Shown here: positions 1 through 49,729 of the stretch, piece after piece
Numbering within the stretch: position 1 is the stretch's first letter
Layout of the letters: each line of letters starts with the position of its first letter
Notes under the pieces: generated by a model
The model's database searches: none
Told to the model about the DNA's origin: nothing
The model's input: only the letters and a program-made list of their open reading frames with translations
Source of the DNA: Protofrankia sp. CiP1_Cm_nod1
GTDB lineage: Bacteria; Actinomycetota; Actinomycetes; Frankiales; Frankiaceae
Length of the DNA stretch: 49,729 nt
Reading direction: 5' to 3'
Assembly: GCF_920888515.1 (NCBI RefSeq)
Contig: NZ_CAKKTM010000140.1
Span: 1-49,729, forward strand
Translations under genes and position numbers: made by a program

Positions 1-5
1 CGGCT

Positions 6-782
6 GTGCCGGACCCGGCCGGCCTGGCGTCCGCCACGCCGGCGGCCGGCACCGCCGAGCCTGTCGTGCCGGCCGCCGCCGGGCCGGGGAAACGCCGCCG
101 TGCGCTGGGCGTGCTGGTACCGGTGGTGGGCGGCTTCGCGCTGGCGGCACTGCTGCTGTTGCTGGTACCGGGGCTCGGGCTGCGTTCCCCGGATCCGAGG
201 GTGACCATCTCGGCGGCTCCGCCGTCCGCGCCGGGCGGTGCCACCCCCAGCGCGTCCGCCGCCGCCTCGGCCGCCCCGGCCGCATCGGCTTCCGTCGCGG
301 GGCCGCCGGGCAGCCAGGTCCCGGGTACGGGGGCGCCGGTCGTCCTGCCTCCCCCCGCGGCTTCGTCGGTGCCCGCCAGCGCCGTCCCGTCGCAGCCGGA
401 TCCTGCGACAAGCTGCGCACCACGCAACCGGAACGTCACGGACTACGCCGGACGGACCTTCCCCACGTACAACTGCCGTACCTACGTCGGTTCGGCCGTC
501 TACGCCAACGTCCAGGCCGGGCAGGAGCCGCAGGAGCTCGACGACAGCGGCTACATGAACGCCGCGCCAGCCGTCTGGGTGGTCTGCCAGCTGCGGGGCC
601 GGGCTAATCCCGTGGTACAGGGCAACACCAACACCTGGTGGCTGTACACCCAGGGTGATAGTTCCCGGCCCAACACCCATGGCTACCCGGCCGCCTGGGG
701 GTATCTGCCGGCGACCGTGGTGGCCCAGGGAGGGCAGGACGAGCCGATCCCCGGGGTGCCCACGTGTTCGTCGTACCTGTAG
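6..782 (+). CDS. Membrane-anchored secreted-domain protein, 5' end probably outside the window
   Basis: No family is recognised. The readable part is 258 aa from a GTG at base 6, but the frame is open to the window edge, so the true start may lie upstream. A basic stretch (GKRRR, about residues 28-32) is followed by one hydrophobic segment (about 33-59), then a Pro/Ala/Ser-rich linker to about residue 135. A compact C-terminal domain of about 120 residues follows, with four cysteines (CAPRN, YNCRT, VVCQL, PTCSS) and many Trp/Tyr. This suggests a single-pass protein with a small disulphide-bonded domain outside the cell. The basic-then-hydrophobic order followed by a linker also resembles the C-terminal half of an actinobacterial membrane-bound kinase or anti-sigma protein, but nothing visible proves that. 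Confidence 0.6.
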   Translation: MPDPAGLASATPAAGTAEPVVPAAAGPGKRRRALGVLVPVVGGFALAALLLLLVPGLGLRSPDPRVTISAAPPSAPGGATPSASAAASAAPAASASVAGPPGSQVPGTGAPVVLPPPAASSVPASAVPSQPDPATSCAPRNRNVTDYAGRTFPTYNCRTYVGSAVYANVQAGQEPQELDDSGYMNAAPAVWVVCQLRGRANPVVQGNTNTWWLYTQGDSSRPNTHGYPAAWGYLPATVVAQGGQDEPIPGVPTCSSYL

Positions 783-981
783 GGCCCCGGCTGCCGGCAG
801 GGGCCGGCGCGGGGGTGGCGTCTCGCCCCGCGCGGGGCGCCCCGGCGGCGGTCGGACCGGCCTGTCGCGCCTCCCGCCCGGTGCTCCGCTCCGCGGCGGC
901 GTCCTGCCTCGTGCCCCTGGCGTCCGGCCTCGTGCCCCCGGGTTTCGTCAGGCTCGTGAACGGTGTGGGAAGGTGTCCGGC

Positions 982-1842
982 ATGACGTACCTGCCAGGCG
1001 TCGAGGAGGCAGCGTCGTGGTGGCCGGCCCGTCCGACCGGGCGTGCCGGGCAGGCCGGACGGGCCGGGAACCGGGCCGGGGATGCCGGCGGGCGGGCCGG
1101 GAACGCCGGGCGGGCGGGCTTCGTCCGGGCGGTCGCGGGCGCTGGTGCCGCCGCGCTTCTCACCCATGCGGTCCCCTCGGTGGCCACCCTGCGCCGGCTG
1201 CGGCTCCACCTGATGCCCGGGCTCGCCGGGATCGGCGCGCCGGACCACGTGGCGCTCACCTTCGACGACGGCCCGGACCCGGCGTCCACCCCGCTGTTCC
1301 TCGACGTGCTGGCCGAGCTGGACCTGCGGGCGACCTTCTTCGTCCTCGGGACGATGCTGGAGCGCGCGCCACACCTGGCCGAGCGGATGGTGGACGCCGG
1401 TCACGAGCTGGCCGTCCACGCCTGGGACCACCGGCCGATGCTGCTGCGCGGGCCGCGCTCCACCTACCGGCAGCTGTACCGGACCCGGGAGCTGATCACG
1501 ACGGTGGCCGGGCATCCGCCGCGGTTCGCCCGGCCACCGCACGGCATCCTGTCCGCGGGGTTCCTCCTCGCAGCCCGCCGGCTGGAGCTGACCCCGGTGC
1601 TGTGGACGGCCTGGGGCCGGGACTGGACGTCGACGGCCACGCCGCTGACCGTCCTCGACACTCTCGCCCCGGACCTGCGCGGCGGCGGGACCGTCCTGCT
1701 GCACGACTGCGACTGCACGTCCGCGCCGCGGGCGTGGCGCAGCGCCCTCGGCGCACTGCCCGAGCTTGCCGCCCGCTGCCATGACCTGGGCCTTCGCCTC
1801 GGCCCGCTGGCCGAGCACGGCCTTCGCCCCGGAATCATGTGA
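982..1842 (+). CDS. Polysaccharide deacetylase (NodB homology, CE4 family)
   Basis: This 286-aa protein carries a CE4 deacetylase domain, which removes N- or O-acetyl groups from cell-wall or extracellular polysaccharide using a metal. Visible motifs are TFDDGPDP (residues 93-100, catalytic Asp and metal Asp), HAWDH (146-150, metal-binding His pair), RPPHG further on, and LLHD near the C-terminus (last-motif His). The ATG at 982 was chosen over upstream in-frame starts because GGAAGG lies 8 nt before it and the extra N-terminal residues would be low-complexity. Residues 17-45 are a Gly/Arg/Ala-rich repeat. A weak hydrophobic stretch (about 46-65) could act as a membrane anchor. It converges on the aldehyde dehydrogenase. 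The exact substrate cannot be told. Confidence 0.88.
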   Translation: MTYLPGVEEAASWWPARPTGRAGQAGRAGNRAGDAGGRAGNAGRAGFVRAVAGAGAAALLTHAVPSVATLRRLRLHLMPGLAGIGAPDHVALTFDDGPDPASTPLFLDVLAELDLRATFFVLGTMLERAPHLAERMVDAGHELAVHAWDHRPMLLRGPRSTYRQLYRTRELITTVAGHPPRFARPPHGILSAGFLLAARRLELTPVLWTAWGRDWTSTATPLTVLDTLAPDLRGGGTVLLHDCDCTSAPRAWRSALGALPELAARCHDLGLRLGPLAEHGLRPGIM

Positions 1843-1920
1843 TCGCATCCTGCTGGACCGCGGAACGAGGGAACAAACGGTCGCCCCGGTGGTCGTTCAC
1901 GTACTCGCTTCCCAGGAATG

Positions 1921-3489
1921 TCAGGTCTCCGGGTACAGCGAGTAGCCGGGGAAGTTGCCGTACAGCCGCTCCCCGGGGTCGCTGCCCACGGTGACGGCGT
2001 GCACGAGGTGGTCGCCGCCGACGAAGGCCCCCTTCCAGGACGCGCCGCGGCCGCCGAACGGCTCGTCCCGGTCGCCCCGGGACCGCGGCTTGTTGATGCC
2101 GATCTTGAACGCCCGGATCTCGCCGCTGAGCCGCTGGGCGAGCGTCTCGTCGTCGCAGGCGAGCGAGGCGACCAGCGCACCGTTGGAGGCGTTCATCGCG
2201 GCGAGGAGCTCGGCCTCGGAGTCGACCACCACGATCGTGTCCACCGGGCCGAACGGCTCGGCATGGTGCAGCGCGCACGACGGCGGGGGAGCGAGGATCG
2301 CCACCGGCGGCACGTAGGCCGAGGTGTCCTGCCCGGGCACGAAAGCGCCGTCGGCGATCGCCCCCCGGTACAGCGGCACACCGCCCTTGCTGATCGCCTC
2401 GTCGATCTTCCTGGCGAGCTCGGCGGACTTCCCCGCGTTGATGACGGGCCCGTAGTCGAGTTCGGGCAGCGGGTCGTCATCGTGCGCGACGGCCAGCGGA
2501 TGCCCGAAGCGCACCGATGTGACCACGGGCAGGTAGGCCGCGAGGAACTGGTCGAAGAGCTGGCGCTGGACGACGTAGCGGGGGTACGCGGTGCAGCGTT
2601 GCTTGCCGTACTCGAAGCCCTTTTTCAGGTGGCTGGCCAGCAGGTCCCACTGGGAGAACTCCCAGATGCCCCAGGTGTTGAGGCCCTCCTGCTCCAGGAA
2701 GTGCCGTTTGCCGGTGTCGACGAGTGCCGCGGCGACCTGCCCGCCGGCGGAACGCCCGCCGACGAACGCCAGGCAGCCGATCTCCGGTGCCCGCACCAGC
2801 GCGCTCGACAGCCGGGAGCCGGACCCGGACACCAGCGCCACCGGGAGCCCGGCGCGGTGCGCCAGCGCGCAGGCGAGGGTCAGGCAGGCCGCCCCGCCGT
2901 CGGTCGGGGTCTTGGCGATCGCGGCGTTGCCGGCGAGCACCTGCACGAGCATGGCGTGCATGAGCACGCTCATCGGGTAGTTCCAGCTCGCGATGTTGCT
3001 GACCGGGCCGGGCAGCGGGCCGCGCCCGTCGATCATCCGGTCGATCTCCTCGAGGTACCAGCGGACGCCGTCGAGCGCGCGGTCGACGTCGGTGCGCGCC
3101 AGCCGCCACGGCTTGCCGATCTCCCAGACCAGCAGCAGCGCGAGCAGGTCGCGGTGATCGTCCATGGCGTCCACCGCGGCGGTGACCCGCGCCCTGCGCT
3201 CGGGGAGCGGTACGTCCCGCCAGTGTTTGTGGTCGTCGAGGGTGGCGCGGATCGCCTCGCGCGCCTCGTCCGGTTCGATCATCGGCGGGCCGGCGATGGG
3301 CGAGCCGTCAACCGGGGTGACGCTGCGCAGCGGCTCTCCGGTGCGGCGCCACTGGCCGCCCCACAGGTTGCGCAGCCGGTCCGGGCCGAAGGCCTCGGGC
3401 GCGGCCTCGTGGCATCGGGCGTACGCCTCGGACCAGCTGTTACCAGGCTTGACGTGACGATGGAACGTGTTGCGGGAAGGTGTGACCAT
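1921..3489 (-). CDS. Aldehyde dehydrogenase family protein
   Basis: A 522-aa NAD(P)-dependent aldehyde dehydrogenase fold. The catalytic cysteine is C299 in the GKQRCT motif, the Glu matching the family general base is in FLEQEG (about 266), and the oxyanion-hole Asn is N170 in SWNYP. The usual ELGGK motif is changed to EQEGL, so this is a divergent branch, related in layout to the pyrroline-5-carboxylate/PaaN-like group rather than to classical betaine or acetaldehyde dehydrogenases. The ATG at 3489 is preferred over an in-frame GTG/ATG about 37 codons upstream because conserved-looking sequence begins here. No strong ribosome-binding site is visible. It is transcribed alone, with the response regulator diverging on the other side. 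Substrate unknown. Confidence 0.85.
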   Translation of the reverse strand: MVTPSRNTFHRHVKPGNSWSEAYARCHEAAPEAFGPDRLRNLWGGQWRRTGEPLRSVTPVDGSPIAGPPMIEPDEAREAIRATLDDHKHWRDVPLPERRARVTAAVDAMDDHRDLLALLLVWEIGKPWRLARTDVDRALDGVRWYLEEIDRMIDGRGPLPGPVSNIASWNYPMSVLMHAMLVQVLAGNAAIAKTPTDGGAACLTLACALAHRAGLPVALVSGSGSRLSSALVRAPEIGCLAFVGGRSAGGQVAAALVDTGKRHFLEQEGLNTWGIWEFSQWDLLASHLKKGFEYGKQRCTAYPRYVVQRQLFDQFLAAYLPVVTSVRFGHPLAVAHDDDPLPELDYGPVINAGKSAELARKIDEAISKGGVPLYRGAIADGAFVPGQDTSAYVPPVAILAPPPSCALHHAEPFGPVDTIVVVDSEAELLAAMNASNGALVASLACDDETLAQRLSGEIRAFKIGINKPRSRGDRDEPFGGRGASWKGAFVGGDHLVHAVTVGSDPGERLYGNFPGYSLYPET

Positions 3490-3997
3490 GACCACAGGCT
3501 GCCCGTGATCGGCCCTGAGCGCTACCGGCGCCACACCGCGAAGTGCGAGCGGCCGGGGCTCGGCCGCGAGCGGCGGGTGGCATGCCGGGCGTTCGGGCAA
3601 CGGCGGCGAGTATCGTCATCTGGGCGTCCAAAATATTACACAGAGTAGTTGTTGCGACGGCGGGCTCGGTGCCGAGCTCACTCTCGTGGGCCTGTTGGCC
3701 ATGGTCGCGGGCCCGTTGGGGGATGTGTCATATGCCCAGTTCGGGGTTGATGATTCGCCCTCTTCGCGGGTATGGTGACGGTGTGTCGTCAGCGTCATAG
3801 CAAGCGCCGTAGCAGGAAGGCGGCGCGTATCATTCCGATATGTCGGAAGCGGTATCCGTGCATGACTCGATCGGTGCCGGTGTGGAGACACGGCTCTGTG
3901 TAAGTACCCCATCACATAGAGTGGGCACATGCGTCGATCGCAGCTCGTCCGCCCGGCAGCCCGTTGTTGGACCATCCGTGCCAGATAGCTCCGATCT
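3490..3997. other. Divergent intergenic region before the response regulator
   Basis: 508 bp between the divergent aldehyde dehydrogenase and response-regulator genes. It is less GC-rich than its surroundings and should hold both promoters. No convincing protein-coding frame is seen. A 6-bp perfect inverted repeat sits at 3832-3847. Confidence 0.6.
3832..3847. promoter_or_regulatory. Inverted repeat TTCCGA-N4-TCGGAA upstream of the response regulator
   Basis: The sequence TTCCGATATGTCGGAA has perfect 6-bp arms and a 4-bp spacer, about 150 bp before the response-regulator start. Its size and position fit a dimeric regulator site, but no matching regulator is known here. Confidence 0.35.
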
Positions 3998-4702
3998 GTG
4001 ATGATGATTGGTGTTCTGCCACCTGTGGCACCTCAGTCCGAGCCCATCCGGGTGCTCGTGGTCGACGACCATGAGCTGTTCCTCCAGGGTCTGGAAACCG
4101 TTCTTGATCTTGAAGAGGACATCACCGTCGTCGGTCGCGCCGGCGACGGCCGACAGGCCGTCACGATAGCCACGGGAACCACGCCGGACATCGTCCTGAT
4201 GGACGTCCGGATGCCCTACCGCGACGGCATCGACGCGGCGAGCGCGATCAAGCGTGAGGTGCCGACCGCGAAGATCGTTATGTTGACGGTCAGCGACGAC
4301 GAAACCGATCTTTTCGAGGCGATCAAGGCGGGGGCGGTCGGTTACCTCCTGAAGTCCATCCCCCCGCACGAGGTGGCCAGCGCGGTCCGCGCGGTGCACA
4401 ACGGGCTGAGCCTGATCAGCCCGTCGATGGCGTCCAAGCTCATGGTCGAGTTCGCCGCGCTCGCCCGTGGTTCCGAGGACCGGCCCAGCCGGGTGCCCGC
4501 ACCCCACCTCACCGCCCGTGAACTGGAGGTCCTCAAGCTGGTCGCGGAGGGGCGGGCCAACCGGGAGATCGCCCGGAAGCTGTTCATCAGCGAGAACACG
4601 GTCAAGAACCACGTCCGCAACATCCTGGACAAACTGCAGCTGCACTCGCGGATGGAGGCTGTCATGTACGCCGTCCGGCAGGGCCTCTTCGAGATCGAAT
4701 AG
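3998..4702 (+). CDS. NarL/FixJ-type response regulator (REC-LuxR HTH)
   Basis: A 234-aa two-component response regulator. The receiver domain (about 17-133) has the acidic pair in VVDDHE, the phospho-acceptor Asp in VLMDVRMP, and the conserved Lys in LLKSI. The C-terminal LuxR-type helix-turn-helix (about 168-230) has the signature LTARELEVLKLVAEG and the recognition-helix segment SENTVKNHVRNIL. On phosphorylation by a partner kinase it would bind DNA as a dimer and control transcription. No histidine kinase is adjacent, so this is an orphan regulator in the window. The start is one of two tandem ATGs (3998, 4001). A hairpin terminator lies 27 nt after the stop. Confidence 0.93.
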   Translation: MMMIGVLPPVAPQSEPIRVLVVDDHELFLQGLETVLDLEEDITVVGRAGDGRQAVTIATGTTPDIVLMDVRMPYRDGIDAASAIKREVPTAKIVMLTVSDDETDLFEAIKAGAVGYLLKSIPPHEVASAVRAVHNGLSLISPSMASKLMVEFAALARGSEDRPSRVPAPHLTARELEVLKLVAEGRANREIARKLFISENTVKNHVRNILDKLQLHSRMEAVMYAVRQGLFEIE

Positions 4703-5088
4703 CGCGGGGCCGAACAGGGCGGGGCCGGCCAGGGGCTCCCCCTGGAGCGTGTTGGTGAACCGTGTTTTCCGCGCGCTTCCGGGCCCCGCTCCGCGGGCCG
4801 GCCGTCATCGTGGCCGAGGCGTCGCGGGCTGGGGGAGCGTGGGGGCACGTACGGCGCGCGGGCTGCTCCGACCTGTTCGGACGGCTGTCCAAGGCGGCCG
4901 GACGCGGGCATCCTGGTGATGTGTACGTGCAGGCGCCCCGCGGGAGCACTCGGGCACCGCCGGTGGGCCGCCTTCCCGCCCGCGGCGGGTTCTGTCACGC
5001 CTACCTCCGAGAGGGCCATGCCTAGTCCCGATATACCCAGTCATAGTCCGACGCCTGCCCTGGACCGGGCCGACCTGGGCAGGCGACA
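4703..5088. other. Intergenic region between response regulator and CNNM pair
   Basis: 386 bp with the terminator hairpin at 4729-4745 at its left end. The remainder is GC-rich with no supportable gene. The right end should hold the promoter of the CNNM operon, but no clear -10/-35 pair is seen. Confidence 0.55.
4729..4745 (+). terminator. Hairpin after the response regulator
   Basis: CCAGGGG-CTC-CCCCTGG is a perfect 7-bp stem with a 3-nt loop, 27 nt downstream of the stop codon. It has no T-tract, as is usual in GC-rich actinobacteria. Confidence 0.55.
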
Positions 5089-6606
5089 GTGATCGAGTGG
5101 CTCCTCATCCTGATCAGCGTTGTGCTGGTCGGGGTCTGCGGCGTTTTCGTCGCCGCCGAGTTCTCCCTGGTGACGGTCGACCGGATGACCGTCGAACGTG
5201 CCGCGGCAGCCGGTGACCGCAGGTCCGGAGGCGTCCTCAAGGCGCTCACGAAGCTCTCGACCGAGCTCTCCGGCGCACAGCTCGGCATCACCATCACCAA
5301 CCTGGCGATCGGGTTTCTCGTGGAACCGGCGATCGCGCGCCTGCTCCACGGCCCGCTGAAGGCCGCCGGGATACCCGCGGGAATGGCCACCGGCGTCGCC
5401 GTCGCGATCGCCGTGCTGCTCGCCACGGGCGTCACCATGATCTACGGCGAGCTCGTCCCGAAGAATCTCGCGGTGGCCCGGCCGCTGGCGACCGCGCGGA
5501 TGGTGCAGGGGTTCCAGCGGGGGTTCAGCCGGGTGGCCGCCTTCCTGATCCGCCTGCTCAACGGCGCCGCCGAGGCTCTGCTGCGGCGGCTGGGCATCGA
5601 GCCGCAGGAGGAGCTTGCCTCGGCCCGCTCCGCGCAGGAGCTGTTCTCCCTGGTCGGCCGGTCCGCGGAGCAGGGCACGCTCGCGCCGGAGACCGCGACG
5701 TTGCTGCAACGCTCGCTGGCGTTCGGGCACAAGCAGGCCGCGGACGTCCTAACCCCCCGGGTCCGCATGTGGACGGTCGGGGCCGGTGACCCGGTCAGTG
5801 AGGTGATCGCGCTCACCCGCCGGACCGGGCACTCGCGTTTCCCGGTCGTCGGGCAGGACCTCGACGACGTGGTCGGTCTGGTCCATGTCAAGCACGCGGT
5901 CGCCGTCCCCGAGGACGACCGGGGCGTCGTGACCGTCGGCGACGTGATGGTCCCTCATCTGAGCGTGCCGTCCACGATCGAGCTCGACCCGCTGCTGGAG
6001 ACGCTGCGCCGCGGCGGGCTGCAGATGGCGGTCGTCATCGACGAGTTCGGCGGCACGGACGGCCTGGTCACCATCGAGGACCTGATCGAGGAGCTGGTCG
6101 GCGACGTCGTCGACGAGCACGACCGGGTCGGGCTGCGCGCGGCCCGGCGCCGGGACGGGACGTGGCTGCTCTCCGGCCTGCTCCGCCTCGACGAGGTGGC
6201 GCAGACCGTCGGCGTCCACCTGCCGGTGGACGAGGCGTACCAGACGCTTGGCGGGCTTGTCGCCGACCGCCTCGGCCGGGTGCCGGTCGCCGGCGACGCG
6301 GTCGAGGTCGACGGCGTCACCCTCACCGTCCAGCTCATGGACGGCCGCCGGGTGGACCGGGTCCGTCTGGTTCCCGCGCACGTCCGTGCCGACGGCGAGC
6401 CTCCAGCGGATGGCGGCTCTTCTACGGCTCCTACGGGAGGTGGCCCTCCCGCGGGCGGCGAAGCCCCCAGGGATGAAGCCCCCAGGGATGAAGCCCCCAG
6501 GGACGGTGGCCGTTCCGCGGATGACGACCGTTCCGGGAACGGCGGCCGTCCCGGGGGCGGGTGGTGCGGCTCCGCCGCCCCGGACGCGATGGGGGCGCTG
6601 CGGTGA
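5089..6606 (+). CDS. CNNM/HlyC-CorC family membrane protein with CBS pair
   Basis: A 505-aa integral membrane protein of the CNNM (DUF21)-CBS-CorC_HlyC family. Members are linked to Mg2+/Co2+ efflux or homeostasis; the older haemolysin label is historical. An N-terminal DUF21 region with about three to four membrane helices (1-190) includes the family motif GELVPKNLA. A tandem CBS pair follows (about 215-345, nucleotide-sensing), then the CorC/HlyC C-terminal domain (about 355-440). The last about 65 residues are disordered and contain three EAPRD units encoded by a 15-bp tandem repeat at about 6466-6510. It starts at GTG 5089. Its stop overlaps the start of the next paralogue (GTGA), so the two are translationally coupled and probably form a hetero-oligomer. 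Confidence 0.9.
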   Translation: MIEWLLILISVVLVGVCGVFVAAEFSLVTVDRMTVERAAAAGDRRSGGVLKALTKLSTELSGAQLGITITNLAIGFLVEPAIARLLHGPLKAAGIPAGMATGVAVAIAVLLATGVTMIYGELVPKNLAVARPLATARMVQGFQRGFSRVAAFLIRLLNGAAEALLRRLGIEPQEELASARSAQELFSLVGRSAEQGTLAPETATLLQRSLAFGHKQAADVLTPRVRMWTVGAGDPVSEVIALTRRTGHSRFPVVGQDLDDVVGLVHVKHAVAVPEDDRGVVTVGDVMVPHLSVPSTIELDPLLETLRRGGLQMAVVIDEFGGTDGLVTIEDLIEELVGDVVDEHDRVGLRAARRRDGTWLLSGLLRLDEVAQTVGVHLPVDEAYQTLGGLVADRLGRVPVAGDAVEVDGVTLTVQLMDGRRVDRVRLVPAHVRADGEPPADGGSSTAPTGGGPPAGGEAPRDEAPRDEAPRDGGRSADDDRSGNGGRPGGGWCGSAAPDAMGALR

Positions 6607-7682
6607 ACGTCCCGCTCGCGCTCTTCCTCACCGTCGTCCTGCTGCTCGCCAACGCCTTCTTCGTGGGAGCCGAGTTCGCGCTGATCTCGGCCCGGCGCAG
6701 CGCTATCGAGCCGCTGGCACGGGCCGGTTCGGCCCGTGCGCGGATCACGTTGCGCGCGATGGAGGAGGTCTCCCTGATGCTGGCCGGCACCCAGCTGGGG
6801 ATCACTGTCTGCACCCTGGGGCTCGGCTCGCTCGGGGAGCCCGCGGTCGCGCACCTGCTCGAAGGCCCGCTCGAGGCGGCCGGGATGCCGCACGCCCTGC
6901 TGCACCCGGTCGCCCTCACCGTCGCCATGACGGCGGTCGTGTTCCTGCACGTGGTCATCGGCGAGATGGTGCCCAAGAACATCGCCCTGGCCGGGCCGGA
7001 CCGCGGCGCCCTGCTGCTCGTCCCGCCCCTCGTCGGCATCGTGCGCTACCTGCGCCCGGCGATCGCGGCCCTGAACGCGGTCGCCAACCTCAGTCTGCGC
7101 GTCGTCCGGGTGGTGCCGAAGGACGAGGTGGCCAGCGCCTTCACCCGCGACGAGGTCGCCGGCTTCGTCGAGGAGTCCCGCCGGGAGGGGCTGCTCGACG
7201 CCGACCAGCACGGGCTGCTCTCCGGGGCGCTGCACTTCGACGAACGCAGCGCGCGCAGCGTCCTGCTGCCTCTCGACAGCCTGGAGACGGTCGAGGCCGG
7301 GGTCACCCCCCGGGGGGTGGAGGCGATGGCCGCCCGGACCGGCTTCTCCCGCTTCCCGGTCCGGGCGGCCACCGGCGAGCTCATCGGGTACCTGCATCTC
7401 AAGGACGTCCTGGAAACCAGCCCGCGCAAGCGGGCGGCGCCGGTCCCCACCAAGTGGGTCCGCCCGCTGGCCAGGGTCGGTGCCGACGACCGGCTCGCGA
7501 CGGTGCTCGCCACGATGCAGCGCAGCGGGGCGCACCTGGCCCGGGTCACCGACCAGGGAGGACGAATCCTCGGGGTCGTCGCGCTGGAGGACGTCCTGGA
7601 GGAGCTTGTCGGCGAGATCCGGGACGACAACCAGCCGGCCGCCCAGGCGGGCAGGCTCTCGGGTGACTCGGCCCTCGGGTGA
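6603..7682 (+). CDS. Second CNNM/HlyC-CorC family membrane protein
   Basis: A 359-aa paralogue of the preceding gene. A DUF21 transmembrane region (about 1-190, with GEMVPKNIA) is followed by two CBS motifs (about 215-340). The CorC/HlyC domain and disordered tail of its partner are absent, which is the usual long-plus-short arrangement of actinobacterial CNNM pairs. The start is GTG 6603, overlapping the upstream stop by four bases. The alternative GTG 14 codons upstream lies inside the partner's tail and would add an unrelated leader. The stop codon sits inside a 16-bp tandem repeat (7658-7753), so the C-terminal end (GDSALG) is repeat-encoded and may vary between strains. Confidence 0.9.
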   Translation: MNVPLALFLTVVLLLANAFFVGAEFALISARRSAIEPLARAGSARARITLRAMEEVSLMLAGTQLGITVCTLGLGSLGEPAVAHLLEGPLEAAGMPHALLHPVALTVAMTAVVFLHVVIGEMVPKNIALAGPDRGALLLVPPLVGIVRYLRPAIAALNAVANLSLRVVRVVPKDEVASAFTRDEVAGFVEESRREGLLDADQHGLLSGALHFDERSARSVLLPLDSLETVEAGVTPRGVEAMAARTGFSRFPVRAATGELIGYLHLKDVLETSPRKRAAPVPTKWVRPLARVGADDRLATVLATMQRSGAHLARVTDQGGRILGVVALEDVLEELVGEIRDDNQPAAQAGRLSGDSALG

Positions 7683-7753
7683 CCCGGCCCTCGGGTGACT
7701 CGGCTCTCGGGTGACTCGGCTCTCGGGTGACCCGGCCCTCGGGTGACCAGGCT
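7658..7753 (+). repeat. Six copies of a 16-bp tandem repeat
   Basis: Six contiguous units of CTCGGGTGACTCGGCC, with T/C and C/A variants, start at 7658, 7674, 7690, 7706, 7722 and 7738. Unit 2 supplies the TGA stop of the preceding gene. Sixteen is not a multiple of three, so copy-number change would alter reading beyond the first unit. Confidence 0.9.
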
Positions 7754-7821
7754 CCCGGGCGGCCGGCGTCCAGGGCGCAGGGAGAGTGATCGTGATATTT
7801 CGGGCCGGTTAGCCTTCGTCC

Positions 7822-8823
7822 ATGGCAGGAACCGAAGCGGGCACGGTCGTGGTCAGCCTTCCGGACAGGCGCTGGATCGACCTGGTCGGCCCGGTCCCGG
7901 CCGTGCGGGCCGTGGTGTGGGACGCCGGCTCCGACCCGCGGCGGGCGGGCGTGCTGGACGCCGAGTTCCTCGTTCCCCCGTACATGAAGCAGGCGGACTG
8001 GTCCCTGGTCAACGGCCTGCCCCGGCTCCGGGTCGTGCAGACGCTTACCGCGGGTTACGAGGATGCCATCGCCAACGTGTCCCCGAGGGTCACGTTGTGT
8101 AATGCGGCGGGGGTGCACGACGCTTCCACGTCCGAACTGGCCGTGGGGCTCGCCCTGGCGCAGCTGCGGGGGATCCCGGCCGCGGTCCACGCGGCCGGGG
8201 CCGAACGGGGGCGCTGGCAGCCGCGCACCCTGCGCTCACTGGCGGACCGGAGGGTGCTCGTGGTGGGCGCCGGCGGCCTCGGGACGGCCATCGCCGCCCG
8301 GCTCGAGCCGTTCGAGGTGTCGCTGACCCGCGTCGCGAGCCGGGCCCGGGACGACGGGCGCGGCCATGTCCACGCGGCCGCCGAGCTGCCGGCCCTGCTC
8401 CCGGAGCAGGACGTGGTCGTTCTGGCCTGCCTGCTCAACGAGAGCACCCGCGGCCTTGCCGACGCCCGGTTCCTCGCCGCGATGCCGGACGGCGCGCTGC
8501 TGGTCAACGTCGCCCGGGGAGCGGTCGTCGACACCGACGCCCTGCTGCGCGAACTGTGCGACGGGCGGTTGCTGGCGGCCCTCGACGTCGTCGAGCCGGA
8601 GCCGCTGCCCGATGATCACCCGTTGTGGTCCGCGCCCGGTGTGCTGCTGACCCCGCATCTCGGCGGCAACACCAGCGCGTTCAAGCCCCGCGCCGCCGCG
8701 TTTCTCCGGGACCAGATCGCCCGGTTCGCCGCCGGCGACACGCTCCAGGCGATCGTCGCCGGCCCGCCGGCCCCGGGTCACCCTCCGAGATCGCCATCCC
8801 AGCGCCATAACCAGACACAATGA
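7822..8823 (+). CDS. D-isomer-specific 2-hydroxyacid dehydrogenase
   Basis: A 333-aa NAD(P)H-dependent dehydrogenase that interconverts 2-oxoacids and D-2-hydroxyacids. The Rossmann glycine motif is VVGAGGLGTAIA (about 150-161). The catalytic triad is visible as Arg in NVARGAV, Glu in DVVEPEP and His in TPHLGG. The catalytic domain is shorter than in phosphoglycerate dehydrogenase and no ACT domain is present, so a glyoxylate/hydroxypyruvate reductase-like role is more likely than serine synthesis. The start is ATG 7822. No Shine-Dalgarno is seen, so the message may be leaderless. The last about 20 residues are Pro/Ser/Gln-rich. It converges on tRNA-His. Confidence 0.88.
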   Translation: MAGTEAGTVVVSLPDRRWIDLVGPVPAVRAVVWDAGSDPRRAGVLDAEFLVPPYMKQADWSLVNGLPRLRVVQTLTAGYEDAIANVSPRVTLCNAAGVHDASTSELAVGLALAQLRGIPAAVHAAGAERGRWQPRTLRSLADRRVLVVGAGGLGTAIAARLEPFEVSLTRVASRARDDGRGHVHAAAELPALLPEQDVVVLACLLNESTRGLADARFLAAMPDGALLVNVARGAVVDTDALLRELCDGRLLAALDVVEPEPLPDDHPLWSAPGVLLTPHLGGNTSAFKPRAAAFLRDQIARFAAGDTLQAIVAGPPAPGHPPRSPSQRHNQTQ

Positions 8824-8902
8824 TCGATATTTCAGTACCAGGCAGGCATTCGACCAGCCGCCAGGGGGTGCAGGGGGGACGGAATCCCCCTGACATGGGG
8901 GT

Positions 8903-8922
8903 CCCAGGGGGTTCCCCCTGGG
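8903..8922. terminator. Perfect GC-rich hairpin between convergent genes
   Basis: CCCAGGGGG-TT-CCCCCTGGG has 9-bp perfect arms, between the dehydrogenase (+) and tRNA-His (-). A symmetrical hairpin here could stop transcription from both sides. Confidence 0.5.
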
Positions 8923-8947
8923 CCGGCATGACGCGGGAGCCTGGGAA

Positions 8948-8964
8948 GGTGGCCGAAGGCCACC
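8948..8964 (-). terminator. Hairpin downstream of tRNA-His
   Basis: GGTGGCC-GAA-GGCCACC has perfect 7-bp arms and lies about 20 nt past the 3' end of tRNA-His, the expected place for its terminator. Confidence 0.5.
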
Positions 8965-8982
8965 GAACAGGATCCAACCGAG

Positions 8983-9056
8983 GGTGAGTGACGGGACTTG
9001 AACCCGCGACACCCGGGACCACAACCCGGTGCTCTACCAGCTGAGCTACACCCACC
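8983..9056 (-). tRNA. tRNA-His (GUG)
   Basis: Read on the minus strand, the acceptor GTGGGTG pairs with CACTCAC (one G-U). The anticodon stem CCGGG/CCCGG encloses loop TTGTGGT with anticodon GTG, and the T arm is GCGGGTTCAAGTCCCGT. The extra G at -1 (9056) opposite discriminator C73 (8983) is the tRNA-His hallmark. CCA is not encoded. Confidence 0.97.
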
Positions 9057-9325
9057 ACGTGCTGAAGAACCACACATCAAAACCGAACCGCTGGCCGTCA
9101 GCGGTTGCGCACCCGCTGGGGCGTACACCCATGACTGGCCGGCCAACTGTTCAGGCCCGGCCCATAGTACCGGTCGATTGTCCTTCTGGCGAAACGCTTT
9201 GCGGTGCCACCGGCGGGCCGGGCTCGTGCCCGGACGGTGACCACTTCCCGATGGCGGCCGCGCTCGGCGGACGGTGACCTTGCCCCGGTGGATGGTGACC
9301 GTGCCCGGACGGCCGCCCCGGCCGT

Positions 9326-10084
9326 TCAGACGGCCGCCGGTGGGGTCCGCGCGGCATCCGCCGGGGCGCGGCTCGTGGGAGTGGTCGCTGCGGGAGCGGT
9401 CGCTGCGGGAGCGGTCTCCGCCGAGGCGGCGCCCGTCGGTGCGGATGGCAGGCTGCCCGCGTCGTCGCCCGCGCCGGTCTCCCGGCCTGCCGTTTGGGTG
9501 ATCTCCTGGGCCGCCGCCCGGGCGAACTCGCTGGTGGGTCCCGGCTGCGGCACGAAGATCACTTGTCGGTAGTAGCGCAGCTCGTCGATGCTCTCCTGGA
9601 TGTCGGCCAGGGCGCGGTGCCCACCGCGCTTGGCCGGTGCCGCGTAGTAGGCCCGCGGGTACCAGCGCCGGGCGAGTTCCTTCACGGTCGACACGTCGAC
9701 CATCCGGTAGTGCAGGTAGCTGTCGAGCGCCGGCATGTACCGGGCGAGGAAGTTGCGATCGGTAGCGATCGAGTTGCCGCACAGCGGGGCCTTGCCCGCG
9801 TCCGGGACCTGATCGCGGATGTAGTCGAGCACCTGCCGTTCGGCGTCGGCAACGGTCAGCGTCGATGCCCGTACGGCTTCGGTCAGTCCCGAGGCGGCGT
9901 GCATCTGCTGGACGACGGCATCCATCCCGGCCAGCGCGCTCTCCGGCGCGGACACGACCACGTCCACGCCGTCGCCAAGAACATGCAGTTCGCTGTCGGT
10001 GACCAGGCAGGCGACCTCCAGCAGGAGATCCGAGGCGGCGTCGAGCCCGGTCATCTCACAGTCGATCCAGACGAGGCGATCCAT
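9326..10084 (-). CDS. orn: Oligoribonuclease (DEDDh 3'-5' exonuclease)
   Basis: A 252-aa protein whose first about 180 residues are a complete oligoribonuclease. This enzyme degrades 2-5-mer RNAs, including pGpG from c-di-GMP turnover, to mononucleotides. DEDDh residues are D8 and E10 in WIDCEMTG, D109 in IATDRN, H156 in GGHRAL and D161 in ADIQES. The ATG at 10084 gives the standard [13 protein letters not shown] start; the frame upstream is low-complexity. The last about 70 residues are an Ala/Pro/Thr-rich tail with short repeats, absent from the usual 180-200-aa enzyme. It is followed on the same strand by tRNA-His. The GGDEF-EAL protein at 15.7 kb would produce the pGpG that this enzyme clears. 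Confidence 0.95.
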
Positions 10085-10202
10085 ATCTGGTTGACCATAG
10101 GGTCTCCGGGCCGGAACGTCACGCGCGGGCCCGTCCGTCGCCGGTCGCCGGTCGCCGGTCGCCACATCGTGATCACAGGCAGCCTGATCGCAGGCAGCCT
10201 GA

Positions 10203-11798
10203 TCACAGCCAGGCCGGGGACGAGGCGCCGAGCGGGAGCGGCGGATGGGACCAGGTGCGCGGGCCGCCGGCCACCCGTAGGGGCGGAAGCACGTAGGTCA
10301 GCCGCCCGCCGTGGCTGTCAACCGTGTCCAGCCACGGCGCCACGTCGACCGCCGGGGCGTTCCCGGAGGCGCTCGCCACGGCCGCGCCACCGGCCGTGGC
10401 ACCGCCGGTGACGGCTCCACCGGTTTCACCGGTCTTCCCATCAGCCCTCGCGCGCTGGGCGAGCAGCCAGGTGGCGGTCTGGGCGAGTGACAGCTGAGCA
10501 TGCCAGGAACCGGGCTCCCGGTGGCGCAGTGTGAGAGCGCGCAGGACGGCCGCCGCCGTCAGGTAGCCGGTGGCGTGGTCGAGCGCCTGGGCGGGCAGCA
10601 CCCCTGGCCGGCCTTCTGACCGGCCTTCTGACCGATCTCCTGACCGATCTCCTGACCGGCCCTCCGAGCGGCCCTCTGGCCGGCCGCTGCCCGGATCGTC
10701 GCCGGCTTCTGTCGTGGCTATGCCCGTGGCAGCCTGGACGATGCTGTCGAACCCGCGCCGGCCGGCCCACGGCCCGGCCGGTCCCCATGCGCTCAGCGTC
10801 ACCACCACGATGCCGGGACGCCGCTCGTGCAGCGCCCGCGGCGACAGCCCGAAGCGGTCCAGTGCCCCGGGGCGGTACCCGCTCACGACGACGTCCGCGG
10901 ACGCCAGCAGCTCCTCGAACGTCCGTCGGTCGGCCGGGCGTCCGAGGTCGAGAAAGGCCGATCGCTTGCCCGGGCCGGTGTCGAGGTGCTGGGCCGGGAT
11001 CTCGGGCAGCCGCGGGCTGTCGACCCGCAGGACGTCGGCGCCGAGGAAGGCGAGGGTCCTGGTGCCGATCGGGCCGGCGATGACCCTGGTCAGGTCGAGG
11101 ACGCGGATCCCGGCGGCGGGCCGGCCGCGCTCGCGGGCCGGGCGATGCCCCGCGCCGGGCGGGTGCCCGTCGCCCAGGCGGTGCATACCGGCCAGGGGCA
11201 GCCCGGCGAGGGCACGGCCCTGCGGGTGCTCTCGCCACCCGGCGGTGTCCCGTACGGCCGCGGCCACGCCGCCGTGCGCCACCACCCTGTCCTCGACCTC
11301 GGTCGCGGGCAGCGTGGCCACGGCCGCCCTGACCGCGGCTGTCGGGTCGGTCGCGGTGTCGGCGATCCCGAGCGCCGCCCGCAGCCGGGCCCGATGGTGC
11401 GGGTAGTTGCCGTGCAGCCGCACCCAGCCGTCCGCCGTGGGCAGGAAGGCCGACAGCGGATCCATGCCGATCTGCGGCCGGCCGTCGAGGCGCAGATGCC
11501 GTTCGCTGGTGAAGGCCGCGGCCACCGCGCCGCTGTCGATCGTCAGCGGCTCCCCGCCGCGTGGGCCCGCTCCCGCGGGTATGGCTGCCTCCGCGGGTAT
11601 GGCGTTGAGTTCGCCGGCCGCGAGCCCGACGACGGCCACGCTCGCCTGGGCGAGCGCGCTGACCGGCAGCCGTGCTGGCAGGGCCTGCGGCGAACCGATG
11701 ATCGTCACCGTGTCCTGGCCGGGAAACTCGCCGCCGAGCGCTCGCGCGGCTTCGGCGATCATCTCCCGAACATGACGAAAATGTGATTTGTCACTCAT
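10203..11798 (-). CDS. CaiB/BaiF (family III) CoA-transferase
   Basis: A 531-aa family III acyl-CoA transferase. The second half has the canonical N-terminal signature [20 protein letters not shown], followed by LGADVLRVD and [10 protein letters not shown], and a substrate-site segment [16 protein letters not shown]. About 215 residues precede that signature and look like a second, degenerate CaiB-like segment, so this may be a fused two-half protein as in some actinobacterial members. The catalytic Asp is probably in LTRVIAGP...GADV or ALDHATGYL; this was not resolved. A Gly/Arg/Ser/Glu-rich tract (GRSEGRS units) from a 12-bp tandem repeat interrupts the second half. The start is ATG 11798, with no clear ribosome-binding site. 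Confidence 0.82.
10608..10683 (-). repeat. 12-bp tandem repeat inside the CoA-transferase gene
   Basis: About six imperfect 12-bp units of the type CCGATCTCCTGA/CCGGCCTTCTGA encode an in-frame GDRS/GRSE-type tract in the middle of the transferase domain. The unit length is a multiple of three, so copy changes keep the frame. Confidence 0.8.
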
Positions 11799-12682
11799 CG
11801 ATGGGCCGTTTTCGCGCACGGACGTCGGCACCCGCGCCCTTGCGACGACATCGCGTGCGGCTTCCGCGACATCGCGTACGGCGGGCCGTCGAGCCGGTGG
11901 GCGCTCCGGGCCGCTGTACCGGCCCGCGAAGGGGCGGACCGTCCGGTGTCAGCGGCGCCAGGCCGGGCGCCCCGGCGGCCGGACCGCCACCCGGCGGTGG
12001 CGATGGCTGTCACGGGGACGTTGACGGCTCCGGAGCCGTCCCGCCGCTCGCAGGCGTTCTTGTCGCAGGAAATCCGGTCGACTGCAGATGCGGTCCACGG
12101 CCCCGACGGTAGCGGTCCAGCCGGCTTTCGGGGCCAGTTGTCACAAACCATTAACTTTACCGGCGGCGTGTCGAGCATCTTCACCCCCCCCAGGAGATGA
12201 GCCCGCGGGGGCGGACGGGATGATGCCCGGCCGCGTCACCACCCGATGTCAGTGTGTGGTGAGCCCGCCGGCGTGGCCTCGGCATGACAGCCGATGCGGC
12301 GGTCGGTGCGGCAATCGACGTGGCGCTCGACTGGCAATCGACGCGGCGGTCGATGGGACAACTGTCCGGCGGCTGTTCCACGACATGCTGTCCGTCCAGC
12401 GGCACGGCGGCTGTCCAGCGGGTGGCGTGACTCACCAGGTACCGTGACGATGTGGGCATGGACGATGTGGGCGGATGCGACAGGCCCGGCCGAGGGCGGC
12501 CGGTTCGTCGTGGCGTCCTGTCGGGGCTGCCTCCCCGGTCCGCGCGAGCGGCCGCCGGCGGTACGGACGACCGGGATCGCGCTGCCGGCCGGCCGGCCCG
12601 GGCCTGGTGACTGGAGGTTCGGCCCATCAGCGCACATGACCGCTACGACGCGTCGGCCGGCGACCGCACCTGGAGCATCCCC
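11799..12682. other. Long divergent intergenic region
   Basis: 884 bp between the divergent CoA-transferase and diiron-protein genes, with no supportable gene. It includes a short AT-richer patch near 12138-12165 and a 23-bp tandem duplication at 12310-12355 (GGCAATCGACGTGGCGCTCG type). A GGAGG motif at 12613-12617 has no canonical start codon at the right distance in frame with the next gene. Confidence 0.5.
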
Positions 12683-13729
12683 ATGGCCGGCGACGCCCGG
12701 TTCTCCTGGGACTACGCCGACGGCCGGGCCCGGCTGCTGGCCCTCTACCAGCAGGGCAAGGACAAGCAGTGGGACGCCACGACCAGGATCGACTGGTCAC
12801 AGGAGGTGGATCCGCACCACCCCCTGGGGCTGTCGGACCGGACGGTCCCGATCTACGGGCTCCCGCTGTGGGACAAGCTCGGCCGGCGGGAGCGCGGCGA
12901 GCTGCGCCAGCATCTGATGGCCTGGCAGTTCAGCCAGTTCCTGCACGGCGAGCAGGGCGCGATGATCTGTAGCGCCCGGATCGTCGAGTCCGTCCCGGAC
13001 ATGGACGCGAAGTTCTACGCCGCGACCCAGACGATCGACGAGACGCGGCACGCGGAGATCTACTCCCGCTTCCTGACGGAGAAGATCGGCCTCCTGTACC
13101 CGATCAACCCCGAGCTGCGCTCCCTGCTGGCGACGACGCTGAGTGACAGCCGGTGGGACATGCCGTACCTGGGCATGCAGGTGCTCATCGAGGGTCTCGC
13201 GCTGGCCGCCTTCGGCGTCCTGCGGGACGTCGCCACGGCGGCGCTGCCCAAGCAGATCCTTTCCTACATCATGCAGGACGAGGCCCGGCACATCGCGTTC
13301 GGGCGGCTGGCGCTGCGCGACTACTACGCGCAGCTGTCCCGCCGGGAGCTCGACGAACGCGAGGAGTTCGTCGCCGAGAGCTGCTGGCTGATGCGTGACC
13401 GGCTGCGTGGCGCCGAGGTCTGGGAGAACCTCGGCTTCGACGTGGACGCCTGTCTCGCCGCGGTGGAGACCTCCGAGTACATGCGGGCTTTCCGCAAGCT
13501 GCTGTTCAGCCGGATAGTGCCGTGCGTGAAGGACATCGGCCTGTGGGGGGAGAAAGTCCGCACCGCCTACGAGCGGATGGGCGTCCTCGAGCTGGCCGGT
13601 CTCGATCTCGCCGCGCTGATGCGCCGGGACGCCGACATCGCCGACGGCCTCGACCGGGCGCGGGCGCAGGAGGCCGACCTGGCCAGGCGGCGGGAGCAGG
13701 TGGCGGAGACGATCGCCACGGCGCTCTGA
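12683..13729 (+). CDS. Ferritin-like diiron protein (RNR R2-like superfamily)
   Basis: A 348-aa helical protein with two carboxylate/histidine metal motifs: GEQGAM then DETRHAE (about 94-97 and 118-124), and LIEGLAL then QDEARHIAF (about 171-177 and 194-202). This E...DExRH, E...DExRH pattern is the diiron site of ferritin-like oxidases and ribonucleotide-reductase R2-like proteins. It therefore probably binds a dinuclear Fe or Fe/Mn centre and may oxidise a small molecule or fatty acid. The substrate is unknown and no neighbour explains it. ATG 12683 has GGAG 7 nt upstream and is chosen. The frame stays open upstream to about 12611 and reads plausibly (HDRYDASAGDRTWSIP), but contains no ATG or GTG. 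Confidence 0.8.
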   Translation: MAGDARFSWDYADGRARLLALYQQGKDKQWDATTRIDWSQEVDPHHPLGLSDRTVPIYGLPLWDKLGRRERGELRQHLMAWQFSQFLHGEQGAMICSARIVESVPDMDAKFYAATQTIDETRHAEIYSRFLTEKIGLLYPINPELRSLLATTLSDSRWDMPYLGMQVLIEGLALAAFGVLRDVATAALPKQILSYIMQDEARHIAFGRLALRDYYAQLSRRELDEREEFVAESCWLMRDRLRGAEVWENLGFDVDACLAAVETSEYMRAFRKLLFSRIVPCVKDIGLWGEKVRTAYERMGVLELAGLDLAALMRRDADIADGLDRARAQEADLARRREQVAETIATAL

Positions 13730-14047
13730 CCCGGGCGGCCCTGCTCCAGGACCGGCTCTGGTCTGACGGATGCGTGACCGGCCGGATGGGTATGTGACGG
13801 ACCGGTCGGCCGGACGCGCGGCCGACCGGCTCCGGGCGGGCGGCCGTGGACAGCCGTGGACAGCCGTGGACAGTAACGGTCATGATCGTAGTAGACGGCC
13901 GTCCGCGGCCGTCCACGGTCCGGTCGGTGGCCGTCCAGGGTCCCGTGGATCCGGCGGTCGTCCATGGCCGCCGGGAAGGGATCCGGACGATCCGGGGTTG
14001 TCATCCTCCGATAGTTGCAACAGCAACGAGAATCTGGGAGGGACAGC
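13730..14047. other. Intergenic region with direct repeats before the pirin gene
   Basis: 318 bp without a gene. Three perfect head-to-tail copies of GCCGTGGACA (13843-13872) are followed 30-40 bp later by inverted, imperfect copies (GTCCGCGG, GTCCACGG at 13901-13918). This may be a regulatory array or a structured leader. A good ribosome-binding site GGGAGG precedes the pirin start. Confidence 0.55.
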
Positions 14048-15043
14048 ATGCCTGCCGTTACCGCCGACACAACCACCCTGCCGCGCCTGGCCGTACCTCT
14101 GCCCGGCCAGCTGGAGCGGCCCGTCCGGTCGGTCACGACCGCGCCGTCAGGCCGTGAGGGCGAGGGCTTTCCCGTCCGCCGCGCGTTCGCCGGGGTCAGC
14201 CTTGCCGATCTTGACCCCTTCGTCCACATGGACCAGATGGGTGAGGTCGACTACGCGCCCGGTGAGCCCAAGGGCACGCCGTGGCATCCGCACCGCGGCT
14301 TCGAGACCGTGACGTACATGATCGATGGGACGTTCCAGCACCAGGACTCCAACGGTGGGGGCGGGGTCATCACGGACGGGGCGACCCAGTGGATGACCGC
14401 GGGCGCCGGCATCCTGCACATCGAGACCCCGCCCGAGCGGCTCGTCGTCAGCGGCGGCCTCTTCCACGGCATCCAGCTGTGGGTCAACCTGCCGGCGCGG
14501 GACAAGTTCAGCCCGCCGCGCTACCAGAGCATCGAAGGCGACCAGGTCACACTGCTCGCGTCGCCGGACGCGGGCGCGCTGCTGCGGATCATCGCTGGCG
14601 GTCTCGCCGGTGACCCGGCCGGTCACCATGGGCCGGGTGCCACCCACACGCCGATCACGATGATGCACGCGACGCTGTTCCCGGGCGCGCGGCTGACGGT
14701 CCCCTGGGAGCCGGGTTTCAGCGCGCTGGCCTACGTCCTTGCCGGCTCGGGACGGGCCGGCGGCGAGGGCCGGCCGGTCCGCACCGGGCAGCTCGCCGTG
14801 TTCGGCCCCGGTGACTACCTGGCGCTCGCGGCCGACGACCGGCAGCCCGGGGCGGATGGCCGGCTGGAGGTGCTGCTGCTCGGCGGGCGCCCGATCCGGG
14901 AGCACGTCGAGATGTACGGGCCGTTCGTGATGAACACCAAGGAGGAGCTGCGCCAGGCGGTGGCCGACTACCAGGAGGGCCGGCTCGGCGTCATTCCCCC
15001 GAACGCCCTTATGCCGCACCGGGCCGCCCGCCGGTCGGAGTGA
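14048..15043 (+). CDS. Pirin family bicupin protein
   Basis: A 331-aa pirin. The N-terminal cupin carries the metal-site sequence PWHPHRGFETVTY (two His and a Glu), and a further His is in GILHIETP. The C-terminal pirin domain contains PWEPGFSALAYVL and ends GPFVMNTKEELRQA, a typical pirin end. Pirins bind Fe or another metal. Some are quercetin dioxygenases and others act as redox-sensitive regulators, and the sequence does not decide between these. The start is ATG 14048 with GGGAGGGA just upstream. The frame extends to a TTG 11 codons earlier without supporting signals. Confidence 0.93.
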   Translation: MPAVTADTTTLPRLAVPLPGQLERPVRSVTTAPSGREGEGFPVRRAFAGVSLADLDPFVHMDQMGEVDYAPGEPKGTPWHPHRGFETVTYMIDGTFQHQDSNGGGGVITDGATQWMTAGAGILHIETPPERLVVSGGLFHGIQLWVNLPARDKFSPPRYQSIEGDQVTLLASPDAGALLRIIAGGLAGDPAGHHGPGATHTPITMMHATLFPGARLTVPWEPGFSALAYVLAGSGRAGGEGRPVRTGQLAVFGPGDYLALAADDRQPGADGRLEVLLLGGRPIREHVEMYGPFVMNTKEELRQAVADYQEGRLGVIPPNALMPHRAARRSE

Positions 15044-15681
15044 TCGGACGCGAAATCCGTAGTTGATCGATTATCGGCAGTCAACCGAAGAATCGAGCCT
15101 TCTTTCGGTAATGCCGGAGATCGGTATACGGTGCAAAAACAGATGCAGATGCAGGTGCAGATGCCGGGGCGATACATATCCGTGTTCCGGTGCGCACGCT
15201 TTGAGCCCGCCACGCTTCGACAGTACGGAGCGTGACGGGCTCATGTCGATTGCGGCCCGTTGGCGTCCGCTTATACGATGTGTGTTTACCTGCTCGACTT
15301 TTCGTCGACCTCTTGACGTCTTTGGCTGGATGCCGGGAGGCTTCGGCGTGCCGTCGTGGCGAGACGGTGTTGAACTAGCGGTGCGGGAGCGTTCCCCGCG
15401 GAAGTAACCCGCCTTTGGTGATCCAGGTGTTCCGGGCGCGGTGGGAGCGTGGTCGTCACGCCACACCTGGCCCACCGGGGTCATGGGAGCTGGCAGGGCC
15501 GTCCAGCCGCATCCCGGCGGGGCGACGGCAGCCCGGGAATGACCCTCACCGGTACCGCGGGTGGCCCTGGTGCCCTCGAGCCGCTGACCCGGGCCGGGGT
15601 TACCGGGTGGGTGGTTCAGGATGAATAGGTGTCGTGATGCCAGAATGTATCCCGCTGACGCGATAATGGGGAGATGACCGC
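15044..15681. other. Intergenic region between pirin and GGDEF-EAL genes
   Basis: 638 bp, locally AT-richer around 15044-15140. It contains a short hexanucleotide array (CAGATG/CAGGTG, four units, about 15145-15168), a terminator-like hairpin at 15203-15242 and the upstream region of the GGDEF-EAL gene. No supportable gene was found. Confidence 0.55.
15203..15242 (+). terminator. Long hairpin downstream of the pirin gene
   Basis: Arms GAGCCCGCCACGCT and AGCGTGACGGGCTC pair over 13 of 14 positions with a 12-nt loop. It lies 160 nt beyond the pirin stop and is a likely terminator. Confidence 0.5.
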
Positions 15682-18054
15682 TTGACGATGTCAGTTCACA
15701 CCGCTCGTCGGCTGCGGTTGATCGGTGCGGGGCAGGTCGTGCTGCTGGTGGCGGCCGTGTTTTTCGCCGTCACGACGCTCGTCGGCCTACGTGATGTGTC
15801 GTCCATCGTCAACCAGGCCGACAGGTGGCTGGGCAACAGCTTCAGCATCGCCGCCGGTGGCTTTTGTATGTTGCGTGCCATTCTGGTCCGCGGTGAGCGG
15901 CTCGCCTGGGCTGTGCTCGGCACCGGCCTGCTGTCCTATGGCGCCGGCAGCATCTACTTCACCGAGATCATGAACCATGCCGACGCGCCGTCGCCGTCGC
16001 CGGCGGACATCGGCTGGCTCGTGTTCTACGCGACCACCTGTATTTCCGTGATCCTCCTGCTGCGTGGGCGGGTCACCCGGTTTCACCCCAGCCTGTGGCT
16101 GGACGCGCTGGTGGGCGGCCTCGGCGTGGCCGCGCTGGCGAGCGGGCTCGCCGCCGCCGTCATCGGCGTGGACAACCCGGCGGGGCTGTCGGTCCTCGGC
16201 CTGAACATCGCCTACCCGCTCGCCGACCTGATGCTGCTCGTGCTCGTGGCCAGTGCGTTCGGGCTGCGGGGCTGGCGCCCCGAGAAGGCCTGGTGGCTGC
16301 TGGGGATCTCCCTCGCCGGCTTCGCGGTCGCCGACACGATCGTCACCGGCGCGATGGCGGGCGGCACCTACACTCCGGGCGGCCCGGTCGAGGCGCTCTG
16401 GGCGCTCGCGCTCGTCCTGCCGGCCTGCGCCGCGTGGCAACGGGCCCCACGGGAGATGTCCGACCGGGTCGCCGGCTGGGAGATGCTGTTCATCCCGTTC
16501 TTCTTCGCCGTCAGCGCGCTCACGCTGCTGGTGGTCGGGGCCTTCATCAGGCTGCCGCCGCTGACCGTCGTGCTCGCCGCCGGGACGATCCTGTCCGCCA
16601 TCGTGCGTGCCGGCATCACGTTCACCGAGGTCCGCCAGCTCGTGGACAGCAAGATGCAGGCGCGCACGGACGAGCTGACGGGGTTCGCCAACCGCCGCGG
16701 GTTCTTCGAGCTGCTCAGCGAGGAGGAGGCACGCGACTGCGGCGCCACGCGCTTCGCGCTGCTCGTGCTCGACCTGGACCGCTTCAAGGAGATCAACGAC
16801 TCTCTCGGCCACCAGGTCGGCGACGACCTGCTCAAACTCGTCGGCCGCCGGATCGAGACGGCGCTGCGCCCGACGGACCTGCTGGCCCGGCTCGGCGGCG
16901 ACGAGTTCGCCGTGCTCCTCCAGGACGCCGACGCCACCGCGGCGCGGGCCGTCGCCGAGCGGGTGCTGGCCGCCCTCGACGGCCCGTTCGACGTCGACGG
17001 GGTGAGCTTCCACGTCGACGCCAGCATCGGGGTCGCGGTCTATCCCGATCACGCGGTGGCCGGGAACGTCCTGCTGCAGCGGGCAGACATCGCGATGTAC
17101 GCCGCAAAGGCGGCCCGTACCCGGATCGAGCACTACCGGCCCGGCGCCGACCTGCACATCCTCGACCGCCTCGACGTCATCGAGACCCTGCGGGCCGGGC
17201 TCGGCCAGGACCAGCTGCGCCTGCACTACCAGATGAAGGTCGACCTGCGCACGGGCATCTGCCACGCGGTGGAGGCCCTGGTGCGCTGGGAGCATCCCAC
17301 CAGGGGGCTGCTCCAGCCCAACGAGTTCCTGCCCATGGCCGAGCACACCGGGCTGATGCGCACGCTGACCCTCGAGGTGCTCGGGCTGGCCCTCGACCAG
17401 TGCCGCCAGTGGTGGGACGCCGGCCTGAAGATCGGTGTCGCGGTCAACCTCTCCGCGCCCAACCTGCTCGACAAGGGATTCCCGGCCGAGGTCAGGGACC
17501 TCCTCACGGCGAAGGGGGTGCCGCCGAGGGCACTCGAACTGGAGATCACCGAGACCGCTCTGATGCTCGACCGGATCCGGACCGCGGCCGTGCTCGGCAG
17601 CCTGCGGGAGATGGGGGTCCGCATCGCCGTCGACGACTACGGCACCGGCTACTCGTCCCTGGCCTACCTGCGGGAACTGCCGGTGGACGTGCTCAAGCTG
17701 GACAAGTCGTTCGTCATCCACCTCGACTCCGACCCGCTCTCGGCGGCCATCGTGCAGTCCACGGTGGGGCTGGCGCACTCCCTGGCCCTACGGATCGTGG
17801 CCGAGGGGGTTGAGACCGAGACGGCCATGGGCCGGCTGGCCGACTACGGCTGCGACTTCGCCCAGGGCTTCTACCTGGGCGCACCCCAGCCCGCCGACAA
17901 GCTGACCCCGCTGCTGTGGCACCGCAACAATCGCCGCGCGTATTCCTCCTCCGGGGAGGGCGGATACCCGCCGTCCCGATTAGAGCGGGTGACAGCGGCT
18001 GACCTGATGGCCGACGGGGCCGAGCCCGCCCGCGCCGGTCACCCGTGGACCTGA
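15682..18054 (+). CDS. Membrane-bound GGDEF-EAL c-di-GMP turnover protein
   Basis: A 790-aa protein with about ten predicted membrane helices (1-320). A diguanylate cyclase domain follows, with an intact GGDEF (405-409), an RxxD I-site (RPTD, 396-399) exactly five residues before it, and FKEINDSLGHQVGDD. The EAL phosphodiesterase domain has EAL (531-533), NLSAPN, ELEITE, DDYGTGYSS, KLDKSF and AEGVE all present. Both activities therefore look possible, with product inhibition at the I-site. TTG 15682 is preferred over ATG 15688 because GGGGAG is 8 nt before the TTG and 14 nt before the ATG. The stop overlaps the start of aat by 10 nt. Confidence 0.93.
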   Translation: MTMSVHTARRLRLIGAGQVVLLVAAVFFAVTTLVGLRDVSSIVNQADRWLGNSFSIAAGGFCMLRAILVRGERLAWAVLGTGLLSYGAGSIYFTEIMNHADAPSPSPADIGWLVFYATTCISVILLLRGRVTRFHPSLWLDALVGGLGVAALASGLAAAVIGVDNPAGLSVLGLNIAYPLADLMLLVLVASAFGLRGWRPEKAWWLLGISLAGFAVADTIVTGAMAGGTYTPGGPVEALWALALVLPACAAWQRAPREMSDRVAGWEMLFIPFFFAVSALTLLVVGAFIRLPPLTVVLAAGTILSAIVRAGITFTEVRQLVDSKMQARTDELTGFANRRGFFELLSEEEARDCGATRFALLVLDLDRFKEINDSLGHQVGDDLLKLVGRRIETALRPTDLLARLGGDEFAVLLQDADATAARAVAERVLAALDGPFDVDGVSFHVDASIGVAVYPDHAVAGNVLLQRADIAMYAAKAARTRIEHYRPGADLHILDRLDVIETLRAGLGQDQLRLHYQMKVDLRTGICHAVEALVRWEHPTRGLLQPNEFLPMAEHTGLMRTLTLEVLGLALDQCRQWWDAGLKIGVAVNLSAPNLLDKGFPAEVRDLLTAKGVPPRALELEITETALMLDRIRTAAVLGSLREMGVRIAVDDYGTGYSSLAYLRELPVDVLKLDKSFVIHLDSDPLSAAIVQSTVGLAHSLALRIVAEGVETETAMGRLADYGCDFAQGFYLGAPQPADKLTPLLWHRNNRRAYSSSGEGGYPPSRLERVTAADLMADGAEPARAGHPWT

Positions 18055-19070
18055 CCACCATGGACGCGGGCGGCACAGGCTCAGGCGGCATGGACCCGGG
18101 CGGTATGGACCCGGGCGGCATGGACCCGGGCGGGGGCGGCGCGGACCTGACCGGCCCGCCCCGGCATCCTGGCCGGTCGGTGTGGGACTCCGTGGCGGAG
18201 GTCGGTCCGGCCGATCCCGGTGACGCTCCGTTCGCCTTCGGTGGTGATCTCTCCCCGGCGACCCTGGTCGGGGCCTACCGACGGGGCGTCTTTCCCTGGC
18301 CGCCCGACGAGCCGCCCGACGAGCCGGCCGGCGGTCCGGTCGCGGTGGCGAATGCCCTGGGGCCCGGTGACCCGGCGGCGGCCGGCGGCCGGCCGCCCAT
18401 CTTGTCCCGCGACGCCCAGGAACTGTCCCCCGACGTCCAGGAACTGTCGCGGGATACCCGGGGACGGGCCGATCTCGCCTGGTGGAGCCCGGATCCGCGC
18501 GGTGTACTGCCCGTCGGCGGGGTGCGCGTGGCCGACTCGCTGTTCAAGCGGATGCGCGCGTGCGACTGGACGACCACCCTCGACCACGCGTTCGTCGACG
18601 TCGTGCACAACTGCGGCCAGGGCACCCGGCGTACCTGGATCACCACCGAGCTCGCCGGCGCCTACCAGGAGCTGCACCGGCTCGGCTGGGCGCACAGCGT
18701 CGAGGTGTGGCAGGACGACGAGCTCATCGGCGGGATGTTCGGCGTGCTCGTCGGCGCCGCCTTCATGGCCGAGTCCATGTTCCACGTGCGCACCGACGCG
18801 TCCAAGGCCGCGCTCGTCGACTTCGACGCGCGGTTCGCGCCGGCCGGTGGCCGGCTCGTCGACGTGCAGTTCGTCACCGCGCACGCGAAGTCCATGGGAG
18901 CGGTCGAGATCCCGCGGGTGCGTTTTCTCACGGAGCTGCGGCAGGCACGGGATGCCGAGGTGCGGCTTGACCGCGGCCGGCTACCGGTCACCCGGCTGGC
19001 CGAGCTGGCCCGGCAGGCCCGGCAGGCCCGGCAGGCCCGGCAGGCCCGGCAGGCCCGGCAGGCCCAGTAG
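18045..19070 (+). CDS. aat: Leucyl/phenylalanyl-tRNA-protein transferase with repeat-derived extensions
   Basis: A 341-aa transferase that attaches Leu or Phe from aminoacyl-tRNA to N-terminal Arg/Lys residues, feeding the ClpAP/ClpS N-end-rule pathway. Core motifs are FGGDLSPATLVGAYRRGVFPW, WWSPDPRGVLP, TWITTELAGAY, GGMFGV, AESMFH and DVQFVTAHAKSMG. Three low-complexity additions are visible: an N-terminal GGMDP triplet (15-bp repeat, 18084-18128), an insert of about 45 residues between FPW and WWSPDPR containing duplicated RDAQELS/PDVQELS, and a C-terminal RQA array (9-bp repeat). The start is uncertain: GTG 18045 or an ATG at 18060, 18090, 18105 or 18120. The 10-nt overlap with the GGDEF-EAL gene suggests coupled translation. 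Confidence 0.93.
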   Translation: MDLTTMDAGGTGSGGMDPGGMDPGGMDPGGGGADLTGPPRHPGRSVWDSVAEVGPADPGDAPFAFGGDLSPATLVGAYRRGVFPWPPDEPPDEPAGGPVAVANALGPGDPAAAGGRPPILSRDAQELSPDVQELSRDTRGRADLAWWSPDPRGVLPVGGVRVADSLFKRMRACDWTTTLDHAFVDVVHNCGQGTRRTWITTELAGAYQELHRLGWAHSVEVWQDDELIGGMFGVLVGAAFMAESMFHVRTDASKAALVDFDARFAPAGGRLVDVQFVTAHAKSMGAVEIPRVRFLTELRQARDAEVRLDRGRLPVTRLAELARQARQARQARQARQARQAQ

Positions 19071-19076
19071 GCCCGG
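19014..19076 (+). repeat. 9-bp minisatellite containing the aat stop codon
   Basis: Units of CAGGCCCGG start at 19014, 19023, 19032, 19041 and 19050. A CAGGCCCAG variant follows at 19059, then TAGGCCCGG at 19068. The aat stop TAG is the C-to-T variant of a repeat CAG, and similar units run on to about 19098. Confidence 0.9.
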
Positions 19077-19383
19077 CAGGTCAGTAGGCCCGGCAGGTCG
19101 GCACGACGCTCGGTAGGTGCCGTGGGCATCCGGGCGGGACAGGCGTGGCAGTGGCCCGCGGTGGCTCGCGGTGGCACAGCCCCGCTGGGCCGGTGTCCGC
19201 CGGCCGGAGGTCTGGGGCCGTGCCCGGCCATCCGCGCGCCGGGCACGGCCTGACCGGCTGCTCGCCGGTCCCCGTCGGGCTTCCCTTCATGGCTTCTTAT
19301 GGCTTCTTATGGCTTCTTACGCTTCCGCCGTTTCCCCGGTGCGGTCCTGGACGACCGTCGTGGCGTTACGGTGGGTACGGGTG
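19071..19383. other. Convergent intergenic region after aat
   Basis: 313 bp between convergent aat and the oxoamine synthase. It holds the end of the 9-bp array and a triple TGGCTTCTTA decamer at about 19290-19320. No gene is supported. Confidence 0.5.
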
Positions 19384-20685
19384 CTATCCGTCCTGGGCGG
19401 GCGCGGCGTCCGACAGCATGTCGGCGACCTCGGCGAGCACCTCGAGCAGGTGGCTGATCTCCTCGTCGGTGTTGGCCGCGGTGACCTGGATGCGGAACCC
19501 CACCTTCTCGCGCGGCACCATCGGGTACGGCGCCAGGGTGGTGTAGATCCCCCGGTCGAACAGATGGTCGCCGATGGCGTCGATACGGTCCGGGGCGCCG
19601 ACCGGTATCTCGATGATCGGGCTGCCCGACCGGTTCGGCGAGGCCAGCCCGAGCCGCCCCATCCCGTCGAGGATCCGGGCCGTCTTGCGGTGGAGATCCG
19701 CGCGGATCGCGTCGCCCCGCCGGGCGTTGAGCGCGAACCCGGCCTGCACGGTCGCGAGCGAGGCCACCGGGGACGGCCCGGAGAAGGTGTGCGGGGAGGT
19801 GGCCGCCTTGAGGTGGTTCTTCACCTCGGTCGGGCAGGCGAGGAAGGCCAGCAGGGACGAGTAGGCCTTGGAGAAGCCCGCTACCAGGATGATCCCGTCG
19901 TAGCTCTCCCCGACATGGCGGATGAGGCTGTTGCCCTGGCTGCCGTAGGGGCTCAGTTCGTCGGGCCGGCGCTCGCCGATGACGCCGAAACCGTGCGCGT
20001 CGTCGATGTAGAGGAGCGCGTCGTTCGCGCGGGTCACCCGGGCCAGCTCCGCCACCGGCGGGATGTTGCCGGTCATGCTGTTCAGCCCGTCGACGCACAC
20101 CAGCCGCGGGTGGCTGCGGCAGGCCCGCAGCATCTCCTCGAGCTCGGCGGGGTTGTTGTCGTCGAAGCGCTGCACGGTCGCGCCCCAGGCCCGGGCCATG
20201 ACGCAGCCGTCGTGGATGGAGCGGTGCGCGTTGCGGTCGATGAAGATCGTTCCCTGCCCGGCGAGGGCTGGGATGACCGACAGATGGATGTGCGTGATCG
20301 TGGGGAGTGCCAGGCTGTCCTCGGCGCCGAGCAGGTCGGTGAGCTCCTGCTCGATCTCGACGAACAGCCGTGGGGTCGCGATCATCCGTGACCAGCTCGG
20401 ATGCGTGCCCCACCTGGCCAGGTACTCCGGCACCGCCGCGATGATCTCTGGCTCGAGGTCGAAGCCGAGATAGTTGCAGGACGCGAAGTCGGTCAGCCAG
20501 TGGTCGCCGACCCGCATCTGGCGACCGTCCACCTCGTCGACAATCGCCTCCATCATTGGATGCGTTTTCCGTAACCGTGCCATCTCCGACATTGGACCGA
20601 GCGGCCGGGCCGGTAACCAACGGTGGGCTTCCGGGCGCTCAGAAGAAGCGTGGAGCGAGGGTAAATCCTGCGCGGTCTTTGACAA
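19384..20685 (-). CDS. PLP-dependent alpha-oxoamine synthase family protein
   Basis: A 433-aa fold-type I PLP enzyme related to 8-amino-7-oxononanoate synthase and 2-amino-3-ketobutyrate ligase. These enzymes condense an amino acid with an acyl-CoA. The PLP Lys is in GFSKAYSS and the Asp that holds the PLP nitrogen is in IDDAHGFGVIG. A substrate/PLP segment reads NYLGFDLEP. The usual GSGGSR segment of BioF/KBL is replaced by THPSWSRMIAT, so it belongs to a divergent branch and should not be called bioF. TTG 20685 has AGGAGG 4 nt upstream. The next in-frame ATG (about residue 32) is an alternative. No biotin or acyl-carrier gene is nearby. A ferredoxin gene lies upstream on the same strand. 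Confidence 0.85.
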   Translation of the reverse strand: MSKTAQDLPSLHASSERPEAHRWLPARPLGPMSEMARLRKTHPMMEAIVDEVDGRQMRVGDHWLTDFASCNYLGFDLEPEIIAAVPEYLARWGTHPSWSRMIATPRLFVEIEQELTDLLGAEDSLALPTITHIHLSVIPALAGQGTIFIDRNAHRSIHDGCVMARAWGATVQRFDDNNPAELEEMLRACRSHPRLVCVDGLNSMTGNIPPVAELARVTRANDALLYIDDAHGFGVIGERRPDELSPYGSQGNSLIRHVGESYDGIILVAGFSKAYSSLLAFLACPTEVKNHLKAATSPHTFSGPSPVASLATVQAGFALNARRGDAIRADLHRKTARILDGMGRLGLASPNRSGSPIIEIPVGAPDRIDAIGDHLFDRGIYTTLAPYPMVPREKVGFRIQVTAANTDEEISHLLEVLAEVADMLSDAAPAQDG

Positions 20686-21078
20686 CTTCCCTCCTCAGCA
20701 GGCGAGGGTTTCCACGCTAACCGTATTTTCGATGATCGCAGCGTTACGGGGCTTGTAACCGGCCATTGTGTCGGCTGTATGTCAGTCGCTTGTCGGACGA
20801 CTACCCGCTGATAGATATTGATCTACCCTTGGTGATGGCCGGCAAAAAATGTTCCCGTAATGTCACCCGACGAGACCAGATGAATCCTTCTGGATTCTCG
20901 TCGCCGGCATGTCACGGCCCGTCGGCCGGCGGCTCGCCGGCGCTTCGCCCGCCGGCCGTTCCGCCAGTGCCCCGTCCGGCGGGCCGGATCCTGCCCGGCC
21001 CGCCGGGCCCGCCGAGCCGGTGGGGCGGCCCGGCGAAACCCCTGGTAGGAGCGGTTGTGAGCGTGCTGTCCCGGCCCG
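20686..21078. other. AT-richer spacer between ferredoxin and oxoamine synthase
   Basis: 393 bp separating two same-strand genes. It contains the strong hairpin at 20868-20903 and a short inverted repeat TAGAT-N4-ATCTA at 20812-20825, plus the likely promoter of the oxoamine synthase. No gene is supported. Confidence 0.55.
20868..20903 (-). terminator. Strong hairpin, terminator or leader structure
   Basis: Outer arms CGACGAGA/TCTCGTCG (8 bp) and inner arms CCAGA/TCTGG (5 bp) are separated by a 2-nt AT bulge on one side, with an 8-nt loop. It lies 175 nt after the ferredoxin stop and about 180 nt before the oxoamine-synthase start. A role as ferredoxin terminator is most likely; 5'-leader control of the next gene is the alternative. 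Confidence 0.5.
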
Positions 21079-21312
21079 TCAGGCCGCCACGCGCCCGATC
21101 GCCTCGGCCGGGCAGAACTCGAGAGCCTGCAGCAGCATCTCCTCCTCGTCCTCGTTCACCGGCTGCCGGCAGATGTAGTGGACCTCGCGCTCCTCGTCGT
21201 GCTTGAAGAAGTCCGGTGCGACTCCCCGACAGTTCTCACAGTCGGTGCACTCGGAATCGACAAAGAAAGGCCCCTCGACGTTCATGGGAAGTCGGCGCTT
21301 CTCGCTCGCCAC
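21079..21312 (-). CDS. Small [4Fe-4S] ferredoxin
   Basis: A 77-aa electron carrier with one C-x2-C-x2-C...C-P cluster motif (C22, C25 and C28 in ECTDCENCRG; C67 in EFCPAEAIG), as in mono-cluster ferredoxins. The acidic stretch NEDEEE is typical. One extra Cys (C48) is not part of the canonical pattern. GTG 21312 is chosen because TGAGGT lies 6 nt upstream. An ATG nine codons later (21285) has no ribosome-binding site, and the frame upstream of the GTG is not conserved-looking. The partner enzyme is unknown. The downstream same-strand oxoamine synthase, 393 bp away, is the only candidate in view, and it does not itself need electrons. Confidence 0.85.
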   Translation of the reverse strand: MASEKRRLPMNVEGPFFVDSECTDCENCRGVAPDFFKHDEEREVHYICRQPVNEDEEEMLLQALEFCPAEAIGRVAA

Positions 21313-22102
21313 GTCACACCTCACATTCGTTGTGGCGCCGTGCATTCGTTGTGGCGCGTTCGCGGTGGCTGCTCAGCAGATTCTAGCTGCGACGGGCACC
21401 GGCTGTCGGCCGCTGCCGGTCGCCGGGCGGTGCCGGTGAAAAAGCGCGCCCGGGCACTGTGGCCGGAGAATCCCGGGCCGGAGTACCCGGGATTCGGGAG
21501 CCATTCGCGGCGGGCCCGTGAAACATTGGCCCGGCCCGTTTCCGGGCGGCGGGAAATACGTGACATTGCTGGTACGTACAGCTGTCGTCCGGATGAAGCC
21601 GCAGCTCCCAGGGCTGATCGGGCAGCCGCTGCCGCTGCCGGGGAGCCCGTGGAGCTCCGGTGCCCATCGGCTGTGGGCCCGGTGGTGCCGCGGTCACGGG
21701 TTTTCCGGGCCGGGCGGGAGCAGTTACCCGCCGTCCGCCGTCCGCCGTCGGGAACGACCGGGTCATCCCGCTTTTACCAGCTGGAAACACGATATGTGCG
21801 CGAATCGACGGGCTGCCCGCCGGGCCGCACCATACCTGACGTGTCGAATGCCTGGCGAAGAACGGACGGATGTCTCGGTGAAAAAGGACATATGCCGGGC
21901 GGTGCCGGCCTGGAATCCTCATGGCCGTGCTCCGGGCGCGGCCACCACCGCCCCGGCCGAGCGGCGCACCGGGGCGCGTCGGGCAGGCGGCGTAGCTGCC
22001 CCCGATGACGTCTTCGGGGGTGCCTCCGGCTCACGGGAACCGGAGACACCCCCGAACGGGGCTCGCGCAGGGAGGCGGATGCCGGCTGCGGGGAGGGAGC
22101 CC
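21313..22102. other. Long spacer between ferredoxin and modA
   Basis: 790 bp with no supportable gene. Its right end carries the modA terminator structures (21999-22060), and the left end should hold the ferredoxin promoter. No modB, modC or remnant of them is readable here. Confidence 0.55.
22016..22053 (-). terminator. Terminator hairpin after modA, with a competing hairpin
   Basis: Arms GGGGGTGCCTCCGG and CCGGAGACACCCCC pair over 13 of 14 positions with a 10-nt loop, about 50 nt beyond the modA stop. The GGGGG at 22016-22020 can instead pair with CCCCCGA at 21999-22005, so two structures compete for the same bases. Confidence 0.6.
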
Positions 22103-22909
22103 TTATGAGGAGGGAGAGGCGAAACCGGCCTTGGCAAGTACCTCCTGGCCGGTCGACGACAGGACGAACTCGGTGAACGCCTGCCCGCCGCTGGCGTTCG
22201 GAGCCTTGGTCAGGGCCGCGATCGGGTAGGTGGTGGAGGCGTTCTGCTCCTTGGGGATCTCGATGCTCTTCACCTTCGCCGCGGCGGCCTGGGCGTCGGT
22301 GACGTACACCACGCCGGCGTCGACCTCGCCGAGTTCGACGGTGGTCAGCACGCCCTTCACGTCGGCGCCGTAGGTCTTCGGCGTGACCGTGACACCCGCG
22401 TTCGAGAAGACCTTCGCCGCGACCGCGCCGCACGGGACCTGGGCCTGGCAGAGCGCGACCTTCACACCAGGCTTCGCCAGGTCGGCCACGGTGGCGATGT
22501 GCGCGGGGTTGTCCGGCGGAGTGACGATCGCCATCTTGTTCTGCGCGAACGTCTTCGGGCCGGTGGCGTTGCCGGCGTCGACGACCGTGGTCATGTTCGT
22601 CGGGCTGGCCGAGGCGAAGACGTCCGCCGGCGCCCCCTGGTTGATCTGAGTGGCCAGGGCCGAGCTCGCGGCGAAGTTGAACTTCACGGTCACACCGGGA
22701 TGCGCCGCCTCGAACTGCTTGCCGAGCTCGGTGAACGACTCGGTCAACGACGCGGCGGCGAACACCGTCACTGTCCCGGTTACAGACGGTGTCGCCGTCG
22801 CCGCGCCGGACGGAGTCGTCGGACCGGTGTTGTCCGTGTCCGAGCCACAGCCCACCAGGAGCGCGCACAGCAGTGCGCACAGCGCCCAGAGTTTCGAACG
22901 TGTCCTCAC
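22103..22909 (-). CDS. modA: Molybdate ABC transporter substrate-binding lipoprotein
   Basis: A 268-aa periplasmic-type binding protein for molybdate/tungstate. It has a lipoprotein signal peptide with lipobox LLVGC (lipidated C21), a Ser/Thr/Pro-rich linker, then the ModA core: VFAAASLTESFTELG, NFAASSALATQINQGAPADVFASAS and a Cys pair in ALCQAQVPCGAVA. The oxyanion-binding Ser residues in AAASL and AASSAL are present. GTG 22909 is preceded by GAGGGGGA. Permease (modB) and ATPase (modC) genes, which normally follow, are absent on either side, so it must work with a transporter encoded elsewhere or is a stranded gene. The terminator shortly after the stop confirms a monocistronic unit. Confidence 0.92.
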   Translation of the reverse strand: MRTRSKLWALCALLCALLVGCGSDTDNTGPTTPSGAATATPSVTGTVTVFAAASLTESFTELGKQFEAAHPGVTVKFNFAASSALATQINQGAPADVFASASPTNMTTVVDAGNATGPKTFAQNKMAIVTPPDNPAHIATVADLAKPGVKVALCQAQVPCGAVAAKVFSNAGVTVTPKTYGADVKGVLTTVELGEVDAGVVYVTDAQAAAAKVKSIEIPKEQNASTTYPIAALTKAPNASGGQAFTEFVLSSTGQEVLAKAGFASPSS

Positions 22910-23871
22910 GCGTCCCCCTCACTGTCGTCGAGATATCCGCCGGAGTCACGATGCCGGCCGGACAATGGTTCAGCGACGTTGCTGAGAAAATTCCGTCACC
23001 ACGTCGGCGGATTTCGCCGAAATCGCGGTGACCGAGCCGGAGCCGGAATCTGAACCGGAACCGGGGTCAGGGCCGGAACCGGGGCCGGCCGTGGGCGCAC
23101 GGCACGCCGAGGACGCGATCCGGTGCGGACCGGTCCGGATCCCCATCTGAGCTGGCACGCCGTCGTGCCTGGCACAGATTATGATGTTGGTCGTTAGTTG
23201 CGGGTAGACCTGCCTGTTACCGCCGCGTCCGCGGTCATGCTCACGGAAACCCGTGGGCCGATGCCGTGCGCTCCCCGCCCGCCCGGAGCGCGACGGTGAG
23301 CCGCCGACGTCCCGCCGAGGGTCTGCGTCCTGAAGCGGAGCAGCCCGCCGGCGCCTGTCCGCTGCCGGCCGGCGCCGTCAGCGCCACCGGTCGGCCGGCT
23401 TCATCCGAGATCCGCAGATTCACCACCCAGGCACCTTATCGAGCGCATCCACGGTTTGTCTCCCCCTCTCTCCCCTGATCCGCGATGTGGACGTGCTCCC
23501 GGCGGATGCGGAGACGTGAGGAATGCATGATCATGTATTTTGGATGTCACGGCCGGGTCTTCCCGTTACAGGAAAAGACGGTCGAGGATGCGGTTGATAA
23601 TCGTTAGGACACAGCTGGGACACCCAGTGGAAATCCGCGGCCACGTGGCCCGGACCGGACCGGAGATTCGACAATCGGATCCCATGGCGGAAAGCCATCC
23701 GACATCCCGGTCACCCCGGGTTTCATACCGGTGCTCACCGGGTGTGCGGACGGCTCCCCGAGTCCCAGGTGGTAGCGCTACGTACGCGCCAGCGGTCGTT
23801 GGCATCCATTGGGACGATCGTCAGCGCGGCTGGCATGGTCGGCGGGGCGGGGCTGGATGTCGACTAGAGTG
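22910..23871. other. Gene-free stretch between modA and the yefM-yoeB pair
   Basis: About 960 bp, more AT-rich from 23160 onward, marking the change from core to accessory DNA. The modA-proximal part has GGAACCGGGG-type repeats (23036-23090). No ModE-like site, integrase or readable gene remnant was recognised. Confidence 0.5.
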
Positions 23872-23887
23872 GTACAATATCTTGTAC
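23872..23887 (+). promoter_or_regulatory. yefM-yoeB operator overlapping the -10 element
   Basis: GTACAATATCTTGTAC is a 14/16 palindrome with perfect GTACAA/TTGTAC arms, 16 bp before the antitoxin start. It contains a -10-like TACAAT (23873-23878). Hexamers GGTACA and TGTACT are 12 bp centre to centre, matching the TGTACA-core operator known for E. coli YefM-YoeB. Confidence 0.7.
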
Positions 23888-23903
23888 TACTTTGGAGGGT
23901 GCT

Positions 23904-24149
23904 ATGGCTGTCACCGCCAGTGAGGCCCGCAAGCGTCTGTTCCCGCTGATCGAGCAGGTCAATGCCGACCAGGAGCCGGTCGAGATCTTGTCCAAGCACG
24001 GCTCGGCCTACCTGGTCTCCGAAGCCCAGTTCCGCTCCATGCAGGAGACCGCCTATCTACAGCGGTCGCCCGCCAACGCGGCGCACCTCGCGGCCAGTAT
24101 CGCCGAGGCCGACGCCGGTGCGGCCGAGGAACACGATCTACTGACCTGA
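23904..24149 (+). CDS. yefM: YefM/Phd-family antitoxin
   Basis: An 81-aa antitoxin that binds its own promoter and neutralises YoeB. The N-terminal Phd/YefM fold starts MAVTASEARKRLFPLIEQVN and continues through PVEILSKHGSAYLVSEAQF. The acidic C-terminal part (EADAGAAEEHDLLT) is the usual toxin-binding tail. The start is ATG 23904 with GGAGGG just upstream; a TTG four codons earlier is not needed. The stop TGA shares its A with the toxin ATG, so the toxin is translated only after the antitoxin. Expression is probably autorepressed through the palindrome at 23872-23887. Confidence 0.93.
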   Translation: MAVTASEARKRLFPLIEQVNADQEPVEILSKHGSAYLVSEAQFRSMQETAYLQRSPANAAHLAASIAEADAGAAEEHDLLT

Positions 24150-24400
24150 TGAGGATCGTGTTCACCGCACGGGCGTGGGCCGACTATGCGTCGTGGGCAG
24201 ACGATCGCAAGATGCTCCGCCGGATCAACCGTCTGATCGAGGAGTCGGCCCGGGACCCGGCCGTCGGGATCGGTAAGCCGGAACCACTGGCCCAGAACCT
24301 GTCGGGATACTGGTCGCGGCGCATCACCGAGGAGCACCGGCTGGTGTACCAGGTGCGCGGCGACGATCTGGTCATCGTTCAGGTGCGCTACCACTACTGA
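24149..24400 (+). CDS. yoeB: YoeB/Txe-family mRNA interferase toxin
   Basis: An 83-aa toxin of the RelE superfamily that cleaves mRNA at the ribosomal A site. The family segments GKPEPLAQNLSGYWSRRI, EEHRLVY and the C-terminal RYHY are all present. Residues equivalent to E. coli YoeB E46, R65, H83 and Y84 are E45, R64, H82 and Y83. The length equals the 84-aa E. coli protein minus one. It is intact and looks functional. It overlaps the antitoxin stop by one nucleotide. The recQ gene converges on it 95 bp away. Confidence 0.95.
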   Translation: MRIVFTARAWADYASWADDRKMLRRINRLIEESARDPAVGIGKPEPLAQNLSGYWSRRITEEHRLVYQVRGDDLVIVQVRYHY

Positions 24401-24495
24401 ATGTGCCGACCGTGATCCCTGGCCACCATGGCATGAGTGGCAACAGCGGTCATACCGACGGCCGTCCCGGGTGGGACCGGGCGAACAGGGGCTGT

Positions 24496-26445
24496 TCACT
24501 CGGCGAGGGTGTCGAGGATCTGTTGTCCGTACCTGGCGAGCTTGTGCTCGCCGACGCCGCTGATGGTGGACAGTTCGGCCAACGTGGCCGGCGGGCGTGA
24601 CGCGATCTCACGCAGGGTGGCGTCATGGAAGATCACATATGCCGGGACGCCCTGTTCCTTCGCGACGGCCGCGCGCCAGGCGCGGAGCCGCTCGAACACC
24701 GGCATCGCCTCTTCCGACAGTTCGGCCACGGCAACGCGGCGGGACCTCGTGCCTTTGGACGCGGCCGTGCCCGCGGATGTGGCCGTGCCCGCGGACGCGG
24801 CCGTGCCCGTGGATGTGGATGCGGCCCTGGCGGCGGGCTCCGGCTCGCGTCGCATCAGGACCGTGCGCTGCCCGCGCAGCACGTCGGCGCTCGTGTCGGT
24901 GAGCACAAGGGTGCCGTGCTCACCCTCGACCGCCAGCAGCCCCTGCACCAGCAGCTGCCGCACCACACCGCGCCACTCGGGCTCGCCGAGCTCGGTGCCG
25001 ACGCCGAAGACCTTCAGGGTGTCGTGATCGCGCTGGATCACCTTGGCGGTCTTCCTGCCGAGCAGGATGTCGACGAGGTGGCCCGCGCCGAACTTCTGGC
25101 GGCGCTCCCGCTGCAGCCGGAGCACAGCCGACAGCAGCTTCTGGGCGGCGATCGTGCCGTCCCACGTCCGCGGGGGTGTCAGGCAGGTGTCGCAGTTGCC
25201 GCACGGGGCGGTGCGCTGCTGCCCGAAGTAGGCGAGCAGCCCGGTGCGGCGGCACTCGACCGTCTCGCACAGCGCGAGCATGGCGTCGAGGTGGGCGCTC
25301 AGCCGCCGACGGTGCGTGAGATCGCCCGCGGACGCGTCGATGAGCTTGCGCAGCTGCACGACGTCCTGCAGGCCGTAGGCCAGCCACGCGGTCGAGGGCA
25401 GCCCGTCACGTCCGGCACGCCCGGTCTCCTGGTAGTACCCCTCGACGGACTTGGGCAGGTCGAGATGGGCGACGAAGCGTACGTCCGGTTTGTCGATGCC
25501 CATGCCGAAGGCGATGGTCGCGACCATGACGATGCCGTCCTCCCGCAGGAAGCGCGCCTGGTGCTCGGCTCTGGTGCGCGCGTCGAGCCCGGCGTGGTAC
25601 GGCAGCGCCGCGATGCCGTTCGCCACCAGGAATTCGGCGATCTTCTCGACGGAGGAGCGTGACAGGCAGTAGACGATGCCCGCGTCCCCGGTGTGCTCGG
25701 CGCGCAGCAGCGCCAGCAGCTGCGCCTTCGGCTCCTTCTTCGACACGATGCGGTACTGGATGTTCGGGCGGTCGAAGTCGGCCACGAAGTGGCGGGCGCC
25801 CTCCAGGCCGAGCCGGGAGGTGATCTCGGTGTGGGTCGCCGGGGTCGCGGTGGCGGTCAGCGCCACTGTCGGCACGTCCGGCCAGCGTTCGCGTAACTCG
25901 GACAGCAGAAGGTAGTCGGGCCGGAAGTCGTGACCCCACTGCGCGACGCAGTGCGCCTCGTCGATCGCGAACAGTGCGATCGTGCCCTGGTCGAGCAGCG
26001 TGACCGTCGCGTCGACGCGCAGCCGCTCCGGCGCCAGGTAGAGCAGGTCGAGCTCACCGGCGAGGAAGGCGGACTCCACCTCGCGGCGCTCGTCGAACTC
26101 CTGGGTGGAGTTGAGGAACCCCGCCCGTACGCCGAGCGCCCGCAACGCGTCGACCTGGTCCTGCATCAGCGCGATCAGCGGTGACACCACGACGCCGGTG
26201 CCCGGCCGTACCAGGGCGGGGATCTGGTAGCACAGCGACTTGCCGCCACCGGTCGGCATCAGTACGAGCGCGTCGCCACCGCCGACGACATGATCGATGA
26301 TCTCCTGCTGGCCGTCCCGGAACGACTCGTACCCGAAGACACGGCGCAGCACCCGCGCGGCGTCGCTCGCGCCGTCAGTCAGCCGGACATCGCTGTCGGC
26401 CAGCGGCGGGGCGTCGGCCGGGCTGTCGACCAGAGGGGAGGTCAC
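24496..26445 (-). CDS. recQ: ATP-dependent DNA helicase RecQ
   Basis: A 649-aa RecQ helicase that unwinds 3'-5' in recombination and replication-fork repair. In order it has a Walker A ([12 protein letters not shown]), DEAH box ([15 protein letters not shown]), SAT-like ALTATAT motif, motif V/VI ([27 protein letters not shown]), zinc-binding Cys in CETVECRR and CGNCDTC, winged-helix RQC, and a C-terminal HRDC domain (about 570-645). Between RQC and HRDC is a Ser/Thr/Ala/Gly linker from an 18-bp tandem repeat (about 24762-24830). The start is GTG 26445 with no strong ribosome-binding site; the first conserved residues begin about 30 codons in. Confidence 0.95.
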
Positions 26446-26496
26446 CCGGCCACTCTATGGGCGTCCGGCCACCAGCCGCGTCCGCCGGTCCGTACC

Positions 26497-26505
26497 TGTG
26501 GACAA
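26497..26505 (-). promoter_or_regulatory. DnaA-box-like sequence upstream of recQ
   Basis: TGTGGACAA is the reverse complement of TTGTCCACA, the consensus DnaA box in Streptomyces. It lies 52 bp upstream of recQ. A one-mismatch copy (TGTGGACAC) lies at 26530-26538. Two sites are too few for an origin, so chance is possible. Confidence 0.35.
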
Positions 26506-26589
26506 CCGGCACCTCCGCGGATAGCCCCCTGTGGACACTGGTCGCGGGCGTCACCACAACGGATAAACCGGTGAAACCCATGGAATCGC

Positions 26590-26706
26590 CTCGGCCCCGA
26601 CCTGGAAGTGCTCGACCCTCCGGAGCTACGGGAAACAATGGCCCAAGCCGCAAAGGCGCTCGCCGCCCTGTACAGCCCGCCAACACACGGAACAGCCGGA
26701 ACGTAA
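26590..26706 (+). pseudogene. C-terminal remnant of a WYL-domain regulator
   Basis: The frame reads LGPDLEVLDPPELRETMAQ, then AAKALAALYSPP and a stop at 26704-26706. This is the typical last about 35 residues of actinobacterial WYL/YafY-type transcription regulators (GPDVEVLEPPELRERL...LAALY). A stop codon lies just upstream (26572) and there is no start, so only the 3' tip of a lost gene remains between recQ and the PIN gene. Recognition is from family memory, not a search. Confidence 0.6.
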
Positions 26707-26734
26707 GTCGTGGTCCTCGGCTTTGTGGTCGGTG

Positions 26735-27277
26735 TCAGGATGCCAGCCATTTGTCGAAAGAGGGCCTGTCCGTGACGCCGGACGAGCTGCCTCGTCGTCG
26801 GGCGCGCAGCGTCTGGAGGTAGCCCCAGAGGGTGTCGGCGTCGATCCAGTCCGCCTTCGCGGCGATCTTCAGTAAATGCCAGGTCCTGACGACGTGGATG
26901 TTGTTGCGGGTGGCGAGCCGGGCGGCGTCGTTGTCGTCGGTCACGAAGAAGCCGTGAACCTGGCGGTGGATCATGATGGCGAGTGTCTCGGCCTCACCAA
27001 GGTGGCGGTGGGGGCGATCGCGGGGGCTTGCGAGCTCGTCGCGCAGGAGTTGGGTGTTCTGGAGTTCGGTCGGATCGGGGAACCAGGGCGGCCCGAAGAT
27101 GTTCGTGGCCTCGGCCAGCGTGGCGAGACCGGGTTGTCGGGCTGAGGCGTCGCATTCCGCCGCGACAGTGGCGCACCAGCGGCCGTTGCCGTTCGCCAGC
27201 CGCTCCAGCAGGTCCATGCGGTTGAGGATCGCGAAGTTGATCAGAACTGTGTTGTCGGGGAACAGGAGAACGGCCAC
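26735..27277 (-). CDS. PIN-domain ribonuclease-like toxin
   Basis: A 180-aa protein with PIN-like acidic positions: Asp 8 in LLFPDNTVLINF, Glu 41 in AAECDAS, Glu 95/97 in GEAETLAI and Asp 114/115/117 in FVTDDNDAA. PIN domains are metal-dependent RNases and common toxins. GTG 27277 lies 3 nt after the stop of the upstream HTH-ImmA gene, and that tight coupling supports a toxin-antitoxin-like pair. The C-terminal RARRRGSSS stretch is basic. The length is longer than a classical VapC (about 130-140 aa), as in PIN proteins that pair with ImmA/IrrE partners. RNA target unknown. Confidence 0.8.
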   Translation of the reverse strand: MAVLLFPDNTVLINFAILNRMDLLERLANGNGRWCATVAAECDASARQPGLATLAEATNIFGPPWFPDPTELQNTQLLRDELASPRDRPHRHLGEAETLAIMIHRQVHGFFVTDDNDAARLATRNNIHVVRTWHLLKIAAKADWIDADTLWGYLQTLRARRRGSSSGVTDRPSFDKWLAS

Positions 27278-27280
27278 GGT

Positions 27281-28369
27281 CTACAGGCCCAGCGCCCTGG
27301 CGAGGTCGCCAACGTCTGTTTCGGGTACTGACGGTACGTCGACATCGAGCGTGTCCGGGTCGATGCCGAGCATCCAGGCAAGCGTGTTCTTGCCGAGTGC
27401 GCCGGACTCGATTCCGGCGAGGTGCGCCTCCTGGAGGGTGAGGGGGAACCGGCGCTGGGCGGCGGCATCCATGCGCAGGGTGATCTCATCGATGCCCGAT
27501 TCGGCCACCCAGTGACGGCGCAACAGGCGCTGGGTCGGTTGTTCGGCCCACTCGCCCACCACCGGGGGCAGCTGGCCGTTCAGCGCGTTCAGCCGGCGAG
27601 CCAAGGCATCGGTGGATACGCCCCACCGCCAGACGAGATCGGCCAGCCCGGCGGCATCGAGACGGTTCCAGTCGATCGCGGCCAGTGAGCCGCGGGGGAG
27701 CAGAAGGTCGGCGGCGAAAGCGTTCGCGGCCGCCTCGCACTGGTCCCACTCCGTCCGGGAGAGATCCTGGTCGTGGTGGCCCTGAGTGAGGTGCCCCAGC
27801 TCGTGGGCCATTGACCAGTTCTCCCGGAACCAGTTGCCCGCCGCCGGAAGCGCGATCACCCGATGCCCGCCAAGGGTGAACGAGTACGCGGTGGACAGGT
27901 CCGCGACCCGGACGACGTCGATGCCGAGACGGCTTTCCAGCCGTTCCGCGAACGGTCGCACGAAATCCGCGCCCAGTGCGGCTCTGATCCCCTCGGGAGT
28001 GCCTGGGAGCGCCGGTACGTGCTGCCGCCGCAGGCTGGCCTGCCGGTAGGCCAACGCGATGTCGCGCAGCACCCGGTCGTCGGCGTCGCGTCCGGGCACG
28101 TCCCGGTGGCCGGTTTCATGGTCGTAACGGTGCCGGGCCGCGACAACGAGCCGGTTCGGGTCGGGCTGCCCGGTGATCAGCCAGTGGATGTCCGCGTCCA
28201 GGAGGTCGGCCAGACGCGCCAGTTCGATCGAGGAGAAAGCCCGCTTGCCGTTCACAGCGCGTGAGAACGCGTCAGGCGTCATCCCGATCTCCTCGGCGAT
28301 GTCCCGCTGCGGGGTGGTGTGGCGGACCCGCCGGATGTGCTCCAACACCCGGTCCCCGATGCTGTCCAT
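27281..28369 (-). CDS. XRE HTH fused to ImmA/IrrE metallopeptidase (antitoxin-like)
   Basis: A 362-aa two-domain protein. The N-terminal XRE/Cro helix-turn-helix (about 5-65, QRDIAEEIGMTPDAFSRAVNG) should bind DNA. An ImmA/IrrE-type zinc peptidase domain follows, with HELGH at 189-193 and a downstream acidic stretch CEAAANAFAADLLLP that supplies the third ligand region. In such proteins the peptidase cleaves a repressor or partner, and HTH-ImmA proteins are known next to PIN toxins. ATG 28369 lies 6 nt after a -10-like TAATCT, so the mRNA is probably leaderless. It is followed 3 nt later by the PIN gene. Confidence 0.88.
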   Translation of the reverse strand: MDSIGDRVLEHIRRVRHTTPQRDIAEEIGMTPDAFSRAVNGKRAFSSIELARLADLLDADIHWLITGQPDPNRLVVAARHRYDHETGHRDVPGRDADDRVLRDIALAYRQASLRRQHVPALPGTPEGIRAALGADFVRPFAERLESRLGIDVVRVADLSTAYSFTLGGHRVIALPAAGNWFRENWSMAHELGHLTQGHHDQDLSRTEWDQCEAAANAFAADLLLPRGSLAAIDWNRLDAAGLADLVWRWGVSTDALARRLNALNGQLPPVVGEWAEQPTQRLLRRHWVAESGIDEITLRMDAAAQRRFPLTLQEAHLAGIESGALGKNTLAWMLGIDPDTLDVDVPSVPETDVGDLARALGL

Positions 28370-28375
28370 ACGGCC

Positions 28376-28405
28376 AGATTACCTGATCGATTGGGAAAAT
28401 CCCAA
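28376..28405 (-). promoter_or_regulatory. Leaderless promoter with perfect operator-like inverted repeat
   Basis: On the minus strand, TTGGGA (-35-like, 28405-28400) lies 18 nt before TAATCT (-10-like, 28381-28376), which is 6 nt before the ATG. TTGGGA-N3-TCCCAA (28391-28405) is a perfect inverted repeat covering the -35, well placed for autorepression by the HTH protein. Confidence 0.6.
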
Positions 28406-28480
28406 CGCCCGTTGTCGTTGGCGGGCCTCAGGTGCCGCCAGGGCGTGACCGCGGGCTCCCAGGGATGTTCGCGGGGCTGG

Positions 28481-30661
28481 TCAGCCCATGTCCCACAGCC
28501 GTATCGCCTCGTCGCTGGAGCTGGCGAGGGTGCGTCCGTCCGCGGTGAAGGCCACCGACCGCACCCCGTTGGTGTGGCCGGTCAGGGGGGTGCCCAGGGG
28601 GTGGGGTGCGGTCCGGTCGGAGACGTCCCACAGCCGCACGGTCCGGTCGCCGCCGGCGCTGGCGAGGGTGCGCCCGTCCGGGGTGAACGCCACCGACCAC
28701 ACCCAGCCGGTGTGGCCGGTCAGGGGGGCGCCCAGGGGGTGGGGTGCGCTCCGGTCGGAGACGTCCCACAGCCGTATGGTGTGATCGTCGCTGGCGCTGG
28801 CGAGGGTCCGCCCGTCCCGGGTGAAGGCCACCGACACCACCCAACTGGTGTGGCCGGTCAGGGGGGTGCCCAGGATGTGGGGTGTGCTCCGGTTGGAGAC
28901 GTCCCACAGGCGTATGGTCCGGTCGCCACTGGCGCTAGCGAGGGTGCGCCCGTCCGGAGCGAACGTCACCGAGCCCACCCAGTCGGTGTGGCCGGTCAGG
29001 GGGACGCCAAGCGGGTGGGGTGCGGTCCGGTCGGAGACGTCCCACAGCCGTACCGTGCGGTCCTCGCCGGCGCTGGCGAGGGTGCGCCCGTCCGGAGCGA
29101 ACGCGACCGAGACGACCGTGTTGGTGTGGCCGGTCAGGGGGACGCCCAGGGGGTGGGGTGCGGTCCGGTCGGAGACGTCCCACAGCCGTACCGTGTGATC
29201 GTGGCTGGCGCTGGCGAGAGTCTGCCCGTCCGGGCTGAAGGCCACCGACCGCACCCTGTCGGTGTGGCCGGTCAGGGGGGCGCCCAGGGGGCGAGGGGCG
29301 GTCCGGTCGGAGACGTCCCACAGGCGTATGGTCCCATCGCCGTTGGCGCTGGCAAGGGTGTGTCCGTCCGGGGCGGAGGCTATCGACTCCACCCAGCTCG
29401 TGTGGCTGGTCAGGGGGGAGCCCAGCGGCTGGGGGACGGGGGAGGCCCTGACGCTGAAGGCAGGGGAGTCCTCGCCACGGGAGGCTGTGACGGCGATGGC
29501 GATGGCGATGGCGAGCAGCACCGCCGTTGCCGCGGCGGACACGACAAGCGCGGTGGTGCGTGGCCGGCGCGGTCGGCGCCGGGACGAAGAGACCGGGTCA
29601 GCATGCTCGGACGGGGCGGACCTGTCCGAGGCCGATGTGGGTGGCCAGGAACGGCCCGCGTCACGGACAATCGTCGGATAGAGATCGCGGTCGGTGGATA
29701 CCGGGACGGGTACGCCCGGCCTGCCCGGTGGCGCATCCCTCCGCGTCCCGGGCGGTGTCGGTGCCCGCGGGGCGGTAGAGGGCTGGTCGCCGGCGGTGCG
29801 GATGTCGTCGTCGAGGCGGAGCCCGATGCCGGTACGGGTGATCCAGCCCGGGCCGAAGGCGCCGGCGGCGGCGTGGGCCAGGTCGAGAGCGAAGGCGCGT
29901 GTGGAGGGTGGGCGGTCGGCCGGGTTCTTGGCCAGGGCGTGGAGGACCACGTCGGCGATGAGAGTGGGCACTCCGGAGGGCCGGGCGGGGATGGTGTGCA
30001 GGTGGTGCTGCCAGAGCACGGGCAGCGGTAGCTGCGGGTCGAACGGCGGCGCCCCCGAGAACAGTTCGTAGAGGAGCACCCCGAGCGCGTAGAGGTCGGT
30101 GGCCGGGCTCAGCCGGCCTTCGGCGATCTGCTCGGGAGCCATGCACTTCGGCGTTCCGATGATCTTGCTGGCGGTGGTGTCGGGCCCTTCGACAATTTTC
30201 GCGATGCCGAAGTCGACGACTTTGAGCAGGCCGGTGGCGTCGAACAGGATGTTGTCGGCTTTGATGTCACGGTGCAGGACACTGCGGCCGTGGGCGTAGG
30301 CCAGGGCCGCGGCCACGGCCAGGCCGACGGCGCAGGCGTCCTCGGGTGGCATACCGGCCCGGCGGCGGGTCAGGCTCCCCCCGTCGAGAAGCTCCATGAC
30401 GATCAGATGCAGGCCGTCGGTCGCGGCGTAGTCATAGACCTGCACCACATGCGGATGGCTCAGCGCGGCGAGCAGCCGCGCCTCGGGGGCGAACCCCGCT
30501 TCTGCCCCGTCGCGTCCCGCCGCCAGAATCTTGATGGCCACGGGACGGTCCAGCCCGCGGTGCCGGCCGGCCAGCACCAGCCCGAACGCGCCCTGGCCGA
30601 GGGGCCCGCCCAGGTCGTAGCCGGGCAGCGCCGCGGCCACCCGGGCCCTGTCGACAATCAT
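28481..30661 (-). CDS. Membrane Ser/Thr protein kinase with seven WD40 repeats
   Basis: A 726-aa kinase with an intact catalytic domain (about 15-275): glycine loop LGQGAFG (21-27), Lys 44 in VAIKI, HRDIKADN (Asp 132), DFG (150-152) and APE in MAPEQ. A Pro/Ser-rich linker and one membrane helix (about 393-413) follow, then seven WD40 repeats of about 46 residues (GHT...VAF.PDGRTLAS...D.TIRLWDVS) that would form a beta-propeller outside the cell. The repeats are nearly identical at DNA level (138-bp period, 28490-29400). ATG 30661 is preferred over the TTG 24 codons upstream. Likely a sensor kinase; its ligand and substrates are unknown. Confidence 0.93.
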   Translation of the reverse strand: MIVDRARVAAALPGYDLGGPLGQGAFGLVLAGRHRGLDRPVAIKILAAGRDGAEAGFAPEARLLAALSHPHVVQVYDYAATDGLHLIVMELLDGGSLTRRRAGMPPEDACAVGLAVAAALAYAHGRSVLHRDIKADNILFDATGLLKVVDFGIAKIVEGPDTTASKIIGTPKCMAPEQIAEGRLSPATDLYALGVLLYELFSGAPPFDPQLPLPVLWQHHLHTIPARPSGVPTLIADVVLHALAKNPADRPPSTRAFALDLAHAAAGAFGPGWITRTGIGLRLDDDIRTAGDQPSTAPRAPTPPGTRRDAPPGRPGVPVPVSTDRDLYPTIVRDAGRSWPPTSASDRSAPSEHADPVSSSRRRPRRPRTTALVVSAAATAVLLAIAIAIAVTASRGEDSPAFSVRASPVPQPLGSPLTSHTSWVESIASAPDGHTLASANGDGTIRLWDVSDRTAPRPLGAPLTGHTDRVRSVAFSPDGQTLASASHDHTVRLWDVSDRTAPHPLGVPLTGHTNTVVSVAFAPDGRTLASAGEDRTVRLWDVSDRTAPHPLGVPLTGHTDWVGSVTFAPDGRTLASASGDRTIRLWDVSNRSTPHILGTPLTGHTSWVVSVAFTRDGRTLASASDDHTIRLWDVSDRSAPHPLGAPLTGHTGWVWSVAFTPDGRTLASAGGDRTVRLWDVSDRTAPHPLGTPLTGHTNGVRSVAFTADGRTLASSSDEAIRLWDMG

Positions 30662-30812
30662 GACGTGGGAGCCGCCCCACGCTGGCGGTAACGTCGACCG
30701 CGCACCATCCGCCCCCCGATACTCCGCGTACAAGGCGTGATCCTAGCGGTGTCCGACACGGCCGGGTGGCCCGTTCTGCCCCATCCGGGTCGGGCCCGCT
30801 CTGTCCTTCGGA

Positions 30813-31037
30813 CGCTACCTGTATATGGATGATCTCTCGACGCTTGGCGAGGCCCGCCGCCAGGGATATGGCCGGCGTCTCCTCGAGTGGCTGTTTGCGG
30901 AGGCCCGGCGTCTCGGATGCGGCCAGGTACGGCCGGGCTCCGGCATCGGGCCGGCGCGGACGGACGCCCACCGGCTCTACCTGGACGCGGGTATGGCCAT
31001 CGCCGCGCACCACTTCACCCACATTCTCACCAGGTAG
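30813..31037 (+). pseudogene. C-terminal remnant of a GNAT acetyltransferase
   Basis: The frame reads GRYLYMDDLSTLGEARRQGYG, with the acetyl-CoA loop RRQGYGRRLLEWL and the C-terminal half ending DAHRLYLDAGMAI...FTHIL, typical of GNAT N-acetyltransferases. The first two to three strands (about 70-80 residues) are missing, and a stop (30744) lies upstream in frame. The ATG at 30825 could start a 70-aa peptide, but it would lack half the fold. It converges on the MarR gene 11 bp away. Confidence 0.7.
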
Positions 31038-31048
31038 CCCGGGGCGGT

Positions 31049-31525
31049 TCAGGCTGGTGAATCGTCTGTGAGTGGAGTCGTGGCTGTGTCGCTGTGGGTT
31101 TCGGCGAGGACCTTGGAGACGCGGCTCAGCATCTCGATGAGCTGAGCCTGCTCCGTGGGGGTAAACGTGTCCGCGATGTGTTGCTCGATCGCGCTGGCGA
31201 CGGCGTCGGCCTGTTCGAGAAGTTGTTGGCCGTCGGGCGTAAGGGTGAGTTCGGTGGCGTTGCGATGCCAGGGGTGCGGCTGGCGGGTGATGAGCTTCTT
31301 GGTTTCCAGGTTGGTGAGCACGGTCGCCATCGTCTGGGGCGTGACCAGGCAGGCGCGGGCGAGCGCGGCGGCGGAGATCCCAGGCTGGTCGGCGATGAAC
31401 ATAAGTGCTGAGTACTGGGGGACGGTGAGTCCGTAGGGGCGCAGGGCCGCGGTCTTGGTGGCGATCAGCTCCTGCTCGGTCCGCTTGATGTGCAGGCCGA
31501 TCCGCTGTTCGGGTGGCATCGACAC
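31049..31525 (-). CDS. MarR-family transcriptional regulator
   Basis: A 158-aa winged-helix regulator. Helices around LTVPQYSALMFIADQPG and the recognition region SAAALARACLVTPQTMATVLTNLE lead into the wing (ITRQPHPWHRNATELTLT), with dimerisation helices at both ends. MarR proteins usually repress a divergent operon until a small aromatic or oxidant ligand binds. Here the divergent operon encodes two hydrolases and a former aldo/keto reductase, a natural target. The start is GTG 31525 or ATG 31519. The shared promoter region is 31526-31631. Confidence 0.92.
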   Translation of the reverse strand: MSMPPEQRIGLHIKRTEQELIATKTAALRPYGLTVPQYSALMFIADQPGISAAALARACLVTPQTMATVLTNLETKKLITRQPHPWHRNATELTLTPDGQQLLEQADAVASAIEQHIADTFTPTEQAQLIEMLSRVSKVLAETHSDTATTPLTDDSPA

Positions 31526-31631
31526 AGCCAGAGCATACAGTCCCGATCGACAGTGTCTTGGCCATCATCAGAGTTCTGTGTAAGCTCAGGGGACATAACT
31601 TGATCTGTGTTCTGGCCTAAGGAGAGCTGCC

Positions 31632-32477
31632 TTGCCGTCTGTTGGGAGTCGCGGTGCGCTGGACTTCGTCGCGGTTGGCGACGGTCCGGGGGTCGTGCTG
31701 GTCCACGGGACCGGCGCCGATGCGACATCGAACTGGGAGCCGCTGATAGATGCCGTGGGCGGCCGTCGCCGGGTTGTGGCGCCGAACCTTCCCGGTGCTG
31801 GCGACACGCCGGCGAGCGCTGCGCCGCTCGACGTCGAGGTGCTCGTCGAGCAGCTCTTGGTGGCGGTGGACGCGGGCGGGGTGCAAGGCCAGTTCGACCT
31901 GGTCGGGCATTCGCTGGGGGCGGTGCTCGCGGCCGCGGTGGCCGCGGCGGCGCCTGAGCGGGTGCGGTCGCTGTTCTTGCACGCGGGTTGGGTGAGGTCG
32001 GGGCCGCGGGAGCGGTTGATGTTCGAGCTGTGGGCGCGTCTGCTGGAAGCTGATACGGCGTTGCTGGCCCGGTCGCTGGTGCTCTCGGCGATGAGCCCCG
32101 GGCTGCTGGCCGAGATCGGACAGCGGGAGCTGGGCGAGCTGGTCGCGGGTTTCGAGGGGCTGGTCGATCAGCGGATCGCCGGGCAGATCGAGCTTGACGG
32201 CCGGATCGACATCTCCGGCCTGCTCGCGGCGGTCAGGGCGCCGACGTTGGTGCTGGCCAGCGCTGATGACCAGATCGTCCCCTCTCGTCATCAGCGGGCG
32301 TTGGCTGGGGCGATCGTCGGTGCCAGCTACCAGGAGGTTCCGGGCGGACACGGGCTGCCGTTCGAGGATCCGGAGCGGTTCGTGTCGATCATCGTCGGCT
32401 TCCTCGACGCGCAGCAGGCGACGTGCCAGGCCGACGACCGCCGCTCCAGCGCTCCACGCAAGAGCGCGGCACGGTGA
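31632..32477 (+). CDS. Alpha/beta hydrolase
   Basis: A 281-aa alpha/beta-hydrolase. The oxyanion segment is VLVHGTGAD, the nucleophile Ser is in VGHSLGAV, the acid Asp in LASADDQIVP and the base His in VPGGHGLPFE. The start is TTG 31632 with AAGGAG about 8 nt upstream. It is the first gene of an operon (gap 10 nt to the next hydrolase) divergent from the MarR regulator. The substrate cannot be assigned; esterase or epoxide-hydrolase-like chemistry are both possible. The last about 20 residues are basic and low-complexity. Confidence 0.88.
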   Translation: MPSVGSRGALDFVAVGDGPGVVLVHGTGADATSNWEPLIDAVGGRRRVVAPNLPGAGDTPASAAPLDVEVLVEQLLVAVDAGGVQGQFDLVGHSLGAVLAAAVAAAAPERVRSLFLHAGWVRSGPRERLMFELWARLLEADTALLARSLVLSAMSPGLLAEIGQRELGELVAGFEGLVDQRIAGQIELDGRIDISGLLAAVRAPTLVLASADDQIVPSRHQRALAGAIVGASYQEVPGGHGLPFEDPERFVSIIVGFLDAQQATCQADDRRSSAPRKSAAR

Positions 32478-32487
32478 GCGTCCGACG

Positions 32488-33294
32488 ATGGCGACGGTAA
32501 AGCTGAGCGACGGCGTTGAGCTGTTCTACGAGGACCGCGGCAACGGCCGGCCGATCGTGTTCCTGCACGGCTGGGGCACGAGCGGCCGTGTGTGGGAGGG
32601 ACAGGTCGCGACGCTGCACGAGCAGGCTCGCTGCGTGACGCCTGACTGGCGTGGCTGCGGCCGCTCGGACCACCCGGCGCACGGGAACACGGTCGAGACG
32701 GTGGCCGGCGACATCCTCCAACTGGTCGATCTGCTCGATCTCCGGGACGTTGTCCTCGTCGGCTCATCCCTGGGTGGGAACATCGCGTTGGAGGCGGCGC
32801 TGGGATCCGATGGGCGGATCGCCGCGCTGGCGCTTCTGGACGCGCCGCAGCACTTCTTCGCCGACGGCGTCGACAAGGAGCGGTTCTCGGCCTGGCACGC
32901 CTCGATGCGCACCCGCCGCCACGATCTCTTCTACGAGATGGTTGACACCTGGTTCGGCCCGAAGGCCGGCCAGGGTGTCCGCCGCTGGACGTCCGAGCAG
33001 CTGTTGCGCTCGGGCTGGTTCATCGACGACCTGCTCGCCGACGCCGCCACGCACGATCGCCGCGACCAGCTCGGCGAGCTGCCTGTTCCCGTCCTGCTCC
33101 TGCACGGCCGCCTCGACCGTGAGGTTCCCGTTACGGTCCCGCAGGCCGCGGAGGCGCTACTGCCGAACGCGCGGCTGGTCGTGCTCGAGGACTGCGGGCA
33201 CATGCCCCACCTCGAGGATCCAGCACGGGTATCCGCAGAACTCGCGCGGTTCCTCGAAGAACTCAGCGCCAAGCCGGAGGCGGCGGGTCGATGA
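32488..33294 (+). CDS. Second alpha/beta hydrolase
   Basis: A 268-aa alpha/beta-hydrolase of the haloperoxidase/esterase type. The oxyanion motif is VFLHGWGTSG, the nucleophile elbow GSSLGG, the acid Asp in LHGRLDREVP and the base His in CGHMPHLE. ATG 32488 is 10 nt past the previous stop. The long frame upstream is shadowed by the first hydrolase and is not coding. The stop overlaps the ATG of the aldo/keto reductase remnant (ATGA), showing that the operon once had a third enzyme. Probably controlled by the MarR protein upstream. Confidence 0.9.
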   Translation: MATVKLSDGVELFYEDRGNGRPIVFLHGWGTSGRVWEGQVATLHEQARCVTPDWRGCGRSDHPAHGNTVETVAGDILQLVDLLDLRDVVLVGSSLGGNIALEAALGSDGRIAALALLDAPQHFFADGVDKERFSAWHASMRTRRHDLFYEMVDTWFGPKAGQGVRRWTSEQLLRSGWFIDDLLADAATHDRRDQLGELPVPVLLLHGRLDREVPVTVPQAAEALLPNARLVVLEDCGHMPHLEDPARVSAELARFLEELSAKPEAAGR

Positions 33295-33715
33295 GGACGT
33301 CGGTGCCGACACGTGCGCTGGGCGGTCACGGGCTGGTCGCCTCCGCGCAGGGGCTCGGGTGATGGGCATGAGCTTCGCCTACGGCGCCGCCCCCGGCGAC
33401 TTCCGCCGCAGCCTCCCACGCTTCCAGCAAGACGCCCTCGAGCACAACCTGGGACTCCTGCGTGCCGTCCGCGAAATCGCCACAACCCACGACGCCACCC
33501 CCGCGCAGGTAGCGCTCGTATGGCTCCACGCCCAAGGCCCCGACGTGATCCCGATCCCCGGCACACGACGGCGCGAGCGGCTCGAGGAGAACCTTGCCGC
33601 ACTCGACCTCACCCTCACCGTCCAGGAGATCCGAGAGCTGAGCCAGCTCCAGCCCGAAGGACTGCGCTACCCCGGCATGACGTGGGTCCAACGCGAGACC
33701 CCAAGCCCGACATGA
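33291..33715 (+). pseudogene. Aldo/keto reductase with frameshift and large internal deletion
   Basis: The N-terminal frame reads MRTSVPTRALGGHGLVASAQ-GLG, then stops at TGA 33360. Shifting by one base continues MGMSFAYGAAPG, matching the AKR start (GLGCMGMSxxYG), so one base has been lost. Directly after PG it jumps to DFRRSLPRFQQDALEHNLGLL and the normal AKR C-terminus (PIPGTRRRERLEEN). About 200 residues holding the barrel core and the catalytic Tyr are gone. The C-terminal piece alone is an open frame from ATG 33362 (117 aa) but cannot be an enzyme. It overlaps the second hydrolase by four bases. Confidence 0.85.
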
Positions 33716-33840
33716 CCCAGACCACGTCCGCGGTGCACGAGGTCGTATGGGTAGCGGAAACGGATCTGCGGACGGCAGCGGACACACGCGAACGAGCGGA
33801 AACCGAGACGACCGGGCGTCCCCTGCCTGCCTCTTCCTGG

Positions 33841-35085
33841 TTACACATCTGCGCTGGCGAGATGGTCGGCGGTGCCCCCACGCCACTCGACCAGGAAGAG
33901 AGTCGCGTCGTCGGTCGTGACCCCGCGCCGTTCTCGCATCAACGCATGGGACAGACCCCGCACCATCTCCCGCACACTTCTGCCCCGGATACTCTCAACA
34001 GAGCTGATCAGGCGTTCCTCGCCGAACTGCTCTCCGCCGGTTTCATGCTCCTCGATGAGGCCATCGGTGAAGAACAGTACGCGGTCGCCGCGCCAGAGCG
34101 TCTGCTCACTGATCTGCGGTATGTCACCACCGAAGCCGACCGGCAGGGTTCCCGGACTCTCCAGTGCCCGGATGACCTGATGATCGCGGATGAGCAGTGC
34201 TGCCGGGTGGCCTGCGTTGACCCACTGCAGGTGGCCTGTTCCGATATCCAGACGCATCATCTGCGCTGTGACGAAGTGGTCGGGCCCGAACTGCTTGTCG
34301 ATGGCCGCGTCCATGAACATGTAAAGCTCGGCAAGCCCGATATCGGCGCGTCTGGCGTGCCGGTAGGCGCCGATCGCGACCGTCGCCAGCACGGCGGCGT
34401 CCAGGCTGTGACCCATCGAGTCGATGACGGCCACGTGCAGGATGTCGTCGTTGAGGGCGTAGTCGAAGCTGTCGCCTGCGATGTTGTAGGCGGGTTCGAG
34501 GATGCCGGCTACCGCGACCTGCGGGGTAATCATGGTCAGCGGGGGCAGCAGTGACCATTGGATTTCCGCGGCCACGCTCATCGGTTCGCGGCGCCGGGCC
34601 TGGAAGAACTGGTCGGTGTAACTGCTCTTGGTGACCAGTATGTCGGCGACGAGGCCGGCGAGTCGCCGCAGCAACCGCCGGTCGTCATCGTCGACGGTGT
34701 CGAGGGTGAGGGCCAGCACCCCCACCTGGTCGCTACCGTCCAGCAGCGGCAGGAACATTCGTATGCCGTCAGCTTGCGGCTGTTCGACGGCCATCGCGCG
34801 GAGGAATGCCGTACCGGCCGGGGAGGCGTCGATCGGCTCGGGCTCCCCGACCGTGAGGCTCCGGCCCGGCAGCGGCGTCAGCATCAGCTGCTCATAGTCC
34901 TGCAGAAGGATCGAGATGTCCCGGCCACCGATCCTGTTCACCTCCTCCGCGACCAGTGGGGCGATCAGCTGCGGCGGCATCTCGTGAGCACGGTCCAGCA
35001 GCACACCCAGCAGCCGCTCGCCGAACCCCTCCGATAGATCCACCATGGCCTTGCGGTAGTCCTGTTCGCCTGCCACCACGGCCAC
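33841..35085 (-). CDS. GAF-SpoIIE (PP2C-type) phosphatase
   Basis: A 414-aa protein. The N-terminal GAF-like sensor region (about 25-165, with LDGSDQVGVLALTLDT) leads into a SpoIIE/PP2C serine phosphatase domain (about 180-400): AGDSFDYA (metal Asp), VIDSMGHSLDAAVLA (the DxxGH motif), LQWVNAGHPAALL, VLFFTDGLIE and TDDATLFLVEW. Such proteins dephosphorylate anti-sigma-factor antagonists in stress partner-switching. No anti-sigma or STAS gene is adjacent, so the partner is elsewhere. GTG 35085 sits at the end of a GGAGGGAGGGG purine run; the next GTGs (codons 3 and 4) are alternatives. Confidence 0.88.
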   Translation of the reverse strand: MAVVAGEQDYRKAMVDLSEGFGERLLGVLLDRAHEMPPQLIAPLVAEEVNRIGGRDISILLQDYEQLMLTPLPGRSLTVGEPEPIDASPAGTAFLRAMAVEQPQADGIRMFLPLLDGSDQVGVLALTLDTVDDDDRRLLRRLAGLVADILVTKSSYTDQFFQARRREPMSVAAEIQWSLLPPLTMITPQVAVAGILEPAYNIAGDSFDYALNDDILHVAVIDSMGHSLDAAVLATVAIGAYRHARRADIGLAELYMFMDAAIDKQFGPDHFVTAQMMRLDIGTGHLQWVNAGHPAALLIRDHQVIRALESPGTLPVGFGGDIPQISEQTLWRGDRVLFFTDGLIEEHETGGEQFGEERLISSVESIRGRSVREMVRGLSHALMRERRGVTTDDATLFLVEWRGGTADHLASADV

Positions 35086-35217
35086 CCCCTCCCTCCCCCT
35101 CGCTCTGGCCCCTCATAGCTGTGCGAGCCTCCCTGGGCCGCGTCAGCCGGTCACGTCGACACCCTGCTTCACCCCTGATCGAGGGGGAGGAGGACAGCGA
35201 AAGCCCTGGTTCGTGGC

Positions 35218-35248
35218 GGTGGAGACGAGGGGACTCGTACCCCTAACC
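35218..35248 (-). other. 3' relic of a tRNA (tRNA-Ala-like), possible attachment site
   Basis: On the minus strand the segment reads variable loop AGGTT (lower-coordinate bases to 35249), T arm AGGGG-TACGAGT-CCCCT with a perfect stem, acceptor 3' strand CGTCTCC, discriminator A, then CC. U at position 70 and A73 fit tRNA-Ala. No matching 5' half (GGAGACG) is found upstream, and T55 is changed to A. Such 3' tRNA pieces are left by integrase-mediated insertion at tRNA genes. Confidence 0.6.
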
Positions 35249-35469
35249 TGTCGGCGCAGCTACGAACATGACGAAGGATCTACGCGGAACGAGCCGCCCG
35301 ATCCCACGTACCCGCCGCGGACGGCCCGGCCGTGTCCATCGAACCCCTTCACGCGAAGATTCGCCGGGCCGGCCACAGCGGCAACACGAATGCCACAAGA
35401 ACCAGGTAGCCCCGGGGGCGTGTGTGCGGACGCCGGAGCGGTTCAGCCTGCACGTGGCCCAGGGTGGGC

Positions 35470-35590
35470 GTGCCAGGTGCCGGGGCGGTGGAGTGACTCG
35501 CCGTGCGGTTCCCGCCGTGTGGTCGTCCGTGCCACGCCTGAGCCCGGCCGGCGATCTCGCGGCCGGCCCGAAGGTTCGGCGTCCGCGGTC
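35470..35590 (+). repeat. Dispersed direct repeat, copy A
   Basis: About 120 bp similar to 41436-41576, best over about 80 bp (GTGTGGTCG...TTCGGCGTCCGCGGTCC) with about ten differences. It contains the inverted repeat CCGGCCG-N9-CGGCCGG (35544-35566). Confidence 0.75.
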
Positions 35591-35774
35591 CGCGGTGGTG
35601 CTTTGGTCGCGTGATCAGGGCCGTTGAAGGTCCACCAGCCCCGGCGATGCATCTTCGATGCCCGCCGGGGCGGAGAAGCCGAAGCGGATTCGGTGACCTG
35701 CAAAGCGTGCGGTTGAACGGGCCGGAACCAGCCGTGAATCGGGTATGCTTGATCTGATTCAAGGGGGTGGTGGT

Positions 35775-36122
35775 ATGGACTCAATCGGTGTGGGTGAACG
35801 GATCAGGCACGCCATGAGTGCTGCCCAGCTGACCCAACGGGCCTTGGCTCAGGTCACGGGTATCTCGCAGCCGACGCTGTCCCGGATCGTCGCTGGTGAT
35901 CGGGTAGCCAAGATGACGGAGATCATCGCGATCGCGGGCGCAACCGGTCATTCCGTGGCGGAGCTTACTGGTGTCGGATCGGTGGCCGACCGTGCCCAGT
36001 ACGCGGCCCGCGCCACGAACGATGCCGAGATGGCCGCGATGCGCCGGGAGCTGTTGCACTACCTGGATCTGGACGCCTATCTGGATGACCAGGGCATCCC
36101 GCCGCTTCCGGTGGTGGCATGA
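35775..36122 (+). CDS. XRE-family HTH regulator of the second ImmA/PIN module
   Basis: A 115-aa DNA-binding protein. Its XRE helix-turn-helix (about 5-60) reads MSAAQLTQRALAQVTGISQP and TLSRIVAGDRVAKM, and a helical C-terminal part ends YLDDQGIPPLPVVA. ATG 35775 is preceded by AAGGGGGTGG. The TTG ten codons upstream lies in the promoter region. The stop overlaps the ATG of the ImmA/IrrE gene (ATGA), so together they equal the single fused protein at 27281-28369. Likely the operon repressor. Confidence 0.88.
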   Translation: MDSIGVGERIRHAMSAAQLTQRALAQVTGISQPTLSRIVAGDRVAKMTEIIAIAGATGHSVAELTGVGSVADRAQYAARATNDAEMAAMRRELLHYLDLDAYLDDQGIPPLPVVA

Positions 36123-36967
36123 ACGCCGAGTCGGACGGGAGGGACGCGGCAGCGCAGTTCCGCCGCGACCATCGCCTGGGGACACAGGCCCTGGGCGATC
36201 TTGTGTCACTCGTCGAGCAGACCACCGGGATCGACGTGGCCGTACTCGACGCAGGCCCGGACGAGCACGGGCTCACAGTGCGCGATCCAGTCCGGAACTC
36301 GGTGTTCATTGGCGTGGCGCGGACCGACCGGCCCATGCGACAGCGCAGCTCCCTCGCCCACGAACTGGCGCATGTCCTGTTCGAGGACTGGTCGGAGGCA
36401 CCGGAAGAAACGTGGAGCGAGCGTCGACCGGCGGAGGTACGGGCGGATGCCTTCGCCCGGCACCTGCTCATACCGGCGGAGGGGCTGCGCGGGTTCCTTG
36501 GCGACCGCGGTCCTGAGGGTATGGACCTCGCGCTGCTTTCGCAGGTGACGCAACGGTTCCTGGTATCCCCGCCGATCGCCGCGATCGCCCTGGAGCAGGC
36601 TGGATACATCACGGAAGCCGTGAAAGTGGAGTGGCGAGCTGTCGCCACGCCGTGGCTGGCGGCCCGGTTCGGCTGGATCGACCAGTACCGTGCCCTGCAG
36701 GCCGGGTCCGATCAGCGGCGGGCTCCGCAGCGGCTCCTCGCCCGTGCGATCAACGGCTATCTGGAACACGTTGTCTCCGCGCAGGCTCTGGCCACGCTCC
36801 GCGGCATCGAGATCGCGACTGTGGAGACGGAGCTACGCGAGGCAGGCATCGAAGCAGGGGAGCCGCCCCGGGCGTGGACTGACGGCGCCGACCTGCCGGA
36901 CGTCGACATCGATCTGAGCGGTCTCGACGATGCGGCTGGCGAGTCTTCCCCGGCCCCCACACGGTGA
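36119..36967 (+). CDS. ImmA/IrrE-family metallopeptidase
   Basis: A 282-aa protein with an ImmA/IrrE-type zinc peptidase domain. HELAH lies at 81-85 (RSSLAHELAHVLFED) and a downstream acidic segment is in AEVRADAFARHLLIPAEGL. A helical region (about 120-280) follows. It overlaps the XRE gene upstream and the PIN gene downstream (GTGA), so all three were one coupled operon. The gene is intact although its PIN partner is destroyed. In family terms it would act as the protease or antitoxin partner. The C-terminus ends in an acidic and then Pro-rich tail. Confidence 0.87.
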   Translation: MNAESDGRDAAAQFRRDHRLGTQALGDLVSLVEQTTGIDVAVLDAGPDEHGLTVRDPVRNSVFIGVARTDRPMRQRSSLAHELAHVLFEDWSEAPEETWSERRPAEVRADAFARHLLIPAEGLRGFLGDRGPEGMDLALLSQVTQRFLVSPPIAAIALEQAGYITEAVKVEWRAVATPWLAARFGWIDQYRALQAGSDQRRAPQRLLARAINGYLEHVVSAQALATLRGIEIATVETELREAGIEAGEPPRAWTDGADLPDVDIDLSGLDDAAGESSPAPTR

Positions 36968-37056
36968 CCGTACGGCCGGTCATCGACGCCGGGCCCGCTC
37001 TCAGCTTCCTCGCCGTCAACAAGGAAAGGCTGCTCATCAGTGTTCTCGGCGGGGCC
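36964..37056 (+). pseudogene. PIN-domain toxin truncated after about 30 residues
   Basis: From GTG 36964 the frame reads VTVRPVIDAGPALSFLAV-NKERLLISVLGG, a good PIN N-terminus with the first catalytic Asp (VIDAGP). After VLGG the sequence no longer resembles a PIN protein and becomes the reverse strand of the VapC remnant. The frame stays open to 37176 but encodes only antisense of the neighbouring antitoxin gene. The catalytic core is lost, so no active RNase can be made. Confidence 0.8.
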
Positions 37057-37074
37057 GGTGTCGACGACGATCAC
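37051..37074 (-). pseudogene. VapC-like PIN toxin, only the first eight codons left
   Basis: On the minus strand GTG 37074 begins VIVVDTGP, the standard VapC start with the first catalytic Asp, overlapping the stop of the antitoxin-like gene (GTGA). After GP (37051) the reading passes into antisense of the plus-strand PIN remnant. The match is only eight residues, so the call leans on its position and coupling. Confidence 0.65.
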
Positions 37075-37294
37075 GCGCTGCGGCGATCCTCGTCGCCCCA
37101 CGCCTCGCGCATGATTCCCTTGACGTGCTCGCCCAGATCCGGCTCGCCATCGAAGACGGCCGTCGTACGGAACTGACGACGGGGGCGCTCGCCGCGTTCC
37201 ACCGCCGCCCACTGCCGCAGCAGCCCACGGCTTCGGATAGCCGGTCCTCCGGCAGCGCGTCAAGCAGCTGGTGTGCTTCGTCGCGCATGCTCAT
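37071..37294 (-). pseudogene. VapB-like antitoxin with a one-base frameshift
   Basis: From ATG 37294 (or 37288) the frame reads MSMRDEAHQLLDALPEDRL-SEAV. One base is missing at about 37224, after which the next frame continues LLRQWAAVERGERPRRQFR-TTAVFDGEPDLGEHVKG...DEDRRSA and stops at 37071. Joined, this is a about 74-aa small antitoxin of the type found before VapC-like PIN genes in actinobacteria. The total length (224 nt) is one short of a multiple of three. Loss of the toxin would have removed selection on it. Confidence 0.75.
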
Positions 37295-37451
37295 GCAGTC
37301 AGTGCAGGAGCCCTGCCGGCCTTCGGCCCGGCCACAGACGTAGTTTCCATGCCGGAAAGCCCGACGTCTCGTTACGACCCGGCGGCCCCAGGCATCCACA
37401 GACCCCGGCAGCGCCCATCCATCACAGTCGTTTCTCGTCGGCGAGGTTATG

Positions 37452-39407
37452 TCACCAACCGGACGCCGTCCGCCGGAACCATTTCCTGCCCTCGGCGGCG
37501 ATTCCTTCGAGGACGTGAATGGTGTGCTGCAGTCCGCCGGCGTCCTGGGTGAGGCTGGCCACCAGCCCAACCGTCTCGCCCGTCGTGATCTCCTCCGGTG
37601 AGGTGTCTGCCATCTGCATCCGGAGCACCTGGCCGTTCACCAGGACGATTTCGAGTTTCTGCACATTTTCGGCGTCACGGTCGACGCGAATCAAGGCGAC
37701 CGAGTCGAAGTGGTAGTTCAGCCGTCCATTTTCGGTGAAACGTCCCGTGGTGAAATCTAGGGTCGACACGAAATTTCGAACCCCGCCGGCGGTGAGGAGA
37801 AAGACCGAGATCTGGTATTTGTTGTAACGCCACGGGCCTCGGTGGACTCGCCCTCGTTTACTTGATGCGGCCTGTGTCTCGACGAAGGCGTGGGCGATGA
37901 CGCTGCTCGCTTTCAGTCGGTAATGGTGCAGCGCCCGGTCGAGGAGTATTCTGCGGTCGCAGTCGAGCCACCGTGCCATCTCCTGATCGTCCGGCCGGTC
38001 TGCTAGGTAGGCCTTCCACCGCTCGAATCCTGCCTGTCGTGCCGCCTTGACCTTTTCGTGCTGATCCTGTTCGGCGGCGAATCGCCGCTTCTCGCATTCT
38101 TTCTCCAGTCGGGCGATAACATGGATGTAGCTCGCCACAGTGACGACGAATGTTGTTTCCAGGGCCAAGAGTACCTCGATTCCGGCCGTAGCCACCAGTG
38201 CCCACAGACCTCCGCCCGCGAGTACGGTGACCCCGACCAGCCCGTACGCACCGAGTTCTGGCACGGCACGCTGCGCTCTGCTCCAAGAGAGGTGGGTCCC
38301 GTCCCTCCGCATCTTCTGAATCTGCCATGCTTCGTGCCGCAGCAGCCAGGCGACCCGATTGGCGCCGATCCAACGCTCCCAGTAGATGCCGATGATCTCG
38401 TTGGCGATGCTGCGCCGCGCCCTGGCCGTCCACTGCAGCCACTCGGCGGGGGTGACACCACTCGGTGGGTATCTGGCCACGTAGTACTCGAGATCGCGAT
38501 TGATGCTTTTCGCGAATGTTCCGGAGGACTGCAGTGCATCGGCTTCGTCTTCGATGTACTCGATCTTCCAGGACACCCCGTGCCGGACGGCGATAATGCC
38601 GATGGCGAGAATCAGCATGCACCCAAGCATCGTCCACGTCCGTCCGGCTGTCGTCAGGCGCACGGCGACGTTTATGGCCCAGGCGGCGAGAACCACCACC
38701 GAAACCGTGGCGCGCAGCCGAGTCTCCCTGGAGATGTCGACGGGGCGTGGAGGGCGCGTCCGTGGTTCGGCTGGGTTCGGGTGAAAAAACTTCTTGACCC
38801 GGTCAAGACGTGCGTTGGCCATCTGCTCGTCGTTGGCTTGGGCGATGGCGCGGTTCCACACTTCATCCTCGAGTGGACCATCGAGGAACTGTTCCATGTG
38901 GCGGAGGATCATGCCCTTCTGCTGGTCGGGCAGAGTATCGAGCTCCTTGAGTGCCACCGTGATGTCGGTGTTCCTGCCTTTGGCTGCGTCCATCAGCAGG
39001 AGCACCACACGCAGGCCCTGTGCCCAGGGGTCATCGCCCTGCTCGGGTTGGTCTTCCTGTAAGTCGCGTAGCTGCCTGGACTCGTCGGCTGACAGTTCGT
39101 CCCTCGACCGTCCGCTGACCAGTGCCAGCAGCCAGTGGAAGCGCACTCGGTCAGACTTCGCGGAGCTGACCACGAACTCGCGCATGAGCTGGCGTGCCTG
39201 GTCGGCCATGCGCCCGTCCAGGTGGCGGACACCGGCCTCGAACTTCTCCGCCGGACTCGCATTGGGGGCGACCGTGTACTGGTGGACGCCGCCGTGGACG
39301 ACGCCGGCCTGGACTCCGACCTGAGAGGAACCGTCGGCGATGTTGGAGGACGAAACCGGGCTGGGCTGGGCGCCTGACCCGGAGGAGAAACCCCAGTCGT
39401 CGGTCAC
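37452..39407 (-). CDS. Four-helix membrane protein with N-terminal VGVQAG cassette (candidate conflict-system component)
   Basis: A 651-aa protein of unknown family. Residues 30-41 are VGVQAGVVHGGV, a Gly/Val cassette shared with the next gene upstream. A helical cytosolic region follows (about 50-215), then two membrane helices (about 228-250, 258-276), an amphipathic soluble part (about 280-375), and a second hydrophobic pair (about 388-435). A charged coiled-coil-like segment (RLEKECEKRRFAAEQDQHEK) precedes a C-terminal beta-rich domain (about 530-620, with HFDSVALIRVDRD and VLVNGQVLRMQMAD) that could be PH-like. GTG 39407 overlaps the stop of the nucleosidase gene. A membrane effector or scaffold is inferred from context only. 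Confidence 0.75.
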   Translation of the reverse strand: MTDDWGFSSGSGAQPSPVSSSNIADGSSQVGVQAGVVHGGVHQYTVAPNASPAEKFEAGVRHLDGRMADQARQLMREFVVSSAKSDRVRFHWLLALVSGRSRDELSADESRQLRDLQEDQPEQGDDPWAQGLRVVLLLMDAAKGRNTDITVALKELDTLPDQQKGMILRHMEQFLDGPLEDEVWNRAIAQANDEQMANARLDRVKKFFHPNPAEPRTRPPRPVDISRETRLRATVSVVVLAAWAINVAVRLTTAGRTWTMLGCMLILAIGIIAVRHGVSWKIEYIEDEADALQSSGTFAKSINRDLEYYVARYPPSGVTPAEWLQWTARARRSIANEIIGIYWERWIGANRVAWLLRHEAWQIQKMRRDGTHLSWSRAQRAVPELGAYGLVGVTVLAGGGLWALVATAGIEVLLALETTFVVTVASYIHVIARLEKECEKRRFAAEQDQHEKVKAARQAGFERWKAYLADRPDDQEMARWLDCDRRILLDRALHHYRLKASSVIAHAFVETQAASSKRGRVHRGPWRYNKYQISVFLLTAGGVRNFVSTLDFTTGRFTENGRLNYHFDSVALIRVDRDAENVQKLEIVLVNGQVLRMQMADTSPEEITTGETVGLVASLTQDAGGLQHTIHVLEGIAAEGRKWFRRTASGW

Positions 39408-40582
39408 GACAATCCCTGCGCTATGGTGATGGCCACACCGATTTTCGTGGCGAGGTCGGCCACGTCACCGATCAGCCCACGGACCTTCTTGAGGGCGACC
39501 AGCAGCGCTCGGCGGGTCGCTGGTGAATCCGTCTGGAGTGCCTCGTCAGCTGCGGCGAGCTCGGCTTCGGCGACCGCGTAGGTGTCCTCGTCCACGGTTC
39601 CGGCGCTGCGTGCGTTCTGCAGGTCGTTGCGGAAGCCGACAAGCGCCGCCGACAGGTCCGCCGGGACTTGCTCACCGGTCGCGCCGATGGTCACGCCCCC
39701 GTGCAGGGCTCCGGCCTGCACACCAACTCGGGCGTTCCCCGACGCGGTGTTGCGGATGTTCTGGTTCGGTACCTGCATGGTGGATCTCCTCCCGATCCTC
39801 GTTTCCGCGGTATCGGTCTTTCCGATGTCCACGGCCAGTTCCTCGGCGAGTGCCACGGCGAACGAGGCCGCGTTCGCCACGGCTCGCTGCTGCCACAGGT
39901 GGCGGTCGGTCGACTCCTTGGTGCCGTCGGCGTGGTCGCTGACGCCACGGATCACGATCACGGGCAGGGAGCTGTTCAGCAGCCCGGCCTGGCTGGCTCC
40001 CGCGCCTTCCATCTCGATGGCGAGTGCGTCGTTGTAGTGGTCGTGAAGCCAACGGGCCAGGGCCGACACGGTGGAGTTCAACACCACCTCGCCCGCCGCG
40101 ATCGGCCCGAAGTGCACCTGTGGGAGGGAGTCCGCTTTGACTGGCGGCCGGGCCCAGCTTCTCGTCCGAGACAGGTGGCGTGCGATCTGTTCGGCGCGGT
40201 GCGAGAGCGGCCACGTGCGGGGTCGCCCCCAGAGCCCTTCGTCCTCGCTGGTGGCGCCGTGGAAGGCGTAGACGTGAGTGCCCACGACGACGTCACCGAG
40301 TGCGATATGGCGATGAAGGCCGCCGGCGACGCCGACGAAGAGCAAAGCCGCCGGTGCAAACTCGGCGATGGCGCGTTCGGCGAGCACCGCTGCCGACTGA
40401 TTGCCTACACCGACGTGTGCCAGCGCCACCCGGCATTGGCCGCCGGCCAATCGGCCGACCTCGAAACGGGTTCCCTGCGGATGGCGGTGCAGCCGCGCGT
40501 CTACCAGATGTTCATGAACTGCCTGGTACTCCAGGTCGAGAGCCGTCAGGACGACGATCGGCCGGGTGTTCGCCACGCTCAT
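39404..40582 (-). CDS. Nucleoside phosphorylase/MTAN-fold protein with VGVQAG cassette and helical C-terminus
   Basis: A 392-aa protein. Residues 8-250 have the PNP/UDP phosphorylase-MTA nucleosidase fold: VLTALDLEYQAV (Glu 18), FVGVAGGL, DVVVGTHVY, the ribose-binding EMEGAG (190-195) and the catalytic Asp in RGVSDHADGTK (Asp 216). The active site therefore looks intact. A cassette VGVQAGALHGGV (286-297) follows, and then an about 90-residue helical domain with a hydrophobic end (302-392), unlike housekeeping MTAN enzymes. PNP-fold domains are known immune effectors that hydrolyse ATP (Detocs), which suggests a nucleotide-depleting or signal role here. ATG 40582 overlaps the NUDIX stop (ATGA). 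Confidence 0.83.
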   Translation of the reverse strand: MSVANTRPIVVLTALDLEYQAVHEHLVDARLHRHPQGTRFEVGRLAGGQCRVALAHVGVGNQSAAVLAERAIAEFAPAALLFVGVAGGLHRHIALGDVVVGTHVYAFHGATSEDEGLWGRPRTWPLSHRAEQIARHLSRTRSWARPPVKADSLPQVHFGPIAAGEVVLNSTVSALARWLHDHYNDALAIEMEGAGASQAGLLNSSLPVIVIRGVSDHADGTKESTDRHLWQQRAVANAASFAVALAEELAVDIGKTDTAETRIGRRSTMQVPNQNIRNTASGNARVGVQAGALHGGVTIGATGEQVPADLSAALVGFRNDLQNARSAGTVDEDTYAVAEAELAAADEALQTDSPATRRALLVALKKVRGLIGDVADLATKIGVAITIAQGLS

Positions 40583-41328
40583 CCCTCCTCTTCCGGGTGC
40601 GTGTCGGCGGCATCTGCCGCAGGGGCGACGGGCCGGGTGATCGGTGGTGAGAGGACGGAGCTGAGGCCTGCTCGGAACAGGCGGGCGGGCCGCCCGACAG
40701 TGATCCGTTGCTCCCTGCCCACCGGAACGATGAACCCGCTGGCTTTCTGGACCTTTCGGTAGAAATTCCTGGGGTCGAGTGGCGTCCCCCAGACCGCCTC
40801 GTACACCTCCTGGAGATCACCGATGGTGAAGGCGGGACCGCAGAAGGCGGTGGCAAGTGCTGAGTTCTCGAGCTTGACCCGGGCGCGTTCGACGCCGTCC
40901 GTGATGATTCGACGATGGTCGAAAGCGAGAACCAACTCGCCTGAGAGGACTCGGTTCGTCGGCTGCCAGCTCGCATCCGCGGCGTCCGATCCTGCGACCG
41001 GTTCCGGCAACCGCGGCGTGACGGCAAGGTAGGCCACCGAGACAACCCGCCCCCGCGGGTCACGGCCGGGCTCGCCGTAGACGCCGAGCTGTTCCAGATA
41101 CAGGCTCCCGGCCTCGATGCCGGCCTCCTCGGCGAGCTCCCGCCGCGCCGCCGTCCCGAGGTCCTCCTCGACGTGGGCCAGGAAGCCACCCGGGAGCGCG
41201 AACGCACCTTGGTACGGCTCGATCGCACGTTCGATCAATAGCACCTGCAGGCTCGTTCCCCGCAGTGTGAGGATCACGAGGTCGACGGCGAGCGGAACTT
41301 CTGGAGGCTCCCACGGATCATGAATCAC
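40579..41328 (-). CDS. NrtR-like NUDIX protein with winged-helix C-terminus
   Basis: A 249-aa protein. The N-terminal NUDIX domain (about 10-145) has LPGGFLAHVEEDL and RRELAEEAGI, so the metal-binding REx2EE core (64-68) is kept, but there is one extra residue between the Gly and the first Glu of the NUDIX box. The C-terminal part (about 160-235: FTIGDLQEVYEAVWGTPLDP, NFYRKVQ, GRPARLFR) is the winged-helix of NrtR-type regulators, which sense ADP-ribose-like NAD metabolites. GTG 41328 is the start. The gene heads a coupled operon with the nucleosidase and membrane protein. A CGACAG-N6-CTGTCG palindrome lies 27 bp upstream, suggesting autoregulation. Confidence 0.88.
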   Translation of the reverse strand: MIHDPWEPPEVPLAVDLVILTLRGTSLQVLLIERAIEPYQGAFALPGGFLAHVEEDLGTAARRELAEEAGIEAGSLYLEQLGVYGEPGRDPRGRVVSVAYLAVTPRLPEPVAGSDAADASWQPTNRVLSGELVLAFDHRRIITDGVERARVKLENSALATAFCGPAFTIGDLQEVYEAVWGTPLDPRNFYRKVQKASGFIVPVGREQRITVGRPARLFRAGLSSVLSPPITRPVAPAADAADTHPEEEG

Positions 41329-41354
41329 GCTGCAAGACTAAATTTTTGTGTCGA

Positions 41355-41372
41355 CGACAGGAATAACTGTCG
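41355..41372. promoter_or_regulatory. Perfect inverted repeat upstream of the NUDIX operon
   Basis: CGACAG-GAATAA-CTGTCG has perfect 6-bp arms and an AT-rich spacer, in the only AT-rich patch of the region and 27 bp before the start. A further half-site (GGACAGTC, 41379-41386) lies outside it. It is the most likely operator for the NrtR-like protein. Confidence 0.6.
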
Positions 41373-41435
41373 GCAAGTGGACAGTCAGGGATGGCCCACC
41401 GGGTCGATGCGGTCCGGGCGTCTCGAACGACGGAG

Positions 41436-41576
41436 GTGCCTAGGGGCGCCGGGGCGCCATGGGTGACACGGCGTACGGGCCCCGCGGTGTGGTCGCCCGT
41501 GCCACTCCCGAGCCCGGCTGGCGATCTCGCGGCTGGCCCGAGCGTTCGGCGTCCGCGGTCCACGGCCGGCGCGTTC
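41436..41576 (+). repeat. Dispersed direct repeat, copy B
   Basis: A diverged copy of 35470-35590 in the same orientation. The inner hairpin arms are CCGGCTG and CGGCTGG (41514-41536): two symmetric C-to-T changes that still pair by G-U in a plus-strand RNA. It abuts the truncated Fic remnant. Confidence 0.75.
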
Positions 41577-42038
41577 GAGGTGGGGCTCGGCCGTCCCGGC
41601 AACGCCTGGGAGTACTACCGCGAACTCGCCGACCAGGGCCCGACATACCTTCCCGACCAGGACATCTCCGGCTGGATCCGGTTCAACCTGACCCGTCTAT
41701 CACTAGTAGGCCCAGACCGTGGGCCTGCTCGACCGCTCCGGGCGGGTCTGGCGCGCGCTCTCAGAATTCGCCGAGACCTCCGGTCTGGACGAGCGGGTGG
41801 TCACGGCCTTGCACGATGTGGCCATGGCCGGGCGCGTCCGCCGCTCACGCTACGAGCATGCTGAGAGCCTGAGCCTGCAGCAGACGCAGCGCAACCTGCG
41901 TGATCTCACCACCGCACAGGTCCTGGAACCGGTCGGCCGAACCCGCGCCCGCTACTACACGGCCGGCCCCGCTTCCCACCGCCGGTGCTCGACGTCGCAC
42001 GCACGCCCATGACCTCGAGGAACCCGTACACCAGCTGA
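41571..42038 (+). pseudogene. C-terminal half of a Fic-family protein, frameshifted with tandem nonsense codons
   Basis: Three frames together read the C-terminal part of an actinobacterial Fic protein: AFEVGLGRPGNAWEYYRELA...SGWIRFNLT, then YH-stop-stop-AQTVGLLDRSGRVWRAL through the winged-helix SLQQTQRNLRDLTTAQVLEP, then PRFPPPVLDVARTPM...NPYTS and a stop. A one-base gain near 41695, two adjacent CAG-to-TAG changes (41704-41709) and a one-base loss near 41968 are needed to join them. The catalytic HxFxxGNG half is absent; the fragment begins where repeat copy B ends. The piece from GTG 41719 is an open frame (97 aa) but has no catalytic function. Confidence 0.8.
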
Positions 42039-42192
42039 CAAGCAACCCGCCGGCCCGCCGAGGCCCGATCGGTGGTCACGGCCGCGTCAGCGCTTGAAGC
42101 TTCCTCGGCTGTCGCCGTCTTCGCCGTCGAAGGCGCGTCCAGAGCTGCTGGCGCGGCGGGGAAGATCTGTCCGCGCAATACGCGGATATCGG

Positions 42193-42265
42193 TGCGCCCG
42201 GCAGGGATCGAACCTGCGACCTGGTGCTTAGAAGGCACTCGCTCTATCCGCTGAGCTACGGGCGC
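42193..42265 (-). tRNA. tRNA-Arg (UCU)
   Basis: Minus strand: acceptor GCGCCCG pairs with CGGGCGC, the D arm is AGCTCAGCGGATAGAGC, anticodon loop CTTCTAA has anticodon TCT, T arm GCAGGTTCGATCCCTGC, discriminator A. CCA is not encoded. Its 3' end faces the accessory island. Confidence 0.96.
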
Positions 42266-42590
42266 GCACCACCATTGTGCTGTCTCCTGTCGCGATCACG
42301 TAGTGCGGTTACTGGTGATAGCGGAATGAGACCAAATGGGCACTTTGCGTGTTTGGTCCGATGCTCCTTCGGTGGTCAAAGCTCTCACCCTGCCATGGCG
42401 AGGGTGGATCGCGCATCCGTGCGGCTTCGCGCCTGTGGATGGATGCGGTTTGTCCACAGGTAGCGGATCGCGGGTGCCAAGCCGGCCGCGGAGCTGGAGA
42501 GTGTGAGACGGGACGTAAGGGGCTAATCAGGTCACAGCCACCGTCCGCCACACGGAACCAGGCCGGCTACCCCATGATCCGGGAGGAACC
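42266..42590. other. Spacer between tRNA-Arg and the SSB gene
   Basis: 325 bp. It contains the tRNA-Arg promoter side, an ACCAAA...TTTGGT inverted repeat (42332-42358) and the DnaA-box-like inverted pair (42432-42460). GGGAGGAA precedes the ssb start. Confidence 0.55.
42432..42460. promoter_or_regulatory. Inverted DnaA-box-like pair upstream of the SSB gene
   Basis: CCTGTGGA and TCCACAGG are perfect 8-bp arms 13 bp apart. The right arm is part of a perfect TTGTCCACA (42450-42458). It lies 131 bp before the SSB start. Confidence 0.4.
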
Positions 42591-43217
42591 ATGATTGAGG
42601 CATCGGTCACGCTGCTTGGCAACCTCGTCGACGACCCCGAGCTGCGCTGCACGCAGAACGGGAACTTCGTCTGCTCCCTCCGCCTGGCCAGCACGGCGCG
42701 CCGGTTCGACCGCACGCAGAATCGCTGGGTGGACGGCCACAGCGTCTTCATCACCGTCACCTGCTGGCGGCACATGGCGGAGAACGTCAGCGCGTCGTTG
42801 CGCAAGGGGGACAGGACGCTCGTGGTCGGGCGGCTGCGGCAGAGGTCCTTCGAGACGCACGAGGGAAACCGCCGGGTCGTCTACGAGGTCGATGCCGACG
42901 CCGTGGCGGTCGATCTTGCGAGGCAGACCGCGGAGGTCCGGCGGGTGGTACGCGCGAGCGGGGAGAACGGGGGCGGCCAGGCCGCGGGTGAGGCGGCATC
43001 GGCACGGGAGCCTGTTGGCACGCGTGACGGGGCGGATGAGCCCGCTGGCGGGGATGAGGCCCGCTTCGATACCGGCACGGGGTACCGTGATGGAAATCGC
43101 ACGGACACGGCCGAAGAGGGGCCGTTCGGCGAGTCGTTGCCCAACGTCACTGCGCCAGCGGCAGAGTTCGCCGATATATCACCATCGGTGACGGTTCTCG
43201 ATCCGGCCGCGGCATGA
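42591..43217 (+). CDS. ssb: Single-stranded DNA-binding protein (paralogue)
   Basis: A 208-aa protein with an N-terminal OB-fold SSB domain (1-110): VTLLGNLVDDPELR, FVCSLRLAST, VFITVTCWRHMAENVSASL, KGDRTLVVGRLRQRSFE. It coats single-stranded DNA in replication and repair. The C-terminal half is a disordered Gly/Asp/Glu-rich tail ending VLDPAAA, without the acidic DDDxPF tip that recruits partner proteins in the main bacterial SSB. It is therefore probably the accessory SSB (SsbB-like), linked in actinobacteria to sporulation or competence. The start is ATG 42591 with GGGAGGAACC upstream. Confidence 0.9.
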   Translation: MIEASVTLLGNLVDDPELRCTQNGNFVCSLRLASTARRFDRTQNRWVDGHSVFITVTCWRHMAENVSASLRKGDRTLVVGRLRQRSFETHEGNRRVVYEVDADAVAVDLARQTAEVRRVVRASGENGGGQAAGEAASAREPVGTRDGADEPAGGDEARFDTGTGYRDGNRTDTAEEGPFGESLPNVTAPAAEFADISPSVTVLDPAAA

Positions 43218-43322
43218 TGTGGCTGCTTCGGCGGATCCGAATTGTTCGTTGTGTCGGCTCCCTGCCCGTGTGGACGCGGACCCGTACCCGGCCGGTGCGG
43301 AAGCTGTCGGTAGCGTCAGTCC

Positions 43323-45479
43323 GTGACCAGTACGCGGGGGGCCGAGACGCCGATGCCGATCCGAGCGCCACAAGGGCAGACGGATCTGTCCCGGACGGAC
43401 GGCGACGCGCCGGGTGCGCAACCCACGGACCCGTCTACAGACCAGCACGCGAAGCTCTCCGGTCGATATCCGCCCGACCACGGGTTGCCTGGTCAGCCGG
43501 ATCGCGGGCCGGGGCGACGGGCTCCGCTCGTGGCTGCGCGGTCGCGGTTGGCCGCGGTATCCAGGCCCGGCTGGACGGTTGCGGCGGCGGCCCTGCTCAG
43601 CGCCGTCGCCGCGATGCTGATCAACCGGCATCTGTTCCCCTACCTGTCGATCAACAACGACGAGGCGCTCTACCTGCTGCAGGCCCGGACGTTGGCGGGA
43701 GGCGACCTGTTCCCGTCGGCGCCACCGTCGGCCGACTCCTACGCACCGTGGCTGGCGGTGGTTACCGACGGTCACTACGTGCTGAAATACACCCCTGTGG
43801 TCGCCGGATGGCTGGCCATGAGCCTGGTGATCACGGGTGGGACGGCCACGGCGCTCGCTCTTGTCGCGGCTGCCGCGGTCGGGATGACCTACCTTGTCGG
43901 GGTCGAGGTGCTCGACGACCGGCGGGCCGCCGCCGTCGCCGCCTGGTTGCTGGCTCTGTCACCGTTGGTGCTCCTCCAGAGCGCGATGCTGCTGCCGTAC
44001 CTGCCGGTGCTCGTCCTGTCCGAATGCGTGGTGTTCGGGCTGCTCCGTGGCCTGCGTACCCACCGTCGGGTGCCGCTCGCCGGGGCCGGGCTGGCACTGG
44101 GGCTCGCGGCGGCGATACGCCCGTACGACGTTGTGCTGGTCCTCGGCCCGTTTGCGCTGTGGGCGGTGTGGCGGGGCGCGCGGGGACGGCGGTGGTGGAT
44201 GCTGCGCTGGGTGGGCGCGGGGCTGGCCACTCCGGCCGCGCTGCTGCTCAGCTACAACGCGGCGGCGACGGGCAGCCCCTTCCAGCTTCCGTTCGCGCTC
44301 CTGGAGCCCGAGGACAAGCTGGGCTTCGGGGTCCGCCGGCTGTTCCCCACCGACACCGCCCACCACTTCGGGCTGGTCGAAGGGCTCACCGCGATCGGTG
44401 ATCATCTGTGGCTGCTCGGCGCCTGGGCATGCGGCGGCGCCGTTCTCGCGGTCCTGTCGGTCGCGACGGTCGTCCGCCGGCGGGCGTCCGCACCGGCGCT
44501 CACCATCGGTGTCGGCAGCCTGCTCCTGATCATTGGGTATGTGGCGTTCTGGGGCGCCTGGAACGCCGCCGAACTGTGGGGCGGCACCCGCTACATCGGC
44601 CCATTCTACCTGATGCCAGTGCTGGTCACGCTCGTCCTGTTCGGAGCCCGCGGGCTGGTGGACATGGCGTCGGCGTGGCCGCGTACCAGCGGTCTCGTCG
44701 CCGGCGCGGGTCTTGTCCTCAGCGGGTTCATCCTGGTCGTCGCGCTGCGGGACAACATGGACTTCACCCAGCGTGATCGTGATCTGTTGAACATGATCAA
44801 TGCTCGGCCTGGTCACACACTGGTCATCGTTTCGGCCGACCCGGCCTTTCTCATGCACCCGACGTCGGTGGTGGCCAACTCGCCGGCGCTGGATGGCCAG
44901 GTGCTGTACGCGGTGTCGCGGGGGCAGGCCGACTTGGACGTCGTCGCCGACCATCCGGACCGGTCGCCATACCTGCTCAGGCTGGCCCTCGGTTACAACC
45001 GGACGCTGTCATCGCCGTCGGCGGCGTGGCTGGAGCGCCTGCGGGTGGTCGACGGCGCGAGCGTCGCCGTCGGCGTCAGCGCGTCGGTACCGGCCGGCAG
45101 CCGAGCGGCCCGTATCGAGGTGACCGCGGACGGCAGACGCAGCTCCTTCCCGATGAGCCCGGACCGGCCACTGGCCAGCCAGCTCACCATCAGCCCCGGC
45201 GGGGTGGACACGACCGGCCTCGGGCCCCGTGCAAAAGTCGGTGATGTTCCGGCCGCGAAGGATCGTGCCGCGAAGGATCGTGCCGTGGAGGATCGTTCGG
45301 TGACGCTGAAGGTGTTCTACACCCCGTCGGGAGACGGTCGTGAACGCCTCCTCGACCAGGTGGACCTGCCCGTCCGGGTCGATTCCAGGCGGGGCACGGT
45401 CAGCGTCCTGGTGTCGGAGAGCCAGGCCGGCGCGGTGGGATCGGGAGTGACGCCGACGATCCGGCTCAGAGCGAGCTGA
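43323..45479 (+). CDS. GT39-like polytopic membrane glycosyltransferase
   Basis: A 718-aa membrane protein with about ten to eleven predicted helices (about 75-470). The first extracytoplasmic loop carries INNDEALYLLQARTL, the acidic motif region of GT39/ArnT-type transferases that use polyprenyl-phosphate sugars. An extracytoplasmic domain of about 240 residues follows (about 480-718), ending in a beta-rich part with a KDRAAKDRAVEDRS repeat (from a 15-bp repeat near 45255-45300). The N-terminal 70 residues are Pro/Gly/Asp-rich. The start is GTG 43323; ATG 43353 is possible. It may glycosylate the cell envelope; donor and acceptor are unknown. Confidence 0.78.
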   Translation: MTSTRGAETPMPIRAPQGQTDLSRTDGDAPGAQPTDPSTDQHAKLSGRYPPDHGLPGQPDRGPGRRAPLVAARSRLAAVSRPGWTVAAAALLSAVAAMLINRHLFPYLSINNDEALYLLQARTLAGGDLFPSAPPSADSYAPWLAVVTDGHYVLKYTPVVAGWLAMSLVITGGTATALALVAAAAVGMTYLVGVEVLDDRRAAAVAAWLLALSPLVLLQSAMLLPYLPVLVLSECVVFGLLRGLRTHRRVPLAGAGLALGLAAAIRPYDVVLVLGPFALWAVWRGARGRRWWMLRWVGAGLATPAALLLSYNAAATGSPFQLPFALLEPEDKLGFGVRRLFPTDTAHHFGLVEGLTAIGDHLWLLGAWACGGAVLAVLSVATVVRRRASAPALTIGVGSLLLIIGYVAFWGAWNAAELWGGTRYIGPFYLMPVLVTLVLFGARGLVDMASAWPRTSGLVAGAGLVLSGFILVVALRDNMDFTQRDRDLLNMINARPGHTLVIVSADPAFLMHPTSVVANSPALDGQVLYAVSRGQADLDVVADHPDRSPYLLRLALGYNRTLSSPSAAWLERLRVVDGASVAVGVSASVPAGSRAARIEVTADGRRSSFPMSPDRPLASQLTISPGGVDTTGLGPRAKVGDVPAAKDRAAKDRAVEDRSVTLKVFYTPSGDGRERLLDQVDLPVRVDSRRGTVSVLVSESQAGAVGSGVTPTIRLRAS

Positions 45480-45726
45480 CAGGCGAACCAAGGGCTGCTG
45501 ACAGGCGAACCGGGCCGCAAGCCGGCCCGTCTACGAGATGCGGGGTACCGGCGGACCGGGGCTGTGATGGGCCGGACAGCGGCGGGCTGGGCAGGCGGGC
45601 GGCGCACGGGGCGGGGGGTGGCCGGGCGGGCCGCGGGTTATGGCCGTCCCGCGGTATCCGTCCGAATCCACCCGGTCAGTAGGTCCGCCGGACGGACAGG
45701 CCCACCAGACCCATAAGGTTGACCGC

Positions 45727-47409
45727 ATGGCGCAGTACGTCTTCCAGATGCGCAAAGTGCGCAAAGCCCACGGCGACAAAGTCGTTCTTGACGACGTCAG
45801 CCTGTCCTTCCTGCCCGGCGCGAAGATCGGTGTCGTCGGCCCGAACGGTGCTGGCAAGTCGTCGCTGCTCAAGATCATGGCAGGTCTTGACCAGCCGAGC
45901 AACGGGGACGCGACGCTGAGCCCCGGTTTCACCGTCGGCATGCTCGCGCAGGAACCGCCGCTGGACGAGACGAAGGACGTCCGCGGCAATGTCGAGGACG
46001 GCGTCCGGGAGATCCGCGCGGTCCTCGCCCGTTATGAGGAGATCAACGAGAAGATGGCCGCGCCGGACGCGGACTTCGACTCCCTCCTCGCCGAGCAGGC
46101 GGCCCTCATCGACAGGATCGAGGCGGCGAACGCCTGGGAGCTCGACAGCCAGCTCGACCAGGCGATGGACGCGTTGCGCCTGCCGCCCGGCGACGCCGAC
46201 GTGACCAAGCTGTCCGGCGGTGAGCGGCGCCGGGTCGCGCTGTGCAAGCTCCTGCTCGAAGCCCCCGGCCTGCTCCTGCTGGACGAGCCCACGAACCATC
46301 TGGACGCCGAGAGCGTCGCCTGGCTCGAGCAGCATCTGGCCCGCTACGCGGGAGCCGTGCTCGCTGTCACCCACGACCGCTACTTCCTCGACAACGTCGC
46401 CGGCTGGATCCTCGAGCTCGACCGTGGTCATGCCTATCCGTACGAAGGAAACTACAGTACGTATCTGGAGACCAAGGCCGCCCGGCTCAAGGTCGAAGGC
46501 GGCAAGGACGCCAAGCGCAAGCGCATCCTCGCCCAGGAACTGGAGTGGGTGCGCTCGAACCCGAAAGCCCGCCAGGCCAAGAGCAAGGCGCGGCTCTCCC
46601 GGTACGAGGAACTGGCGGCCGAGGCCGACAGGGCGCGTCCCCGCGACCTTGAGGAGATCCAGATCCCGCCCGGCCCGCGGCTGGGAAGCGTCGTGATCGA
46701 GACGAAGAAGCTGCGCAAGGGCTTCGGTGACCGGCTCCTCATCGACGACCTGTCGTTCTCGTTGCCCCGCGGTGGCATCGTCGGCGTGATCGGCCCGAAC
46801 GGCGTCGGCAAGACCACCCTGTTCACCCTGCTGACCGGCCAGGCGGCCCCGGACGCCGGTGAGCTCACCATCGGGGAGACCGTCAGGATCTCCTATGTGG
46901 ACCAGGATCGTGCGGGCCTGGACCCGAAGAAGAACGTGTGGGAGGTCATCTCCGACGGGCTCGACCACATCGTCGTGGGCAAGATCGAGCTGCCCAGCCG
47001 CGCCTACGTGTCGTCGTTCGGCTTCAAAGGGCCCGACCAGCAGAAGCCCGTCGGTGTCCTCTCCGGTGGGGAGCGCAACCGGCTCAACCTCGCGCTGACC
47101 CTCAAGAAGGGCGGCAACCTGCTGCTCCTCGACGAGCCGACCAACGACCTCGACGTCGAGACCCTGCGTTCACTGGAGGACGCGCTCGGGGAGTTCCCGG
47201 GCAGCGCGGTGGTGATCTCGCACGACCGGTGGTTCCTCGACCGTGTCGCCACCCACATCCTCGCCTGGGAGGGCACGGACGCCGACCCGGCCCGCTGGTT
47301 CTGGTTCGAGGGGAACTTCGCGGACTACGAGGCGAACAAGGTCGACCGCCTGGGCGCCGAAGCCGCCCGCCCCCACCGGGTCACCTACCGCAAACTCACC
47401 CGGGACTAG
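45727..47409 (+). CDS. ettA: Energy-dependent translational throttle protein EttA (ABC-F)
   Basis: A 560-aa soluble ABC-F ATPase that binds the ribosomal E site and gates the first elongation steps according to ATP/ADP. Two ABC domains have Walker A (GPNGAGKSS, GPNGVGKTT), signature (LSGGERRRVAL, LSGGERNRLNL) and Walker B (LLLLDEPTNHLD, LLLLDEPTNDLD), joined by the P-site-interacting linker (about 240-320). The arm insertion in domain 1 is also visible (EPPLDETKDVRGNVEDGV). ATG 45727 is chosen because MAQYVFQMRKVRK is the family start and AAGG lies upstream. The earlier in-frame start adds 29 unconserved residues. Confidence 0.96.
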   Translation: MAQYVFQMRKVRKAHGDKVVLDDVSLSFLPGAKIGVVGPNGAGKSSLLKIMAGLDQPSNGDATLSPGFTVGMLAQEPPLDETKDVRGNVEDGVREIRAVLARYEEINEKMAAPDADFDSLLAEQAALIDRIEAANAWELDSQLDQAMDALRLPPGDADVTKLSGGERRRVALCKLLLEAPGLLLLDEPTNHLDAESVAWLEQHLARYAGAVLAVTHDRYFLDNVAGWILELDRGHAYPYEGNYSTYLETKAARLKVEGGKDAKRKRILAQELEWVRSNPKARQAKSKARLSRYEELAAEADRARPRDLEEIQIPPGPRLGSVVIETKKLRKGFGDRLLIDDLSFSLPRGGIVGVIGPNGVGKTTLFTLLTGQAAPDAGELTIGETVRISYVDQDRAGLDPKKNVWEVISDGLDHIVVGKIELPSRAYVSSFGFKGPDQQKPVGVLSGGERNRLNLALTLKKGGNLLLLDEPTNDLDVETLRSLEDALGEFPGSAVVISHDRWFLDRVATHILAWEGTDADPARWFWFEGNFADYEANKVDRLGAEAARPHRVTYRKLTRD

Positions 47410-47441
47410 CCGCTGTGCGGCCGTTGGTGGACATGGGCGGA

Positions 47442-47475
47442 GATCCTGGCGGGCACGATCGTGCCCGCCAGGATC
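47442..47475. terminator. Bidirectional terminator between ettA and glbO
   Basis: Arms GATCCTGGCGGGCAC and GTGCCCGCCAGGATC flank a GATC centre, giving a fully palindromic 34-bp element that overlaps the glbO stop. It suits both convergent genes. Confidence 0.8.
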
Positions 47476-47887
47476 ACTCCGGGCGGTTGACCAGGGAGCC
47501 GGCGGCCATCGTCAGGTAGTCCCAGAGGGGCTGGAAGTGCTCCGGGGGCAGGTTCAGCTCGTCGACGGCGGCCCGCATCCGGACCAGCCAGGCGTCCCGC
47601 TGGGCGGGGCCGATCGCGAACGGCGCGTGCCGCAGCCGCAGCCGGGGATGCCCGCGCTGCTCACTGTAGGTCGACGGCCCGCCCCAGTACTGGACGAGGA
47701 ACATCCGCAGCCGCTCCTGCGCGCCGGAGAGGTCCCCCTCCGGGTAGAGCGGGCGCAGCAGCGGGTCCTCGGCAACCCCCGCGTAGAAATGGGCTACCAG
47801 CCGGCGGAAGGCCTCCTCGCCTCCTACCGCGTCGTAGAAGGTGTCTGTCGGACGGGCCGCGGACGGTTGCTGGGTCACAGCGACCAT
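47474..47887 (-). CDS. glbO: Group II truncated haemoglobin (HbO)
   Basis: A 137-aa 2-on-2 globin that binds O2/NO at a haem, linked to respiration and stress protection in actinobacteria. Family residues are visible: B10 Tyr 35 in AHFYAGV, CD1 Tyr 48 in PLYPEGDL, the [18 protein letters not shown] segment, proximal His 87 in RLRHAPF and G8 Trp 100 in RDAWLVR. TyrCD1 plus TrpG8 marks group II (O-type). The start is ATG 47887. It shares a terminator with convergent ettA. Confidence 0.95.
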
Positions 47888-47960
47888 TGTGCTGGACGGA
47901 TCGTGGGCGGCGAGCCCGATGCGGCCAACGGCATTCTTTCAGATCATCGGTTGCCGCCCG

Positions 47961-47987
47961 CCGCATCAACCGCATCAACCGCATCAA
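47961..47987 (-). repeat. Three copies of CCGCATCAA at the alpha-glucosidase stop
   Basis: Perfect 9-bp units at 47961, 47970 and 47979. The stop codon of the GH13 gene (47984-47986) lies in the last unit. Confidence 0.85.
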
Positions 47988-49633
47988 CCGGGGTGCGGCG
48001 CGAGCCAGACCGTCGTGTCCGGGGGGAGCGTGAGGGTGGTTCCGTCGTAGCCGACCGGGCTGCTGGCCAGGACGAGACGCCCCGGTATGACCAGGTCGAC
48101 ATCCGTGCCGGCGGTGGACATCACACAGGTCAGACCGGTCGCGCCGGAGAAGGGGCCCGGCGGTGTGCCGGGCGGGCCCGGTGGGGACGGGCGGTCGAAG
48201 GCCAGGACCGTGGGTGGGGTGTCGTCGCGCCAGCGCAGCAGGCCGGCGCCGAGCATGGGCAGCGCCCGCCGTAACGCCAGCGCCCCGCGCGCCAGGACCA
48301 GCGTCGACAGCGGGTCGGACGCCTGCGCGGCGGCGGCCAGTTCGGCCCAGCCGTCGGGCTGGGGGAGCCACGGTGGCACGCCGTCCGCGCTGAACCCGTA
48401 CGGCGCCTCCCGCCCCGACCAGGGCAGCGGGACCCGGCAGCCGTCCCGGCCGGGACGGCTGTGCCCGGAGCGCTCCCAGACGGGGTCCTGCCGGTGTGCC
48501 GGCGGCACGTCCACCTCGGGCAGGCCCAGTTCGTCGCCCTGGTAGAGGAAGACCGGGCCGGGCAGCGCGAGCAGGGTCAGCAGCGCGGCGCGGGCCCGGC
48601 GCAGGCCGCTCTCGCCGCTGCCGTACCGGCTCGCCGGCCGGGTGACGTCGTGGTTGGCCAGCACCCAGGTGGTGGGCGCGCCCACCTCGGCGGTGGCGGC
48701 CAGGTCCGCGGCGATCGCCGTCCGCCAGGCCGGCGCCGACCAGGAGGCGGCCAGCAGCGAGAAGGCGAACGTCAGGTGCAGCTCGTCGGGACGCACGTAG
48801 CGGGCCAGCCGCCGGGGGTCGGCCACCCAGGTCTCGCCGACGAGCACCCTGGCCTGCCCGTCGCGGCGGCGGTAGTCCTCGACGATCGCGCGCCAGCGCT
48901 GGTAGATCTCGTGGACGCCTTCCTGGTCCCAGTGGTGGGGCTCGGCCCGCTCGCGGAAGAAGGGGATGCCGTCGGACGGGGGCGGCGGGTTGTCCGGCAG
49001 CAGGTCGTTCTTGATCAGGCCGTGGGTGACGTCGATGCGGAAACCGTCGACGCCGCGGTCGAGCCAGAACCGGACGGTGGCGTCGTGGTCGTCGCGGACC
49101 CTGGGGTGCCGCCAGTTCCAGTCGGGCTGTTCCGGGGCGAACAGGTGCAGGTACCACTGGCCGTCGGTGGCCCTGGTCCAGGCCGGCCCGCCGAAGACCG
49201 ACACCCAGTTGTTGGGCGGCTCGTCGCCGTCCGCGCCGCGTCCGTCGCGGAAGATGTACAGGTCCCGCTCGGGGGAGCCGGCACCGGCCGCCAGCGCGGC
49301 GCGGAAGGCCGGGTGGGCGTTGCTGGAGTGGTTCGGGACGAGGTCGACGAGCACCTTCAGCCCGTGCCGGTGCGCCTCGGCGAGCAGCGTGTCGAAGGTG
49401 GCCAGATCGCCGAAGAGCGGGTCGACGGCACGGTGGTCGGCGACGTCGTAGCCGTGGTCGGCCATGGGGGAACGGTAGAACGGGGTGATCCAGATCCCGT
49501 CCACGCCGAGGTCGCGCAGGTAGGGCAGGCGGCTGGTGATACCGGCGAGGTCCCCGACCCCGTCGGAGCCGGAGTCGGTGAAGCTGCGGATGTAGACCTC
49601 GTACAGCACGGCGTCGAGCCACCAGTCACCCAT
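47984..49633 (-). CDS. GH13 alpha-glucosidase/oligo-1,6-glucosidase-like
   Basis: A 549-aa glycoside hydrolase that splits terminal alpha-glucosidic bonds of maltose- or isomaltose-type sugars, trehalose included in some relatives. The (beta/alpha)8 barrel begins WWLDAVLYEVYIRSF. Conserved regions are DLVPNHSSN (region I), GFRIDVTHG (nucleophile Asp), LVGETWV (acid/base Glu) and VLANHDVTRP (transition-state Asp). The C-terminal beta domain ends TTVWLAPHPG, with a Pro/Gly-rich patch. The start is ATG 49633 with GAGG just upstream. ATG 49660 or a start further up to 49711 is possible, so the last bases of the window may still belong to the gene. Confidence 0.92.
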   Translation of the reverse strand: MGDWWLDAVLYEVYIRSFTDSGSDGVGDLAGITSRLPYLRDLGVDGIWITPFYRSPMADHGYDVADHRAVDPLFGDLATFDTLLAEAHRHGLKVLVDLVPNHSSNAHPAFRAALAAGAGSPERDLYIFRDGRGADGDEPPNNWVSVFGGPAWTRATDGQWYLHLFAPEQPDWNWRHPRVRDDHDATVRFWLDRGVDGFRIDVTHGLIKNDLLPDNPPPPSDGIPFFRERAEPHHWDQEGVHEIYQRWRAIVEDYRRRDGQARVLVGETWVADPRRLARYVRPDELHLTFAFSLLAASWSAPAWRTAIAADLAATAEVGAPTTWVLANHDVTRPASRYGSGESGLRRARAALLTLLALPGPVFLYQGDELGLPEVDVPPAHRQDPVWERSGHSRPGRDGCRVPLPWSGREAPYGFSADGVPPWLPQPDGWAELAAAAQASDPLSTLVLARGALALRRALPMLGAGLLRWRDDTPPTVLAFDRPSPPGPPGTPPGPFSGATGLTCVMSTAGTDVDLVIPGRLVLASSPVGYDGTTLTLPPDTTVWLAPHPG

Positions 49634-49729
49634 GGCCTCATCCAATCCGAGGGACCTCATCCAGTCCGGGGGATCCGCCGCAGTCCGGCGTCCTCCCGGC
49701 GTCCTCGTCAAACGTCGTCAAACGTCATC

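Follow-up and report, generated by a model that had tools for sequence, protein, structure and literature searches.

Why should aat, the gene for leucyl/phenylalanyl-tRNA-protein transferase, be laden with tandem repeats, and does one of these repeats set where the protein ends? The question arises from a 49,729-nucleotide stretch of DNA, here called the window, from a nitrogen-fixing root-nodule bacterium of the genus Protofrankia. We compared the window genome (G000) with four genus members. These were Candidatus Frankia californiensis Dd1 (G001; californiensis below), Protofrankia coriariae BMG5.1 (G002), G003 and Frankia sp. CIT1 (G004; CIT1 below). One genome was used per species, with the window genome and P. 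coriariae counted as separate species. Around aat these two align with 87.1% identity, gaps counted. The features of the locus are as follows.

15682–18054, + strand: GGDEF/EAL gene (open reading frame; Pfam EAL 2.9e-65, GGDEF 1.5e-44); its stop, TGA at 18052–18054, overlaps the aat start
18045–19070, + strand: aat coding sequence, leucyl/phenylalanyl-tRNA-protein transferase, 341 amino acids (PF03588, E 8.5e-54; TIGR00667, 158.6 bits)
18045–18047, + strand: likely start codon GTG (conserved overlap with the upstream stop)
18059–18133, + strand: 15-bp array, 5.0 copies, N-tail (TRF)
18299–18330, + strand: 12-bp repeat, 2.7 copies, encoding PPDEPPDE at the start of the linker (TRF)
18372–18395, + strand: weak 10-bp GC-rich repeat in the linker (TRF score 41)
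18403–18448, + strand: 21-bp repeat, 2.2 copies, in the linker, encoding RDAQELS/PDVQELS (LSRDAQE LSPDVQE, then LSRDTRG) (TRF)
18468–18914, + strand: catalytic (Leu_Phe_trans) domain, residues 142–290, array-free (Pfam range; TRF)
18991–19097, + strand: 9-bp array passing through the stop codon (TRF; pattern matches)
19065–19098, + strand: 17-bp tandem duplication across the stop (19065–19081 and 19082–19098) (sequence; alignment)
19068–19070, + strand: TAG stop within the 9-bp array, common to P. coriariae (alignment)
19251–19253, + strand: next in-frame TGA, 60 sense codons past the TAG, aligned with the stop in use in californiensis (alignment)

The protein scored above the cut-offs of two profiles: 158.6 bits against 143.55 for the equivalog model TIGR00667, and 182 against 22.7 for PF03588. 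Its nine top Foldseek matches were L/F-transferase chains. We then consulted a family alignment of 45 sequences, comprising the window protein and 44 of 56 listed genes. One gene, L103, in which the motif is absent, was left out of this alignment and of the family set used for array and linker counts. E243 and Q275 are invariant across the alignment and D273 is nearly so; we take this Glu, Asp and Gln to have catalytic roles. By profile, fold and conserved columns, the window gene is a working aat ortholog, with the transfer activity itself predicted.

Arrays were detected using TRF, with a score of at least 40 within aat and the window, and at least 50 for density and gene ranking. The three tandem repeat tracts described in the first-pass annotation are all present, by sequence and by TRF; the 12-bp, 10-bp and 17-bp repeats were absent from it. 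The 9-bp array contains six identical CGGCAGGCC units at 19011–19064, followed by CAG TAG. In total, five arrays cover 252 of the 1,026 bp of aat (24.6%) at a score of at least 40. The runner-up gene of the window has 10.4% coverage. Codon shuffles across the whole gene (n = 100) gave a mean repeat coverage of 8.4 bp and a maximum of 79 bp. When codons were shuffled within 60-bp blocks (n = 100) the mean was 42.9 bp, and 0 of 100 shuffles reached 252 bp. Hence, judged by codon shuffles, the repeat content of aat is far above chance expectation. Exact double units of the 9-bp and 15-bp arrays matched the window genome five times and twice, respectively, every match being at the aat locus. Since both are private to the locus in this genome, seeding by a mobile element or by a family of dispersed repeats is not supported. 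The 9-bp double unit has a single match in each of californiensis and CIT1, outside aat.

We ranked aat within a 246-kb genome sample of 130 gene calls, which includes the window, itself chosen for repeats. Calls for all genome samples were made by codon usage, with longest-ORF starts. With a score threshold of at least 50, aat ranked first of the 130, having the most arrays (4) and the top repeat fraction (0.22). At least one array was found in 32 of the calls, and 98 had none. The most array-rich genes elsewhere had 5 arrays in P. coriariae (of 114 calls) and 6 in two genes of one Frankia (of 148). The array count of aat is thus not unique in the family. Stop codons fell inside arrays for 12/130 calls in the window genome, 4/114 in P. 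coriariae and 12/148 in one Frankia. Stop-spanning repeats as a speciality of Frankiaceae were rejected, because G051, of another family, has 10/115. The description of the gene as unusual therefore stands in degree, given its first rank; it falls in kind, given 32 genes with arrays and 12 stops inside them.

Array density (score of at least 50) was 50 per 100 kb in the window genome and 59 in P. coriariae. The corresponding values, from small samples, were 42 in californiensis, 20 in G003 and 25 in CIT1. Two Frankia had 66.5 and 44.5 arrays per 100 kb and another Frankiaceae genus had 27. Four other Actinomycetes, of NucS lineages and with their own NucS assumed from lineage, had 25–35. Markov simulations of the first six genome samples produced 0–14 arrays per sample. 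In a profile search, MutS_V was found in 0/5 genus members (genomes 81–100% complete), with 11/14 controls positive; NucS was found in 5/5. A passage of PMC8228993 reports that NucS repair does not correct short indels. Unrepaired slippage is a plausible source of the arrays. Repair alone is not the explanation for repeat density, since arrays are fewer in the NucS lineages outside Frankiaceae. Tandem repeats of strain Dg1 are counted in a supplementary table belonging to PMC4447401. As a separate observation, general slippage does not by itself predict that aat leads all 130 gene calls.

Repeat numbers in aat are not fixed between species. Compared with P. coriariae, the window gene carries insertions of 30, 36, 12 and 21 bp, 99 bp altogether and all multiples of 3. 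Aat is 341 residues long in the window and 311 in P. coriariae, consistent with 99 bp gained and a C-tail 3 residues shorter. Of the 15-bp N-tail array, P. coriariae shows by eye two degenerate units and the window five, while californiensis, CIT1 and G003 have none. The linker repeat forms a ladder: LSRDGRG in californiensis (one unit), LSRDAQE-LSRDARG in P. coriariae (two) and LSRDAQE-LSPDVQE-LSRDTRG in the window (three). The 12-bp tract is 12 bp longer in the window than in P. coriariae, and the 17-bp segment across the stop is present twice where P. coriariae has one copy. A crude adjacent-copy test (75% identity) was passed for 2/4 aat insertions and 9/40 coding indels of at least 6 bp. 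Two other window genes outnumber aat for such indels against P. coriariae, with 9 each. The aat gene of G003 has its own 18-bp repeat at another place in the N-part, which means that aat acquired repeats on more than one occasion. At least one array (score of at least 40) was found in 17/29 Frankiaceae aat genes and 4/28 others. Sequence comparison thus supports the view that the aat tracts are lineage-specific expansions with copy numbers that vary between species.

Could the copy numbers be errors of a fragmented draft or a mixed-strain assembly? The window genome assembly (5.22 Mb) is in 476 contigs and 87% complete, and a repeat shortly before aat marks the beginning of the CIT1 contig. 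However, the arrays span at most 75 and 107 bp, which is inside ordinary read length, and their units differ at single bases. Cognate arrays are also present in the separate assemblies of sister species. We consider assembly error very improbable.

The tracts occupy particular parts of the protein. All five window arrays (5/5) fall in the N-tail, linker or C-tail, and the core is array-free. Across the family set, arrays are mostly in the tails or linker, with confinement less than absolute: in other Frankiaceae aat genes, four array rows were assigned to the core and one to the N-domain. AlphaFold2 gave the window protein confidence below 50 at residues 1–15 and 97–121, and high confidence in the core. 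The linker, between FPW and WWSPDPR, has 60 residues in the window and 8 in E. coli. It has 16–107 residues in 28/29 Frankiaceae genes (one not measurable). In 17/17 measurable genes, of 28 outgroup genes, it has 8 residues, and by eye 7–13 in most others. Among other Actinomycetes it has 8–21 residues in 18/25. Four of the remaining seven were read: two are short, while L206 (about 41) and L220 (about 35), from two other families, are long. Hence, a long linker was rejected as a Frankiaceae hallmark. The repeats thus expanded inside a pre-existing insert.

Measures of constraint differ between these regions. For the core (residues 142–315), dN/dS was 0.25 against both P. coriariae and californiensis. 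Values for the linker were 0.38 and 0.87, respectively, and for the tails 0.43 and 0.42, with 38–50 codons available for linker and tails. The catalytic core is, on these ratios, under purifying selection. An alternative is that aat is decaying and that the repeats are a sign of lost constraint. This would fit the linker dN/dS of up to 0.87 and the erosion, in the window and P. coriariae, of the GRIPNL-type linker motif of relatives. It would also fit the distribution of the gene. We found aat matches in 50/79 genomes of the class (41/64 near-complete ones) and in 32/35 of the family (26/27 near-complete ones); for G024 and G032, in the family search, aat was matched and the locus was not obtained. 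The 29/79 class genomes with no match are also at odds with the first-pass view of an essential-type enzyme. Against decay are the core dN/dS, the retention of invariant family columns and the score above the TIGR00667 cut-off. In addition, ClpS, the adaptor that recognizes proteins with Leu or Phe at the N-terminus, is present in 5/5 genus members, so the N-degron pathway looks usable. Decay is extremely improbable.

Does the N-tail array affect where translation starts? In-frame ATGs occur inside it at 18060, 18090, 18105 and 18120, and multiple ATG starts had been proposed. The GTG at 18045 lies upstream of the repeats, and 5/5 genus members retain the overlap between the start and the upstream stop. 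A long upstream ORF was seen in four; the contig of the fifth begins too near aat to show one. Among 30 Frankiaceae loci considered, 29 could be read; the overlap pattern is present at 18, and 13 of these 18 also have an upstream ORF of more than 150 codons. The 11 loci missing the pattern comprise ten in genera g6 and g7 and one in g4. Since the overlap is conserved, we judged the internal repeat ATGs unlikely to be main starts, and the earlier proposal was not upheld. The overlap also suggests translational coupling of aat to the GGDEF/EAL gene.

At the other end of the gene, the repeat does appear to have supplied the stop. The last two units in P. coriariae, GAGCAGGCC and GAGTAGGCC, differ by one C-to-T change, and the window has CAGTAGGCC there. 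With the TAG common to both species, this alignment indicates that the stop very probably arose from a CAG-type array unit before the window and P. coriariae split. It agrees with the suggestion that the TAG is repeat-derived and one change from CAG. The californiensis gene lacks the TAG and stays open up to the TGA that aligns with window positions 19251–19253. The aat genes of CIT1 and G003 end earlier and the C-tail is absent. As a result, gain of the TAG in two species and its loss in californiensis are indistinguishable.

Because P. coriariae has the same stop, the TAG cannot be regarded as a live switch. Adding or removing complete 9-bp units upstream of it would shift protein length in steps of 3 residues and leave the stop untouched, although a deletion taking out the stop unit itself is possible. 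Hence, the first-pass idea of a labile stop was not confirmed, as the TAG predates the split. The broader claim that repeats change protein length survives in that copy numbers vary between species; the stop-switch part of it does not.

The C-terminal array might instead be selected, either because the RQA array extends a basic helix or because the tails tune binding of tRNA, ClpS or substrate. AlphaFold2 predicts a high-confidence helix at residues 316–340, encoded by 18990–19064, which is exactly the 9-bp array. A helix is also predicted at residues 283–310 of the P. coriariae protein, where the units have diverged. Both C-tails carry 6 Lys/Arg, and the window units are identical. However, structure models of repetitive stretches may be over-confident, and AlphaFold2 readily renders repetitive Ala/Arg/Gln helical. 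Furthermore, CIT1 and G003 have no C-tail, and in californiensis the array helix is replaced by a continuation rich in Gly and Pro. Selection on the tracts is, on balance, unlikely. A bolder model is that the 9-bp array could be a self-terminating length ruler. A mutated unit would be the stop and unit number would set how far a basic C-terminal helix extends. This helix would tune the binding of tRNA or of a partner by Aat, so that, in this genus of symbionts, N-degron activity would evolve through changes in repeat number. We regard this as decidedly unlikely.

Our preferred interpretation, with a probability of about 0.8, is that slippage-grown coding minisatellites are tolerated in flexible segments of a functional aat, with the core kept. 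Short minisatellites would grow in whole codons, by slippage or tandem duplication, at length-tolerant sites, namely the N-tail after the conserved GTG, the C-tail and an interdomain linker that was long beforehand. Selection preserves the frame and catalytic core while units turn over among species. The C-terminal 9-bp array encodes a predicted basic helix, and one unit, very probably altered from CAG to TAG and common to P. coriariae, now defines the C-terminus. The 17 bp across this stop would have been duplicated later, in the window lineage. The genome that forms the mutational background is GC-rich and has about 50 arrays per 100 kb, with NucS present and no MutS found in the profile search. 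We infer slippage as the mechanism and near-neutrality of the expansions.

We conclude that window aat, which encodes a conserved enzyme, is a real and well-marked case of growth of coding minisatellites, extreme in degree and ordinary in kind. Among the papers retrieved, judged by title and abstract opening, none described repeats in Frankia or Protofrankia aat, which is a weak negative. The locus is a clear case of repeats reshaping an enzyme at flexible segments and setting its end, with a stepwise ladder over living species. Caution is also due with the annotation of such genomes, where the assigned starts, stops and protein lengths can track repeats. Should tail length affect activity, it would give bacteria a simple way to tune protein turnover.

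Compared with E. coli Aat (2cxa, 2dps, 2z3k), the window protein has the same family and fold, a sequence match over residues 144–302 and the conserved columns. It differs in its linker, 60 residues rather than 8, and in adding N-tail and C-tail arrays. The repeats do not resemble a phase-variable contingency locus, as their units are multiples of 3 and the stop is common to two species. Phase-variable promoter repeats of Mycobacterium tuberculosis, as presented in PMC12817950, alter expression within populations; in contrast, the window repeats are coding, keep the frame and were compared between species. The closer likeness is to bacterial coding minisatellites (VNTRs), which have in-frame units, numbers that vary among relatives and flexible protein segments. 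Consistent with this, the window has codon-multiple units (15, 12, 21 and 9 bp) beyond chance, with copy number varying between species. It differs in that a single small enzyme gene contains four tracts, of which one includes the stop, and in that the variation shown is between species.

A long interdomain linker in Aat also occurs in two Actinomycetes families other than Frankiaceae. It spans approximately 41 residues in L206 and 35 residues in L220, which are aat loci from these families. In Frankia sp. CIT1, the contig begins inside a GGAGGT-type repeat directly upstream of aat (L004:1-27). The CIT1 assembly appears to have broken at this repeat.

Beyond aat, further genes in the window contain repeat expansions. 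These lie close to positions that differ from the sister species Protofrankia coriariae:

6460-6503, repeat expansion
9377-9416, repeat expansion
10604-10685, repeat expansion
24757-24813, repeat expansion

A further array is listed with its gene call, which is perhaps a repeat-domain protein:

28490-29434, 138-bp array of 6.9 copies
28481-30733, minus strand, gene call containing the array

The gene neighbouring aat is convergent with it, and scores below each NCBIfam cut-off listed:

19384-20685, BioF/serine palmitoyltransferase-type PLP acyltransferase

Synteny between the window and P. coriariae is broken at 21940-21969. The spacing between the flanking alignments is approximately 6.8 kb greater in P. 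coriariae.

Tandem repeats were also in excess directly 3' of stop codons, in the window and loci sampled from ten genomes. In the window's genome, repeats covered 11.3% of the first 100 bp after stop codons; the region from -300 to -100 had 1.0%, and the overall figure was 2.7%. Only G003 (39 genes sampled), a genome of the same genus, lacked the post-stop excess; it was found in the remaining 9 of the 10 sampled genomes.
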